Origin: Trichostrongylus colubriformis
Taxonomy: Eukaryota; Nematoda; Chromadorea; Rhabditida; Trichostrongylidae
Assembly: GCA_963978905.1 (NCBI GenBank)
Contig: OZ022259.1
Coordinates: 2,852,001 to 2,916,000, forward strand
Direction: 5' to 3'
DNA length: 64,000 bases
The position numbers and the translations under genes are program-made. Every line of letters starts with the position of its first letter. Positions within the stretch are counted from its first letter, which is position 1. Of the stretch, positions 1-64,000 are shown in pieces. The notes beneath the pieces are model-generated. The model was given only the letters and a program-made list of their open reading frames with translations. It made no database searches and was not told the origin of the DNA.

Positions 1-360
1 AAAGTGCTCGCAAGGCATAATTATGCCTCAAGCAGTCATCTTGAGCAAACATGCAAATTAACAATATACGAACGCCAGATTCACCGAAGTGAGGTTCAAG
101 ACATCCTAAATCCTGGCCTTCACTTCGGTGCCACAATGGAGTATGCCTTAGATAGGAACAGATAGCGACGTCTAATAAAATTTGCGGAGCCTGCGACGAC
201 GTGGGACTGAGGCTAAGGAGAAGAAATAGGAGAAAAGTCGGCAAGATTGTGGATTCTTCAGCAATAACTAAGTTCTTACTGGAACTATACATAGCCTACT
301 CACCTGTCCTACATACGCTTGCAACGATAAATCATCCACAGCGCGTTCTCCCGTTGAAGA
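1..360. other. Left-edge intron sequence of gene A
   Basis: A short hairpin (CACCGAAGTGAGG near 80 and CCTTCACTTCGGTG near 118) is the only structure. No NBD1 exon was found. Confidence 0.4.
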
Positions 361-469
361 CCAAACCTAAAAAAAGAGCGACACGTCAACAGAATTCGAA
401 TTCGAATTTGCAAAGTGCCGAACTATCGATTCGGATTCCAACTCGAGAGTCCTCAACACGATCATCGTG

Positions 470-586
470 CCGTAGTGTGGTTGAGCCGAGCGTTCACAAA
501 CGGAGCCGCTGCTGGTGCGCACCGAGCGTTCACAAACGGAGCCGGGGCTGGTGCGCAAAGTATGAACGCGACTTAACCGTTACAAT
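470..586. repeat. Partial copy of the CATACTTTGCG MITE family
   Basis: The right-hand end reads GCGCAAAGTATGAACGCGAC then TTA, the family terminus. Upstream it holds a 29-base stretch repeated twice (GAGCGTTCACAAACGGAGCC near 491 and 525) and a segment resembling 13785-13835. The left end was not found. Confidence 0.5.
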
Positions 587-817
587 GTTCCGATAGAGTG
601 CGATGTGTGCTGTAATCTGGTGTAGACAACTACAGCGGAAAACCAAAAAAAAAAAAAAAACAAAGAAAGAGGACATTTGAAAGCCCAAACTTCTGGAACA
701 ATCTAATATTGGGTTACGGGTAGTTTTCTGCAAAAAATGAAAAATTGTCCCTTTCTTATACCGTCTGTTTGATGATAGGCATAGTTACCTACGAAGAGAC
801 CAAAACCGCATGTAATA

Positions 818-1698
818 TTAGGTTGTCCTGAAAGTCTTGTAGGATTTTCCCAAAAAAATGAGTAACTTTTGTTTACTTCGAAGCAGGCCTAGGCGATTCA
901 GGAATATGGTAGAACGTTCTCTAAGCTTTCCAGTAAAATATATATTGACCCACCAGATCCCGTAGAGAGAGCTCCAATGCCTGTTGTCGATACCCACCCA
1001 AATCGCGGTGTCATCTATGAGCGGTCTGCGAGCGGTCTTGCGGCACACGACTGAAGCTTACCACTCCATCAGCGCTGCATTGGGCAAGGGATGTGTGAGC
1101 TACGAGACCGTGCGCCGCAGGCTCATAAGCTTCAGCAACGGCGAGATTGACATGGAAGACAAGCCACACTCAGGATCGTGCTACTTCTGCGACGCTGAAG
1201 GAATGCTTTTCCATGAAGTGCTGGTACAAGGCGAGACAGTCACCGCTACCGTATGCACCCACCAGCTCCAGCAGATCGTCGTCATAGTGCGAGAAAAGCG
1301 CCGGAGAAGGTCCGCGGTTCCCTCCCATGACGACGCCTCCTCCCATTTCACGAAAAGTACCCAGGCCAAGCTACGCGAGCTCGGCTGGGTGTCCTGCCCT
1401 ACAGGCCTTATTCTCCAGACATTGCCCCTTCTGATTTTCACCTTACCCAACCTCTTGAATCCTTCCTGGCCAAGAGAAAATTCGTTGATTATGGCATGCT
1501 TGCAAAGGCATCGCCGACTTCAGCGACTCCCAGAACCCGGGGTTCCGGGAGGAGGGAATCAACGATTTACCTATGGGATGACAGAGTCTTATCGATAACA
1601 ATGGTGAATACGTTGTTGCCTAACTGTTGTTAGTTGGAAGAAAAAATAATAAAAAATGATGGTCGAGAAAAATTCTACAAGATTTTGGGACAACCTAA
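818..1698 (+). mobile_element. Mariner element, family 1, deleted copy
   Basis: Terminal inverted repeats start TTAGGTTGTCC and are flanked by TA. The 881-bp copy keeps an N-terminal transposase stretch (KGCVSYETVRRRLISFSN, then a DMEDKPHSG-like motif) and scattered C-terminal pieces. Stops and deletions make it a dead copy. It lies in the gene A intron after exon 12. Confidence 0.88.
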
Positions 1699-1741
1699 TA
1701 TAATTCTTATCTTCATCAGAGGTGAAAATACCGTATACAAC

Positions 1742-1849
1742 CTTTATAAGGTTCTGCACTGAAATACCGGCTCGCGTTTTCATTAAGCCTTCATCTGTTT
1801 CATTGTTTCCACCATCCTCTTCCAGATGTGCAACAGATGATCTCTTATA
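1742..1849 (-). CDS. Gene A exon 12: linker to NBD1
   Basis: The acceptor is AAATTTTCAG (an alternative CTACAG would start at 1885) and the donor AAG|GTTGTA. The exon encodes an acidic linker then TRAGISVQNLIK, the ABCA pattern G-I-x-I-x-N-L-x-K at the start of NBD1. The Walker A exon is not in the window. Confidence 0.72.
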
Positions 1850-4800
1850 CTGAAAATTTTGATCTAAAGACTTCTTGAAGCAGGACTGTAGCATTAGGGA
1901 GACATCTGTAAGCAGACTATACTGGCAAAAAAAACCTTCAAGAACCCACTTTGCCACAACATAGAAATTTGAAAAACGTGAAGTCACTGTCACTGAATAT
2001 ATAGTCAAAGAACAAAGTCGCCGCGCTCATCCAAATGATGTCCAGTAATAGCATAACCAAAGCGGCTCCAGCGTTGAAGCGATAAGAGATGTCTTCAAAA
2101 ATATTGAGGAACGACAAGTCACGATCTAAAGCCATAAACATTGAGAAATTTAACATTAGCAAACAGTTTGGCGTTATTTTGGAGAACAGAATAAACTTGC
2201 CTCGTCCCAGGTAGTCGGCCATCGTCATAATGGCATATGCGAAAGCCGCGTGTGGGTTAATTGAGAAAAGAGTGCAATAGAGAATCTGCTCCACACGAGG
2301 AGCCCAGTACACAACCACAACCATTACAATCCATAATACAATTGTCACTGGAAAAAATTGGGGACTTTCATTTCTGTCATTGGGCATCGGCCGAGCGAAC
2401 TCTCTGCTGGTGGTGGGTGAGGAAAGCAAACCAGACGCTTTTGACAATCGGCTGCTACAGTAACCATGTTTTCGCGCCAGGGCGCGTATCGACGCTGCTC
2501 GTTGTCATCACACACTCTCTCGCGTTTTGTCGTTCTCTCTGCGCTCTCCGCGTAGGAGAAAGCATGTGGCAAGCTGCCGGTGAATTGTACTACGCAGGCC
2601 GTCTAGGGGAGGCAACACCCATTGCAGAGCGGAGAGCGGAAACCGGAGGAGAACTGAGTTAAGGAGGAGAGCATGGAAGAAGGGGCGGCGCACGGTGAAC
2701 CGCTTCAATTTTTGAATATGCATGGGGTGATGGCAGGATTGCATCCATCTGGAGCTTCACCGATGCGGTAACGTTTCTGGGGCGATGGATGGTTACGGTG
2801 CACACCGTTGTTGTAAACAGGAATTACCTTCGGCCACAGGCCATATCAACCCGCTGCGTCGAAAGTTCCTTCCCCTGCAATGCACGCGAAGCGCTCCACG
2901 AGTCGCGTTAAAACGAAGTTAGGTGCCATCGCAACGGGGGGGGCATCCCATAATACAACGGGACCCTATTTTTACCTAACAATAAGCCGTGAAGGGGAAA
3001 AGAGCCCTCCTTTCCCCCTCCAAGGCTTAGGCAAAAGTATACGCGTGAATGTGCAATTGACCCATCAAAGATCTCTCCACGATGCGCAGATAAGCAACTT
3101 TTTAGAAGAGCCCCCCCCCCCCCTCATTGCAATAGCACCCAAACCTAAAGCATTAAAACATCTGCTTTTAACATAATTCCTTCGTTCTTGTGTTTGAGGT
3201 AAGCAAACCAGACCCAAAACAATTGGGATGTAAGGAAGCATGTGTTGGTCCTGCCACGAAAACCTGATTTCTGTATCAGCCGATTGTCAAAAGTGCTGGT
3301 TTGCTCACCTCGTGGTGGGTGGAGTTCAAGTGTTCCGACTGGTGAGGTAAGGTCAGGTTGCGCGGCGGATTGGAATCAGGTGAAGACAGGTAAAAACACG
3401 CTGCCAAAGCTGCTTCCCTAAAAGGGCTTAGGCTATAGAGACTCTCGCTCTATTTAGCTTTGTTATTGTCATTTATTAATAACCAAGTATTAGCATTATA
3501 TTGCACTCGTTTCACTGTATCGATTTTCTTGTAAGCTTCAATATCATTATCTCTTGGCTGATCTGGGATTGTAAAGGGAAACATAGAGTTAGCCACGCCC
3601 AACTTATACAGTATATAAGTGGCACGTAGAAGAGCTTTAGCACATTTTTCTTATTCTCTTTTAGCATTAGTTAGCTTTGTTAATAAAGTTTAATTACCCA
3701 AGTTTGAGGTGTGCTGGAGCATATGGTGCATCGGGCCTGAGCGACCCAGGACAAGTCAAGGATCGATCAAGGAGCAGAAACCCGAGGATCGATTAAGGAA
3801 CGAACCACAATCCGATCGATCAAGGAGAGGAAATCCGAGGATCGAAGGAGAACGAACCAGAGACGAATAGTGCCAGGAGCGGAAGCCGGGAGGATATCGA
3901 ACGAAGGAGTGAGTAGCAGATCCTTCGCTTCGCACAAGGTCCCGTTCGCGCATGCACAACGTCCGTTGTCTGCACTGCTGAGAGATTGCATCGTTGCATC
4001 ACTAACTGTCTGACCGAGTAGTCGCACTAACATGACCACTTCGCTTTCAAGTAGACAAGGACTTCTAACACGATCTGTAAATCGGCTTGCCGCTGTAGTG
4101 GACGAGCACAGGGACCTAGAGACATGGGCACTAGAACCCCCCTCCGAAGACCACGAACGTAGGACTTACCTAAGGGCAGAACGATTGAGGATTCGGAAAG
4201 TCAAGGCAATCCTCGATACAGAAACAAGCAACGTGGACACGGCTCTTGAGCGCTACAGCACCGCTGCTGATAGCCTTGATGCCGACACCCCTTCTCTGAA
4301 CGAGATTCTCGAGAAAGTCAGTTCCAACATTGAGAGGGCTTCCGCCACACTGGACGAGGGACGTGTCGTACAGACAGCAGTGGCTCGCCTCTTAGGGGAA
4401 CTAGACGAGATCGAGAAAAGTAGCACTACGGGCGATACTGCAAGCTCCCCAGACCTTCCTCAGCTGAAACTAGCTCCAATCCCAATTCCTAAATTCAGCG
4501 GACGGGTCTGGGAGTGGGATACGTTTTGGACAGCCTTTGAACATTCTGTGGATTCTCGAGAGATGGACGACATCTACAAAATGAACTATCTACTCGACGC
4601 ACTTCACGGAGAGGCTAAAGACACCATAAAGCAGTACGAGGTTTCCGGACGGACGTACCCACTTGTTGTCGCTCGACTGAAGGAGAAGTATGGTAATTCA
4701 CGGATACTTATAGACCAGTTGATACGTCGACTGCAACAGGCACGAGCCCACAGCAATCGTCTGGAACATCAAGAAAAACTCTGGGAAGAGTTGTCGTCAA

Positions 4801-7800
4801 TTGTAGCCCAACTTCAACTCAAGGGAGAAAATGTCGACAACAGCTTCCTCCAGAACCAGTTGCTCGGAAAGTTCGCAGAAGGAGTCCAACGCCACGTCTT
4901 GCGAATGAAGGAAAACCAAACAACGGATGTTACCTGGAACACCAATACGCTTCTCGATTGCGCGCGAAACTACATAAGTACTGAACTCCAAATCGTCAAT
5001 CAGATGGGGAATAAGCATGACCAGCAACTTGATCGAAACTCCATAGCAGTTAAGAAGAATACCTTCACAGGGAAAAGAATCAATTCGGCATTGGAACGCT
5101 TGAACCCCTGTTTCTACTGTGGAAAAGTGGATCACAACCCCAAAGACTGCAGAGAAGTGGCCACGCGAGAACAGAGACTGACATTCATGCGCAAGAAGAA
5201 TCTCTGTCTCAACTGCGGAGCAAAGGATCACTGGGCGGTCCAGTGTAAAGGAGGGTCGTGTAGAATGTGTAGGCAGCGCGGCCATCACACTTCACTTTGC
5301 GAGCAACTTCCTTCACGGAAGACCACAGTTTTTCAAGAAACTAGGAAACCACTTCCTGCAGCAAATAAGGGCACTTCGAAACGCCCTATGCAAAAGTCTG
5401 CGACATCACCAAAGGTCAACGTCGTGCTATCAGAAGCGGACAAGTCACAGGACGAGGTATCTGCATTCGTAAACATTCACAGAGGCAGCAACGACGTCCA
5501 CATACTTGTAGGAGAGGCACAGGTAATGAATCCCAAGAATCAAGCACTGGAACCAATTCATGTTCTGCTCGACACAGGAGCAGATCGCTCCTTCATTAGC
5601 AGTGAATTGGCAGATCACCTACAACTGCAGGATCTCAAGTTGATCGAATTGAGCATCAACACATTTGGGTCCAACCAACCGTTGAAACAGACATGCGGAA
5701 TAACTCAACTGCAGTTGTGGGATAAATCTGGAACCTCTCATAGAATAGAAGTCACCAAAATCGATACGGTCACGGAACCCATGGTACGACAAAGCCTCGA
5801 CCTGAAAGACAAACAGTTCCTGTTCGATAAAAATATTCATCTTTCAATTACTTCCCACGCAACGGAAATCAAACCGCAGGTCCTACTCGGATGCTCTGAC
5901 CTCTACGCATTCCTTGATGAAGGATTCGCGGCAAGGATAACCCTTCCATCAGGGTTGACACTCATTCCCTCTAAACTAGGATACCTCGTGTCAGGATGCC
6001 CCAGCAGAGATGATAAGGACGAAGAAATACCGAGTCAACCGGTCGTAAACAGCGTTTCATCAAGGTTCAATGGAGACCTGCAATCCTGGGAAGAATTCTG
6101 TACATTTGAAGCAACAGGAGTTCATGAGTTCACTGGGCCGAGCGTTGAAGAACGGAAGAGGATGGACGCCGAAATTTGGAAAAGATTTGAGCGGACCATC
6201 GAGAGTACGGAAGATGGCTATCAAGTACGCTTTCCCTGGAAACAGGATGCCATCACACTCCCTGATAATAAGGCACTCGCTGTGAAAAGACTTCAAGGGA
6301 CAATAGCTAAATTTGCAGATGATGAAGAGTCGCTACAACAATACAACGGTATCATAATGAATCAACTCGAGCAGGGGATTATTGAAGAAGTCAATGAAGA
6401 AACTCCTAGCGAAGGATCAATTGTCCACTATCTCGCACATCACGCAGTCAAAACGCCAACCAAGGCGACTACAAAACTTAGGATAGTCTTCGACGCCTCA
6501 GCACATCTCAAAGGACAACCATCGCTAAATGACGTCCTCTACCCAGGACCAGTGATCCTGCCCAAGATTTGCGACATCCTACTTCGATTTCGAATTGGGA
6601 GGGTCGCAATCATCAGTGATGTCGAGAAGGCATTCCTTCAAATAAGACTCCATCCCAAGGATAGGGATGCCACAAGGTTCCTGTGGCTGCGCGATATCGC
6701 TCAACCTTTGACACCAGCTAACATGATCACCTACCGCTTCACAAGGGTGACATTCGGCTTAAATTGCTCGCCTTTCCTTCTTGCCGGCACAATCAAACAT
6801 CACCTGGAAACACGCATGAAGAATTCGCAGCTGGGGAAGGAAATAGCCAGCAATACTTACGTGGACAATGTAATAGTCACTACATCATCAACGGAGGACG
6901 CGATGCGACTATATGTCGATTCGAAGCAGTTGTTCAGAGACTTGAATATGAACTTACGAGAGTATCGCTCCAACGATGAAATACTCAACAGGCACATCTC
7001 CTCAACGGACCTCAGTACAAACGTAGTTCAAAAGGTACTGGGAGTGTCGTGGAATACCCAAGAAGACCAGATTCTCCTGAAGTGTCAATATCGACCTACA
7101 CCAGCCGTGCCAACAAAGAGATCTGTCTCAGAGCAAGTAGCGTCAATATATGACCCACTTGGATTGCTTACGCCCTTAACATTACGAGGAAAGCAGTTCT
7201 TACAACAACTGTGGGCACACGACTATGGATGGGATACTCCATTGACAGCTGAACACCGACAGACGTGGTGCCAAATCCTCGAAGATGCCAGTGGATACCA
7301 AATTGCACTCCCACGGAGAGTAGCGCACATTGATTCAGAATCAGTTCTAGCCGTTTTCTCAGACGCAAGTGCAAACGGAATGAGCGTTTGTTCATATTTG
7401 GTCTCAGAAGATGGAAGTTATCTTCTCGCTGGGAAGTCGAAACTACCATCCTTGAAGGAGAACCCAACAATTCCGAAATTGGAACTCAACGCGATCACAA
7501 TGGCAACGAGATTGGCCTACTCGATTCACAGTGCTATCTGTGAACGCGTCAATATAGTGCAAGTGTGTATATTCTCCGACTCGGAAATAGCGCTAAGCTG
7601 GGTCAAAGCGCCAACTCTGGAAAAATCAGCCGGAGTACTTGTCAGAAATCGAAGAGCCGAGATCAGGAGAATCGTGGCCGAATTTCCCACACCAGTTCTG
7701 TTCGGGTTTGTACCCTCGACAAAAAATCCAGCAGATTGTGGGACGCGGGGACTCACGAAAACAGAGTTCGAGGGCCACATGTGGTGGAGAGGTCCAGAGT

Positions 7801-10800
7801 TTCTTCAATATCCACTATCTCCACCCGAAGAGTGCCGTCTCTCCACATTTCCCCCAGAATCGACTGAAGAAGAGACGTGCGTCGTAGCAGTGACGACGAA
7901 GTCCACAACTGAACTAGTGGACTGGGGCCGACAGAGTTACTTGCCCTCCGTCAAACGTACGCTCGCATATGCTCTACGCTTCATCCGTCAACTGTCTCTG
8001 AAGCTTAACGAAGAATTACGCCACCGCCTAGAGAGCAATATCCCGGAACTTTGCTACATGTCATCAGAACCATACATCACAGCCACGGAAAATGAAATGG
8101 CATTGCGTGTTCTCGTTCGTCATCACCAAAGAATCCACTTCACACCATCGCAATTGAAATCATTGAAACAACTGAATGTGAGACCAGACGAAGCTGGAAT
8201 ACTACGATGCCAAGGACGTTTCGGAAAGGCTCACATGAGTCTCGACACGAAAAATCCCATGCTAGTCGCTTCAAAAACGGAACTATCCAGAGCAATAGTG
8301 AAGGAAGCACATCTTCCTTATCACTGCAGTACAGCACAAACTATCGCTAACGTCCGACAACAATTCTGGATCCCGAAGATACGGCAAATGGTCAAGCAAT
8401 TTACACGATTGTGCATTCCATGCCAACGCTTGAATAATCTTCCGTTCAAATATCCCGACATGGAAGATTTACCCGAGCGACGTGTAATACGCACACGCCC
8501 TTTCGAACATGTTGGAATTGACTATTTCGGGCCACTGTCGGCAAAGCAGAACGATACTCCGATCAAGGTCTACGGGATTATCATCACATGCACGGTCACG
8601 CGACTGTTACACCTCGAACTTGTACTAGACATGTCTACCGAGCAATTGCTACACGCACTACGCAGGTTCTTTGCAAGACGAGGTGTCCCAGCAAGCATAA
8701 CATCGGACAACGGTCCATCCTTCTTACTCGGAGAACAAGTGCTTCATGATGCAGTTTTTCCTGTCATCAACGACGTCTCATTTTCAACTGCAATGGCCAC
8801 AAAGGGGATTCTGTGGAGAACAATCACCCCATATGCTCCGTGGCAGGGAGCATTTTACGAGCGATTGATTAAGTCTGTGAAGCACTCCCTATACAAGGTC
8901 ATCAAAAGAGAAGTCGTTCATGTGGAGACACTTGAAACTCTCCTGATCGAAGTGGAAGGCACGCTCAACAGTAGACCCTTGACGTACCAAGAAGAACATT
9001 GGCAAGACACACCAATACTCAGACCCATCGATTTCATTCAGCGTGACATGATAATAGCATACCCACTTGAATCCATCACCGGCGATTTCGATGATACCGA
9101 GTACCATCCAACAAAGGAGGCGGTCCAGCTAAGAACGAGGAGACAGGCGGAAGAGGCCCTCAAATCTAGTCATGAGTTGACAGAGCGGTTCTGGAAGATG
9201 TGGAATGAGCACTACCTCCGCAGTTTAAGAGAAACACACAAGCTTTCCATAGATAACAAACGAGGTTCAGCACTTTCGCCTGCCATTGGAAACGTTGTGT
9301 TGATCGCAGATCCTCTGATGCCGCGGAACTCATGGAGGCTTGGACGTATTCGGGAATTACCTCGTTCAGAAACGGGGACAATCAGAGAAGCACTATTGAA
9401 TCTGCCTTCCGGACGTGTAGTGCGCAGACCAATCAATCACCTCATCCCACTGGAGTTGGAGGATTCACCTGATCAATCGAGTTCGTACGATGGAGATGTT
9501 CGGCAACACGACCGATCTTCTAACGAAACCGAAGAACAGAAAGAGGAAGCACCTCGATATGATCTACGACCACGAAAACATATGAATTACTACGAGGTGA
9601 CGACACAAGGGTCCCAAATTTACTCCGCAAATACGAAACGGGTCCCACTCAAATTCTTCATCACTTGTCTCACAATATTCATGCTGATGCAGCAAGCGGC
9701 CGCTACATTAGCACAAGGGAAAATGCAGTGCATCTCAGGAGGCGTTATGATAACCACTCAAAATATTGAACGTTACGAACTTTGCGCAGAAGGCCACTGT
9801 CACGTGTCAGAACACCCTCAAGGGAATGAAACGATCCTACTCCCACCCGAGGTTCTCTTGCATGAGCACCATGTCCAGCTGAAGCTATTCGATGGCTACA
9901 ATCTGACGGTACTTGAAACAACGTGTCTCCCTGTATCGTTTTGCGAACATGTCCGGTGTTGGTTCTGCACCGCTAACATGTTCAACCCAGAATGCTCACC
10001 TAGGACAGCCATCGCATCGACCGCAGTAACCTTGTACATTGTCATAGCACTCTTGTATGTACTGTGCTACGTCCCAATGGTAGTCGGGAAACCATGTCGC
10101 ATTATCTGTAAGACAGCATGGATCGTTTTCACAGCGATTGCACGTTTACTGTGGAACCAATGCAACAAGTTTCGAAGAAACCGACGAAGGAGGTACGATG
10201 TCGAAGCTTTGCTGAAGGCACCACTACTGGCCATTGCTTGCATAGCTGTCTTTGCGCCATCAACACTAGCATGCCAAGACATAGACGTCTTCTCACATCA
10301 ACACTCCGTGTGCTCTTTCTCCCCGAACGGATACAAACGATGCATGTTAGAAACCACGATAATAGCGAAACTCAACAGTTTCAACAAGGAGGCTTGCATT
10401 CGACTAATAAATAAGCAGACAGTGGAGAAGGAACTCCGCATCCAATGGAAACACCTTCGGCTAAACTGTGTGAAGGATAACATAGTTTTCACAAGGAACA
10501 CTATCCAACGTGTTGTGGATTCTAAACGGTGCCCCCACTCTGGCTCCTGTACAAATGATAAATGTGCATCCGTCAACACTTCAGCTCACATAGCCGAACT
10601 CGAACACGGCAATCGGTATCCCGGACTAACCTTTTGTGTCGAAAGCTGCGGAGGACCGGGCTGCGGATGCTTTTACCTCAGTAGCGGATGCCTATTTTAC
10701 AGAATATTTCACATACCAACGGATTCGAAAATCTATGAAATCTTCAAATGCCCTCAGTGGCAAGAAGAAGTGGAGCTGGAAATCACCACTGTCAGCAGGC

Positions 10801-13800
10801 AGAAAAGTGTTGAGAAGAAGGTCGTAGTAGTGCACCCTACTGTACCGACCAACACCGACAACATGCGGATTACCCTTAGCGCACTGGCTGTTCCACCAAC
10901 GCCAGCCTTGTCATCAACTTTCATCTCCGATGGATCGCATCTAGCCACCTGGAACCACAAAGATAAACCACATCTCCAGTGCGGGTCAGAAATGGATGCG
11001 AGATCGCTCAATTGCTCGGTAACCACGTCGTGCAATTGCGAACCGGCTGAGAATAAGATCAACTGCCTATGCGTGGACGCTAACATCACAGAGATCTTCA
11101 CAAGGGATATAGAAACACGCTTCCCAATACATCGTCCATGGATAACATTCACACCTTCGAAAACTAATAGGGCATCAGTTACGGCAGAAATTCCGTCATT
11201 CACAACAGCAGAATTCGTCATTCACTTGACGGACCATGTCGACAAGACAGTCACAATGGTAACTGATTCCGTGTGCACTATCCCAAACTCAATAGCCCAG
11301 GGGTGTTATAACTGTCCTCAGGGAGCTACTGCACAAGTAACCTGCACTACAGACGGAAACGACACTATGGCAACAGTACAATGTGGCGATCTCTTCTTCA
11401 CCATCCCTTGTAACCGGAAAGGAGCAATATCGACATTACGATTCAGTCATGCCTCGGCAAGGGTCAAGAAAGAGTGCAAGGTTTCGTGTGGAAAATCGGA
11501 AACGATATTTGAGATCACTGGTATCCTTCAGTGGATACGCACGATTCATGGATCCACTCTGAAGATTCTTGCAGGGGAAAGTAGTGTATACGACGAGCTT
11601 GTGTTCCCTGACTTCGGACATATCATCGACGTATTCCTGTCATGGTACAAGACGCTTCTGATTGCGTGCGTAGTGCTTATACTCGCAAGCGTCATAGGAT
11701 ACGTATTCCTTTGGTCTTGTGGGATCAATATCATACAACGTGTGCTACGCGTGTCTTGGATAATCGTACGGAAAATAGTAAAAATACCCCTCTGGATGTT
11801 GAAAACTGCATGGAGATCCGCTGCTTTCATTCCCCGACAATCCACGAAGGGATCGGAGAAACTTCTATAAAAGATTTACTCTGTCGCATGAAACAACTGA
11901 CAACACGACGTTCTATTCTTTACGATCTCTCTTTAGCCATGGACACAACATCTACAACTCCCAAGGACAAAACCGCCAAACCAGCAGAACGAACCACCCA
12001 GGCATCTACATCCACCGCTAAGCCTATCAAGCCCGATGCGAAGGGAACAGTGAGTTCGAAGCCTCATATGATTGCCACACAGAAACCAGCGAACAATTCG
12101 GACACAACGTCGACGACTCCTAACCGAAAACGTCAACGAGACTCGTCTTCGTCATCTTCAACGTCATCTTCGTCCACTGAAGACGCCGGCGATATTCCAC
12201 CTAAGAAGGGACGAGCCGCTGGGACCCTTTTCCAGGAACTCTTGAAGCAAGGTGCTCGCACTCTGCACCTTGCCGCGAGCAAAGTGGACCAACTCGCCCC
12301 TGTGGTAAAGACAACTCCGTGTCCGCAGACAACAGAGCGTCTGAAACACCTCGAAGATCTGGTCAAAGCGTATCACGTGGAAACCATCAAAAGGCTCAAG
12401 GTAACCGAAGGAAAACTAGACTCGCTAAATCTCAAGGTGAACGTACTCACGACTCGCTTCGAGACGATGGAAAAAGAGGTCAAAGAGAGAATGAATACAA
12501 CTGGCGCTGTAGAAGGTCACACAGTGAGTGAAAATCATTGGAACGAGCTTCACGATGACATCAAGGGGTTACAAGATGCAATGGGAAAGCTCAACATCTC
12601 ACAACTCTCTCTCGATATTCGCACACTTCATGGACGATTCGAAGAGTGGAGCTCTCGCCTTTCACATGGTAATACAACAACAATGGCAAGTGCCCCCGCG
12701 GAGCCCACCCCTGAGGTGGAACGCATCAGACGTCTTATGAATGAGACGGAGAAAGAACTAAAAGAAGTCCGAGACGCGATGCTTGTAATCAACAGAGATA
12801 TCGAGAAAGAGTGGCAGAGGGAAGGTGGCAGAGTCAGCTCCACTAAAAGGATCGACGAATTGAAGGAAAGAAGAAAGAGATGTCAATCAAAGGAAGAAAT
12901 GCTTGAAAAAGAAATGCGAGATCTGCAGCTGAGGCTAGAACGCGAAATGGCAGGGATCAATCGTGATCAGGAGGATCGTCGCCGTCACGACGACGAAGGC
13001 AGGAGGCATGAGAGAGGCGCGACATCGGAGCGAGACAGACGCGGGAGGACGAAGGGAGGCAGACAATCATACAACGTTCGTGATGCACATCGCAGCTCCA
13101 CAACATCGTCAGACCGTACGTGAGAAAGGAGGGCAATGGAGCAGGCTGGGCAGTGGATACAGGCTATCAGTTATTGTGTCCGCGGGAGTATAGAGACTCT
13201 CGCTCTATTTAGCTTTGTTATTGTCATTTATTAATAACCAAGTATTAGCATTATATTGCACTCGTTTCACTGTATCGATTTTCTTGTAAGCTTCAATATC
13301 ATTATCTCTTGGCTGATCTGGGATTGTAAAGGGAAACATAGAGTTAGCCACGCCCAACTTATACAGTATATAAGTGGCACGTAGAAGAGCTTTAGCACAT
13401 TTTTCTTATTCTCTTTTAGCATTAGTTAGCTTTGTTAATAAAGTTTAATTACCCAAGTTTGAGGTGTGCTGGAGCATATAGGCAAATCTGGGAGAGCCCA
13501 GACGGCAGGACACGCCACCATTCGGACAATTCGCGAAGCGTCGCCGCGCGCGTTGACCCAATTCGGTGCCGATCTCCAGAAATCGGAACACTTGCAACAC
13601 ACCCACGGTGACCAGTCAACTGCGGTTGTATTTGATATATGCGTAGCGCAGGAAAGGCGATTAAGGTTTTTGCGATTCTCCTATAGTATTGTATGGGGGA
13701 TCGTGACGAGAGCCCAGGAAAATTGGAATATGGCATATATGGCGCTATGCCAAGATTCAAAATCGAAATCGTGGTCTCTCGCCGATCATCGTACTGTAGT

Positions 13801-16800
13801 GTGGTTGGGTCAAGCGTTTGCAAACGGTGCGCGTTATCTAATTTACGCCGTCGTCTGCGGCAGGCAAATGATTGCGTCAGTTTGACGCTGGTGCCGGCGT
13901 CAATTGACGCAGACACGTAAAGTATGACCGTGTCCTACAATTCTCAGATCTCCTTTGAAATCCTAACTTTGCAATGGGCATGTTTCTACTTAGACTCAGA
14001 TATCATAGCAAGTCACATGGTGATAAAAATTTGTGATAACGGATGAATAAAGGCCGGCAAGTACGAGTGGGCCACTAGGAGTGTCGGTAGACGGACAAAT
14101 GTGCAGCGGCACTCACTGCCGCGACGCATGAGCTCGCGCGTCGCGGCCTCCATGATGAGGCGAGCTGGCATGCTTATGAACTCTAGGTATTCTTATCTCG
14201 TCGGGCAAGGCTCTTCGTGAGCAGCACATGAGATCTTCGACTACTACGGTATGTGTAAGAGTGACTCCTAACTCGCCGCTAAAGCGGCGAGTTAAGAGTC
14301 TCGCGCGCTTCGCGCGCATTGCAAGGGAAGGAAGCCTCGACGTGAGGGCTAATATGGGCCGTCGCCGAATATCGTTGTTGAGCTTCTGACATCGGTGAGA
14401 AGAAAGCGACTCTTGTCATCACAGAATGTATACTCAAGTGTATATTTTAAGCTAAGCCTGCAAGGGAAGGAAGCCTCGACGTGGGGGCTAATATGGGGTG
14501 TCGCCAATATCGTTGTTGAGCTTGTAACATCGGTGAGAAGAAAGCAACTCTCAACTCGCCACTAAAGCGCGCCACCCTACAACAACCTGAACCGAAGAGT
14601 ACCCGCTACTAAATTTACGATTTGGAACCCCAATTGTAATCTCAACGGTCCACCCTCTCTACTTCACCGCTGCCCCACGCATCCTCCGCTTTCGTCGAAG
14701 TGGCCGGGTATCTCGCCACGTGCTCTCTCTTACGCGGAGTGCGCAGACGGAGCGACGAAACGGGAGAAGGGCGCCCACTGCTGACGAACCGCGACGCAAG
14801 CTCACGCGTCGCGGTAGTGAGTACCGCTGTCTTTTACCATTTCCTGGCCACTAGTAGCAACTCGAGATTTTCAAATAAGCTGTGGATTTGTCATGCTGTG
14901 GATTTGTCATGGGAGGAAAACTAATCGCCCATCCCCAATGACCCCTGCCTGATTGTGACGAACACTCAGAAAGAAACTTTGTGACCAAAGCAACCAATCA
15001 CAGATGTTTCTAATGTCTCCCGTCGTCTGATTGACATTCACGTGGTTATGAAGTTCACTGAAGTGTCGCGAGTGTAAGACGCCGCTATGTCTCACATTCA
15101 GCAAATTGGATAAAACTTCGACTTCATTCTAAAAAAGTGGTCATCGGAGCCGTGGAGAACCAAGGAATGCGTAATCAGCGCGCAAAAATACTCGTGAGCT
15201 TTGCAGCAATCACTACCAGAATTCTACCAAGTTTCGGGAATTCCGGAGAGCAAACTTTGATGCAACTCTGTTCTGAAAAAGAAAGAAGAAACCTTTGAGG
15301 ACAGTGTTCGGTTTCTTGAATAGGGATGACATGAACGCTGCGAAGACCACTGCCGATACACCGTACAGAACCAATACAACCACAAAAAGTGGTACGCTCA
15401 CGGACTGAAAAAAGGTGCATTAAATAAGTAAGAAAACTGAGAAATCTTGAACTGCGAACTGTAAGGCATTGCGCTTCCCAGGCTAACTGGCCATCTACTG
15501 GGAAACTAGGATCGGCGAAATGGCAAATCACCTTTTTCGCTTGCCAGTTTTTTTTATCAATTAAGGTTTAAAACGTTTCAGCTCAAAGTTAACGCCTAAT
15601 GTGCCGTTATAAAGTAAAAAGAGAAAGAGCTAAGAAAAGAGAACATTTCCCCACTCGACCCGACCGGTAGAGGGAGCAAGGACCAAAAGTAGGCCACACT
15701 GAATTTAATGACATACCTCGTGATAATCAGGTTAGTCGACTTACTTTTTAGGGAAATAGATGCTCGGGCAACTACTATTGGAGGTGTACAGTTGTCACGC
15801 CGTTATGGTGCACCATCCCGGCACTGCCACCCGCTGAGACCTAAGCTAGCAGCGTAGCTGGATCGGGTTTGAGCGGGTGCAGAGGCGTGAAGGAACACGT
15901 GGAGGCGCAACAACAGCGCAACCCGGATATCTGCCTGACGATCTTCTGCCCCAAGAAAAACCTCCGATCTGATTATCGCGAGGGGTGCTTTCAAAGGATA
16001 CCATATGAGTGAGGCAAACTATCAGCGCCTAAGGCCGCGCTCATACTCTGCGCCGGCACGGCGTAGCTACGTTTCCAGGCAACGGCGAGAGTGGCACGGG
16101 GAAGCTGCGGAGACGACGCAGGCAACGAGACATGATGGCATGGGCGGAGACACAGAAATACGCAGCCACGCCCTGCCACCGGCACCGCAAAGTATGAACG
16201 CGGTCTAAGGCCGCGCTAACACTTTGTTCCACCAGGGCGCCACTTCACAGGCAGCGAAGCAGAATATCACGGGGAGGTATAGAAGCGACGCGGGCAACGA
16301 GACAGAATTATCTGGGGGTGGGGGTCACGCAGTCGAATTTCCGCGCGGCTGCGCGCGACGAGCGGCGCGGCGGTTGCGGGTACCAATGGCAGGGCATGGC
16401 AGCCTGCATGCGAGGCAGTGTGGCATGAGTGGAGGTGCAGACGTGACGCAGTCACGCTTGGCCATTCTCCCACGGGCAATCGATACGGTGAGTCGTACTG
16501 CTGACGCCGCGAGTGCACCGCCGCGAGGCGGAAGTTCGAGCTCGTGACGCCCACCCATGGTCTGGGCGGAGATGCAGAGATTATTATCTACGCCCTGCCG
16601 CCAACACCGCAAAGTATGAACGCGGCCTAATGTTGCCCATGTCGCGACAGCGCAAAGGTATACAAGTTGGACTCGCACTTTCATACTGGCAATATGCTTT
16701 CACTAAACAAAGAACTACCAGTGAAAAGGGGACGGAAATCAACCGATCAATAAATAAACTCACTCCCATCTTGGTAAGTAATGGAGCGGCACATACAAGG

Positions 16801-19800
16801 AACACGAGAAGGATTTTTAATAAGCCGTAAAGTACATGTGAAAGGTAGAAAACCGTCCTCGAAAGGCCCATTACAGACAGAAAGTCCTGAACATGCTAGC
16901 TAAACACATTTAGGTAATATTTACTAAGTGATCCATAGAATCCTTCGAGCTAACCTTTACTGTACTCCGTTCACCAGCTATCTCTCTTGCCGTATGAATA
17001 ACCAGCACAAATGCACAAAAACCCCAAAAATAATGGGACATATTCAAAAAACCTGCCACAGACTTTATAATTTGCTTTGGTTCTGGTATTCGTCGAATCG
17101 AAAGTTCTGGCAAAAAGGTGACATTCGATGATGAAGCCTGAAGGACGATCATCAGTACGAGCATCATTTCGGAATCACCCGTTCTGTATATCAGTGTACA
17201 CAAACCTGTATAAAGAGACTATCAATGGCGTACTGTAGTGATAGAAAACCTGATGACCAGTACGGTGGTTTCGTGGGGATGCTGAGAAAAGACGGATCGA
17301 CTATTTTCAGCGAGTATATCGACATTATATCGCAGCTCACCTATCGTGGTCGATATTGATTCCAAATGGATTATCCCACTCTTCGTCCAGGTGCCAGGGA
17401 TCGAGAAAGATAGCGATAAAAGACACGGGCTTGAGTATGGCGTAGTCGAGCACTGCAGCCTTTGTGTCGAACTGTTTAAACAGAACGCCGCCTGCGAATC
17501 TCAAAAGGGAGAAGATCACGTTGAGATTATCTTTATATGGGTAGGTGCATGGGTTCCGAACCACCGCGGCTGATTTAGCTGTAGTTTCATGGCTATATTT
17601 ATTAGGTTGTCCCAAAAGCCTTGTAGGATTTTTTCGATCATCACTTTTTATTATTTTTTCTTCCAACAAACAACAATCAGGCCACAACGTATTCACCATT
17701 GTTATCGACAATACTCTGCCCCTTCATAGGTAAATAGTTGATTCCCTCCTCCCAAAACTCTGGGTTCTGAGAGTCGAAAAGTCAGTGATCGCCTTTGCAA
17801 GCATGTCATAGTCAGCGAATTTTCTCTTGGCCAGGAAGGATTCTAGAGGATGGGTAAGGTGATAGCCAGAAGGGGCAATGTCTGGATAGTATGGCGGGTG
17901 GGGCAGCACATCGCAGTCGGGCTCCTGTAGCTTGGCCTGGATACACTTCGCGACGTAGGGGTGGGCGTTGTCATGGAGGGTGACCGCGGACCTTCTCAGG
18001 CGCTTTTCTAGAATAGCGATGGCGATCTGTTGGAGCTGGTGGGTGTATACGGAAGCGGGTACTGTCTCGCCTTGTGCCAGAGTCTCGTGAAAGAGCATCT
18101 CTTCCGCGTCCAGAAGCAGCAGGGTAGAGTCTTCTCGGATGGAGGTCGGACAAGGGCTGCGTTGGCGGCTCGGCGTCACGTAGCAGCCAAAAGGCGCGCG
18201 GTGCCTTGGTATCGTACGTGTCCCAACTAATATCCCCTGTAGCCACATAGACGAGAAAGTCGCTGCGATGCGGGCGGAGCAGCAGCGATTGACAGATGCT
18301 CACACGGGCACTTTCGTGAGCACCCGTCAGGGCATGAGGTCCATCGCGACAGCACCTTCCGATAACCGGGCTCGTGGTGGCGACGATTAACGGTTATGGG
18401 TGCCTATCAATTCCTCTCATCTAGCTCGCGCATAGTGGTCTCAGGATCGGCGCGAACGGCGGAGAGCAGCGTCTCGTCGTCGAATGCGTGTGGGCGTCCC
18501 GTGCGTGGCTTTCCTTCGATGTAAATCTCGCCGTTGCTGAAGCTGATGAGCCAGCGGCGCATGGTTTCGTAGCTCACACATCCCTTGCCCAATGCAGCGT
18601 TGAAGGAGTGGCCAGCTTCCGTCGCTTTGGTGCCGCAAGACCAGTCATAGTAGATGAGACCGCGTGACTACGGGCACTGTAGCTCTCTCTAAGGGATCTG
18701 GTGGGCCAACATATATTTTACTGGAAAGCTCAGAGAACGTTCTACTATATCCTGAACCGCCTAGACCTGCCTTGGATTGAACTCGAGTTATTGATTTTTT
18801 GGAGTAATCCTACAAGACTTTTGGGAAAACCTAATACTTTTGCCTGGCAATGGGAAATGGTTCACACTATAAAAAATCAAATCCTAATCTTTAATCACAA
18901 AGATTGACGACATAGTCAGAGGGTTCACTGCAGAATTTTTGAAAGACAGTCATCAGAAGGTAGAAACTACTACTACTACTCCCGTGTTCCACATGCCAAC
19001 ATCAGAGAGTAGATACGAGGAAAACAATGAAAATACACTCTTCAGTCCAATAGTACGGCTAATTCTGGGTTCAAGCCACCATGAGAGATCACAGGCGCCC
19101 AAAATTTGTGTAACAGCCAAGAGAAGCACCGAGCAAGCGTAGCGTGGTTAGCTAGATGCACTATCGATGAAGCCACGGTTGCAGAATCCTCGATGAAAAG
19201 TTGTTTTGGGTCTAACAAGGGAAGGTGTTTTACTTCCCATGGAACTTTGAAATGAGAGTCGGGGCGATCGATAGAGCTTCGAACGCTGATTATAACTGTG
19301 AAAACCAAAAATGCTACCTGGCATTCTGAAGCGAGTAACGATGGGTCAAAGTTTGCCTGTGAACCTCATTGGCGAGGCACTTTGGTAAAACCCAATCACC
19401 CACGTACCCAACCCCGCAGATCTGGAACACTACCAGTAAGCCACTGTGGTCAATTCTGGCTATCCAACGGCCTTGCTGATGGCAAAGTGCCTCGCGAATG
19501 AGATGTCACAGGCAAGTCACAGGCAAACTTTGACCTATCGTAACTCGCTTCAGAATGCCAGGTAGCAATTTTGGTTTTCACAGTTATAATCAGCGTTCGA
19601 AGCTCTATCGATCCCACCGAGTCTCATACCAAAGTTCCATGGGAAGTTAAATACCTTCCCTTGTAAGAACGGGGAATGATTGTGGGGTAACTCCCTAAGG
19701 AATCAGAAATTCTCGACGATCTGTTTTCGATAAATTTTGAGTCGATGTGTGGCTTCTAAAAAAGTCGACAGCCCATCATACTTCTCTGCACTAGGAAGTA

Positions 19801-22800
19801 TAATATTAACCACATATGTACAATGCTCTGCATAATGATACAGCCACCCATAAAGTGTCTGAAAAAAACATGTACACGTTTCCCTTATTCTTTTCTTCAT
19901 TTCTTACTGATGAAAAAAGAGTTCAGTCATAACTTCCTGAACGCTGCCGGCACTATCGCACGAGGGACGGGCTTAATTTTTCAAAAAGATCATCAAAAGA
20001 GGGGTGTCATGGTGTGGGATCAAATAATCATTCGAATTTTTGTTTCATTCTCGGAAGGAGAACGATCCTATGACCGAGTGTTCGTGCACCATACCCTTCT
20101 CTCGTCTTGCTTTCCGAATTTTTCACCGAAACCTTGATTTTGTGCAAGTTAATGGGACATCCCATGTCAACCGTAGCATTAGATCTGGTGAAGCCGTCAC
20201 CGAATGGACTTTCTGAACCGAATGACGAATAGCTCTGGCCTTTAGCTGAAGGAAGATTACTTGGAGTTTCATGGTGAAAAGAATTTAGGCCGATTGGAAG
20301 CAGTCACGGAGTTTCAAGAAGCGGTCGTCGAAGCGTAGCAAAAATTGGTTTAAAAATATTGTGGAAAACCTCATATGGACCTAGTTCATCACCCTTTGTG
20401 GCTATAAGAAGCAATGGAGGACCAGATGATGGTGGATTCAGCATTTTTCTTTTTTCGTTGTTTCTCGGTTGACGAATGCCTCAATCTGTTCGGTGGCTGT
20501 ATCATTTTGCAGAATAGTGAAAGCGACATTTTCAAAATAATTGAAGAGGAACATTTTCTATGTTTTTAAGCTAAAGCTGGTGTTGTTGCAGAATGCACGT
20601 CAACACTGGCGACTCTTTTTACCAGGAGAGTTTTCACGAATCACTGTCTATACAAGGTTTTCAAACAATTTATAGGTGGCTGTATCAATATGCAGAGGGA
20701 CGTCGGGACTCCTCCAGGGCTTTTCACAGCAATAAACCTTAGGTGGTTAGGAACGTATGAGCCAACCCAGCATTCACGTGGACAACTGTTTTCGAAGGTC
20801 ACGAAATTAGGTATTATATAAAAAATGACCTTTGGAGATGGGAACATGTTTGGGAAGAGTAGGGTATGGGACAAGAAGTAAGGAGCACACACTGACTAAG
20901 TTATGATCCGCCCACGTTGGGCGGAGAGTGCACGGGGGTGTCCCGTTTTTAGACCGGAAATTGTTTGTTCGGTTCAAAATAGGTTAAAACTTAATTTCGA
21001 AAAGAAACAAAACCTGGGGGAAATGGAGGTAAGGTCAGCTATAAGTTTCTAAAAAACATGGAAAAAGCCCGAGCATAGTGGGCGGAGCGCACCTTGAGTG
21101 GTCGGTCTCTAAAGCAAAAACTCAGAACTGGGTCATAACGCAGCCTTGGGAACAGAAAAGCAGTAAAAATAATTAATGTTCAAGCTATCTGGGCACATTC
21201 AAAGTCGGGGAACCGCCCGCAAAGGGCGGAGCGTGTTATAATCTGTGAACAAAGTTTATAGAAAAAAACAATTCCGATCGACCTGCAGACACCCATGGTA
21301 CATATAGCGCGCACAAAAGTGTGCGCCAGCCAACTGGTGTATGGTATGATCGAAGAAGTCTAACTTGTTTATGCCGCAATGTTGATCGGTGATATTCGCA
21401 GCGTCTTCTCGAAGTTTGTTGAGCATATCCTCCTCCTTGTCCATTTTCACCCAGTCTATGGTGATATCTGAGCTACTGTATCGCTCTGTCAGCTTAGTTA
21501 TTACTTTTTCCACATCGTCCTGATTCTTTCGAGCACTAAAGGAAATCGAAATATCAGGGACACGTTCAGATAAACGTTTCAAAATGACAGTTTCGCTTGT
21601 TACGATGTGCGCAGTAAATGTAACACGGTGAAAAACCCGAACATCTCAGGCAAAAGTGCAACAAAAGAAACGAAGTTCGGATAATAGATATTCATAACGA
21701 TTGAAATCACTTTTCTATCAGACCTCCTCAATTTTGGATGATTGCCCTAAGTAGAAATCGACAGAACGTGAACCACCGAGCATCTGTGACGCCCGATCTC
21801 AACCCTGTGGATCAATGCGTTTGGAAATATCTGGAAGACAAGGGCTGCGCAACACTTCAACGGAGTTTTGAGTTCCTTTCTCATCAACGCGCCGTTACCT
21901 GGAATCAATGAGGTTATATCCAAAAGCGACTACAACATACATGTTGTTCAAAATCATTATGAATATTTATCATGCAACTTTCGTCTCTTTTGTTGCACTC
22001 TTATCACAGGCGTAAGAAACGTTTTAAACAGCGGTACGGTATTTATTATGCACCCTGATAGTCTGCTGAAGATCAATACCAACTGAAACTGCTGTTTTCA
22101 TCAACACATAATGGTGTCATATTTACTTTCAACCAACTGTTCTGAGAATCCCCCTACAAGGCCCATCTGTTAAAGACATCATTAGGGGTGATGCCGTGAT
22201 GGAGAAATCCCTAAAAGAAAACACTCACATGGTAGTCCTGGGCCTAAGAAGGCTATCTGTGGCGAAATCCCGGTAAAAAAGCGCCCCTCTAAGCTGTGGA
22301 AACCCTGCAAAACGCCGCCACCATGCAGCGGTTCCGCCTCTTGGACACACCGGTCCCGCCCCCGATGACGTAATTCCCGAATGACTGGGGTGGGAGCGGC
22401 CAAGAAGAGCGGCGGGATCGAAGGTTTTGCGGCGCGCTTTCGCCGTGTTAGCTTGAAGCTCACTCCAAAAAGTAGATCCTGTCGTACTTCCAAACATTCT
22501 CTTGTGTTTACTTGGCAACATGCCAATGGGAAACTAGATCAGACTACCCGCCTCTTGACGGGAAGGTCGTCCGGGTCGAGAATGAACGGTGGGAAGGGAG
22601 TCCTATTTCTCGGGTTTTTGGCCATTGCCATCCGTTTTTTCTCCACTATCCTGTTACTAGGCATTTCGACTTTCATATCACTATTTCTTTTTCTTTTCGT
22701 CCGACTTTCCCCTAATGCTGCCTTTAAAGAGTAAAAACCACTAGAATTCACGGAGGTTGACTGCGTTTTTATTAGTGACTGCAAAAGTTGCGAAAGGTTT

Positions 22801-25800
22801 CTGCCGGCTAATGCATGATTTGGGAGAAAAAGAAAAAATCTATCGATGAAAAAACTCGAAGAAATCTGTCAACTTACACATATGCTATAGGAACGCTGAG
22901 ACGATTACACCATTCATCCCATATAGTGGGTGCACTACTATATGCTGGAAGATTGAGAGTTACGTCCTCTGCACTACCTTTGAGTGGTACTGGTTTGAAC
23001 ACTAGAGCCGGAGTCAAAGCCACTTTATCGCTCTGAAAGAACATCATTCTCCAAAATATAAAGTACGGAGTAACTTAGAAAAATCGTATACGGAAAAATA
23101 AATCACTCTATATCCCATATATTTATGTTGCATTTGCCAAATAAGGGCCGCGTGCGAATTTACACGCGAAAAAGTGAGAATCCGATTAAGATACAGGTAC
23201 TCAAAGTGAGGGCCAAGGGGGTGCGGTCTTAGGGTAATTGCCCACCCTGTCGTCCGCCGCGGTCAAAGACGCATAAGGAACAGGGGAATCACGTAAACAG
23301 TTCCACTTCTTGTCTACGACCGCGGCAGACTTTTATTCTGAGGCTCCGCTCTTTCAGCCACCACTTTGAGGAGCTGTATCTTAGCCGGATTCTCACTTCT
23401 TTTGCGTGAAATTTTGTGTGGTTCTTATTAGGCAATTACAACATAGATGCATGGGAGAGGCAACTACAACATAAATGCATGGGAGGTAGAAAAGCTAATT
23501 TTTTCATGCACAATTCCTTTGAAGTTGGGTTCAATATTTCAGTGGAGCTTCAAAGTGGAAATGACTGACGCTGTTATTTTCCTCACACCGCCTAAGGAAA
23601 AAAGATAGATAAAGATAGAAAACGGATCAGTATCGCGACTATCAGCTCGATGAAGTTGCTCTTTCCTCCCGAGCATGAGAAACTGACAAACTGAAAATTT
23701 TACTTCCGACAGAAGCATCCAAATGGAATTACTCTGACGGGCCTCTGATTTATGTATTACAGAACACTATTGCGGACGCTGTATCAAAGAATACGCTGGT
23801 TGTGACTGATCATCTAACGTTGATGGCAAGGGCGAGGGCATCGAGATGCTCGATCAAGCGCTAGTGACGAGGAACGACGCGAAGCGATGAGGAGGTGAAC
23901 ATCGCGGACTTCATGGAAAAGATCGAGATGGGCGACAATGTTGAGAAAGTGCAAAAGAGCTCAATGACAGCAGAGATGCGCGATAGAGAAAGAGATTGGA
24001 GAGGAGTACGCAAAACATCGACAATCTGGAAGTCCTAGTAATGGATCTCGAGTTCGCACCAAAATGTGAACTGAAGAACTTCGATAAAGGGATCATTCGC
24101 CGCAAAGACGAAAAAACATATGTTGTGCCTTTTGTAGGAAAATCGGTCCATTATTCTGACTCATACCAGAGTGCAAGAAAGTTAGAGAGAAAAACGCATA
24201 CTTCAACTCAGTGGGCGCTGCGGGTGTTGTTTGGAAATCATATCTGAGTTCCATTGCTGTCGAAGGGCTATGTCGCCCTGTTACCACTGTGAGGAAAGAG
24301 GCCACCATAGCGCCATATACACTTCTCCAGAGATAAGCGAGAGACATCGAGTGCGTATCAGCGAGGTCTCAGAGGAACGAAGAGACACTCGACGTCGGAT
24401 CGCCGAGCTGGAAGAGCAACTACAGCAGTTAATCTGATAGGCAATAAGCCCACCCAGAGTCGTTATGAAGTGCAGACTCCGCCAAACGATGTTCATCAAG
24501 GTGAGAAGGAAGTAGAAGGACGCACTGGAGCTCAGGGGATCCATTCGCTTGGTTAAGACACAAGTCAACCTGTTAGTGGATGCGCTTGATCAAATAGGCG
24601 AACCATCAACTAAAAAGCAAGAAGTGCAAGCCGATGAGGACATAACGAAGGCTCATAATGCTATGGAAAACGCCGAAAAGCTAGCCATGCGAATAGAAGC
24701 TGAACCCGTAGGAGCTGCGTACAGACCCATTGAGTCTCCGTCACAGTTAAGGAATGCAGGACAGTTAGACCGCTTTCATACTTTGCGCATCGACGCAGGT
24801 GACGGCGTTCATCGATTTGACGCCGTCTCCGCCGGTGGCGGCGTCAAACTCACGCAACCATTTGCCCGCCGCCGACGACGTCGTTAGATAATGCGTAGCG
24901 TTTGCAAAATTCTTGACCCAATCACACTACAGTATGGTGGTTTTGGCCGCTTCGAATCTTGGTGCTGTGCCAATATGGCGATCATGGCCGCTTCGTGTAC
25001 TGGCACAGCGCCAAGATTCGAAGCGGCCAAAATCACCATACTGTAGTGTGATTGGGTCAAGAATTTTGCAAACGCTACGCATTATCTATGGACGCCGTCG
25101 TCGGCGGCGGGTAGATGGTTGCGTGAGTTTGACGCCGTCAAATCGACGCAGGTGACGGCGTCAAATTGACGCCGTCGCCACCAGTGCGCAAAGTATGAAA
25201 GCAGCCTTAGACGCAAACGCACACAAAGTGCCTTTTCCCACACCATTGTTTGATGGGAGAATACGGGATTTCGCTGATTTTTGGACGCTTTTTGAAGCTA
25301 ACCTCAACAGCCAGTTATCTCCAACTGACCTACAGAGATCACTTACTTGATATGCATTGCGCGGTGATGCAAGTGAATTGATCACACGATAGCCAGTCTT
25401 CGGGTGGAAGGGGGGGGGGGACTATGCTCTGGCTAACAATCCTCTGAATAGGAAACCCTACACGGCATATCTCCGCTTTACAGTCAAGGTTAGAGCGCGC
25501 AAAAACAGAGCAGCCATCGGTACAGGCGCAGAGGAAGCTTTTGGAAGCGACAACACCGTCGTGATTCAACTCCAAAAGCCAGGTGTTCTAAAAACGGATC
25601 TTACAACGCCCAAAAAGTGCTTGCTAAGTTCGCAGTCGTATTCAGTGGAAGGTACTGCAATAGTAGAGACACTCGACATGGATGAGAGTCACTGAAAAAT
25701 GATGACTATGATAGAAACAATAGATGCTTTCATAAGCACGGAAAAACGCATTAACGAGATGGTTAGCAAAAAGGAAGATGCTAGCGATAAAAACGAATTG

Positions 25801-28722
25801 TAGTGGAAGCGAACATTTACAGCTACTGTTCCCGCACAAAAAGGGTGTACGGGGTGTACGTTTTGCAACTCATTAGAGCATCGAGCTGCAGCTTATCCTC
25901 GCTATCGTACCATCGCAGGAAGGAGCATTTTTCTGCTTAAAAGGACCTGTGACTCAATTGCGGCCGCAAAGGGCACTGGGTCAATGATTGCTCTAGTAAG
26001 GGGTGCAGGACTTGTCAAGGGAAGAAACATAACCAAGTCATGTGTCCTGAAAGAGGTACAAAGCAACTAGACGCCATTGCGAGTGTCAAAAAAACTAGCA
26101 GCAGCGTAGAAGAAATGTGGACCGCTGCAACCGGCAAAAAGTATAAAGCATGCAGCCGCTAAGGCCGTGCAAGTGCATCCTGCACTTGCATGCATTGACT
26201 TAAACAGCGTGATAGACAGCGATCCACAGGGGTTACCACTGAGTACAGAAATAACCACGGCACGCAGCAATCACGCATCAACATGCAGCAAAGAGGACAA
26301 TGTATTCCTTCTCACAAGACTGGGAAAAATTTGGAGCAAAAGAGACAAAAGTGGCAGACTGTCGAAATTCTCTTGGACACGGTAGCTGATCAATCGCACA
26401 TTAATCAGACCCTAGCGGAGGATTTAAGCCTCCTGTGTAACGAAATGAAACATCCCAAGACATACACATTGGGTTCCACATGTTGCCCACTACGGCAACA
26501 TGTGGTATTACACAAGCGGAGATCAGCGATAATCAGGGAGACACTCACTTCGTACGCCCAAATGTAATTCCAGTGTTCAAGAGGTAGAGATATGCACCTC
26601 AGTCCAAACGATCTGAACCACCTCGTCATTGGATCCCCGATGCACATTGCCCCAGGGCATTTGTCACGGCACGGTACGGCAACTGTGCGGCGCGACATGG
26701 TGCATCGGCCGGGAATCGAACCAGGGCCGAACGCGTGGCAAGCGAGCATTCTACCGCTGAACCACCGATGCACACTGCTCACAGCGTGTACGGCACCCGT
26801 ACGGCGTAACACTGTGTTTTAGGCGTGATATCGCCTCGTCGGTTCCATTGTGGTCTACTCAAATGTAGTCGCCTGAGGCATTAGTATTGCTATCTGTTCA
26901 AATGTCGTAAGCTGTATTCTGGAAATAAAGGATTTGCTCCATCGAAACAGTGAACCACTCGTGTGACGAAGAAGAAGGTTCAACGTTAAATACAGCTCAT
27001 ATACAAAAACGGGAAACTGTGACAGTTTCCTTGGAATCGTCAATGCACTTCACTCAGCCTGCAGTCCGTAGAGCTTTATGCAATTATACCTTTTGCTCAT
27101 GCTTTGCAAGCGGAAAAATAGTGGAAAGAAAAGTATAAAACAAACATACCCTGGCAATAAGAATTGCAATTGGTAGCATGAAGATAATGGGAAGAACCAA
27201 TTCAAAAAAGGTCCACAACTTATTACGTCGGGTAAGGATAAAATTTTTCCGGGTTAAAAGCCATAACTGTCGCAAGCAGTCACACGTGCTGCTAGGTGGA
27301 GGCGGCGGCGCTGCTGCATCCCCTCTCCCTGAAAAATATGCCGCTTAAATGTGAACATGCTGATATGAACATAAATGTACATGTGCTAAGTAGCTCGATA
27401 GAAGGGAACGGTAAATGATGCAAAGAAGGAATCAGAATCGGCATACAACTAGCAAGAAGGAACTGGACTCCACGACCCACCTTCTCCTCTTTGTTCTATC
27501 ATTAATGCTGTGCACTCGCGAGGTTCATCTACTGCATGATCCCCTCAAAATGAAAACTTGTACCTCAACTTGAGCATTAAAAATTATTGAGGAAGTTTTT
27601 GAAACAGCCATTTCACACACATTTCACACACGGTATAGTGCGAGTCAATATGGACTACGAGAACCAGATACAAACCCAGCGGCTTCACTGGTTTCACACC
27701 CATAAAATCGGTTACATTAACCAACAAATTAAATCAATGATGTACGAATGGGATTGATTGGTGTAATGACTTAAAATTGGTGCAATTCCAAGCTGTAGGA
27801 ATAAGGACCGTCAAAAGGTAAAATGAATTCACCGAGTTTGTGGAAATGCTCAGAAAATGGACAAATCGCTACCAATCAATGCAGTCAAACACAACTCCAT
27901 CAGGCCCTACGCATCTGAACCCCCAATAGTGACCACTCTAGTCGATGTGATAAATGATTAGTGGATCAACACATTTCATTCGTGTTCCATTCACATTGAT
28001 CGTCGATATCATTGTAACACGAGGCACGGATCGCTAACCATGTGGACCTTTGAAAGTGATGGCATTTTTCAGAGATGCGATATGCAGTGGTAAATAATCA
28101 GATAATGGAGAACCAATAGTAGCTTTTGCACTGAATGCTCAGCACTGTTTCGGCTACTACATTACGGGGAATTCCGAATAGCTCAGCAAGTGAAGATGCT
28201 TTGTACTCCGATATCATTAGCAACGGGATGTTTCGGCTACTACATTACGGGGAATTCCGAATAGCGGTAGATATTTGTAGGGAAACCAGTTGGGCCAACG
28301 CTCAAAACTCCGCTTATCACTACGTTAGACTGTACGATATGGACTTCTTCGATATTGGTTGGTCAGCATCGATAGATTCTCATTAGAAAATTCTATCGGG
28401 TGATTCGCACAGTTCTGTGCGATAGCCTAACCGGTATCTACATATTTAAACATATGTTTTCTGCTAAGTCAGGTGAAGTGGAACGGGGTTCCTTCCTCTT
28501 CCTAGAGCTAGGGCAGAAATAGAGTCCACAGTGATACTGCCCCTTCTGGTTATTGCCATCGTCACTCGCCACCTTACCACATGTAAGCAGGTTTTTATCT
28601 ATTACTAGTGACAACTAACTAGATTTTTCGCTGCTCGTGCTCGAGACAGGTTTCGCTGTGGCAATGGCGTCAGATGACTTCTCTTCATCTGAAGTAGGAG
28701 AAACTGCGGCTTCGCCAGGCAT
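1742..28722 (-). CDS. ABCA-type ABC transporter gene A, 5' part (TMD1 half)
   Basis: This is a full-length-type ABCA transporter gene of which only the first transmembrane domain and the linker up to NBD1 lie in the window. Exons by splice phase: 28620-28722, 27150-27328, 22878-23032, about 21365-21595, 17341-17569, 17207-17281, 16955-17137, 16764-16886, 15293-15404, 2201-2347, 1950-2125 and 1742-1849. The product starts with a Ser/Thr-rich cytosolic tail, then a first membrane segment after the motif LLTRKNFILTRR, a large extracellular loop, and further membrane segments with ABCA landmarks such as YWSSGFLSLQYAID and MGLSRTVFYLSH. ABCA proteins move lipids or related substrates across membranes; the substrate here cannot be told. 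NBD1 and everything after it lie beyond the left edge. The 12.9-kb intron between 15293 and 2347 holds an antisense BEL retrotransposon. Alternatively this is a decaying paralogue, because the exon near 21.4 kb has poor splice sites. Confidence 0.85.
1950..2125 (-). CDS. Gene A exon 11: last TMD1 helix
   Basis: The acceptor is GCTTTAG and the donor AAA|GTGGGT. The exon encodes AALVMLLLDIIWMSAATLFF, corresponding to the ABCA helix with the pattern M-L-x-x-D. Its phase fits exon 10 through a 75-base GC-AG intron. Confidence 0.75.
2201..2347 (-). CDS. Gene A exon 10: TMD1 helix
   Basis: The acceptor is TTTTTCCAG. The exon encodes TIVLWIVMVVVVYWAP and ILYCTLFSINPHAAFAYAI, a typical ABCA helix-turn-helix. 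The proposed donor is GC-type (G|GCAAGT at 2199-2200). Confidence 0.8.
2410..3325. mobile_element. Inverted-repeat element next to gene A exon 10
   Basis: About 40 bases near 2412-2458 (core GCAAACCAG, then TTTTGACAATCGGCTG) recur in inverted orientation near 3276-3320. A third partial copy of AGCAAACCAGAC lies near 3200. This indicates a non-autonomous DNA transposon about 0.9 kb long. No coding sequence or target duplication was recognised. Confidence 0.45.
3434..3723 (+). repeat. 5' LTR of the BEL element
   Basis: 290 bp, beginning TATAGAGACT and ending GGAGCATA, so the termini form a short TAT/ATA inverted repeat. It contains a TATATAAG box at 3612-3619 and AATAAA at 3682-3687, suggesting transcription starts about 30 bases past the TATA box. 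Confidence 0.95.
3612..3619 (+). promoter_or_regulatory. LTR TATA box
   Basis: TATATAAG in the U3-like part of the LTR, about 110 bp before the LTR end. An identical copy lies at 13367-13374. Confidence 0.6.
3724..3737 (+). promoter_or_regulatory. tRNA-Gly primer-binding site of the BEL element
   Basis: TGGTGCATCGG follows the LTR directly and is the reverse complement of the 3' end of nuclear tRNA-Gly(GCC) including CCA. About 11 bases pair without a gap, then partly. Confidence 0.75.
3760..3855 (+). repeat. Degenerate tandem repeats in the BEL leader
   Basis: About four copies of a 23-30 base unit built on GGATCGATCAAGGA, with spacers ending in CCGA or AACC. They lie between the primer site and the first ORF, where packaging or translation-control signals are usual. 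The role is unknown. Confidence 0.6.
3909..3914 (+). promoter_or_regulatory. Candidate 5' splice donor in the BEL leader
   Basis: GGA|GTGAGT is a full-consensus donor located 123 bases before the gag start. With the acceptor at 11935-11936 it would make a short mRNA for ORF3. This is inferred from motifs only. Confidence 0.5.
4032..11870 (+). CDS. BEL gag-pol-env polyprotein (2612 aa)
   Basis: One uninterrupted frame. Gag: DUF1759-like region (about residues 145-240), then three Cys/His knuckles starting near Cys360, Cys392 and Cys410. Protease: LLDTGADRSF with DTG at 514-516. RT: first Asp 863 (ISDVEKAF) and YVDN at 943-946, where canonical RTs have YxDD. RNase H: Asp1111 in FSDAS. Integrase: an HHCC-type zinc region (about 1434-1475), then Asp1497, Asp1559 and Glu1610. 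A DUF5641-like region lies near 1735-1812. Env: signal-like helix near 1874-1897, a Cys-rich part and membrane segments near 1995-2040, a second signal-like segment near 2065-2080, a Cys-rich ectodomain with a glycine/cysteine loop near 2200-2222 resembling phlebovirus G2 (class II fusion protein), and a C-terminal anchor near 2535-2580. Phlebovirus-like env is known in nematode BEL elements such as Tas and Cer7. Env fused in frame with pol is less usual. Confidence 0.93.
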   Translation: MTTSLSSRQGLLTRSVNRLAAVVDEHRDLETWALEPPSEDHERRTYLRAERLRIRKVKAILDTETSNVDTALERYSTAADSLDADTPSLNEILEKVSSNIERASATLDEGRVVQTAVARLLGELDEIEKSSTTGDTASSPDLPQLKLAPIPIPKFSGRVWEWDTFWTAFEHSVDSREMDDIYKMNYLLDALHGEAKDTIKQYEVSGRTYPLVVARLKEKYGNSRILIDQLIRRLQQARAHSNRLEHQEKLWEELSSIVAQLQLKGENVDNSFLQNQLLGKFAEGVQRHVLRMKENQTTDVTWNTNTLLDCARNYISTELQIVNQMGNKHDQQLDRNSIAVKKNTFTGKRINSALERLNPCFYCGKVDHNPKDCREVATREQRLTFMRKKNLCLNCGAKDHWAVQCKGGSCRMCRQRGHHTSLCEQLPSRKTTVFQETRKPLPAANKGTSKRPMQKSATSPKVNVVLSEADKSQDEVSAFVNIHRGSNDVHILVGEAQVMNPKNQALEPIHVLLDTGADRSFISSELADHLQLQDLKLIELSINTFGSNQPLKQTCGITQLQLWDKSGTSHRIEVTKIDTVTEPMVRQSLDLKDKQFLFDKNIHLSITSHATEIKPQVLLGCSDLYAFLDEGFAARITLPSGLTLIPSKLGYLVSGCPSRDDKDEEIPSQPVVNSVSSRFNGDLQSWEEFCTFEATGVHEFTGPSVEERKRMDAEIWKRFERTIESTEDGYQVRFPWKQDAITLPDNKALAVKRLQGTIAKFADDEESLQQYNGIIMNQLEQGIIEEVNEETPSEGSIVHYLAHHAVKTPTKATTKLRIVFDASAHLKGQPSLNDVLYPGPVILPKICDILLRFRIGRVAIISDVEKAFLQIRLHPKDRDATRFLWLRDIAQPLTPANMITYRFTRVTFGLNCSPFLLAGTIKHHLETRMKNSQLGKEIASNTYVDNVIVTTSSTEDAMRLYVDSKQLFRDLNMNLREYRSNDEILNRHISSTDLSTNVVQKVLGVSWNTQEDQILLKCQYRPTPAVPTKRSVSEQVASIYDPLGLLTPLTLRGKQFLQQLWAHDYGWDTPLTAEHRQTWCQILEDASGYQIALPRRVAHIDSESVLAVFSDASANGMSVCSYLVSEDGSYLLAGKSKLPSLKENPTIPKLELNAITMATRLAYSIHSAICERVNIVQVCIFSDSEIALSWVKAPTLEKSAGVLVRNRRAEIRRIVAEFPTPVLFGFVPSTKNPADCGTRGLTKTEFEGHMWWRGPEFLQYPLSPPEECRLSTFPPESTEEETCVVAVTTKSTTELVDWGRQSYLPSVKRTLAYALRFIRQLSLKLNEELRHRLESNIPELCYMSSEPYITATENEMALRVLVRHHQRIHFTPSQLKSLKQLNVRPDEAGILRCQGRFGKAHMSLDTKNPMLVASKTELSRAIVKEAHLPYHCSTAQTIANVRQQFWIPKIRQMVKQFTRLCIPCQRLNNLPFKYPDMEDLPERRVIRTRPFEHVGIDYFGPLSAKQNDTPIKVYGIIITCTVTRLLHLELVLDMSTEQLLHALRRFFARRGVPASITSDNGPSFLLGEQVLHDAVFPVINDVSFSTAMATKGILWRTITPYAPWQGAFYERLIKSVKHSLYKVIKREVVHVETLETLLIEVEGTLNSRPLTYQEEHWQDTPILRPIDFIQRDMIIAYPLESITGDFDDTEYHPTKEAVQLRTRRQAEEALKSSHELTERFWKMWNEHYLRSLRETHKLSIDNKRGSALSPAIGNVVLIADPLMPRNSWRLGRIRELPRSETGTIREALLNLPSGRVVRRPINHLIPLELEDSPDQSSSYDGDVRQHDRSSNETEEQKEEAPRYDLRPRKHMNYYEVTTQGSQIYSANTKRVPLKFFITCLTIFMLMQQAAATLAQGKMQCISGGVMITTQNIERYELCAEGHCHVSEHPQGNETILLPPEVLLHEHHVQLKLFDGYNLTVLETTCLPVSFCEHVRCWFCTANMFNPECSPRTAIASTAVTLYIVIALLYVLCYVPMVVGKPCRIICKTAWIVFTAIARLLWNQCNKFRRNRRRRYDVEALLKAPLLAIACIAVFAPSTLACQDIDVFSHQHSVCSFSPNGYKRCMLETTIIAKLNSFNKEACIRLINKQTVEKELRIQWKHLRLNCVKDNIVFTRNTIQRVVDSKRCPHSGSCTNDKCASVNTSAHIAELEHGNRYPGLTFCVESCGGPGCGCFYLSSGCLFYRIFHIPTDSKIYEIFKCPQWQEEVELEITTVSRQKSVEKKVVVVHPTVPTNTDNMRITLSALAVPPTPALSSTFISDGSHLATWNHKDKPHLQCGSEMDARSLNCSVTTSCNCEPAENKINCLCVDANITEIFTRDIETRFPIHRPWITFTPSKTNRASVTAEIPSFTTAEFVIHLTDHVDKTVTMVTDSVCTIPNSIAQGCYNCPQGATAQVTCTTDGNDTMATVQCGDLFFTIPCNRKGAISTLRFSHASARVKKECKVSCGKSETIFEITGILQWIRTIHGSTLKILAGESSVYDELVFPDFGHIIDVFLSWYKTLLIACVVLILASVIGYVFLWSCGINIIQRVLRVSWIIVRKIVKIPLWMLKTAWRSAAFIPRQSTKGSEKLL
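11935..11936 (+). promoter_or_regulatory. Candidate 3' splice acceptor before BEL ORF3
   Basis: The pyrimidine-rich stretch TTCTTTACGATCTCTCTTTAG ends two bases before the ORF3 start codon. It resembles a nematode acceptor for cis- or trans-splicing. Confidence 0.5.
11939..13123 (+). CDS. BEL ORF3: coiled-coil accessory protein of unknown function (394 aa)
   Basis: This frame opens 68 bases after the env stop and closes 65 bases before the 3' LTR. The start has a good context (GCCATGG) and sits directly after an acceptor-like site; the frame is also open upstream, overlapping env, to 11642. The N-terminus is Thr/Lys/Pro-rich, with a basic patch RKRQR near residue 64, a serine run (70-80) and PPKKGR near 88, which could serve nuclear entry. 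Two long charged heptad-like regions (about 130-185 and 260-355) predict coiled coils, and the tail (about 345-394) is rich in Arg, Asp and His. No transmembrane segment or signal peptide is seen. I recognise no family. It could bind nucleic acid, regulate splicing or export, or be a captured host fragment; none of this is shown. Confidence 0.8.
   Translation: MDTTSTTPKDKTAKPAERTTQASTSTAKPIKPDAKGTVSSKPHMIATQKPANNSDTTSTTPNRKRQRDSSSSSSTSSSSTEDAGDIPPKKGRAAGTLFQELLKQGARTLHLAASKVDQLAPVVKTTPCPQTTERLKHLEDLVKAYHVETIKRLKVTEGKLDSLNLKVNVLTTRFETMEKEVKERMNTTGAVEGHTVSENHWNELHDDIKGLQDAMGKLNISQLSLDIRTLHGRFEEWSSRLSHGNTTTMASAPAEPTPEVERIRRLMNETEKELKEVRDAMLVINRDIEKEWQREGGRVSSTKRIDELKERRKRCQSKEEMLEKEMRDLQLRLEREMAGINRDQEDRRRHDDEGRRHERGATSERDRRGRTKGGRQSYNVRDAHRSSTTSSDRT
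13189..13478 (+). repeat. 3' LTR of the BEL element
   Basis: Same length and, by eye, same sequence as the 5' LTR, offset 9755 bp. AATAAA at 13437-13442 would serve as the polyadenylation signal. The preceding polypurine tract is weak (GCGGGAG). Confidence 0.95.
13725..13929. repeat. Right half of a CATACTTTGCG-type MITE
   Basis: It matches the right half of the element at 24768-25206 (GTGTGGTTGGGTCAAG, then GCGTTATCTA and GTCAATTGACGC) and ends AAAGTATGACCGTGTCC. The left part is lost or diverged. Confidence 0.5.
14104..14829. mobile_element. MITE with CAGCGG...CCGCTG inverted ends
   Basis: The left arm CAGCGGCACTCACTGCCGCG and the right arm (inverted CAGCGGTACTCACTACCGCG) are about 40 bases long, each with a small internal palindrome around CGCGACGC. 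It is 726 bp, without a coding sequence. No target duplication is clear. Confidence 0.6.
14318..14556. repeat. Direct duplication inside the 14.1-kb MITE
   Basis: About 100 bases beginning GCAAGGGAAGGAAGCCTCGA occur at 14322-14420 and again at 14461-14556 with a few differences, separated by 40 bases. Confidence 0.75.
15293..15404 (-). CDS. Gene A exon 9: TMD1 helix
   Basis: The acceptor is TTTTTTCAG and the donor AAAG|GTTTCT. The exon has 37 codons plus one base: LFVVVLVLYGVSAVVFAAF then MSSLFKKPNT, the ABCA helix ending in S-x-F-F. The codon is completed 12.9 kb away, across the BEL insertion. Confidence 0.82.
15727..15990. repeat. Diverged MITE of the 48-kb family
   Basis: The left side resembles the ends at 48.0 and 59.7 kb (GACTTACTTTTTAGGG, then GCTCGGGCAACTACTAT). 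The right side ATCTGATTATCGCGAGGGGT resembles 48471-48495. This is a degenerate copy. Confidence 0.4.
16033..16205. mobile_element. Short MITE with TAA duplication
   Basis: The ends GGCCGCGCTCATACTCTGCG and CGCAAAGTATGAACGCGGTC are inverted copies and are flanked by TAA on both sides (16030-16032 and 16206-16208). 173 bp, non-coding. Confidence 0.75.
16209..16627. mobile_element. MITE of the same family carrying a nested Mutator-like MITE
   Basis: It begins GGCCGCGCTAACACTTTG directly after the TAA shared with the neighbouring MITE and ends CGCAAAGTATGAACGCGGCC before TAA (16628-16630). The 241-bp insertion at 16316-16556 enlarges it to 419 bp. Confidence 0.7.
16316..16556. mobile_element. 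Mutator-like MITE, copy 1 (241 bp)
   Basis: The termini GGGTGGGGGTCACG and CGTGACGCCCACCC are inverted repeats. Flanking 9-mers ATTATCTGG and ATGGTCTGG match at 7 of 9 positions, as an aged 9-bp duplication would. The length equals that of the copy at 54913-55153. Confidence 0.75.
16764..16886 (-). CDS. Gene A exon 8: TMD1 helix with MGL motif
   Basis: The acceptor is ATGTTCAG and the donor GGA|GTGAGT. The exon has 41 codons beginning DFLSVMGLSRTVFYLSHVL, the ABCA pattern M-x-x-M-G-L-x-x-x-x-x-W-L-S, followed by a long hydrophobic helix. Confidence 0.85.
16955..17137 (-). CDS. Gene A exon 7: TMD1 helix
   Basis: The acceptor is GTCCTTCAG and the donor AAG|GTTAGC. The exon has exactly 61 codons: a polar start, then FWGFCAFVLVIHTAREIAGE, matching the ABCA helix followed by a V-x-E-K motif. 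Confidence 0.82.
17207..17281 (-). CDS. Gene A exon 6: loop end and membrane entry
   Basis: The acceptor is TTTTCTCAG and the donor CAG|GTTTGT. The exon encodes IPTKPPYWSSGFLSLQYAI and a few more residues; SSGFLxLQxAID is a diagnostic ABCA motif. The 59-base intron upstream is of typical nematode size. Confidence 0.85.
17341..17569 (-). CDS. Gene A exon 5: extracellular loop 1
   Basis: The exon encodes NLNVIFSLLRFAGGVLF, then KQFDTKAAVLDYAILKP and an acidic segment, ending AG|GTGAGC. The acceptor is AAATCAG at 17570, or CTACAG nine bases upstream. A mariner element ends only about 30 bases upstream of the acceptor. Confidence 0.7.
17602..18834 (-). mobile_element. Mariner element, family 1, near full length but dead
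   Basis: 1233 bp with TTAGGTTGTCC-type ends and TA on both sides. Transposase pieces on the minus strand: KGCVSYETMRRWLISFSNG with a GKPRTGRP motif (18592-18407) and a catalytic part LHDNAHPYVAK (18248-17724), both out of frame with each other. The third catalytic Asp of the PDIAPSDYH-type motif is Gly here. It lies 31 bases from gene A exon 5. Confidence 0.88.
18835..20912. repeat. Duplicated block, copy 1 (adjacent to mariner)
   Basis: Sequence right of the mariner matches 52710-54371 with small differences, apart from the PIF insertion at 19216-19663. It contains inverted pieces around GATACAGCCACC (19837 and 20482-20685) and a fragment RGVMVWDQIII on the plus strand that could be a Tc1/mariner relic. 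Confidence 0.8.
19216..19663. mobile_element. PIF/Harbinger-like MITE with TAA duplication
   Basis: Long inverted arms (about 190 bases) begin CAAGGGAAGG and end CCTTCCCTTG, flanked by TAA (19213-19215, 19664-19666). The duplicated block at 53.1 kb lacks it and shows one TAA. A larger relative lies at 41278-42730. Confidence 0.85.
20936..21364. other. Unassigned intron segment
   Basis: It contains several GGGCGGAG-type words and a 22-base match to 58333-58354 (CACCAGTTGGCTGGCGCACA in inverse). No gene or complete element was recognised. Confidence 0.35.
21365..21595 (-). CDS. Gene A exon 4: extracellular loop 1 (boundaries tentative)
   Basis: An open stretch of about 76 codons (LKRLSERVPDISISFSARK, then a charged helix ending near NITDQHCG) suits an ABCA extracellular loop. 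The best phase-compatible acceptor (AACAAG) lacks a pyrimidine tract, and no good donor gives the phase that exon 5 needs. The 3' part merges with a repeat also seen near 58.3 kb. The exon may be mis-bounded, or damaged. Confidence 0.5.
22172..22728. repeat. Dispersed repeat R1, copy 1
   Basis: About 550 bp beginning TTAAAGACATCA and ending GCTGCCTTTAA, homologous along its length with 36995-37538 and 50781-51316. Shared marks include CCGCCTCTTGACGG, TTTGGCCATT and CATCCGTTTTTTCTCC. There is no coding sequence or clear inverted repeat. Confidence 0.75.
22878..23032 (-). CDS. Gene A exon 3: extracellular loop 1
   Basis: The acceptor is TTCTTTCAG and the donor GT|GTAAGT. The exon has 51 codons starting SDKVALTPALVFKPVPL, phase 0 with exon 2. 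It forms part of the large first extracellular loop. Confidence 0.75.
23113..23455. mobile_element. MITE R2 with about 110-bp inverted arms
   Basis: The left arm (CCCATATATTTATGTTGCAT, then AAGTGAGAATCCGATTAAG) is mirrored on the right (GCTGTATCTTAGCCGGATTC, then ACAACATAGATGCATGGG). Related right-hand ends lie near 49495-49775 and 54395-54530. Confidence 0.7.
23870..26565 (+). pseudogene. Decayed BEL/Pao gag-protease relic
   Basis: Scattered plus-strand pieces resemble BEL gag and protease: a Cys/His stretch near 24120, a region near 25240 like the gag FWxxFE motif, knuckles near 25858 (CTFCNSLEHRAAA) and 25950 (NCGRKGHWVNDC), and a protease-like VEILLDTVADQSHIN near 26370. Frames are broken by many stops and by the MITE at 24768-25206. 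No LTRs were recognised. Confidence 0.65.
24768..25206. mobile_element. MITE inserted in the BEL relic (TTA duplication)
   Basis: The ends GACCGCTTTCATACTTTGCG and GCGCAAAGTATGAAAGCAGCC are flanked by TTA (24765-24767 and 25207-25209). A near-perfect inner palindrome centred near 24985 spans about 200 bases. 439 bp, non-coding. Confidence 0.82.
26701..26771 (-). tRNA. tRNA-Gly(GCC)-like pseudogene with encoded CCA
   Basis: 71 bases with the acceptor stem GCATCGG/CCGATGC, an intact B box GGTTCGATTCC and the anticodon loop TTGCCAC. The anticodon stem has two mismatches and the T stem one. The genome reads CCA immediately after the discriminator base, which nuclear tRNA genes do not encode, and no T-run terminator follows. 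It is therefore better read as a copy of a mature tRNA than as a gene. Confidence 0.7.
27150..27328 (-). CDS. Gene A exon 2: first membrane helix
   Basis: The acceptor is TTTTTCAG and the donor AGG|GTATGT. A pentaproline stretch and SSTCDC are followed by LRQLWLLTRKNFILTRRNK and a hydrophobic helix. This matches the start of ABCA TMD1 (pattern LLxWKNFxLxxRxK). Confidence 0.82.
28147..28265. repeat. 36-base perfect direct repeat
   Basis: The sequence starting GTTTCGGCTACTACATTACG occurs at 28147-28182 and 28230-28265, an 83-base period, inside gene A intron 1. Confidence 0.85.
28620..28722 (-). CDS. Gene A first coding exon
   Basis: The start codon at 28720-28722 opens 34 codons and one base, rich in Ser, Thr, Ala and Glu (MPGEAAVSPTSDEEKSSD at the start), ending at the donor A|GTTAGT. 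The single base fits exon 2, which begins with two bases of an Arg codon. A TTTTCAG acceptor lies 31 bases upstream. ABCA proteins normally have a short cytosolic N-terminus. Confidence 0.65.
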
Positions 28723-28753
28723 AACGACGACCAAAAGGTTGAAGAACCCTAAT

Positions 28754-28760
28754 CTGAAAA
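28754..28760 (-). promoter_or_regulatory. Probable spliced-leader trans-splice acceptor of gene A
   Basis: TTTTCAG lies 31 bases upstream of the proposed start codon with no donor nearby. In nematodes this arrangement usually marks the site where a spliced leader is added. This is inference from motif and position. Confidence 0.45.
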
Positions 28761-29537
28761 GATCGAATTAGTGATTCCAACAGTTCCAAACCTTCATAAC
28801 GAAATCCTTCCAAGATATGCGATGAAAGACAACCCACGTTCCGAATCCCAACCGCAGCTACCGTGCAACCCTCACCAAATGAGTAACCCCGATTATTCAA
28901 ATCAGGGAATCGCCTTATCGAAGCACAAGCAAAACACCATGGACATCATTCACAGAGCTTTATTCAGTGTGAGGCCTTTTCTCAGCATTCGGTTCATCCA
29001 AATTATTTCATTTCAAAGGCACTCAAACCGGTAATTCGAGCGCTCGTCATCCACCGTAGTACTGAAGCGCATAAAAGTGCTGTGGTGGAGAAAAACAGAA
29101 GGAAAAATACGACGTAAAACAGATACGAGAAAAGGCAGACAAAAATCAGAAAGAAAAGAGAAAGGTGAGCCACCATTCGCCCGATGATGTTACCACAGGC
29201 GTGCTGGACTGCATCATGACATCGATATGATAAGGATACGTCAAAGAGGGCATTTGTAATGATATGTTATCACTAGAAGCGCTATTGGTGAATATTACCT
29301 ATCAATAATATAACATGGTAAGTTCGAGGGCCTGTAGTGCGCGAGCCAGGCGTATCGCGCCAAATCATGCGATTTCTGTTCAGGGGACCGAACTACCCCA
29401 TGCGACAGGTATTCAGCCAATCCACGAATCTGCCCATATTTCGGATTGAGCCAGGGACGGGGATGGTTTTGTGATACCCTAGCTTCGGAAGGGAAGAATC
29501 TCTTGAGGTTCACAAAATGCCCCTACCGCTACTAATA
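28756..29537. other. Putative promoter region of gene A
   Basis: Upstream of the trans-splice acceptor. No TATA box or repeat family could be assigned, and no convincing ORF is seen. Confidence 0.3.
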
Positions 29538-30110
29538 TTAGGGTGTCCACAAAGTTCGTTGGCCATTCGTTTTTTCCAGAGCTTGTAAAGATAACTCACC
29601 AAGTTGAACTTACCGGTCCATGATATAACCTCCATACATACCCAGCACGCTTCGCCAGCGAACGGGTAGAGAGGCAACTCGATCCTCCCAATAGCCGGCC
29701 GGCCGCGACTCGACCCAGTCCTCGATCACGTCCTCGAGGTCGCCCTCATTCTTCAGCTGTTTTCCGTCCAAGAAATTTTGCATGGACCGAAAGATGTGGT
29801 AATCTCATGGACTGATGTCCGGGCTATACTGTGGATGCGTGACCGTGTTGATGCCCAGCCTGTCCAGGACGGCCTGAGTATCTTTCGCTTCGTGGGGGCG
29901 CGCGTTGTCCCAGAGCAACCACGGATTTGCAAGTTTCTAGAACAAGGCGGCAGGGGTCTCTGCCGTCACTGTGGCATTGTTGGATAGGATGCTGTAGTGA
30001 ACGACGCCACTGATTTCCGCGTGTCGTTGCGTATATTGCCCTATTGTCATCTTTTCTGTTGCTGTGATCTGTTCGCGCGGGCGGCGTCACGATGCAAAAT
30101 CGTGACCTAA
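29538..30110 (-). pseudogene. Mariner family 3, truncated transposase
   Basis: The left end is TTAGGGTGTCCACAAAG after TA. On the minus strand the C-terminal transposase reads LLWDNARPHEAKDTQAV, then a PQYSPDISP-stop-DYHIF motif and a tail to GGYIMDR with a stop. Trp is replaced by TGA between the two catalytic blocks. The other end is missing. Confidence 0.72.
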
Positions 30111-30723
30111 CGATGCCTTTGCACTGCGTCTTCGAATCACAGGAAGCACTCAGATAAATGCAATCTGGAATCGGGTGTTATCCTGAGCAAACAAACAAGC
30201 AGCAAACTTGTCCAAAAAAGTGTATAAGGCAAATCGTTTACCAGAGAGCTTCGCCCTAACTTACTACGAATTCCAAGTAAGGTGTCAGAGGTACGCGTTC
30301 ACTGTGGCAAGGAAAAGATGGGATCGAACTCAATCCAAGTCTACTACAGACCTCGTACAAAGAGTGTTGAAAGAGCTTTTCCGTTACCTTGGGGAGTTTA
30401 GCACTCGCAGCGGGAAAAGCAGAGGAGTTAAGACCATGCGAGCTCAAAGACTATTCATCGAAGTGATAATCTCCAAAAGTTTCATCGCTTTCAATGTTTG
30501 GACAGAATGGACAGTACTGACCTGGTAGGCGCGAGTACTAACTAGCAGGTTGCACTATTCCTTGTCACCCGAATTTGCATGAGGTTACGTTAGAGATTTT
30601 ACATTATGATGTTTACCAATGACGGGAACAGAGCACTCTTTTCTGATTGGATCAAAGATCGGGATTCCAGTTATTGGTCGTCCATGAAAGTGTCCAAGCT
30701 TTGTGTGTCTAGAATTTTTGATA

Positions 30724-31336
30724 TTAGGTTGTACCAAAAGCCTTGTAGGATTTTTTCGATCATCACTTTTCATTGTTATTCTTTCAACAAACGACACATA
30801 GGTAGATCGTTGATTCCCTCCTCCTAGACTCTTGATTCTGATCTGGAGAGTATGGCGGGTGGGGCAGAACATCTCAGCCGAGCTCCTTTAGCTTTGGCCT
30901 GTGTACTCTTTGCGACGTGGGAGTGGGCATCGTCATGGAGGAGGGTGACCGCGGACTCTCTTCGGCGCTTTTCTCGAACAGCGATGGGGAGCTGCTGAAG
31001 CTAGCGGGTGTATACGGCAGCGGTGACTGTCTCGCCTTGTACCAGCACCTCTTGGAAAAGCATTCCTTCCGGGTTCCAGAGGTGCACAGCCTGAGCGTGA
31101 TTTGCCTTCCATGTTTAATCTTGCCGTTGCTGAAGCTGATGAACCAGCAGCGCATGGTCTCGTAGCTCTCGTAGGCCAGCTTCCGTCGCTTTGGTGCCGC
31201 AGGACCACTCATAGTAGATGAGACCGCATGTCCGGTGGGTATCGACTATGGTATCGGACCGCCTAGATCTGTCTCGAGGTGAACACTAGTTATTGACGTT
31301 TTTGGAAAATTCCTACAAGACTTCTGGTCAACCTTA
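30724..31336 (-). mobile_element. Mariner family 1, internally deleted (613 bp)
   Basis: It starts TTAGGTTGTACC and ends TCAACCTTA with TA flanks. Minus-strand remnants include parts of the SYETMRCWFISFSNG and SRSPSSMTMP regions. It lies between the two ABCA genes. Confidence 0.82.
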
Positions 31337-32267
31337 TACAAACAACTTTGAGTTGCAATGACGAAAGATGTCGTTGGCACGTAAATTTGACGATGAAAGT
31401 CCAAGAGAGGGTAATAATTAACGGCAGCGATTGCGGTAATTCGGGCTGACGGTGAGAAAAGAACTGAAGATGGAGTAGAGATGCCTAGTAGTGTGCAGTG
31501 ATGAAAAACGGATTGAAACAGTCAGAGGCCCAACCTTCCCCCCTCACCGAATCCCACGACTGGACAAAAAAGTCTGAATCGGCTGAGAAGGACACTTCCT
31601 CCACAGCTCAAGAGCGCATTTTTACTGGGAATTCCGATGCATATAGTCCTCTTAGGCCCATAGTTTCACTTGGATGGATCACTCCAAGGTTTTCTAGCCA
31701 TACTTTTTTTATTACAGTCTTTGAAGTGCTACTACGGATTCACGTCGGTAGGGTTTCCAAACAGTCGTCTGAGGTCATAGCCTTCTTATCGAAATGTCGA
31801 AAATTGCAATGCAATATGCTATCAAAATATCATAAGAAAAGCTTAGAAGATTGACAGACTAAAAGAATGAAATTGTTTTGGGTGCGAAGATCGCTCCAGA
31901 AACCTGCCCATGCTCATTCACGCTTTACAATTTGTTGTGTCGTGGAGCAGTGATCGAAATCGATGAAGATCTATACAATATAGCTTTGGATGTTTGAAAA
32001 TTAGGTGATGGTAGTCAAAAATTTGAGTCAAAGCGGTAACGGCGATGCTGTTGCAGTACAGCGCTGTAGGGACCACCATGGGCATACAAACTTCTTCGGC
32101 TGAGTTTTTCGATGGGATGTCTGTAAGCAGTCAAAAAAAAAACGAAGGAAGAGTGTTACACGACTACTTGAAGAATTTTTACCAAAACATTGGAAATACT
32201 GCAACCAAAGATGCAGTGGCACCACTTTTGTACAAAAGGAAGGATAAGATAAGTGATAAAAAGTGAT
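31337..32267. other. Intergenic region after gene B stop
   Basis: AT-rich, includes the 3' UTR of gene B. No tRNA, repeat family or further coding sequence was recognised. Confidence 0.35.
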
Positions 32268-32435
32268 CTATGGATTTTCTTCTTTTCCAGATGGTGAACT
32301 TGCTTGCGCGAGCTGTATGAAGACTTCTTCAAAGGAGGACTGTGTCACGCAATAATCAACGACTCCAAGCGAAGAAGCTAACGTTTGGACGTCACGGAAA
32401 AGCTTTGACCATTGATGTGATTCAGATCTTGGGAT
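32268..32435 (-). CDS. Gene B terminal exon with stop codon
   Basis: The acceptor is GCATTTAG. IPRSESHQWSKLF leads to VTQSSFEEVFIQLAQ and a TAG stop at 32268-32270. This gives a normal ABCA C-terminus. No AATAAA signal was seen in the 270 bases beyond the stop. Confidence 0.88.
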   Translation of the reverse strand: MPRSESHQWSKLFRDVQTLASSLGVVDYCVTQSSFEEVFIQLAQASSPSGKEENP

Positions 32436-35400
32436 CTAAATGCGTAATTGAGATACCCTTTTATCCATCATAGTGGGTGCAGGGATGAGAATCGTTTTGC
32501 CAAGTCATTCTTTCCAAGTATTATAGCAAAACGACACGTCACTGGTGGATGTTTGAAAAATATACAAAAAAGGAATACTGAAGTGTAGGAACTTTTCTGC
32601 ACCTGCCATGTCAGGCTGAGTGTGAGGCTTTTTGGTGGAGTCTTCAGTACAGCTCCAGTGAAAGCTTTTGCAACAGCTTCAATGACCTTGTCGCGAGAGT
32701 CTACATCGGGAGCGACCATTGTTATCGTGTAATGCTTTCCAAACCTGCAGGCAGAGACATCGACTAACAGCAATCATCTGTCCTTCATTTTACAATTTTT
32801 CCACTATTTAACCCTCACAATTGTCCACAGATAAGAAAAACCAACTACTGCGCGGTCATACGTATCATATTGATCGCAAGTAAACGCATCACGATGGAAT
32901 GGACTGAAAGTTCCTGTTACCACCTCACCAGACATTTTAAACTTTTTGCGAATGCCCAATTGCGTGAATGTTCCAGGAAGAGTTTTGAAAACCGATAAGT
33001 TAACTACATATATAAAAGTGTTCATTATATGTAATAATATCAGCGAGCCTTAAGATCAGCGAATATCTGCAAAAAATGAAATATCCAAAAAGCGAGATAA
33101 CTTACTTTGATTTCAACTGCTGACTAGTTCCGATAGCTCTTATTCGGCCTTCTCGAAGGATTGCAATTCGACTGCATAACGCTTCACACTCGTCCATACT
33201 GTGGGAGGTCAGCAGCATGGCTGACTGTGAGCCTTCTCGCATCATCGACAATATTTCCCAAATTTCACGACGTGCCTTAACCGAACAAGAATATTATTGT
33301 TTGAAAATTCCAAAAGCTATAGGGAAACCAATCGATACTATAAGATTGCACAAACTTCGGACCACTTTGACCAACTTTTACTTTCTATTTTTTTGCTATT
33401 CACCTTTACATTCACTCAACGTGATATGCACTACAACTATCTACAACATATATGTACAGTGTGTCCCAAAAGTATAGGTCCACCCTATTTTTCATCCATA
33501 TCCCCAGAATGGACCAGTGATTCCTTTCCAAATTTTTATCTGTGGTGCCTGATCACTGAAGCGATCAAACGCCTGAGTAAAATTGGAGACATAAAATTGC
33601 AGAATTTTATATGCTTTTTTTTCTCAAAAAAAGGGTGTCCCAAAAGTATAGGTCCAGTCAGTCTTTCCGCCTTGCTTCCATTGAAAGGTAAGTTGTGAAG
33701 TAGATCTGCTGACGCATCCTTCTGAGATTTACTCTACAGTGCCATGCCATGCGGTACGCATTTATCCGAGTACGAAAAAGGGCAAATTCTGGCCTACAAG
33801 GATGTAGGACTCAGCAATCGCAAAGTTTATAAGAAGATGGGCCTATCCCCTAACTTGATCAACAGTTTCTGTCGCAACATGGACCTGTACGGAACGAAAA
33901 AGAGAAGTGGAAGACCGCAGAAGCTTTCTGAAAGGCAGAAGCGTCGGATCGCCAGCGCTGCGTCCAATTCCAGAAAGGGTGTTTGTCGGCTGTGCAGGGA
34001 ACTGGCACCTAATGTATGTATTTACCGCTGTTTATATGGTAGTAAATTACTTTCTAGAACGTCCTGATATGCCCTGGAATCCATACGATGCGTGATGAAT
34101 AGTATCCTGCTCTTACCAAAGCGAGAGAAGGCGGCACAAACCATAACATTACCACCAGTAAGTCCGCGCCTCGAGAAGTGGCGCGGCTCCTTCCTCAAAT
34201 CGTTCCAATGACTTGCCAAGCCATCGGGTTCATCCAATTTGGGCTTTTCTCACCAAAAAAATACCGGCAACGCTATTACTGATACGCCGTGAACTACACT
34301 ACGTCAATAATGTAACCCTGCAGGCTACCTCATCCCATTGATGCGTCCAGCTGACATTTTACTTGGCAAAATGGATTCGAGCCTCTTCGTACGCCCTCGT
34401 GAGGTATGGCGTGAACGAGAACCGTCTTCGCTCGGTGAGGAGACGACTTGAGCAGACGGTGCACAGTGCTTTTTGATACAGTAGGTGCCAGTTCCCTGCA
34501 CAGCCGACAAACACCCTTTCTGAAATTGGACGCAGCGTTGAGGATCCGACGCTTCTGCCTCTCAGAACCCTTCTGCAGCCTTCCACTTCTCTTTTTCGTT
34601 CCGTACAGGTCCATGGTGCGACAAAAGGTGCTGATAAAGTTGTGGGATAGGCCCATCTTCTCAGAAATTTTGCGATTGCTGAGTCCCACATCCTTGTAGG
34701 CCAGAATTTGTCCTTTTTCGTACTCGAATAAGTGCGTACCGCGTGGCATGGTACTGTAGAGTAAATCTCAGAAGGATGCGTCAGTAGATCTACTTCACAA
34801 CTTACCTTTCAATAAGGCGGAAAGACTGAGTGGACCTATACTTTTGAGACACCCCTGTTTTTGAGAAAAAAAAGCAAATGAAATTTTGCAATTCTATGAC
34901 TCCAATTTTACTTAGGCGTTTGATCGCTTTAGTGATCAGGCACCACAGATAAAAATTTGGAAAGGAATCACTGATCTATTCTAGGGATATGGATGAAAAA
35001 TAGGGTGGACCTATACTTTTGGGACACACTATATTTCAACGCAGTGCGGGCTGTTAGATTTCCCCTTCTGTGGAGCTCCACAGACTTCTGCAAAGAAAGG
35101 CTGGATGTAGGTTTTATATTTGGTTAGTTGGTCATTTTTTCTTCAAGAGCGAAGCGAGAGCAGACTACATAAGTGGTGTACCTTGGTCAATTTTCGTTCT
35201 CTATTTTTTGCTATTTCACCTTATGATCATTCCACATATCGTCAACGGAACGAGAGCTGTTCGGTACTCCTCCCTTGGAACTTCGCAAGTTTCTGGTCAA
35301 AGAAAGACTGGATGTCGGTTTTAATATAGCCTTGGTTAATTTGTCATTGTTTCTTCAAGATCGAAGAGACAGCAGGCTACATAAGTGGTGGTCCGTTAGC

Positions 35401-38400
35401 GCCTGGCTAGGACTAAACGATGGACTAGGAAAGAATGCCCTAGCGATAATCCCCGATTTTTGTGACTTTTTCCCAACGGAGGTAAAGCGTCAGAGCGCAC
35501 AGATGAAAATTTTGTTGGAAGTAAGCACTTGAAAGGGCTTCACCTTCACCTAGTCGCGGTGCTCTACCTCAATGTAGTGCCACAGATGAGCGCGACTTTG
35601 TAAGCATGAGCTTGAATGGGGCTGATCACATTGTGAAATTACGCGATATAGACTTCTTAGAATCGGTTGGCCATCGATTGGCCTGCTATTTGTGCATTAG
35701 ATAATGTTACCATGCAATTCGCTCAGTACTGTGCAATTGTTCAACTGGTTGGAACTATATTCCACTATAGGAAAATCAGTCATGTGTATCCCGCGCTAAG
35801 CCTCTTCTAAACATTACACCATTTGATTGCCCCTCAGGTTGTGCTACTTTACAAACTTGGTTTTCCAAAACAATTCGATGATTTCCGGCAATTGCTTCGA
35901 ATCAGCCCAAAAAATTTTCAAAACCGATCCGCTGGAGTAATGGTGGAACGGTAAAAAGAGATAGTGATAGGGATGAGGATATATCACTTCTTCAACATTA
36001 TGCTGAAAATTTTTTTCGAAATAATGTCGACTGGCCTTCAAGAGCAGGAACATGAAATTCAATCTGTTCAATCTGAATAGCAATCAGAGCTGAAGCGAAT
36101 AGAGTCTTTGATAGAGCAGAAAGATCCATTAGACTGATGCATTAATAGTAAACAGAGAGTTTAAGAGATAGAATTTTTGTTTTTGATAAAAACGAGGGCT
36201 ATCGAAAAAGGCAATTTGAAAGCAGAATGGAGCGACTCTCAGCTCATTTAATTGGTGGAATTTAGAAGAGGTCGCGGCTGAGCATGGTGCCTACGATTGA
36301 CTGATTTTTCCGAAATGAAATATAATTTCCTGGTTGTAAACTTTGTTATGCCTCACGAGGTTTTCATGTGGAACCTTTATTTGTGGCCCAATGTTTCGAC
36401 CGTTTCGTCTACTTAAGATGCCTGAAAATTGCTTGAAATTTTTGAATTGTACAGTACCGCTCTTCGTTTCTGATAATCCACGGATCGCGTACGAAAAATC
36501 TGTCGCAATCCGTGTTTTTGCCATAACTATACCAGAAGCGATTCAACTCCTTTGAAAAATGGACCTGTGGCTAGAGCTCGTCAAGACGAATTTCCCTCCC
36601 TTTTTTCACTGTATTGATTGACCTTTTACACGTATACTATTGTAGGCTGTGTCTCGTATCTGGCATTGTGAACAGATCATTGAAGCATTCACAGCGGCAT
36701 CGGTTAGTTGCATAAGCAAAACGTGATAATTTTATAAAAACAAGGCGAATTTAGAGAATATTTGAAAGTTACTTACTTCGTGTAGTGTTGCTGTTGGAAA
36801 AAAACGTTTGTATATGTGGCTTGTTTTTTTTTAAATTCGTCTCAGATCAGGTGTGAAATTTTGAAAAAAGGGTCTTTCAGATTTAAATTTAGCAGAACCA
36901 TCCATGAATGGGATCAAAATGATCAAATAATCGTGCTCTTGTCGAATATTTTGACATTTCTTGTTTCCAAATGCCTAAACCAAACTTTCAACTTAAAGAC
37001 AGTGTTTGGGATAATGTGGGTAACAGGGAATCCCATAAGGAGGCATTGAGTGGAAAACTACGGGTCTGAAAGGCTTATGCATGGCGAAATCCCCCGCGGA
37101 AGGCGCCCCCTTGAGCTGTGGCGGAGGCGGCCTCGTTAGGACAAGCCGCCTTGGTTTAGGGCAGCCCGCCTCCAGGCGACGTGATTAGTGGTTGGTCACA
37201 GTGAGGTTGGTCAAGGAGATCGGCAGGATTGAAAGTATAGCGCGCTTTCTCACTTTTAGCTTGAAGCTCACTGCATGAAAATAGATGCTGTCGCATTTCC
37301 GAACATCCCTTCATGTTTACGTCTTGGTAATGCCATTGGAAAACCTATGCGGACTAACCGCCTCTTGACGGAAAGGTCGTACGCGCCTAGAACCAGCGGT
37401 GGGAAGGGGTTCTATTTCTCGGGTTTTTGGCCATTTCCATCCGTTTTTTCTCCGCTGTCCTGTTGCTAGACATCTCAGCTTTCATATTCACTACTTCTTT
37501 AACTTTTCGTCCGGATTTTCCCGAAAGCTGCCTTTAAGTGGAGAGTTTACGATGCCGTCATGCCCGCAAGTACTTTCTCGCATCTCGGAGAGTCAATTTT
37601 CCAGTTTTCTCGAAAGTGTAGATAATCAGACAGAGAAAAACGAACTTTCTCTAAATAGGGGAATTAGTCCTGACGAGTTCTAGCCACCGGTTTATTTTGA
37701 CACCAATTGGATCGCCTCTGGTATAGTTATGACACAAACACAAATTGCGACAGATATTTCTGACGCAATCAGTGGATTTAGCAGAAGTTAGGAGTGGTAT
37801 TGTGAATTCTCGAACAAGCGGCTCTCCTATTACGGGATGTTCGGGAGCTTGCCCAAAATGATGTCGAAAATGCTAGAGGGGAGCAGGCGCTTGTTTGAGT
37901 ACTTTACCAACCAAGAGCTTCAAGCCATTTTCAGGCCTCTGAAGAAGAAGAATAGGTCGGAACGTTGATCCACGAATAGAGTTTCACTTCAAAACCTCGT
38001 GTGGCGTAAAACCACAATCGACAAGTAATGCCGAGGTTACAAGGAGGAAGAACTTGGAGACTATAATGTTCTGATTTACTGACGGTTTGACTATTTTGTC
38101 GATAGGACCAACTTTGCTAGCCTAAAAAGAAAAAAAATTGAAGAGTCTTTAAATTGAACAGATCAATCTCTAGCGCAGATTAGACTTTTTCAAATAATAC
38201 ATGACAAATCGCCCAAACTTACAGACCCATACAAAAAGATTTGTTTGGAAAAGTGGAACATCGCTTATGAAATGACATACATCATTTATTTGGCGAAGTG
38301 TGTCTGTTGGTTTACGTCTATGTATGTGTTTGCGTGCATTGGACCGAGAACAATCAGCAACTCCTGCCGAAGCAATGGTTAGACCTTCATTTTCACAAAT

Positions 38401-41400
38401 GATCTATAGGTAGCGAGGCGATTCTATTAGCCCTTGAATTGCCAGTGTACCAACTTTTCTCTTACGATGAAGCCGATGTAGTCCCTGCCTCTTGTAATGT
38501 GATTCATACCAGTGACAGCTTTTGTATTACATCCTAGCAGATAAAGCACCTCCTAGCAGGCTTTACATCCTCGCAGATTGGTAAGTGAATCCTAAATACC
38601 TATAGCCTTTGTGATGCCATTTCAAAAGATTTCTAGTCGAATATGCATATGCCAATATCAGACATGTCAATAACTGATCACCTGATCAGCCAGAATTGTT
38701 TGGTGGGTAGCCATTTACGAATTCTGCGTGATTCTACAAAATCCACAATAGTGATAGATAAAAAAAATAAAACAAGTGCGAACCTTCGGATCGATCCCAG
38801 CCGTCGGCTCATCCAGAAGGATAATTCGAGTTGGCGCGAGCAGCGCTAAGCCGGCACTGATTTTACGACGTTGTCCGCCACTACAATTTTAATGCTACAC
38901 TCGTATAACAATAAAAACTAACGACAGTGCGAAAAACAGTATTGAAATACAATGTAGTGTAAGTTTGATCGCATTTGTTGTTAATCACTAGAAAACTTGG
39001 TGAACCAGGTGAAGACTGCGAACGTGCTCTTGTTATACAGAGGTGCCAAAAAGTCACTTCGCTCATGGCCCACGTCCATCAAATATGCGAAGCACAGAGT
39101 AATGAAGGAGATGAAGAGAATTCGGTAATATGTTCTCAAAATGATCCTTGATAAGCGGAAGCGACTGCAGTCAACCAGTTCCACCTACACCGTCTCTGCC
39201 GGTGCCATCGAGTTCACGAGCACCTGTGGCATCAAAGTCTATGTAAAACAGCAATGATAACAACCGTAGTGGATTTCCCGTGGAAGGCTTTCTGAAAACT
39301 GTCGCTCTGGTTCCAGAGGCCACTGGCGTCTTGGTGCTCGGGCTACGTTGCAACGATCAGTATTGACATTTTTCATGTCTCAAACCTGTTTCTGGGGATT
39401 TTTTGTGGTATTGGCACGTACGACTACGTGAAAACAAAGAGGGAAGAAAACCTAGAAATAAAAGGAATATACATGTGCGCCACACAATATGAACCTGTCG
39501 ACTACACAGGAATTGCAGACTTTATGGGGCACTGCTACGGTGGTTTTGATCTTACCTCGAAGGTTGGCAAATGAGTGTAAAATGTTCTGGCTATGTGTCG
39601 TCGCCTAGGAGTTGTACTTCCGGAGTTCCTCGAGGGGGTAGTCTGTCTCTGCTGCTATTTCTCTTGTACACTTGTGATCTTGTGAACAATATTAAGATTC
39701 ACAGTGGAGATTATGTTGCTGCCTACGCTGACGACACTAAGGTTTCCGCCGCCTTTAACGAAGATAGCAGAGATGGAGCTCAAAGGTTATTGAATCAGTC
39801 CGTCGCAAATATGGTCAACTGGTGTGCTAAATGGTGCCTGACAATCAATCTCAATAAAACGCACTTACTCTCGTTAGGGTCACCGGAACTCGAGATCCGC
39901 TTTCCTGATGGCGGTTTAGTCACGCAGCTCAGTTCCATCAAAGATCTCGGCATCACGATACCTAATGACATGAAGTGGGGTTCCCACATCGACGACGTCT
40001 CAAATAAAGGGCTCAAGCTAGTACACCTGCTTTTCAGAAATATTCACCCCTTTGACGCCATATTATGGATCAAGCTTCATAAAATATATGTTCTCCCTGT
40101 CGTCGAATACTGTGCTCTGTTTGGAGCCCTTCTCTTGCTAAGGATATCCACAAAATTGAGAAAGTTCAGAAAGTTTTCACTCGCGTACTTTTCTACAGGG
40201 CTTTTCCAGATAGGAACTACCCCCTTATCCTGCCCTCCTACCAGGCACGCCTACAAAAACTGAATATGAAAAGCCTCTTTTACAAATGCATACAATTCGA
40301 TTTAATTTTAGCATTCAAGCTTTTGAAGGGTGAACTCCGTGTTAAGCCGTCCAGGTACTGGACCTTTCGACCGACGTGTGGGCGAACAGGTGCCTTCCGT
40401 ATCTACAACCTCAAGATGAGCAAGTAGAGACGTGAACTCAGAACTAATTCTTTCATAATTCGCACGACAAAACGGCTGGAGCGGCCGCCTCCTTATCTTC
40501 TTGGGCTCAATACTTCAAAAGAATTCGAAAACAACATCAAAAAGGTCAACGTACTAGACATTTTGGGGAACGCCGATGTCTCTTGATTCTGCTATCCCTC
40601 GTTACTCAGCAGTGTCGTTTTTGACTGTAGTAGCTTACCAGTCCTTCGGCCCGCTTTGTATAGAGTGATCCCATTCCTGCTCCGGTAGGAATAGTGAAAG
40701 AACTCAGTCAACTCTCCATGGCTCTCATCACTTTTACACTGTTGGTCTTCCATAAAAATCCAAGGCGGCTGTCGATGCTTACTAGGATACCAATAGTCGC
40801 TTATGACACCTACCCGGCTTACCGTTTCCACGTGGGTGGTCGGTATATCCGTGTCTCGAATTCTCGGTAAGCTCACATGACTCCGTCTGCGGCTGGAGGG
40901 CATCATTGCCGGCTGATGCGAGTCTGTGTCATAAGATTAAATTCAGCTGTGTGCAAGATGACTTTTCGCCAAGACTTTTCTACTTTTCTACTTGGACCAT
41001 TCAATAACTCAATACTGTCTCTTCTTCACTGTCTCATCTCTTCATCATAGCATCACTGCAATGCGGACCGCTTGACTGGTAAGCTCATTCATCCTTTCTA
41101 TATTCGTACTAAGTTCTTTACAGTCTATGCGATCCTCACGTTGGCGTTGGTTCTCTTCTGATCTCTCGCTCTTTGTGGCGGAGCAGTTACGTTCATCTTG
41201 CTTTATGCTTTACAATTTGTTTTAATTCTCATGTCTTTGTTAGATTTGTTTAAGTTCATGCTAGCTGCTACCTCTAACCAGGAAGCGCTTTTTAATTCCC
41301 ATGGAACTTCGAATAGGGATCCCCACAGATCGATAGAGCTTCGAACGCTGATTACAAATGTGGAAACTGGAAGTGCTACGGGCTGTTCGGAAGCGAGTTA

Positions 41401-44400
41401 GGGGTCAAAATTTACCTGTGATGTCTCGTTGGCGAGGCTTTTCCCCATCTGCACAGCCGTTGCTGAGATAGATAAGGCCACCGTGGCTGAAAGGTAGTGT
41501 TGCGGATCTGCAGGACGAGGGTCGAGGGTTTGCCCGCCGCCTGTGAATATTTTTGTTAGCATTCTGTGTTTGATGGCCAGAAAGTGCTTTTCTTCCACTT
41601 CTGAACCTTTCCTTGTACTGGTACCTATGTCACCCATCATTTACTCTGCTACTTTATTTATAACTACTAACAATACTCACAAGGAAAGCATATCAGGTCG
41701 AAGTGACTCCCATACCACACGAATTAGGCGAATTAAACGTGGTTGCGTAAAAAGATTATGATATTTGCGCACAGGGGGTTGAATTACCCCTCTGTGCCAA
41801 ATTTCAGCCAAATCCAGCATTTGGTCCAATTTCGGAAAATTAGAGGTGCGCAGGGGGTAAACTGGTAGTTTTTGAATTTCCTTCTACAAAAATCCTGGAA
41901 CCTGAAAACGATAACCTACACATACTTGTTGCACTTGCCCATCGCACTGAACGTACGAAACAAGCGTCAAATAAGAGCATTTCCTCGGCAATGGTTAACG
42001 ACTTCTCCTTTGTTCATTGTGCTGTGCTGCCATAGCCCGAAATTGGGTCAAGTTCTCGAATGGGCTAATAAACTTGCCACTTGGGGTAATTTGACCCCCT
42101 GAACACGGAACACTGGTTTTGCACGAGTAGGACTGGCTCGCGCGTTAGGCCGCGGTCATACTTTGCGTTGTCTGCGGCAGGGCGTGGCCGCGTATCTTGC
42201 GTCTCCACACTGCCTCGTTGCCTGCGTCATCTCTGCACCTCCCCCGTGCCACTCTCTCTCGCTGCCTGTGAGAGAGAGTGGCACGGGGGAGGTGCAGAGA
42301 TGACGCAGGCAACGAGGCAGAGTGGAGACGCAAGATACGCGGCCACGCCCTGCCGCAGACAACGCAAAGTATGACCGCGGCCTTATGGGCTTCCGAACGT
42401 ACTATTCTTCATTCAAGTAAACGTGTAGACAATGAAACACAAAATGCAAAAAAAATCTCCACCGGCGAGGAGCAACACAACACCCCTAGGCTGCAGATCC
42501 GGAACACTGCCAGCAAGCCACGGTGGCCGTTGATAGCTTAACAACGGTCGTGCTGACGGCAAGGGCCTCGCCAATGACGTATCACAGGCACTAATTTTGA
42601 CCCCTCCTAACTTGCTTCGGAGCAGCCCGTGGCACTTTTGGTTTTAACAGTCGTAATCAGCGTTCGAAGCTCTATCGATTGATAGGGGGCCCTATTCAAA
42701 GTTCCATAGGAAGTTGAAAGCCCTTCCTGGTAAGTGCCTTTTGCCTGACTTGTTATAGCGCGTCTTCTGGGCGCACAATGAATAAATAAATGAATTTTGA
42801 ATAGTTTAGTGTTGAAATGATTTCTTCTGCTTTCCCCATGCGACCAATTCGAATACATTACTGCTTTTGATGCAGCCCATGTTTCTCGGCCAACATTATA
42901 CTGAGCGATCTCACGCCCAAATAGAGAAGCATAAAATGTAGGGTTACGAGTTGTCATCAAGCACTGTACCAGATTGCATGGTAGTTGATATGCCCCACTA
43001 CCCATCAGTTAGGGTTACCTAGATGATACCGATGTGGCAACCTCACTTGGCATACTGTACAATATTCACCTACCAGTTGCTTGCAACTTTTTTCAGCGCA
43101 CCTTTTTCGACCTAATTTTCTGGTATACTGTCCCTTCAGATGATACCAGCAGAAGATCGTTGTATATCCCGGATGAAACCCAAATTGTTCCATACACGAT
43201 AACACGCTGCAGCCACCACTTGCCTTCAAAAATAGATGCGCGATACGAGCTCGCCATGAACCTTGTTATTCCTCATTTTCGTCACTTTTCGAATTTCTTG
43301 TCGATTCTTGTACTAAACGATAGCACCCTGCCCCATATCCATCACACGAATTACTTTGTTTACCTGCAATACCGCAGCAACTTATCGGCATTACCCGCCA
43401 TACCGACGTTCCGGAGAACAAGCTCTGCTACATCATGCGGATCAGGGAAACCATGCATGCGAGCAAGAATCTGAAAAAAGTGAATTACTCAGCAAGATTG
43501 CAAAGGACTTGTGCAAGGAGAAAACTTCTAAGCCGCATGCAAAGTTTCACGCGAAAAATGTGCTATTCGGAAAACCCACAATTGTGCTCGCATATAATAG
43601 TTGTGTATAGGCAATGTTCGGTGCATCAGATTCCGTAAAACTTTCTTTTATTGGCTAGTTCAGACTTTATCAGAGGTCAGACTTCATCAGAGGTCGTTAA
43701 TTGCTGTCACACCGGACATCATCAATAAATGCCAACGGTCTGCTGTCAATCCAAAGCACAACGAACTCAGCATCATTTGCTTTGCGAACATCATAGGCGT
43801 CAACGTACCGCGCTGCATAACACTATTAGTGTCATCGGTCGCAAGGTCAAAAGGCGCAGCTCCGCGATTTTGCCTTAGGCGCTCCTTATCAGCCTTTGTC
43901 AGTTGTAAGTTTGCATCACCTACCCTTCAAGTCCCCGTACAACCCCCTAGATCAATTGTAAAAATCGGGAAGGATAATAATGTATGAATCCTTTTATACA
44001 TTGCAAAGCCAAAGCCAAACTTTGTGATTCTGTTACTTCCCTACTTCTCACGCGATTCCACTTCACGTTTTCACTATGGTCGACTACAAGATCATGGATC
44101 GCAATTCGAATTCCAGAGGACACGAAATCTGTGGTCAACCTCAAAATTATGACTGAAGCATGGGCAACGACGGCTTTTTCAATTCAGTAGTGTTGTATGC
44201 CCCAGAACAGGGTGACGTAGGAAAGACACGGCTTTTTGTAGAATTTCAAGAAAAGGAACTACAACACGCAAAAACATCTACACAATGTCGTTTCGTGGGT
44301 CACCGCCAAGTTACCAGCGGAATTTGGGTTTCATGACTTGGATGATAGGGCCGCTAACAATAAAAGCGAGGAACCGGCTATGTTGGATATGATATGAGTG

Positions 44401-47400
44401 AAAACTACAAAACTACTTGAAGCGCCCTTTGTTGAGAATACTCAGAAACGTATACGTCGAACTTCACTGTGGAAGAATAATTTTTTTAGTAGACTTCAGA
44501 GAAAGGCTCTCTTATATATCTTGCTCGGTCCGAAGTGATCGGTTGCTTTTGCGTCTCTAATAACGCTATCAGAAATACGAATTCCACTTTGAATAGCCGT
44601 CTGTGAATAGGACTGAACAGGAAACGGCATACTTTTAAAGTCTCCCTTCCAGTTAGATCCAGTAAAAGTGCATCAAATTGAGGGCAGTAGCCGATCGCCT
44701 AGAATGAAACAATTGAGGAATATGAATTTCACAGCAGAGCAAAATTCATCAAAGGTGTTTATGAGTTGGTAATCGTGTGAGTCGACCAACAATCTGTTCC
44801 TTTGCATCCCGTCCGCCAATACGAGCGATTCCGTAGCTAGCAAACGATTGTCCAGTGAGAATATCGAAAGTGGTAGTCTTTCCAGCGCCGTTCTGACCAA
44901 GCAGTCCAAGGCATTCACCTCTCCGAACACCAAAGGTAACACCATCAAGAGCTTTTAGTTCTCCGTATATCTTGTACAACTCCTAATAATATTTATAGTA
45001 TTACCGAGTAAAGCAGGATACCCGAACGATAAGATGATCGAGTGAAAAATCAACCCACCTTCACCTCCACTGCCATTTCTGTACCGAACTCTTGCACATC
45101 CGATCGCTCTTCATCCACTTTGTCTGCCGCTCTGTTTTCCTCATCATCGCCGTTCTGAAGCCGCGATTCCTGGCGATTTTGTTTATTCATGCACAAAAGA
45201 AACAAAAACGTACCACTGCTGGAATTATGTGTTCATACTTCGCCTGCGCTCGTCGATCCCATTTTCGGAAAAATCGATATCGTAAGGCTTTCCTTCGGAA
45301 TAGCACAAACGCCAACAAGAGGAAAACGCCGCATATTGCCATGCATATCATATGTTCACCTAGAACACCGTCCCCCTGCATAAACTTCCGCATTCACTAC
45401 AAACTCTTCAACAATATCGATGTTATTTTAATGGGGGTGGTGCATTAGAATGCATTGTTTCAGGCATAGACTATTCATGAAAGAACTCATGGGACATATC
45501 AGCGACACGTTCATGCCAATGTACAACCTTCAACAATTGCGCCACATCAATGATGTTAAGGTGTTGAACATTCTATAGCGTTCCTTCGTATAGGAAAGCA
45601 TCATAACATCATCAAAAAATTTGGTGATAACTTTTGCAGTGCGGGCGACTCCACGCCATGCTCTATGGCACACCTTTTTGCCTGGGATAGTTACAGCATC
45701 CTTCTAATTCCTTGCGATATCACCCTAAAAGTATTGATGTGGACAGTACTCTAACATCTCACGCAGTTTTAAAGTTACATTCGCGATTAGCATGACCCAA
45801 GGCCAAAAGTTCAGCTTGCCCCTCAATAAAACATTTGGAAGGGGTCCAAGCTAGTAACACAAAGTGCTGGAGATAGCGCACCTTGCCAAAATAATTTTGG
45901 AACTAAAAGTCTTAGACTTCAGTTAGAAAAAACTCCGAGGAACCACCGGAATACAGAGAGCATAACTCACCAATATAATTCCGTTCCCAAAGCACAAGCG
46001 AACGTTCAAGAGATCTGGAACTGTTTGGTGGTCCTAACATCGTAGAAAACTTTCCGAGCGTCATCGTAGCGTTGAGAAAGGCGAAGGAGGGTAAAACGTA
46101 CAACAGTAGCGTCTGCAAACAAGTACATTTGCTCCTGCAGTGTTATACAAACCAGCGGGCCAGCGCAGAGTACTGCGTGCATCACGCGGTCGAATAATTT
46201 GATGTGCACTTGTTTAATCAATACTAAGCTAATCTTCAGATAGTTGTACACCGCGCAGTATTGTATGTTGACCAGCTGGTATCTCTGAACACAACCCATA
46301 ACTCATAGAAGCTCAGACAGTTTAGTTGTTGAGATATTTTTTGTTGCAATTGATATGATGCAGATAATACGCCCACTCAAGAACATTCAATGCTTAAAGG
46401 CACTGGGAGGGATGAGAAAAGAGTGAGAGCTGGGGTGCATTTTCTAAAACAAGCATTCCACTTCAGAAGAGGTGCTGTGTGACGAGAGTCGCCTTGAAGA
46501 TGTAAGGCTTGAGGTTTTCATACGATCCTGCAGCATTGCAAGTAGTGCTGCCACACCCGCCGGAAAAGTTGTCGGTGAGGGCGCGACATACCCAGGCGGG
46601 TGATTCAGCCCCTCGCCCGTCTGCGCCTACCCCACTGGCCAGTGATGCAGAAGTGCACTGATTTTTTGGGTCCCCCTTACTTTCATATTCAACAATCTGC
46701 CGAATCTACTCATTCCGTTAAATTTGAGATAGTTGTTGACTACTTTTCACCATATTTTATCAGTGTTTGAAAGTGTAAATAGTATAGCAGTCGATACATC
46801 TTGCTTCGAGTGGAATTGGAATCACATCCAATTGCGTCTACCTATTTGTCATGTTCCTGAACTATCCCTCAGATTACATGCAGAAACTAGGGCTCCACCA
46901 CTGCTGCGATGCGAGATATGATTTTGTGACGGACACCCACACCGAGGGACAGGCGGACTTATTTAGCAGATTATATATAGTAGCATACTATGATGCTTCC
47001 AAATGGGTGAAGACTACTAACTTTGCCTCTTTGAAAAGCTATCAAAAAAAATTTTTGGATATCAAAAAACTGTGACAATTCATTCAAGACCATTTCCTGA
47101 ATGCTAGCCATGAGATGCCTAGAAATGATATTAAAAGAAAATCATACCCTGACATCTTCAATCCATGGTTCCCCTTTTGTTTCCATTCGAACGCCGCTGA
47201 TCAGCTCAAAAGCACCAAAAGCTGTGACCAACTGCCAGATGAATAAGAAGACGTTTGCTCTCGATGGTGACGAAAATATGAAGGAGACGAGATAAATGAA
47301 AAACACACACGACCAGAAATACAGAGCAAGTAACACGATTAAACTGAAAAAAAGCCTTACGACATACATTCTCCTAATTCTGCATGCTTTCTTCTCGGAA

Positions 47401-50400
47401 CAAGAAAAAAGAAATTACTGCAGGAAAGGAAAAAATCAAAGATAAGGTATTAACACAGATTGATGCCAAACGTACAATTCCAGATATCCCTGCAAGACGC
47501 CGAAGGTGGCGAACACCACCACGAAACATGCACAGATTAACGAGTACAGGATGAGGTCCGAGAAAAGCGAGACTGCCCAAAATAATATCGGAGATACGCC
47601 CGTTAATGATTGCTGAAAATGGGAGGCATGACAACACAAATACAAGGAGTGAAGTTTTTGGGATTGAGTTCCCAGCCTTTCTGACACCGAATACTTACTG
47701 TATCTTGAATTATGTTTACACCAGTTGAGCTATTGCGCAGCACTGCGCAAATTACCTGGTGGGATCCTGTGTTTTCGAAATAGCCCAACTGGTCAATGAT
47801 ATCAAGGAGTTTCAATCGAAATTTCAGTTGAGACTACTTCCACACTGTTAAGCGCAGTAATGAGCGCTAGCTCAACTAGGATCTCCCCAAAAGTCGAGCA
47901 ATATTTTCAGTTTCACGCAGTGCTGCGATCAGAACATTCCTACTGATATGGGATACCAACCATTTTCACTTGCTGAGCATTCACTGCTTAAAGGCACACC
48001 ACCCGCTGATTAGGCTAGTGGTTTACTCTTTTGGGTCGCGGTAATAAGACTAATGGTTTACTTTCTTGAGTCAAGTAGGTCCTTGAATAACTACTCACGT
48101 TGCACCTTTGTTGTGGTTGCACGGTGCACCCTCACGGAGTTGTGCCTGCTTTAACACAACAGAGCCGCGCCACCCCAACCAAATCACATATAGCCATAGA
48201 CGAACAAGTTTCCAACGAGGCGCTCACCTGTAGAAGAAACACGCAATAAGAGAAGATAATTTGATGAAACAGCCAATTCGATGATTTAAGCAGCTCCTAT
48301 TTCGGAAATTTTTTGTCTAAGGCCAGGAGTGATTTGCTTGAGTGAGCGTGGCTCGGCTGTGTTCAAGCAGGCACAACACCGTGAGTGTGCATCGTGCAGC
48401 CGCAACAAAGGTGCAGCCTGAGCAGTTATCCAAGGACCTATGTACTAGCCCCGAAAAAGTAAGCCACCAATCTGATAATCGCGTGGTACCCCTTTCAGCT
48501 TTATGAGTTGATAATTCAGTTGTTTACTACTGCATAACACATTTGCTAGTTTTCGGAAGTTGAGGTGATTCAGCAGCAGTTAACTTTGATTTTCTACAAA
48601 CCGATATTGGATTAGGAACAAAGTATAGTCACCCATAAATCATTTACCGCTCGGGATGCAGTAGTCACTATCTAGGAGTTTGGATAATTTAGCGCTCGAT
48701 AGTTTGGTGTTCAATCGCATCGATTAAGAGCAATCTGTTCACTCGGGTTGCATCTAACTCTGTCTGTTGGTAGTAAAACCATTTCCTTGTTACCATTGGT
48801 CATGGGTACTCATCGTTATTATGAATTCACCCCTATTTGGAAATTCAAAAAGTCTAGCGATCGATAAGCTTTGTTCCTGCTAGCACCGCATTAGAAAATG
48901 ATTCATTTGCTTCCCATCATTACAATTCTAGAACGCTCCTTAAATATTCATCTAGTATGTAGCATCAAAACATAGACGCCATTGTTCTGAAGAGACAGTT
49001 TGGTGGTCGATACATCGAGGCAGTTGATATCCAAACACAAACAGGATATGCTCACCCAGTGCCAATGCGCATCATACACTTTACCTATAGCGGCCGTATA
49101 GTCAGTAGTGTACCGGATTCATCCTATCAAACTGCTAATGGCTCCTATCACCCTTTATCAGTCATTATCAGTTTGATGTTACCATTAAAGCTCCCGTTAC
49201 ACCCTCTGCCTGTGAGGAATCCACTGTCAGCCGGATCAGCGAAATGATTTGGCGATTCATGCCTTTTAACGCTCCTTATCGATAATTATTAAAAAAAATC
49301 GTGCACGCGAAATTGAATTTTTTTGAGGCTTGTCGCTTGGAGGCTGACCGAGCCAAGAAAGGCGGCTGGGGCTAATAAGGCCGCTTCCGCCACAACTCAG
49401 AAGCCTTTCGCGGAGGATTTCGACGCAGATAGGCTTCCTAGACTCCAAGTTTTCAAGTTAGTGACTCCTTTTAGGGATTCCTTATCACCCACATTACCCT
49501 ATCAGTGTTTTCAAAGTGGCGGCCGGGTGGGCGGGGCCTCTGTGTAAGTACCCAGCCCCGTCGTCCGCTGAGGTTGGAAACGGAGAGTGGGATTGTTTAC
49601 TCAACTTCCTGTTCAAGCCATGTTCCTACCGCGGCGGACGTCAGGGAGGCACACTAACTCGGCCCTCGGCCGCCTCTTTGAGGGGCTTTCTCTTGGATTC
49701 CCAAATTTTCGCGTGAAATTTTGAACGCAGCCCTCGTTAAGCAAATACAACATTAATATATGGGTGACAAAAGAACTTGTTTTCTCTTAGCACCATTTCT
49801 TTGATCCTTGTCAAGCTGGATCAACCATCAATGTCCTCGTTCCACCGCACAAAAGACTTGTGAGTGTCAACGCTCCAGAGTCTGCGCAAAAAACAAAACG
49901 TATTCATCCCTTTTATCCTTCTGACGGTCTCTTATTGAATTTTATCTACCGTTATCAAGTTGGATCACCCACTTTAGTGACGCCGTCCCACTCCCACGTG
50001 ACTTGCATGATCGTGGCTTTGCTGCGACGTGATATATGAGTTGCGTGACAAAGAGAGAGACACAACTACACAGACATACTTAAGAAATTATAAATAGAAG
50101 AATACTTTTTAGTGCTGTAAAGGGCAAAAAATTTAAAATTTCAAAAATTTGGACAGATAACCGACCTGATGCAAGAATTTGCTTACACGTTCTTCAACTA
50201 GAAAGATAACAATGGGCGATGTGATGAACGCCAAAGAAAGAATCAGTGCTACTCCCATCGTATCGCCCATAAATCCAGGTGAAACGGTATCGCGCTTGTC
50301 GATGCCCAGTCCAAAGTAAGTGCGTATATGGGTGCGGATCATACCATTAGATTCTGAAGTTCTGTTATCATATAAGGAGGAAATGTCGATGACATTGATA

Positions 50401-53400
50401 TGTATTAGGTTATAAGGAAAGCTCTGGACGCGGTAGGCTTGAGCGCTCACAAACAAACCCAAATCAGTGCAACTGGTATACATACTGTGCTTCGTAGATA
50501 TGGGAAATTCCTCCTTCCATATGAATATATTTTTGAAAACGTAGTGGTTTATTAAGGTACGTTTCAGTGGTAAATGAAATCCCGGAGTTATAAAAATGGT
50601 GAATGAAACATCATTCCAGAGGACTCGATTTCAAACAGAAGACGGGCACTGGCTACCGTCGACACACGCTCATCAGGCAACAGCGGCACGGCAATTGTGA
50701 ATTCTCGCTCGAGTAAAATGTAAAGGTCAAAAAACGACGACAACATTATCCTCTAGCCATTGTCGGAAAGACTTGCAATTAAAGACATCAGGAATGATGT
50801 GGCTACCGGAAAATTCCTAAAGGAAGTCACTCACATGGAAACTATGGGCCTAAAAAGATTATTCATGGCGAAATCCTTGACAGCGCGCTCCCGAGCTGTA
50901 GGGACGGCGTAGCGGTTAACAGCTGACACTTTTGGATGACAGACCCCGCCTCTAAGCGACATGATTCCTGATTGGCCACGATGAGAGTGGCCAAGGAGAT
51001 GCTGCTAGGTTGAAGGTATTGCGGCGCACTTCCGCAGTTTTAGGTTAAGGCTCACCCCAAAAAATAGATGCTGTCGTACTTCCAAACATTTCCCTGTGTT
51101 CACTGGCAATCTGCCACTGGTGATGTCGTTCGGACGACCCGCCTCTTGAAGGAAAGGTCGTCCGCGTAGAGAATCAACGGTGAGAAGGGGTCCTATTTTA
51201 AGGGTCTTTGGCCATTTCATTCCGTATTTTCTTCACCATCGTATCGCTAAGCACCTCGACTTTCATACTCTGCATTTTCACTGTTCGTCTGAATTTCCCC
51301 TATCGTTGCTTAAACACTGAGATGAAATGAGATCTTGCAAAGTCGCACTCCTAAGAATTCCCTTCAAAACTTAGAAGTCGAAAAGTGGCACTGACAAATG
51401 CCCTCATCGATCAGTATAATAGGTAAACGAACGCCGAAAATACTGCAGTCAAAGCTATATTAGTTGTCCCAAAAGTCTTGTAGGATTTTGTCAATCATCT
51501 CTTTTTATTATTTTTTCTTCCAACAAACAACAATCAGGCAACAGCATATTCACCATTGTTATCGACAACACTCTGTCCCCTCACAGGTATATCGTTGATT
51601 CCCTCCTCCCAGAACTCTGGGTTCTGAGAGTCAAAGAAGTCAGCGATCACCCTTGCAAGTATGTCATAATCAACGAATGTTCTCTGGGCCAGGAAGGATT
51701 CAAGAGGATGGGTAAGGTAATAGTCAGAAGGGGCAATGTCTGAAGAGTATGGCGAGTGGGGCAGCACATCCCAGCCGGGCTCCTGTAGTTTGGCCTGGGT
51801 ATACTTCGCGACGTATGAGCGGGCGTTGTCATGAAGGAGGGTGACCGCGGACCTTCTCAGGCGCTTTTCTCGAATAGCGACGGCGATCTGCAACAGCTAG
51901 TGGGTGTCGGAAGCGGGTATTGTCTCGCCTTGTGCCAGCAACTCTTGGAAAAGCATTCCTTTCGCGTCCAGAATCAGCAGGAAAGAATCTTCTTCGGATG
52001 GAGGCCGGACATGGGCTGCGTTAGCGGCTCGGCGTCACGTAGCAGCCAAAAGGCGCGCGGTGCCTTGGTATCGTACATGTCCCAGCTTATATCCCCTGTA
52101 GCCACATTGACGAGAAAGTCGCTGCGATGCGGGCGGAGCAGCAGCGATTGACAGATGCTCACACGGGCACTTTCGTGAGCACCCGTCAGGGCATGATGTC
52201 CATCGCGACAGCACCTTCCGATAACCGGGCTCGTGGAGGCGACAATTTACGGTTGTAGGTGCTTGTCCATTCCTCTCCGCAGGCTCGCGCATGGTGGTAT
52301 CAGGATCCGCGCAAACGACGGAGAGCAGCGTCTCGTCGACGAATGCATGTGGGCGTCCCGTGAGTGGCTTGTCTTCCATATCAATCTCGCCTTTGCTGAA
52401 GCTGATGAGCCAGCGGCGCATGGTCTCGTAGCTCACACATCCCTTGCCCAATGCAGCGCTGATGGAGTGGCAAGCCTCCGTCGTTTTGGAGCCGCAAGAC
52501 CGCTCATAACAGATGACACCGCGAGTTGGGTGGGTATCGACTACGGGCACTGCAGCTCTCTCTAAGGGATCTGGTGGGTCAATATACTATATTCTACTGG
52601 AAAGCTTAGAGAAGGTTCTACCATATTCCTGAACCGCCTAGTGACTCGAATTAAACAAGAGTTATTGATTTTTTTGGAGAAATCCTACAAGGCTTTTGGG
52701 ACAACCTAATACTTTTGCCTGGCAATGGGGAATGGTTCACACTATAAAAAATCAAATCCTAATCTTTAATCTCAAAGATTGACGACATAGTCAGAGGGTT
52801 CACTGCAGAATTTTTGAAAGACAGTCATCAGAAGGTAGAAACTACTACTACTCTCGTGCTCCACATGTCAACATCAGAGGGTAGATACGAGGAAAACAAT
52901 GAAAACACGCTCTTCAGTCTAATAATACGGCTAATTCTGGGTTCAAGCCGCCATGAGAGATCACAGGCGCCACTCACATAAATGCTTCGAAAAAGTCTTT
53001 ACAAAATTTGTATGACAGCCAAGAGAAGCACCGAGCAAGCGTAGCGTGGTTAGCTAGACGCAGACGCACTATCGATGATGCCACGGTTGCAGAATCCTCG
53101 ATGAGAAGTTGTTTTGGATCTAAGAGGGGGAAATGATTGTGGAGCAACTCCCTAAGGAATCAGAAATTCTCGACCATTTGTTTTCGATATTTTGAGTCGA
53201 TCGTGTGGCTTCTAAAAAAGTCGACAGCCCATCATACTTCTCTGCACTAGGAAGTGTAATATTAGGCCGCACAATAAGCTCCGGACTACATATGTACAAT
53301 GCTCTGCAAAATGATACAGCCACCCATAAATTGTCCGAAAAAAACATCCTCAAGTTTGTACGCATTTCCCTTATTGTCTTTTCGTCAGATTTTTCTATCT

Positions 53401-56400
53401 GATTAAAAGAGGGTTCAGCCATAACTTCCCGAACGCTGCCGTCACTATCGAGGGACAGGCTTAATTTTTCAAAAAGAACATCAAAAGAGGGGTGTCATGG
53501 TGTGGGATCAAATAATCATTCGAATTTTTGTTTCATTCTCGAAAGGAGAACGATCGGATGATCGAGTCTTCGTGCACCGTACCCTTCTCTCGTCTTGCGT
53601 TTCGAATTTTCACCAAAACCTTGTTTTCATGCAAGTTCTTCCTATGACAACCGTAGCATTCGATCATGGTGAAGCCGTCACCGATGGACCTTCTGACCCG
53701 AATGAAGAACAGCCTCGACCTTTATCTGAAGGATGATTACTTGGAGTTTCATGGTGAAAAGAATTTAGGCCGATTGGGAGAAGCCAGCGAGTATCAGGAG
53801 ACGGTCGTCGGAGTGTGGCATCAAGTGGTTTGAAAATGTTGCGGAAAACCTCATGTGGACCCATCATCGAACTTTGTGGCTATTCGAAGCAATGGAGGAC
53901 CAGATGCTGGTGAATTCAGCATTTTTCTTTTTTCGTTGTTTCTCGGTTGACGAATGCCTCAATCTGTTCGGTGGCTGTATCATTTTGCAGAATAGTAAAA
54001 GCGACATTTTCAAAATAATTGAAGAGGAAAATTTTTAAGCTAAAGCTGGTGTTGGTGCAAAATGCACGTCAACACTGGCGACTCTTTTTACCAGGAGAGT
54101 TTTCACGAATCATTGTGTATACAAGGTTTTCAAACAATTTATAGGTGGCCGTATCAATGCAGAGGGACGTCGGGACTCCTCCAGGGCTTTTCACAGCAAT
54201 AAATCTTAGGTGGTTAGGAACGTATGAGCCAAGCCAGCATTCACGTGGACAACTGTTTTCGAAGGTCACGAAATTAGGTATTACATAAAAAACGACCTTT
54301 AGAGATGGGAACAAGTTTGGGAGGAGTAGGGTATGGGAAGTAAGGAGCACACATTGACCAAGTTATGATCCGTATCCGACCGCTGCAGATGACAGGATTG
54401 GCACTTACTCGGAAGACTCGCCTACCCAGCCGCCATTTTGAGGTGCTGTATCTTAGTGAAATTCTCACTCTCTCGTGTAAAACTTTGTATGCGACCTTAC
54501 CAATAAAATACAACATAAATATATGTGTCATGACTCTGCAGTCATGGTCACGACGAAGCGGCTAGGTGCTTCTTTGTACCTCCATTTCACAACGCCAGCA
54601 CAAACGCAATAAACGTTCAATGGTCGAGCAGGCACTTTTATGGCCATTTGAGACAAGGTTTGTACTGCCCACAATTGGGGGTACAAATACCGCGTTCGGA
54701 GAAGGAGCAAGTCAGTTCGGCTCGGTTCAGTTCAATCAGTTTCAATTTCAATCTTACCAGTTCACCTCTTTTGATTATTGACTTCTTTTGTCTCTCACTC
54801 TCTCTTTTCAGGCTCTTATGCCCGACAAGCGGCCTTGCCGCACAAGACAAGACAAGATCACGCCAGTGGACCTGCCACTCGTTCACAACCTACAAATCTA
54901 CAAGACAACGAAGGGTGGGAGTCAAGTGGTCGAATTTCCGCGCGGCCGCGCGCGATAAGCGGCACGGCGGGTACGAGTGCCAACAGCAGGGCATGGCAGC
55001 CTTCAAGCGAGGCAGTGTGGCATGAGTGGAAAGCGCAGACGTGACGCAGTCACGCTCGGCCGGGCGACCAAGGGCAATCGATACGGCGAGTCGTACGGGG
55101 GCGCCGCGAGTGAAACGCCGCGAAGCGGAAATTCGACTACTTGACCCCCACCCGACAACGAACAATGTTGGCAAGTAATTGTAGCTGTTATTGTAAAATA
55201 GTTAGCTCGTGTATAATCATGTTGTATAATAAAGAGATTTGACTATGAGTTGTACAAGAAACTATCATTGAATCAAAACAATATGGGTAACAGAGAGACT
55301 AAATTTTTCGTGCACGACTCCATTAAACCTCTGATTCTGGTCGGTAGAGATTCTCACTGCGAAAGCCGACACGTCATGCTCACGGAATTTAAAATCGGTA
55401 TGGCAGTAAAACGATACTGTGAGTACTTCCCCGACGGGCTCCGTGCGTTTAGAAGCGTAGCCTTTTCCGCCTCTTGCGCCACACGTCGCCCTGCTGCTCC
55501 TTCAGAGGCAACATATTTGACATGCCTGACCATACGCATTGTTGCACCTATGTCCCTGATGTAGAATACGTACGTGTTACTAACAAAATAAAATGTCATA
55601 TTGAATGTAACCATGCATAGAACGACGCTCTTTGAGCCGAGTGATGACTTCTTAGATGAATGGCGTAAATGGCCAGAGCATTCCCTAGAACCTTATGATT
55701 GGCTAAAGTACTCATTTGGCGTACCACCGGTTTCAGCTCTCAGTAGTGCGTTATCGAATACGTTCACTGAAGTCGGCATGGAATGGAAAGCACGAACATT
55801 GAACCACAACAGGGTAGTGTTGGGAGTTAATACAGCACCGAATCCAGGACGCGGCATTATTTTCGGCAAATACTTCACCCATTCAAGTGACGTATCATTG
55901 GCTACATGTTTGTGGACCTGAAAAGGGTAAAATAAAGAAAGGGTAAAATAAAGGAAGACAGAGGATAGAATGAAAACGCACAAGAGATCCTGGCGGCGCT
56001 TCCGACACGAGTTCGAGGTAGGCATCCACCAAAGGATTGTTAGCCTCCATTTGTACAGGGATACGAGACGGACCGAACCTTTCAAGGGAAAAAGTTCGCT
56101 CTGAATGCTTATGGTTCATTGATCATTGTATATTATCGCTCAACAGCAGCAAACGGCACACTCAAACCATAACCACAAAAACGATGGGTTATAGGAACCG
56201 ACCTTCAGCAAACCTTTTGATCAGACCACCTCGAGATACGTATACACAAAGCAACGCGACCCCAACTGGAATTAGCACTTGAACGATCAGCTGCGACCAG
56301 TTTCGTATATAGTAGGCGATTCGTTTAGTGAACAAGGCACACAATTGAGCGAATATCAATGTACTGCCTTCCAAACGATCCACTGCAAAGAAATATTACC

Positions 56401-59400
56401 GATGTGAAAATTGAAACAGGCGTGCTATGGCTTTAGTGCCAATCCCAAAAAGAGAACATAAAAATACCGGAAATCGAGGACAAAGAGAAGCTACTCAGGA
56501 AGTTTCGCAGTTCAAGATGACCTCTGGTGATGCATATCATAAACTCACTATTAAGTGCTTGGATTAGCTCTTTATGACGATTAATTCTCTCATTCAAGTC
56601 ATGTATGCTTGCTGCTGGATCAGCAATTTCGGCCACTTTGAGGAATACCTGAATGAACAGCTTCGGAAAGAATGCGCTTCACTAGGGCATACATTGAGAT
56701 AGCAAAAAGGGGAGCACCTGTTCCATAGTACCCAGGGAGAGTCCAAAACTGGAAATCTGTAGAGTATCCTTAGACTTTTCCAAATGTTCGAACAGTTGAG
56801 GAAAGCTGCAAACTGCGTTGCAATGAAGATAATTAAAGGATTAAACTTTTTGCCTTTGATGTTTCTGATTTTTGATATCTGCTGATTTTTGCCGCAGCGC
56901 GATGCGATGCGATGCGAAAGTTTCTACTAGTATGCTGAGTTATAAGTAAAAGCTTCGGTCCGTCCTAAACAGAAGCTTTTGCCCAAGACTCAGCTACTTG
57001 TTACAGTAATCGTAGTACAGTAAATGTTACAGTAATTAATCGATCGCGAAAAAAAGTAAGAGGTTTTTCATTTTTTTGCTTTAACTCCAATTCCACTAAA
57101 AACTGCTATATAGAAGCGTACAAAGCTGGCTTCCGCTTATTGAACTACACATTACGTTGTTTCGATGATAAAACCCTGAACTTTTTGCCTTCATTTCTTC
57201 AAAGTGCCAGTGAGCACTCATTGAGGGGCGACGCCGGCCAGCATCATAACCAGAAGGCAAATACCAATCTAAAGGTATTTTGAGCTTTCGATGTGTTCTA
57301 TTACAGAGTGGCCATCAATGTTTGCTGCATTTTTTGAGATACATTTTCATTTTGATGCCGGCTCTCTCCACAAAACGGCTGTCAAAGTTTAGCTAAGTCG
57401 CATAAAAAACGAAGTTTTTTCTCATTCTTCCTGGTCGGGTTATTGTTGTTCACTTTTAAAATCCCACACACTGTCAGACTCAACTTTTCACGCTTGACAC
57501 GATGGTCACACGTTTTCGGCCATCTTTAGTTTCATAGCACGTCATTATTTGACATTAAAAAAGTAAATGATTATTAATGAAGAGATTATAAATAAAAAGT
57601 AAAAAAAAGAGTTTTTCAATTTTTCGCTATAGCTCCAGTTCTACTCAAAACTGTTGTATAGAAGTGTCGGACTTAAAAAGTTTGAGGGATAACTAGTCAA
57701 AACAAAAATTATGGGTCGAAACGGTTCGCGTGGGGGGGGGGGGGGGGGGACCCAGCTTGCCGTTACCCCCTGTGATAATGTTGATAACGCTGTTAACCTC
57801 CTTCTCTGAATGTTTGAGCAAATCTGGGAGAGCCTAAACGACTGGAGGACATGACCCTAACTGCGAGAACAATGCTACCGGCACGGCAAGTCGCGTCTCC
57901 TCCCCCTGAGCCAGATTGACAAAAGTTAGTTCCACATTTACAGAAATTTGGTAACATCTATACCACCTTTAAGTTCCTCTTCAGGTGCAGTTGCCTGAAT
58001 AAAATTTATACTACTATCAATCAGTTCCCCGAAATGCTATCGAATGACAGTTTTCTTTGCTATGCCAACAAGGTTGTTATGTAGAACTTTTCGACGGTGA
58101 TGTTTCGATCAGATGGTCCTCCTCAAAGGTCTAAATGTGGCTAACGATTTAGAATTTAATCCACTATACCACCAAACGCCTCATCTGTCAAGCGCTTCTG
58201 ACGGAACTTCAGGGAAAGCGCCGAAAAAACCGGAGTCCATCTAGTCCACCACCGCAAGAGCGGAACGCCGCCACTCCGATCAGTACTGTCAGCGATTGAG
58301 AGTGCTTTTATACATGTATACATAGCACCAGTTGGCTGGCGCACACTACTGTGTCTGGTAAACAAATTGTGCACCAGTAGGTCGATCGCAATTGTTCCTT
58401 TTCTTTGAGAACAGAGTATTTCACGGCGCGATCCGTCCGCCCACCGGGGGAGGAGCTTAACTTGATGCATGGGTGCTTTACTTCTTGTCCCATACCCTAA
58501 CCCTGCCAAACTTGTCTCCATCTCCACAGATCGTTTCTCATGTAACGTTCAAGCCACCACAAATGGTCCGCCTACTGTGCCAGGGATCCTTTCAAGACTT
58601 TAAAACTCATTTTTGACCACGAACCCTATTTATAAATTTCGGTCTGAAAACGGAACATTCCAGTGCACGTCCCTCTTATCGTGGGCGGACTTAACATGGT
58701 TCATGTGTGGTCTTTGTCTTTCATGCTCTACCCATCCCAAACATGTCCCTATTTCCACAAGCGTTTTTCATATAATACCTATCTCCGTGACAGACGGACA
58801 GACGGAGGCACGTACGACGGAGGAAGCGTTTGATATATAGTAGGGGTAGTAGGAACATGCATGCCTCCCACTACATCATTAGCTTCCAATGTGGCGCAAA
58901 TGGTAACAGATCACTCGTAATGGATAAGCACTCATTTTGGTTGTTCAGACTTGGATTTCCTGCGGAAATTCAAGACGCTTTGAGCACTTTTCTGGCAGAA
59001 ATCTCAGTCTCGCATGCAAGTTCTGCACTTGACATCAGAGTCGTTTCCGCAATGCTCCTCGGTCATGTGCTATATCAGAGGAGTTCGGAGTTACTTAGTC
59101 TTGCCAGCAAGATGTTCTCGAATACGTATTGCTGACGTTTTCCCAATTTTCATTATGAACTTTTCATTAGGTGTCTGACATTCAATTTGATAGATTACAC
59201 CAATTCTGGCGCAATACCCAGTTGTATCGTACAAAGTGTGAAAATTTCTTCGTAAAAACACTTCTTTTTCCACTTTCGATGTTTTCTGTGCAACTGTGAT
59301 GACATTGCTATCACTACTTTTCGAGTGGTCACACTGTTGAGGCGATTCAGTGAATTTTGTCGTGAAGCAATACTAGGAGTGCACAAGAGGGAGAATATAG

Positions 59401-62400
59401 TAATGGCTTTATCAAGAAATAGAGTAGAATCAACCTTTCACTCGGGACCTTGGACAAGAAGCGAGTGAGGCTACTAACTTGTGGGGCCGCTGACCCTGTG
59501 GATCATAAATACGGACGCCCGTAGAGAACGTCGCCTCATAACGGGTTAACAATGAACTGACATCGTCGTGATAGACGACGATGCCCCTGATTTGAACACT
59601 TAGTTAATAAGTCGCGCCGCAGCAATCATCACATTCAATTTTACCGCAAAAAATGCCATCCTCAAAGACACACCACGTGACAATCGGTTAAGTGGCTTAC
59701 TTTCTCGAGGAGAGTAGGTGCTCAGACAACTATTAAGGCTGCACCTTTGTTGAGGCTGCACGGTGTTGTGCATGCTTGAACACAATCAAGCTACGTCGAC
59801 CACATCAAATCACGCCTGGCCTCAGACGGAGAATGTGGAAGCTGCCTTCATAGTCGATATGGCTACTTCATTGAATTATTTTCTCTTAACGCAGATCTCC
59901 TTCTTCACGTGAGACCCACTTGGAAAATTATTTGTCTAAGCCCTCTTATGGTTTGGTTGGGTGGGAGTGATTTGGTTGTGTTCAAGCAGGCACAACACTG
60001 TAAGGATGCACCGTGCTGTAGCAACGATGGTGCGGTCAAGCAGTTATCCAAGGACCTACTTGTCCCATGGAAGCAGGCCACTATTCTGATCACCAAGTAC
60101 AGGGTGTCCCAGAATTATGAGCGCCTGAGTTCATGTTTCTTTGTAATCCTCTATACAAATTGTATCAATGATTTTTCTTTCTGTTGCCGCTCAGAGAGTG
60201 CACAGAATCTTCTTCTACCAGGGCGTATACTGGTCGGGGTGAAGCTCATGATATTTTTGAGATTTCGAAACTTTTTCAAATGAACATCGCAGTCAGTTGC
60301 TTCAACAGTGTCACGCACCTCTGTTGTTTAAAGTATTAGGTTGTCCCGAAAGTTCCGGAACACCTCGACCACTTTTTTTCAAATTTATTTCTTTACAACA
60401 TAAACACATTTCAGCTAACAAAATATTCATCATTACTATCTATCACCTTCTGTCATCTATCCGGAAGCTTGGCAATCCCATCCGCTCAGAACTGTGGAGA
60501 CTGCCTCGCGAAGAAAGGCTCGACCTCCACCTCGATGTCGCGCTGCTTCTTGAACTGTTTCCCCTTTAGGAAGTTCTGTAGAGGAGCGAGCAGGTGGTAG
60601 TCAGACAGTGCGAGATCGCGGCTATATGGAGGATGTGGTAGCACTTCCCAGCCTAGCGTCGCCAAGGTGTCCCGGGTGAATGTTGCCAGATGTCGGCTGT
60701 CGGATAGGGCATGGGGTGTCCAAGACGAGAGCACTTTCCGGTGTCCCAACTGAGTGAGATGCTGATCGACCGTGGTGTTCCCACAACCGAGTAGCAGGGC
60801 TACTTTACGTGTGCTTGCCGTGGGGTTCTCCTGCACAGTTCTCCTGAGAAGCTGATCGTCAACTCAGATGGACGGCCACTGCGTTGCCGATCTTTCAGGG
60901 CTATATCTTCAGAACGGAAGCGGGTGAACCAACGGTGGATAGTTGTGCTTGCTCCGCATGCGACGCTGATTATTTGGACCGCTTCCCTTGTGGAACTCCC
61001 TCGGCAGAACTCCTAGAGGTACAATGCTAGGAGTGACGTGTCGTCCACGAGCTCTACTCCTTTTGTGGATAGGCGCGAATCCTTATATACCTATGGCATG
61101 GAACGTTCCTCAAAGTCAATCGATAAATGCCCTGGCCATCCATCGTGGGAAGGCCCGAAAATCTTTGTCCGCCAAGGTGTTCCGGAACTTTCGGGACAGC
61201 CTAATAAAAAATATTCATGGCCTGAACAGTTAGAGGCAATCCATTGTGGCAAACAACGTCTGGTAGAGCATATTATGCCGATCGGACGTTTGGATACCAG
61301 TAAAGGGGTCCCAGTAATGATTTGGGGTTCAATGATGACACGCTGTTGGTTTCTGTCGATTTCGGCGCAAAGCTTGCAGGAAAAGAGCATTGGCCTTTCG
61401 GAACAATACTTGGTGAGTTTAGTGGCAAGGCGCTTTAGTTTAGAGGATCAAACTGATTCAAAAGCGCTGCCGACCCGGTTAGTTCGGATCTTTCACTTTA
61501 CAAGGCGTCCGTCAAACCCCAAAGCACGATTATACTGATCTCCTGTCAGGGTCCACAACTGAGAGCAAGCCCTGACAGGTCAGTCATCCTAGTATGGAGT
61601 CACATAAGGTAGCCCTAGGAAAGATTTGGGAAGGGACATGGAAAAACTTGCGTGTCAAAAATGGTTGAATGATGAAGAGGCTTCGAGCTTGTATCCCTGT
61701 TGGAGCAGGACAACTTATAGTATGACTGCTGTCCTTGCTACACAAGTTATGAATGAGGGTGTAAAAAGGTTGATTTTTTATTCACTCTATTAACGCCAAC
61801 AAAGTATTGCAATACATCGGCGCCCATGATTTTGGGACATCCTGTAGTGTGCCTTTAATAGGTCTATAGTAGTGTCCAAACATTTCGCTCGTAATAGCGA
61901 ACTGCAAAGCCCCACAAAATATCAACTTCAAATGAAACTTCTAAGTCTGCGCCACAGATTCACGTTTATGGTAAAACTGCCACCAGTGCCCACATGAATA
62001 GCGTTCAAATCCAGAGGTTCTGGTGCCTTCTTTTTCTTTCAGAAAAAGTAACGTTAATATGACTCAGAACACACATAGCACACACGTCGCTTTTCTGTAT
62101 CACATATCTGTTCGGCTTTTTACTTTCCAAAGGGAGTCAGCTCACCACTTTTTGAGACTGCATCACGGTCCCAAAGAGTTTTGGTGGTTCTTTCGTCTGT
62201 TGTACTCTTATTGAGCTATAGATTCATTTTACTACAACTTACAACATACAATAAACCATATTACAACACGTACATGCGTCTACTATTCTCCTACGACGAC
62301 ACTGTTAAAGCTCGTTTCTATTGGTTCCTTTTCCTTTCCATAATTTCTCCTCTCCTAGTGTGGGTCCGCGAGGGGAAGGAAAAAATGCCTTGCGCCCTTT

Positions 62401-63858
62401 TTCCGCTACCGCCTGTTACCGTACCGAGTGCGAGTGACCCACTGAGGTCGCCGTCTTGCCGGAATACAAGGAGAGCCGCCCGCTCGGCTGAGCTCTTTCC
62501 TCTTACTGAAGCCCTGTTGGAGGCCCCGCCTCCAATTTATCCTCGGCGCTGGCATGTTATGGATGAGTCATCGTGAACTCTGTTTCACGACACCAGTGAC
62601 GAGTCATACTGGGACTACCTAGTCATCGAATATAAAAAAAAGAAATAGCTCATGGTGTTTCGATTTGTGATATCTAACGATCACTTGGAGTAATAGCAAT
62701 GGTTAATCGTTATTCAAAAATACACCTTTGTGAGCGTTATCGCGACCACTACTGGAAGCGGTGGTTCTGATTCACTCACTAGAGAAGAAGAAACGAACGA
62801 GAATTGGCTCTTTACCTGGTAGTATCACTGGAATTCTAACGATATCACCTGTTTCGTCCTGTCTTCATTACTAGAATTTTTTCCTTATCTTATCTAATCG
62901 TGCGATGATCCGCGAGCTTCCCGCGCCACGTGAACGTCACGTTGGAAATTGGTTTATCAAAAGTAGATACGATTAGGGGGCGCAACTTGGTGGAGTTCGA
63001 GCGGGCTTAGCGCCGTGAGGATGCGCTCTGACGCCGCAAAAAGGGGGTTGCTGTTGTAGGTCATCTTGTACTCTCCTACTTAGCTGTGCTACTTGATCAA
63101 GTACTGGAGACTGTGATGTCACCATGCAGTTGACATAAAGTTAGAAGTATTTCAGAAAACTATACTTTGTATGGTTGATATTTTTGCAGAGTACTGAATA
63201 ATGAGACATTCCTAACTCTATCGAGTCATGTTATCGAATACCTTCGGATTTCAGATAAAATCAGAAAATGGTTGCCGAAGCAAGGAAGAAAATTGACACT
63301 GGAAGAATAATAATAATATCTTGATAGGAGGAGCTACTTTTCTCCCATTTTGACACAGAAAACCCGAAGGAGTCGTTACAAAATACTTTTAGTTCTAACA
63401 TTTGCCTTCTGGTTATAGTTATGGCCGGTTTGCTTCATAAGGATGACCACTGGCAGGTTGAGGAAATGAGAATATCGGATTAAAGACATCTACGAAGTTC
63501 GAAACAACTTTTACAGCGCATGAAAAGCAGCATCCAAGAGCTGTTTCATACTGAGATTTTGATATCAAAAATCGAGCTCTTCATTCTTTTCGTTAACAAC
63601 TGGGATGGATGTTGTAAGGTACAAAAGAGTTGATTCGTGTTTGATAGCTATTTTGCAAATCCCGGTAAAAATAACTAGCGAAAAGCTCACTCCTTCTCGC
63701 GCTCCTTCGGCAGAGTGATCTCAAACTGTTTTCCATGCACTGGACCTCTTTTTGCTCCATGAACGTACTTTTCAACGATGCCAGCCAGTGTTTCAGCGAC
63801 TTCCCCAACTTTTGCTTTCTCTGCGGCTACGAACGTCATAATATACCCGCCTCCAAAT
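32268..63858 (-). CDS. ABCA-type ABC transporter gene B, 3' half (TMD2 and NBD2)
   Basis: This ABCA-family gene is partial at the right edge and complete at its 3' end. Exons: 63691-63858, 56718-56805, 56549-56648, 56203-56382, 55982-56100, 55725-55917, 50166-50437, 47476-47612, 47148-47343, 45971-46112, 45214-45359, 45059-45169, 44791-44982, 44633-44698, 43364-43470, 38784-38880, 33106-33275, 32603-32744 and 32268-32435. NBD2 is intact: Walker A GQNGAGKTTT, Q-loop GYCPQFDAL, signature CSGGQRRK, Walker B IILLDEPTAGID and an H-loop with SHSMDECEAL. The C-terminal tail contains VTQSSFEEVF, typical of ABCA ends. Phases match across nearly all introns, so the gene looks functional. It lies 3.5 kb upstream of gene A on the same strand, consistent with tandem paralogues. 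Names such as ced-7 or abt cannot be assigned from half a protein. Confidence 0.9.
32603..32744 (-). CDS. Gene B exon: C-terminal regulatory domain
   Basis: The acceptor is CTGCAG and the donor CAG|GTGCAG. The exon has one base plus 47 codons beginning FGKHYTITMV, the ABCA regulatory domain that follows each NBD (pattern K-F-G-x-G-Y-x-L). Confidence 0.85.
33106..33275 (-). CDS. Gene B exon: NBD2 H-loop
   Basis: The acceptor is GGTTAAG and the donor A|GTAAGT. ARREIWEIL begins in phase 0, then LLTSHSMDECEALCSRIAI with the H-loop His. Two bases carry into the next exon to complete Lys. Confidence 0.9.
33457..35031. mobile_element. Tc1-like element folded back on itself
   Basis: The ends CAGTGTGTCCCAAAAGTATA and its inverse are flanked by TA. 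The N-terminal transposase half is present twice in opposite directions: plus strand 33744-34010 and minus strand 34749-34330 (both with EYEKGQILAYKDVGLSNRK). The catalytic part (minus, 34237-34022: DLRKEPRHFSRR, then GGNVMVCAAF) lies between them. The arms are about 550 bp. A second inner copy of the terminal motif near 33642 and 34846 gives an IR/DR arrangement. Confidence 0.85.
35085..35395. repeat. Diverged tandem repeat
   Basis: Two units of about 120 bases (35085-35205 and 35277-35395) share AAAGAAAGGCTGGATGT and CTACATAAGTGGTG in the same order. The origin is unknown. Confidence 0.55.
35396..36994. other. Unassigned gene B intron sequence
   Basis: AT-rich. A stretch near 35640-35760 weakly resembles 28330-28430 (GACTTCTTnnATnnGGTTGG). 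Nothing else was recognised. Confidence 0.3.
36995..37538. repeat. Dispersed repeat R1, copy 2
   Basis: Same order of conserved blocks as copy 1 (GGCGAAATCCC, AGCTTGAAGCTCACT, AACCGCCTCTTGACGG). It lies between gene B exons 38784-38880 and 33106-33275. Confidence 0.75.
37539..38783. other. Unassigned gene B intron sequence
   Basis: No exon, tRNA or known repeat was seen between repeat R1 copy 2 and the Walker B exon. Confidence 0.3.
38784..38880 (-). CDS. Gene B exon: NBD2 signature and Walker B
   Basis: The acceptor is AAATTGTAG and the donor AAG|GTTCGC. The exon has one base plus 32 codons encoding GGQRRKISAGLALL and IILLDEPTAGIDPK. The catalytic Glu after Walker B is present. Confidence 0.92.
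39480..40590 (+). pseudogene. CR1-like LINE reverse transcriptase fragment
   Basis: An open stretch at 39571-40263 contains a SGVPRGG-LLLFLLYTCDL motif (usual form SGVPQGSVLGPLLFLLYINDL), then YADDTK near 39724 and NWCAKWCLTINLNKT. A frameshift near 40160 leads to the C-terminal block (LQKLNMKSLFYKC, then RTGAFRIYNL). The 5' end is truncated. The catalytic Asp pair is intact. Confidence 0.82.
41278..42730. mobile_element. PIF/Harbinger-like element, 1.45 kb, non-autonomous
   Basis: The ends CCAGGAAG and CTTCCTGG are flanked by TAA (41275-41277, 42731-42733). Arms of more than 250 bases match those of the 448-bp element at 19216 (AGAGCTTCGAACGCTGATTA). It carries a nested palindromic MITE and about 650 bp of unrelated interior without a transposase. 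Confidence 0.8.
42148..42382. mobile_element. Palindromic MITE nested in the PIF element
   Basis: 235 bp flanked by TTA (42145-42147, 42383-42385). The two arms of about 110 bases are almost exact inverted copies from GGCCGCGGTCATACTTTGCG to the centre near 42265, so single strands would form a long hairpin. Confidence 0.85.
43364..43470 (-). CDS. Gene B exon: NBD2 helical subdomain
   Basis: The acceptor is CTTTTTTCAG and the donor CAG|GTAAAC. ILARMHGFPDPHDVAELVL is followed by LLRYC and two bases (AG), which join the next exon to give Ser in the CSGGQRRK signature. Confidence 0.88.
44633..44698 (-). CDS. Gene B exon: NBD2 Q-loop
   Basis: The acceptor is TTTCATTCTAG and the donor AAA|GTATGC. 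The exon has 22 codons reading AIGYCPQFDALLLDLTG then RETLK. The Q-loop Gln and the LTGRE landmark of ABCA NBDs are both present. Confidence 0.9.
44791..44982 (-). CDS. Gene B exon: NBD2 Walker A
   Basis: The acceptor is TATTATTAG and the donor ATT|GTTGGT. The exon has 64 codons containing LYKIYGELKALDGVTFGV and the P-loop GQNGAGKTTTF. The ATP-binding Lys and Thr are present. Confidence 0.92.
45059..45169 (-). CDS. Gene B exon: acidic linker before NBD2
   Basis: The acceptor is ATCGCCAG and the donor AAG|GTGGGT. The exon has 37 in-frame codons, strongly acidic (NGDDEENRAADKVDEERSDV), matching the charged D-x-D-V-x-x-E linker that comes before ABCA NBD2. Confidence 0.75.
45214..45359 (-). CDS. 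Gene B exon: last TMD2 helix and basic tail
   Basis: The acceptor is GTTCTAG and the donor GTG|GTACGT. The helix AICGVFLLLAFVLF is followed by the arginine-rich segment RRKALRYRFFRKW, as in ABCA proteins at the exit of TMD2 to the cytosol. Confidence 0.8.
45971..46112 (-). CDS. Gene B exon: TMD2 helix and loop
   Basis: The acceptor is TTTGCAG and the donor G|GTGAGT. The exon encodes TLLLYVLPSFAFLNATMTL followed by a polar loop and one extra base, in agreement with the next exon. Confidence 0.8.
47148..47343 (-). CDS. Gene B exon: TMD2 helices
   Basis: The acceptor is TTTTTTTCAG and the donor AGG|GTATGA. The first base completes Phe, then 65 codons follow with LYFWSCVFFIYLVSF and FSSPSRANV, matching the ABCA pattern of two helices around an F-x-x-P-x-x-A motif. 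Confidence 0.85.
47476..47612 (-). CDS. Gene B exon: TMD2 helix
   Basis: The acceptor is CATTTTCAG and the donor TT|GTACGT. QSLTGVSPILFWAVS corresponds to the ABCA stretch with the pattern Q-F-x-S-G-V-x-P-x-x-Y-W, followed by a long hydrophobic helix. Two bases (TT) carry over to the next exon. Confidence 0.8.
47990..48495. mobile_element. MITE with AAAGGCACACCAC ends
   Basis: The left end AAAGGCACACCACCCGCTGA and the right end (inverted) ACCACGCGATTATCAGATTG share about 38 similar bases. Inner inverted blocks contain CACAACAnnGTGAG and GCAACAAAGGTGCA. Relatives lie at 59660 and 15727. Confidence 0.65.
48496..49490. other. Unassigned gene B intron sequence
   Basis: AT-rich, without a recognisable coding or repeat feature. 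Confidence 0.3.
49495..49775. repeat. R2-related repeat
   Basis: Ends with TTTTCGCGTGAAATTTTG and AAATACAACATTAATATATG as in R2. The GC-rich interior (CGTCGTCCGCTGAGGT) resembles the R2 interior. Confidence 0.5.
50166..50437 (-). CDS. Gene B exon: TMD2 membrane segment with VEERVSK motif
   Basis: The end CAG|GTCGGT is clear. The start at 50437 (GCTCAAG acceptor) is inferred from the phase and from AYRVQSFPYN, which resembles the ABCA loop end. The product includes ALILSLAFITSPIVIFLV then EERVSKFLHQ, a conserved ABCA feature. A further small intron inside the first half is possible. Confidence 0.65.
50781..51316. repeat. Dispersed repeat R1, copy 3
   Basis: Begins AAAGACATCAGGAATGATG. It shares ATGGCGAAATCC, CCCGCCTCTTGAAGG and GGTCTTTGGCCATTTC with the other copies and has small indels. 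Confidence 0.72.
51460..52709 (-). mobile_element. Mariner family 1, 1250-bp copy
   Basis: TA-flanked ends. Transposase on the minus strand is broken into 52550-52035 (KGCVSYETMRRWLISFS and a DMEDKPLTGRP motif) and 51893-51534 (LLHDNARSYVAK, then SSDIAPSDYY and a long tail). Both C-terminal catalytic Asp codons are kept, unlike in the 17.6-kb copy, but frameshifts disable it. Confidence 0.9.
52710..54371. repeat. Duplicated block, copy 2 (empty PIF site)
   Basis: It matches 18835-20912 from ACTTTTGCCTGGCAATGG to AAGTTATGATCCG. Around 53124 it reads TCTAAGAGGGGG without the 448-bp element. It also lacks or gains some short stretches. Confidence 0.8.
54395..54530. repeat. R2-related right half
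   Basis: CGCCATTTTGAGGTGCTGTA, then ATTCTCACTCTCTCGTGTAA and AATACAACATAAATATATG match the R2 right arm. Confidence 0.5.
54913..55153. mobile_element. Mutator-like MITE, copy 2 (241 bp)
   Basis: The inverted ends GGGTGGGAGTCA and TGACCCCCACCC are flanked by a perfect 9-bp duplication GACAACGAA (54904-54912 and 55154-55162). The inner part is GC-rich and matches copy 1. Confidence 0.88.
55725..55917 (-). CDS. Gene B exon: extracellular loop 2, second part
   Basis: The acceptor is CTTTTCAG. The product contains LLWFNVRAFHSMPTSVN and NALLRAE, typical of the ABCA loop that reads WFNNQ-H-P-N-NA-LR. The donor is either at 55725 (G|GTACGC) or 55728 (G|GTGGTA); both give the same phase. Confidence 0.75.
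55982..56100 (-). CDS. Gene B exon: extracellular loop 2, first part
   Basis: The acceptor is GCATTCAG and the donor CTT|GTGCGT. The exon has two leading bases and 39 codons (RTFSLERFGPSRIPV near the start). The phase agrees with both neighbours. The region is soluble, as expected for the large loop of ABCA TMD2. Confidence 0.7.
56203..56382 (-). CDS. Gene B exon: start of TMD2
   Basis: The acceptor is TTTGCAG and the donor G|GTCGGT. The sequence LCALFTKRIAYYIRNW and a following hydrophobic segment match the first helix of ABCA TMD2. An earlier donor at 56214 (GTTTGC) was set aside because its phase runs into a stop in the next exon. Confidence 0.8.
56549..56648 (-). CDS. Gene B exon: VFLKV motif and linker
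   Basis: The acceptor is CATTCAG and the donor A|GTGAGT. The exon begins with VFLKVAE, joined in phase 0 to the preceding exon, and continues with a charged, probably cytosolic linker leading to TMD2. Confidence 0.8.
56718..56805 (-). CDS. Gene B exon: end of the post-NBD1 regulatory domain
   Basis: The acceptor is TTTGCAG and the donor CAG|GTGCTC. The first base completes the GA left by the previous exon to give Asp. The product FGLSLGTMEQ followed by VFLKV on the next exon is the ABCA hallmark, usually seen as a T-x-E-E-V-F-L-K-V motif. Confidence 0.8.
57034..57685. repeat. Pair of 80-base direct repeats
   Basis: The stretch with CTCCAATTCCACTAAAAACT (57086) recurs as CTCCAGTTCTACTCAAAACT (57631) with similar flanks. 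This may mark the ends of an unrecognised element in gene B's 6.9-kb intron. Confidence 0.45.
58435..58810. repeat. Dispersed repeat R3, two direct copies
   Basis: GTGGGCGG-type starts and CCCAAACATGTCCCTATTTC (58737) recur as GCCAAACTTGTCTCCATCTC (58506). The reverse complement of the same repeat occurs at 20800-20935 and 54270-54375. It is followed by GACAGACGGACAGACGGA. Confidence 0.55.
59660..60097. mobile_element. Second MITE of the 48-kb family
   Basis: It shares ACCACGTGACAATCGG-like ends, GTGCTCAGACAACTATTAAG, and the inner GTTCAAGCAGGCACAACACT block with the 48-kb copy. A Tc1-like element begins at its right end. Confidence 0.6.
60100..61844 (+). mobile_element. Tc1-like element split by a mariner
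   Basis: The ends CAGGGTGTCCCAGAATTATG and CATGATTTTGGGACATCCTG (inverted) are flanked by TA. A transposase fragment on the plus strand near 61220-61400 reads PVMIWGSMMTR. Removing the mariner at 60336-61204 leaves about 0.87 kb. Confidence 0.75.
60336..61204 (-). mobile_element. Mariner family 2, internally deleted, nested
   Basis: The ends TTAGGTTGTCCCGAAAGTTC are TA-flanked. The minus strand (60836-60486) encodes STRKVALLLGCGNTTVDQHL, then LGWEVLPHPPYSRDLALSDY and a C-terminal tail. The middle part with the first two catalytic residues is deleted. Confidence 0.88.
61845..63690. other. Unassigned gene B intron sequence
   Basis: A GC-rich patch at 62380-62580 and a CGCAACTTGGTGGAGTTCGAG stretch near 62990 faintly recall the 48-kb MITE family. 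No exon was identified. Confidence 0.3.
63691..63858 (-). CDS. Gene B exon: regulatory domain following NBD1
   Basis: The acceptor is ATATTTAG and the donor GTGAGC. The exon encodes FGGGYIMTF followed by about 45 residues that match the ABCA regulatory region after NBD1. It ends with two bases (GA) of a codon that is completed by the next recognised exon 6.9 kb away. Confidence 0.8.
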
Positions 63859-64000
63859 CTAAATATTCAGCGACTCACTGTCAGAGGCAAAGGTGTGAGC
63901 AATCGCTTCTGGAAGGAAATTTAGTCAAGGAACAAGAACACAACACCGAATTTTTGACGGGCGGTCATGCCATACTGAAAGCTCCGTTCCTATGCTCATG

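What the first reader, a model, noticed from the sequence alone, without database searches (positions are those of the whole stretch)
11642..13123. Undescribed coiled-coil ORF3 downstream of env in a BEL/Pao element
Seen: a 394-codon open frame between the env stop and the 3' LTR, with a good start context, basic patches, a serine run, two long charged coiled-coil-like regions and an Arg/Asp/His-rich tail. Known: BEL/Pao elements typically code for gag-pol, with env in some lineages; I know of no such third protein. Inference: an accessory protein analogous to retroviral regulatory or nucleic-acid-binding factors.
Basis: partly seen in the sequence, partly recalled or inferred. Interest (0 to 1): 0.88.

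Follow-up and report, generated by a model that had tools for sequence, protein, structure and literature searches.

The report
Spliced accessory gene in worm retroelement
A recently inserted retrovirus-like element in a parasitic worm carries a real extra gene behind its envelope gene; the gene is kept by selection, sits behind a conserved splice site, and may make a protein that handles the element's own RNA.

Summary
The frame is real and is a gene. The coding part is ATG 11939 to stop 13123 (394 aa); 11642-11938 is probably a fortuitous extension overlapping env. The element (identical LTRs, TSD TAGGC) is a recent BEL/Pao insertion with a phlebovirus-type Env, probably in Trichostrongylus. 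ORF3 matches fall at 32 loci of this genome; 25 have env upstream on the same strand, and one family keeps ORF3 without env. NG86 dN/dS is 0.22-0.29 for pairs with dS 0.1-0.3: purifying selection. Protein searches found relatives only in strongylid nematodes. A 3' splice acceptor ends exactly 2 nt before the ATG in 26 of 26 distinct loci read, although flanks have diverged, and 13 of 13 env-bearing leaders placed have a GTRAGT donor: ORF3 very likely comes from a spliced mRNA. Best mechanism: a helical, Arg-rich nuclear RNA-handling protein working like CERV of Cer1 (genomic-RNA export); this is inferred, not shown. Unexpectedly, the LTRs carry nt 2-22 of the host spliced leader SL1, as do those of at least three other BEL families here; two recombinant copies switch at or near it, suggesting that SL1 serves as the R region.

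The parts
3429..3433 (.). left target-site duplication TAGGC
   Evidence: sequence, (same 5 nt at 13479-13483)
3434..3723 (+). 5' LTR, identical to the 3' LTR
   Evidence: 291-nt direct repeat, 100%; its last T is shared with the TSD/PBS
3612..3619 (+). TATA box TATATAAG in the 5' LTR
3682..3687 (+). AATAAA directly before SL1
3688..3708 (+). nt 2-22 of the host spliced leader SL1 in the 5' LTR, followed by GT
   Evidence: 22-nt SL1, only the first base mismatched; 0 in 100 shuffles at up to 3 mismatches; SL1 sequence from PMC7652881
3724..3734 (+). primer binding site TGGTGCATCGG (tRNA-Gly match recalled)
   Evidence: copy L005 holds a whole tRNA-Gly(gcc) at this place
3908..3909 (+). predicted 5' splice donor in the leader: exon end 3908, GTGAGT from 3909
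   Evidence: GTRAGT in 13 of 13 env-bearing copies whose leader could be placed
4032..11870 (+). single gag-pol-env frame, 2612 aa
   Evidence: Pfam DUF1759, RVT_1, Peptidase_A17, integrase, DUF5641, Phlebovirus_G2
10272..11222 (+). Phlebovirus_G2-like part of env
11936..11937 (+). predicted 3' splice acceptor TCTCTTTAG|CCATGG (last intron base 11936), 2 nt before the ORF3 ATG
   Evidence: YAG 2 nt before ATGG in 26 of 26 distinct loci
11939..13123 (+). ORF3, 394 aa accessory protein
12197..12301 (+). most conserved stretch of ORF3, residues 87-121
12323..12670 (+). helical (coiled-coil-like) region, residues 129-244
12710..13006 (+). second helical region, residues 258-356
13007..13120 (+). 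low-confidence, probably disordered Arg-rich tail, residues 357-394
13189..13478 (+). 3' LTR
13443..13463 (+). SL1 nt 2-22 in the 3' LTR
13479..13483 (.). right target-site duplication TAGGC

Best explanation
ORF3 is a genuine accessory gene of a lineage of strongylid-nematode BEL/Pao elements. Its mRNA is made by splicing to a conserved acceptor 2 nt before its ATG, which removes gag-pol-env, joined either to the conserved leader donor at 3908 (cis) or to the host SL1 leader (trans). The protein enters the nucleus (basic patches beside a serine run), self-associates through its helices, binds RNA with its Arg-rich tail, and helps the intron-containing full-length RNA escape splicing and leave the nucleus, working like CERV of Cer1 or Rev of lentiviruses. 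Shown here: gene, selection, position, splice-site conservation. Inferred: actual splicing, nuclear entry, self-association, RNA binding, export.
For: ORF3 matches at 32 merged loci of the genome (39 rows, a lower bound), 25 of them with env within 2.5 kb upstream on the same strand. Four of the other seven are family E; in L020 a DUF5641-bearing pol frame ends 128 nt before the ORF3 ATG. NG86 dN/dS of ORF3: 0.289 (L001-L005, dS 0.10), 0.225-0.252 (five family B copies against L009, dS 0.28-0.29), 0.237 (L014-L019, dS 0.25); for L001-L005 gag is 0.258 and env 0.189. YAG exactly 2 nt before ATGG in 26 of 26 distinct loci; across five family representatives five of the seven positions -9 to -3 are invariant, while ten-base bins from -100 to -11 have 0.24-0.35 ungapped pairwise identity. 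Leader donor GTRAGT in 13 of 13 env-bearing copies placed, against 0.43 per kb in the window. Protein hits in Haemonchus, Cooperia, Teladorsagia, Ostertagia, Trichostrongylus and Nippostrongylus. Precedent: CERV's C-terminal half lies between pol and 3' LTR, its spliced mRNA is seen with and without SL1, and it is needed for gRNA export (PMC10309623 abstract, sections 4, 9, 15; PMC3315495 passages).
Against: No RNA data: splicing is inferred from sequence. No convincing match in Pfam, PDB sequences or PDB folds; CERV's sequence was not fetched, so no direct comparison was made. As described, CERV has a cysteine-rich loop and M/G domains; ORF3 shows neither and has its own ATG. The model is of moderate quality (pLDDT 63.3, pTM 0.31). 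YN00 gives weaker dN/dS (0.36-0.48 for the same pairs). Gag is far more constrained than ORF3 in L014-L019 (0.025 against 0.237), so ORF3 is under looser selection there. Between families dS is saturated or nearly so. The copies compared are related, so 26 of 26 and 13 of 13 are not independent counts. The leader exon holds an ATG at the LTR/PBS border in each of the seven copies checked, which would precede ORF3 in a cis-spliced mRNA. Family E has no GTRAGT in the leader (0 of 3; GTGGGT instead). The acceptor motif alone is not rare (7 similar sites on both strands of the window). Several copies are broken by stops or frameshifts (L006, L007, L012, L021-L024, L026-L028).
Confidence: 0.55

Rival explanations
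1. ORF3 is a structural or packaging protein: a second, Gag-like nucleic-acid-binding helical protein that acts in the particle rather than in nuclear export.
For: Other BEL families of the genome have a 3' ORF with helical-looking charged stretches and a Cys/His cluster laid out like the Gag nucleocapsid (P0019, P0020, P0021, P0024; clusters alike by BLASTP, 6e-17 and 4e-11; resemblance to Gag judged by eye).
Against: The window's ORF3 has no such cluster and no detectable similarity to its own Gag or to P0019 (hhalign). A structural protein needs no separate splicing, as Gag comes from full-length RNA (general knowledge).
Confidence: 0.2
2. ORF3 antagonises the host: a suppressor of small-RNA silencing or of nuclear RNA surveillance.
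For: Low-complexity, lineage-restricted protein, 38-64% identical between species; ORF3 evolves faster than gag in L014-L019; small-RNA silencing of Cer elements is mentioned in PMC10309623 section 4.
Against: NG86 dN/dS 0.22-0.29 shows constraint and no sign of positive selection over the whole gene (site tests not run).
Confidence: 0.13
3. ORF3 serves the envelope (tail, chaperone or entry cofactor).
For: It follows env directly in most copies (25 of 32 loci).
Against: L020 of family E keeps an intact ORF3 (366 aa, LTRs 99.3% alike) with pol directly upstream; tblastn with the window's env found no convincing remnant in the 3' and 5' pieces held (best E 1.1; the middle of the elements was not read). 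No membrane stretch apparent by eye.
Confidence: 0.03
4. ORF3 is a passenger: a captured host segment or open read-through frame without function.
For: No family match; T-, S- and charge-rich low-complexity sequence.
Against: Purifying selection, conserved frame and position across diverged families and species, conserved acceptor.
Confidence: 0.03

Closest known systems
CERV of Cer1 (C. elegans, Ty3/gypsy)
   Same: C-terminal half encoded between pol and 3' LTR, made from a spliced mRNA, no obvious homology outside nematodes; candidate nuclear-localisation signal and helical region; cerv mRNA found with and without SL1 (PMC10309623, PMC3315495).
   Different: Cer1 is Ty3/gypsy and its 3' ORF is not an envelope; CERV's N-terminal half includes Gag-frame exons and it has a cysteine loop and G-protein-like domain. 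ORF3 is in BEL/Pao, has its own ATG, none of these domains, and an Arg-rich tail.
Atlas virus of Ancylostoma ceylanicum (belpaovirus)
   Same: BEL/Pao element with one gag-pol-env frame, phlebovirus-type Env and short identical LTRs (PMC9094657, abstract and passages).
   Different: 9204 nt, two 271-nt LTRs and a 2828-aa polyprotein leave about 175 nt (my arithmetic), so no ORF3 of this size fits.
ORF3 proteins of bdelloid rotifer LTR retrotransposons
   Same: A third ORF of non-envelope kind besides gag and pol (PMC5408684, abstract only).
   Different: Those are enzymes (GDSL esterase/lipase, DEDDy exonuclease) or env-like; this one is helical and Arg-rich and probably spliced.
SL1-flanked PAO elements of Brugia malayi
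   Same: 60 non-gene SL1 copies within 1 kb of PAO elements; [quoted passage not shown]
   Different: Here SL1 sits inside both LTRs, after TATA, in several BEL families and at or near recombination borders, suggesting a standing role as R.
Rev of HIV-1
   Same: Multimerises on viral RNA and exports unspliced RNA (as described in PMC10309623 section 15; Arg-rich character and spliced origin recalled; ORF3 parallels inferred).
   Different: No homology shown; no tested export signal or RNA target in ORF3.

Membership tests
CERV-type protein of Cer1 | encoded 3' of pol, own reading frame, made from spliced mRNA | tested here: inconclusive
   Position and frame met; splice sites conserved but no RNA evidence
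CERV-type protein of Cer1 | N-terminal half from Gag-frame exons | tested here: not met
   Conserved acceptor directly before ORF3's own ATG; frame opens only 36 nt upstream in 7 of 9 family B copies. Automated Cooperia and Teladorsagia models P0003 and P0010 do join Gag to ORF3, so such a product is not excluded without RNA data
CERV-type protein of Cer1 | cysteine-rich loop (C4-type) and G-protein-like domain | tested here: not met
   Sequence and all-helical model
CERV-type protein of Cer1 | required for gRNA export | not testable with these tools
   needs experiment
BEL/Pao (belpaovirus) with phlebovirus-type env (the element) | DUF1759 gag, Pao peptidase A17, RT-IN, DUF5641, Phlebovirus_G2 env, LTRs, short TSD | tested here: met
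Retroviral Rev/Rex-type export factor | Arg-rich RNA-binding motif, multimerisation, export signal, binding site in the viral RNA | tested here: inconclusive
   Arg-rich tail and helices only; export signal and RNA target not tested

The most novel reading that the evidence does not exclude
In these BEL/Pao elements the host spliced leader SL1 is the R region. Full-length RNA receives SL1 by trans-splicing at the AG that ends the LTR copy, so the first strand transfer of reverse transcription pairs SL1 complement with the SL1 copy in the 3' LTR and every round renews it from host SL RNA. The accessory protein ORF3 is the spliced-message partner of this system, keeping part of the RNA unspliced and exportable. 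An element family would thus have made a host trans-splicing leader part of its replication signal.
Probability: 0.33. Interest if true: 0.9.

Novelty: new variant of a known kind. Interest (0 to 1): 0.72.

Why it matters
It would extend spliced accessory genes of the CERV/Rev kind to BEL/Pao elements, in an apparently unrelated protein, and suggest that nematode retroelements repeatedly evolved a 3' spliced gene to manage full-length RNA. The SL1 sequence inside LTRs makes a concrete question testable with RNA sequencing: does a retroelement use host trans-splicing to define the 5' end and strand-transfer repeat of its genome?

Tried and rejected
Rejected: the start at 11642 (overlaps env; not open that far upstream in family B). 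Rejected: ORF3 as an env helper (family E). No support for ORF3 deriving from Gag (hhalign E 0.25) or from the Zn-type 3' ORF (E 0.21). A3 against the RS-tailed 3' ORF P0023 gave hhalign probability 2.4, E 0.019: not claimed. P0003-type Gag-ORF3 fusion was considered as the CERV-like product and set aside as an automated gene model. SL1 in the LTR as a cis-splice donor (SL1-GT): weakened, because in 6 of 30 dispersed copies the next bases are not GT.

Led nowhere: viral-contig scan (32 pattern hits, none confirmed); Rfam scan of 3000-14000 (no match up to E 1); PDB fold search (481 matches at E <= 10, 0 at E <= 0.001). Rows dropped: 5' leaders of L004, L009, L010, L012 and L022 were not placed by an LTR pair (16 of 21 five-prime pieces used, the window included). 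L011 gag rows are invalid (a stop was dropped by the aligner). Of loci L001-L030, L018, L025, L029 and L030 overlap others and were not counted again; the nine further rows have no locus and were not read. Pairs with undefined dS, dS above 2 (NG86 0.13-0.23) or dS under 0.03 (NG86 0.29-0.87 or undefined) were not used. One search compared the 39 ORF3 rows with 32 of the 136 env rows.

Full report
WHAT IS THERE. The window holds a BEL/Pao element with identical LTRs (3434-3723, 13189-13478), target duplication TAGGC on both sides, a tRNA-Gly-type primer binding site at 3724, and one gag-pol-env frame of 2612 aa (4032-11870) with Pfam DUF1759, RVT_1, Peptidase_A17, integrase, DUF5641 and Phlebovirus_G2. 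Behind it lies ORF3, ATG 11939 to stop 13123, 394 aa. In 1000 shuffles of 11871-13188 the longest frame was 260 codons. The host is probably Trichostrongylus: a T. colubriformis protein (P0014) is 98.6% identical over 210 aa to copy L007; this is an inference.

COPIES. The own-genome search gave 39 rows for ORF3 (a lower bound), which merge into 32 loci; 25 have env within 2.5 kb upstream on the same strand (against 32 of the 136 env rows). Five complete copies, the window's included, are 93-100% identical; a larger group (family B and relatives) is 43-46% identical over most of its length, with env about 60% and gag 56-58%; family C (L014, L019) has env 52%. Four of the seven loci without env are family E (L020, L022, L024, L028): in L020 a pol frame with DUF5641 is followed by ORF3, LTRs 99.3% alike; LTRs of L024 and L028 are 92% alike. 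tblastn with the window's env found no convincing remnant in the pieces held (best E 1.1; the middle of these elements was not read). ORF3 is therefore not tied to env.

SELECTION. NG86 dN/dS of ORF3 is 0.289 (L001-L005), 0.225-0.252 (family B against L009) and 0.237 (L014-L019). For L001-L005 gag gives 0.258 and env 0.189; for L014-L019 gag gives 0.025, so ORF3 is less constrained than gag there. YN00 for the ORF3 pairs is 0.36-0.48. Pairs with dS below 0.03 scatter widely and between-family pairs are saturated or nearly so; neither was used.

RELATIVES. Three protein searches (6, 15 and 16 hits; about 8000 candidates scored each) found only strongylid nematodes where a source names the organism: Haemonchus, Cooperia, Teladorsagia, Ostertagia, Trichostrongylus and Nippostrongylus; P0011, without a source, matches the window's ORF3 exactly. 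Cooperia model P0016 contains Phlebovirus_G2 and ORF3 in one model. P0003 and P0010 are automated models that join Gag to ORF3. The hookworm Atlas virus has, by its published sizes, no room for ORF3 (PMC9094657, passages).

PROTEIN. Low-complexity N-terminus with basic patches around a serine run, a strongly conserved stretch at residues 87-121, two long helical regions, Arg-rich tail. Mean pLDDT 63.3. No Pfam, PDB-sequence or PDB-fold match worth naming.

EXPRESSION. In 26 of 26 distinct loci a YAG ends exactly 2 nt before ATGG (TTYAG in 25, TCCAG in L023, L022 read from the same output). Across five family representatives five of the seven positions -9 to -3 are invariant, while ten-base bins from -100 to -11 show 0.24-0.35 ungapped pairwise identity. 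The leader between PBS and gag ATG holds GTGAGT or GTAAGT in 13 of 13 env-bearing copies whose leader could be placed, and GTGGGT in 3 of 3 family E copies. Copies within a family are not independent. ORF3 is thus very likely read from a spliced RNA; whether from the leader donor or from SL RNA cannot be told. One ATG or more in the leader exon, at the LTR/PBS border in all seven copies checked, would precede ORF3 in the cis-spliced form.

SL1. The LTRs contain GTTTAATTACCCAAGTTTGAG, nt 2-22 of SL1 as given for Haemonchus (window 3688-3708, 13443-13463; PMC7652881). Between families the LTRs share little else: where blastn of the window LTR hits other families it covers only 20-35 nt at this place, the mosaic L004 apart. 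In the ORF3-bearing pieces it occurs in 37 rows exactly (overlapping loci included); nine of 30 three-prime pieces lack an exact 20-nt core, with 1-2 mismatches in seven of them. The genome has 1244 exact copies, reversed control 0; the 100 places listed include a tandem series of about 450-bp spacing at C1:31.9-32.0 Mb, probably SL RNA genes (not checked). Among the first 30 loci the 200 nt upstream fall into 16 groups, eight same-strand pairs lie 4.5-9.8 kb apart, and the next bases are GT 24, AT 5, TG 1. Pairs outside the ORF3 lineage whose inner sequence is BEL (DUF1759) are L063/L064, L065/L066 and L069/L070; the unpaired loci were not shown to be LTRs. In L004 the promoter half of U3 is family B up to SL1 and U5 behind SL1 is family A. 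L014 and L019 differ densely from mid-ORF3 to U3 and not from SL1 to the LTR end (last difference 39 nt before SL1). Both fit a first strand transfer at or near SL1; DNA-level conversion at a shared stretch is not excluded. Against: family L083 has no SL1 in the pieces read, the base before nt 2 is G in only 5 of 30, and Cer1 full-length RNA was not SL1-spliced at the site used by cerv mRNA (PMC3315495). Prior report: SL1 near PAO elements of Brugia (PMC7181701).

OTHER 3' ORFs. Other BEL families of the genome also have a 3' ORF: charged helical-looking stretches plus a Gag-nucleocapsid-like Cys/His cluster in L064, L066, L070 and L084, with an acceptor 1 nt before an in-frame ATG in L064 and L066 and 3 nt in L084, none found for L070; and an RS-rich tail in L083, without an acceptor at its ATG. 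In L066 the frame is continuous with pol. Two of two distant env families read behind env (L083, L084) had a 3' ORF. The 4.5-kb element L069/L070 keeps gag, protease and the 3' ORF in a frame where most of pol is missing.

HOW IT MOST LIKELY WORKS. A full-length RNA that carries a strong donor and acceptor must avoid splicing and leave the nucleus to serve as gag-pol-env mRNA and genome. Cer1 solves this with CERV, made from the spliced RNA itself (PMC10309623). ORF3 has the matching gene position, splice design and gross protein character. This is an analogy, not homology.

LITERATURE. Searches for a third BEL/Pao gene in nematodes and for SL1 in LTRs listed no paper that I recognised as describing ORF3 or SL1 as R; most listed papers were judged by title and abstract start only, and only open-licence PMC papers are held, so absence is not proof. 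Papers: PMC10309623 abstract, sections 4, 9, 15 and passages; PMC3315495, PMC7652881, PMC7181701 and PMC9094657 passages (the last also abstract); PMC5408684 abstract.

Noticed in passing
3688-3708 and 13443-13463; L051-L080: Host spliced leader SL1 nt 2-22 embedded in LTRs of this element and of at least three other BEL families of the genome (16 upstream groups among the first 30 loci, not all shown to be LTRs).
   Followed up: partly
L034:1893-1966: 5' leader of copy L005 contains a whole tRNA-Gly(gcc) copy at the primer binding site, as if reverse transcriptase had copied the entire primer tRNA.
   Followed up: partly
L004:2748-3058: Mosaic LTR: family A U3 start, family B promoter half, family A U5, with a border at SL1.
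   Followed up: yes
L014:1848-2935 against L019: Two copies nearly identical in env differ densely from mid-ORF3 to U3 (and again from within gag): recombinant patch ending shortly before SL1.
   Followed up: yes
L064, L066, L070, L084: Other BEL families carry a 3' ORF with a Gag-nucleocapsid-like Cys/His cluster, three of the four with a splice acceptor just before an ATG.
   Followed up: partly
L069, L082, L070: A 4.5-kb element (SL1 to SL1) with alike LTR parts keeps gag, protease and the 3' ORF but lacks most of pol.
   Followed up: partly
G000:C6:2848333-2849061, left of the window: Another env-bearing BEL element (2723-aa open frame); SL1 with one mismatch behind its 3' ORF lies about 690 bases left of the window start.
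   Followed up: partly
904-1671 and 17629-18750: Inverted repeated pieces with mariner-like transposase fragments (label recalled, not searched) flank the element region.
   Followed up: no
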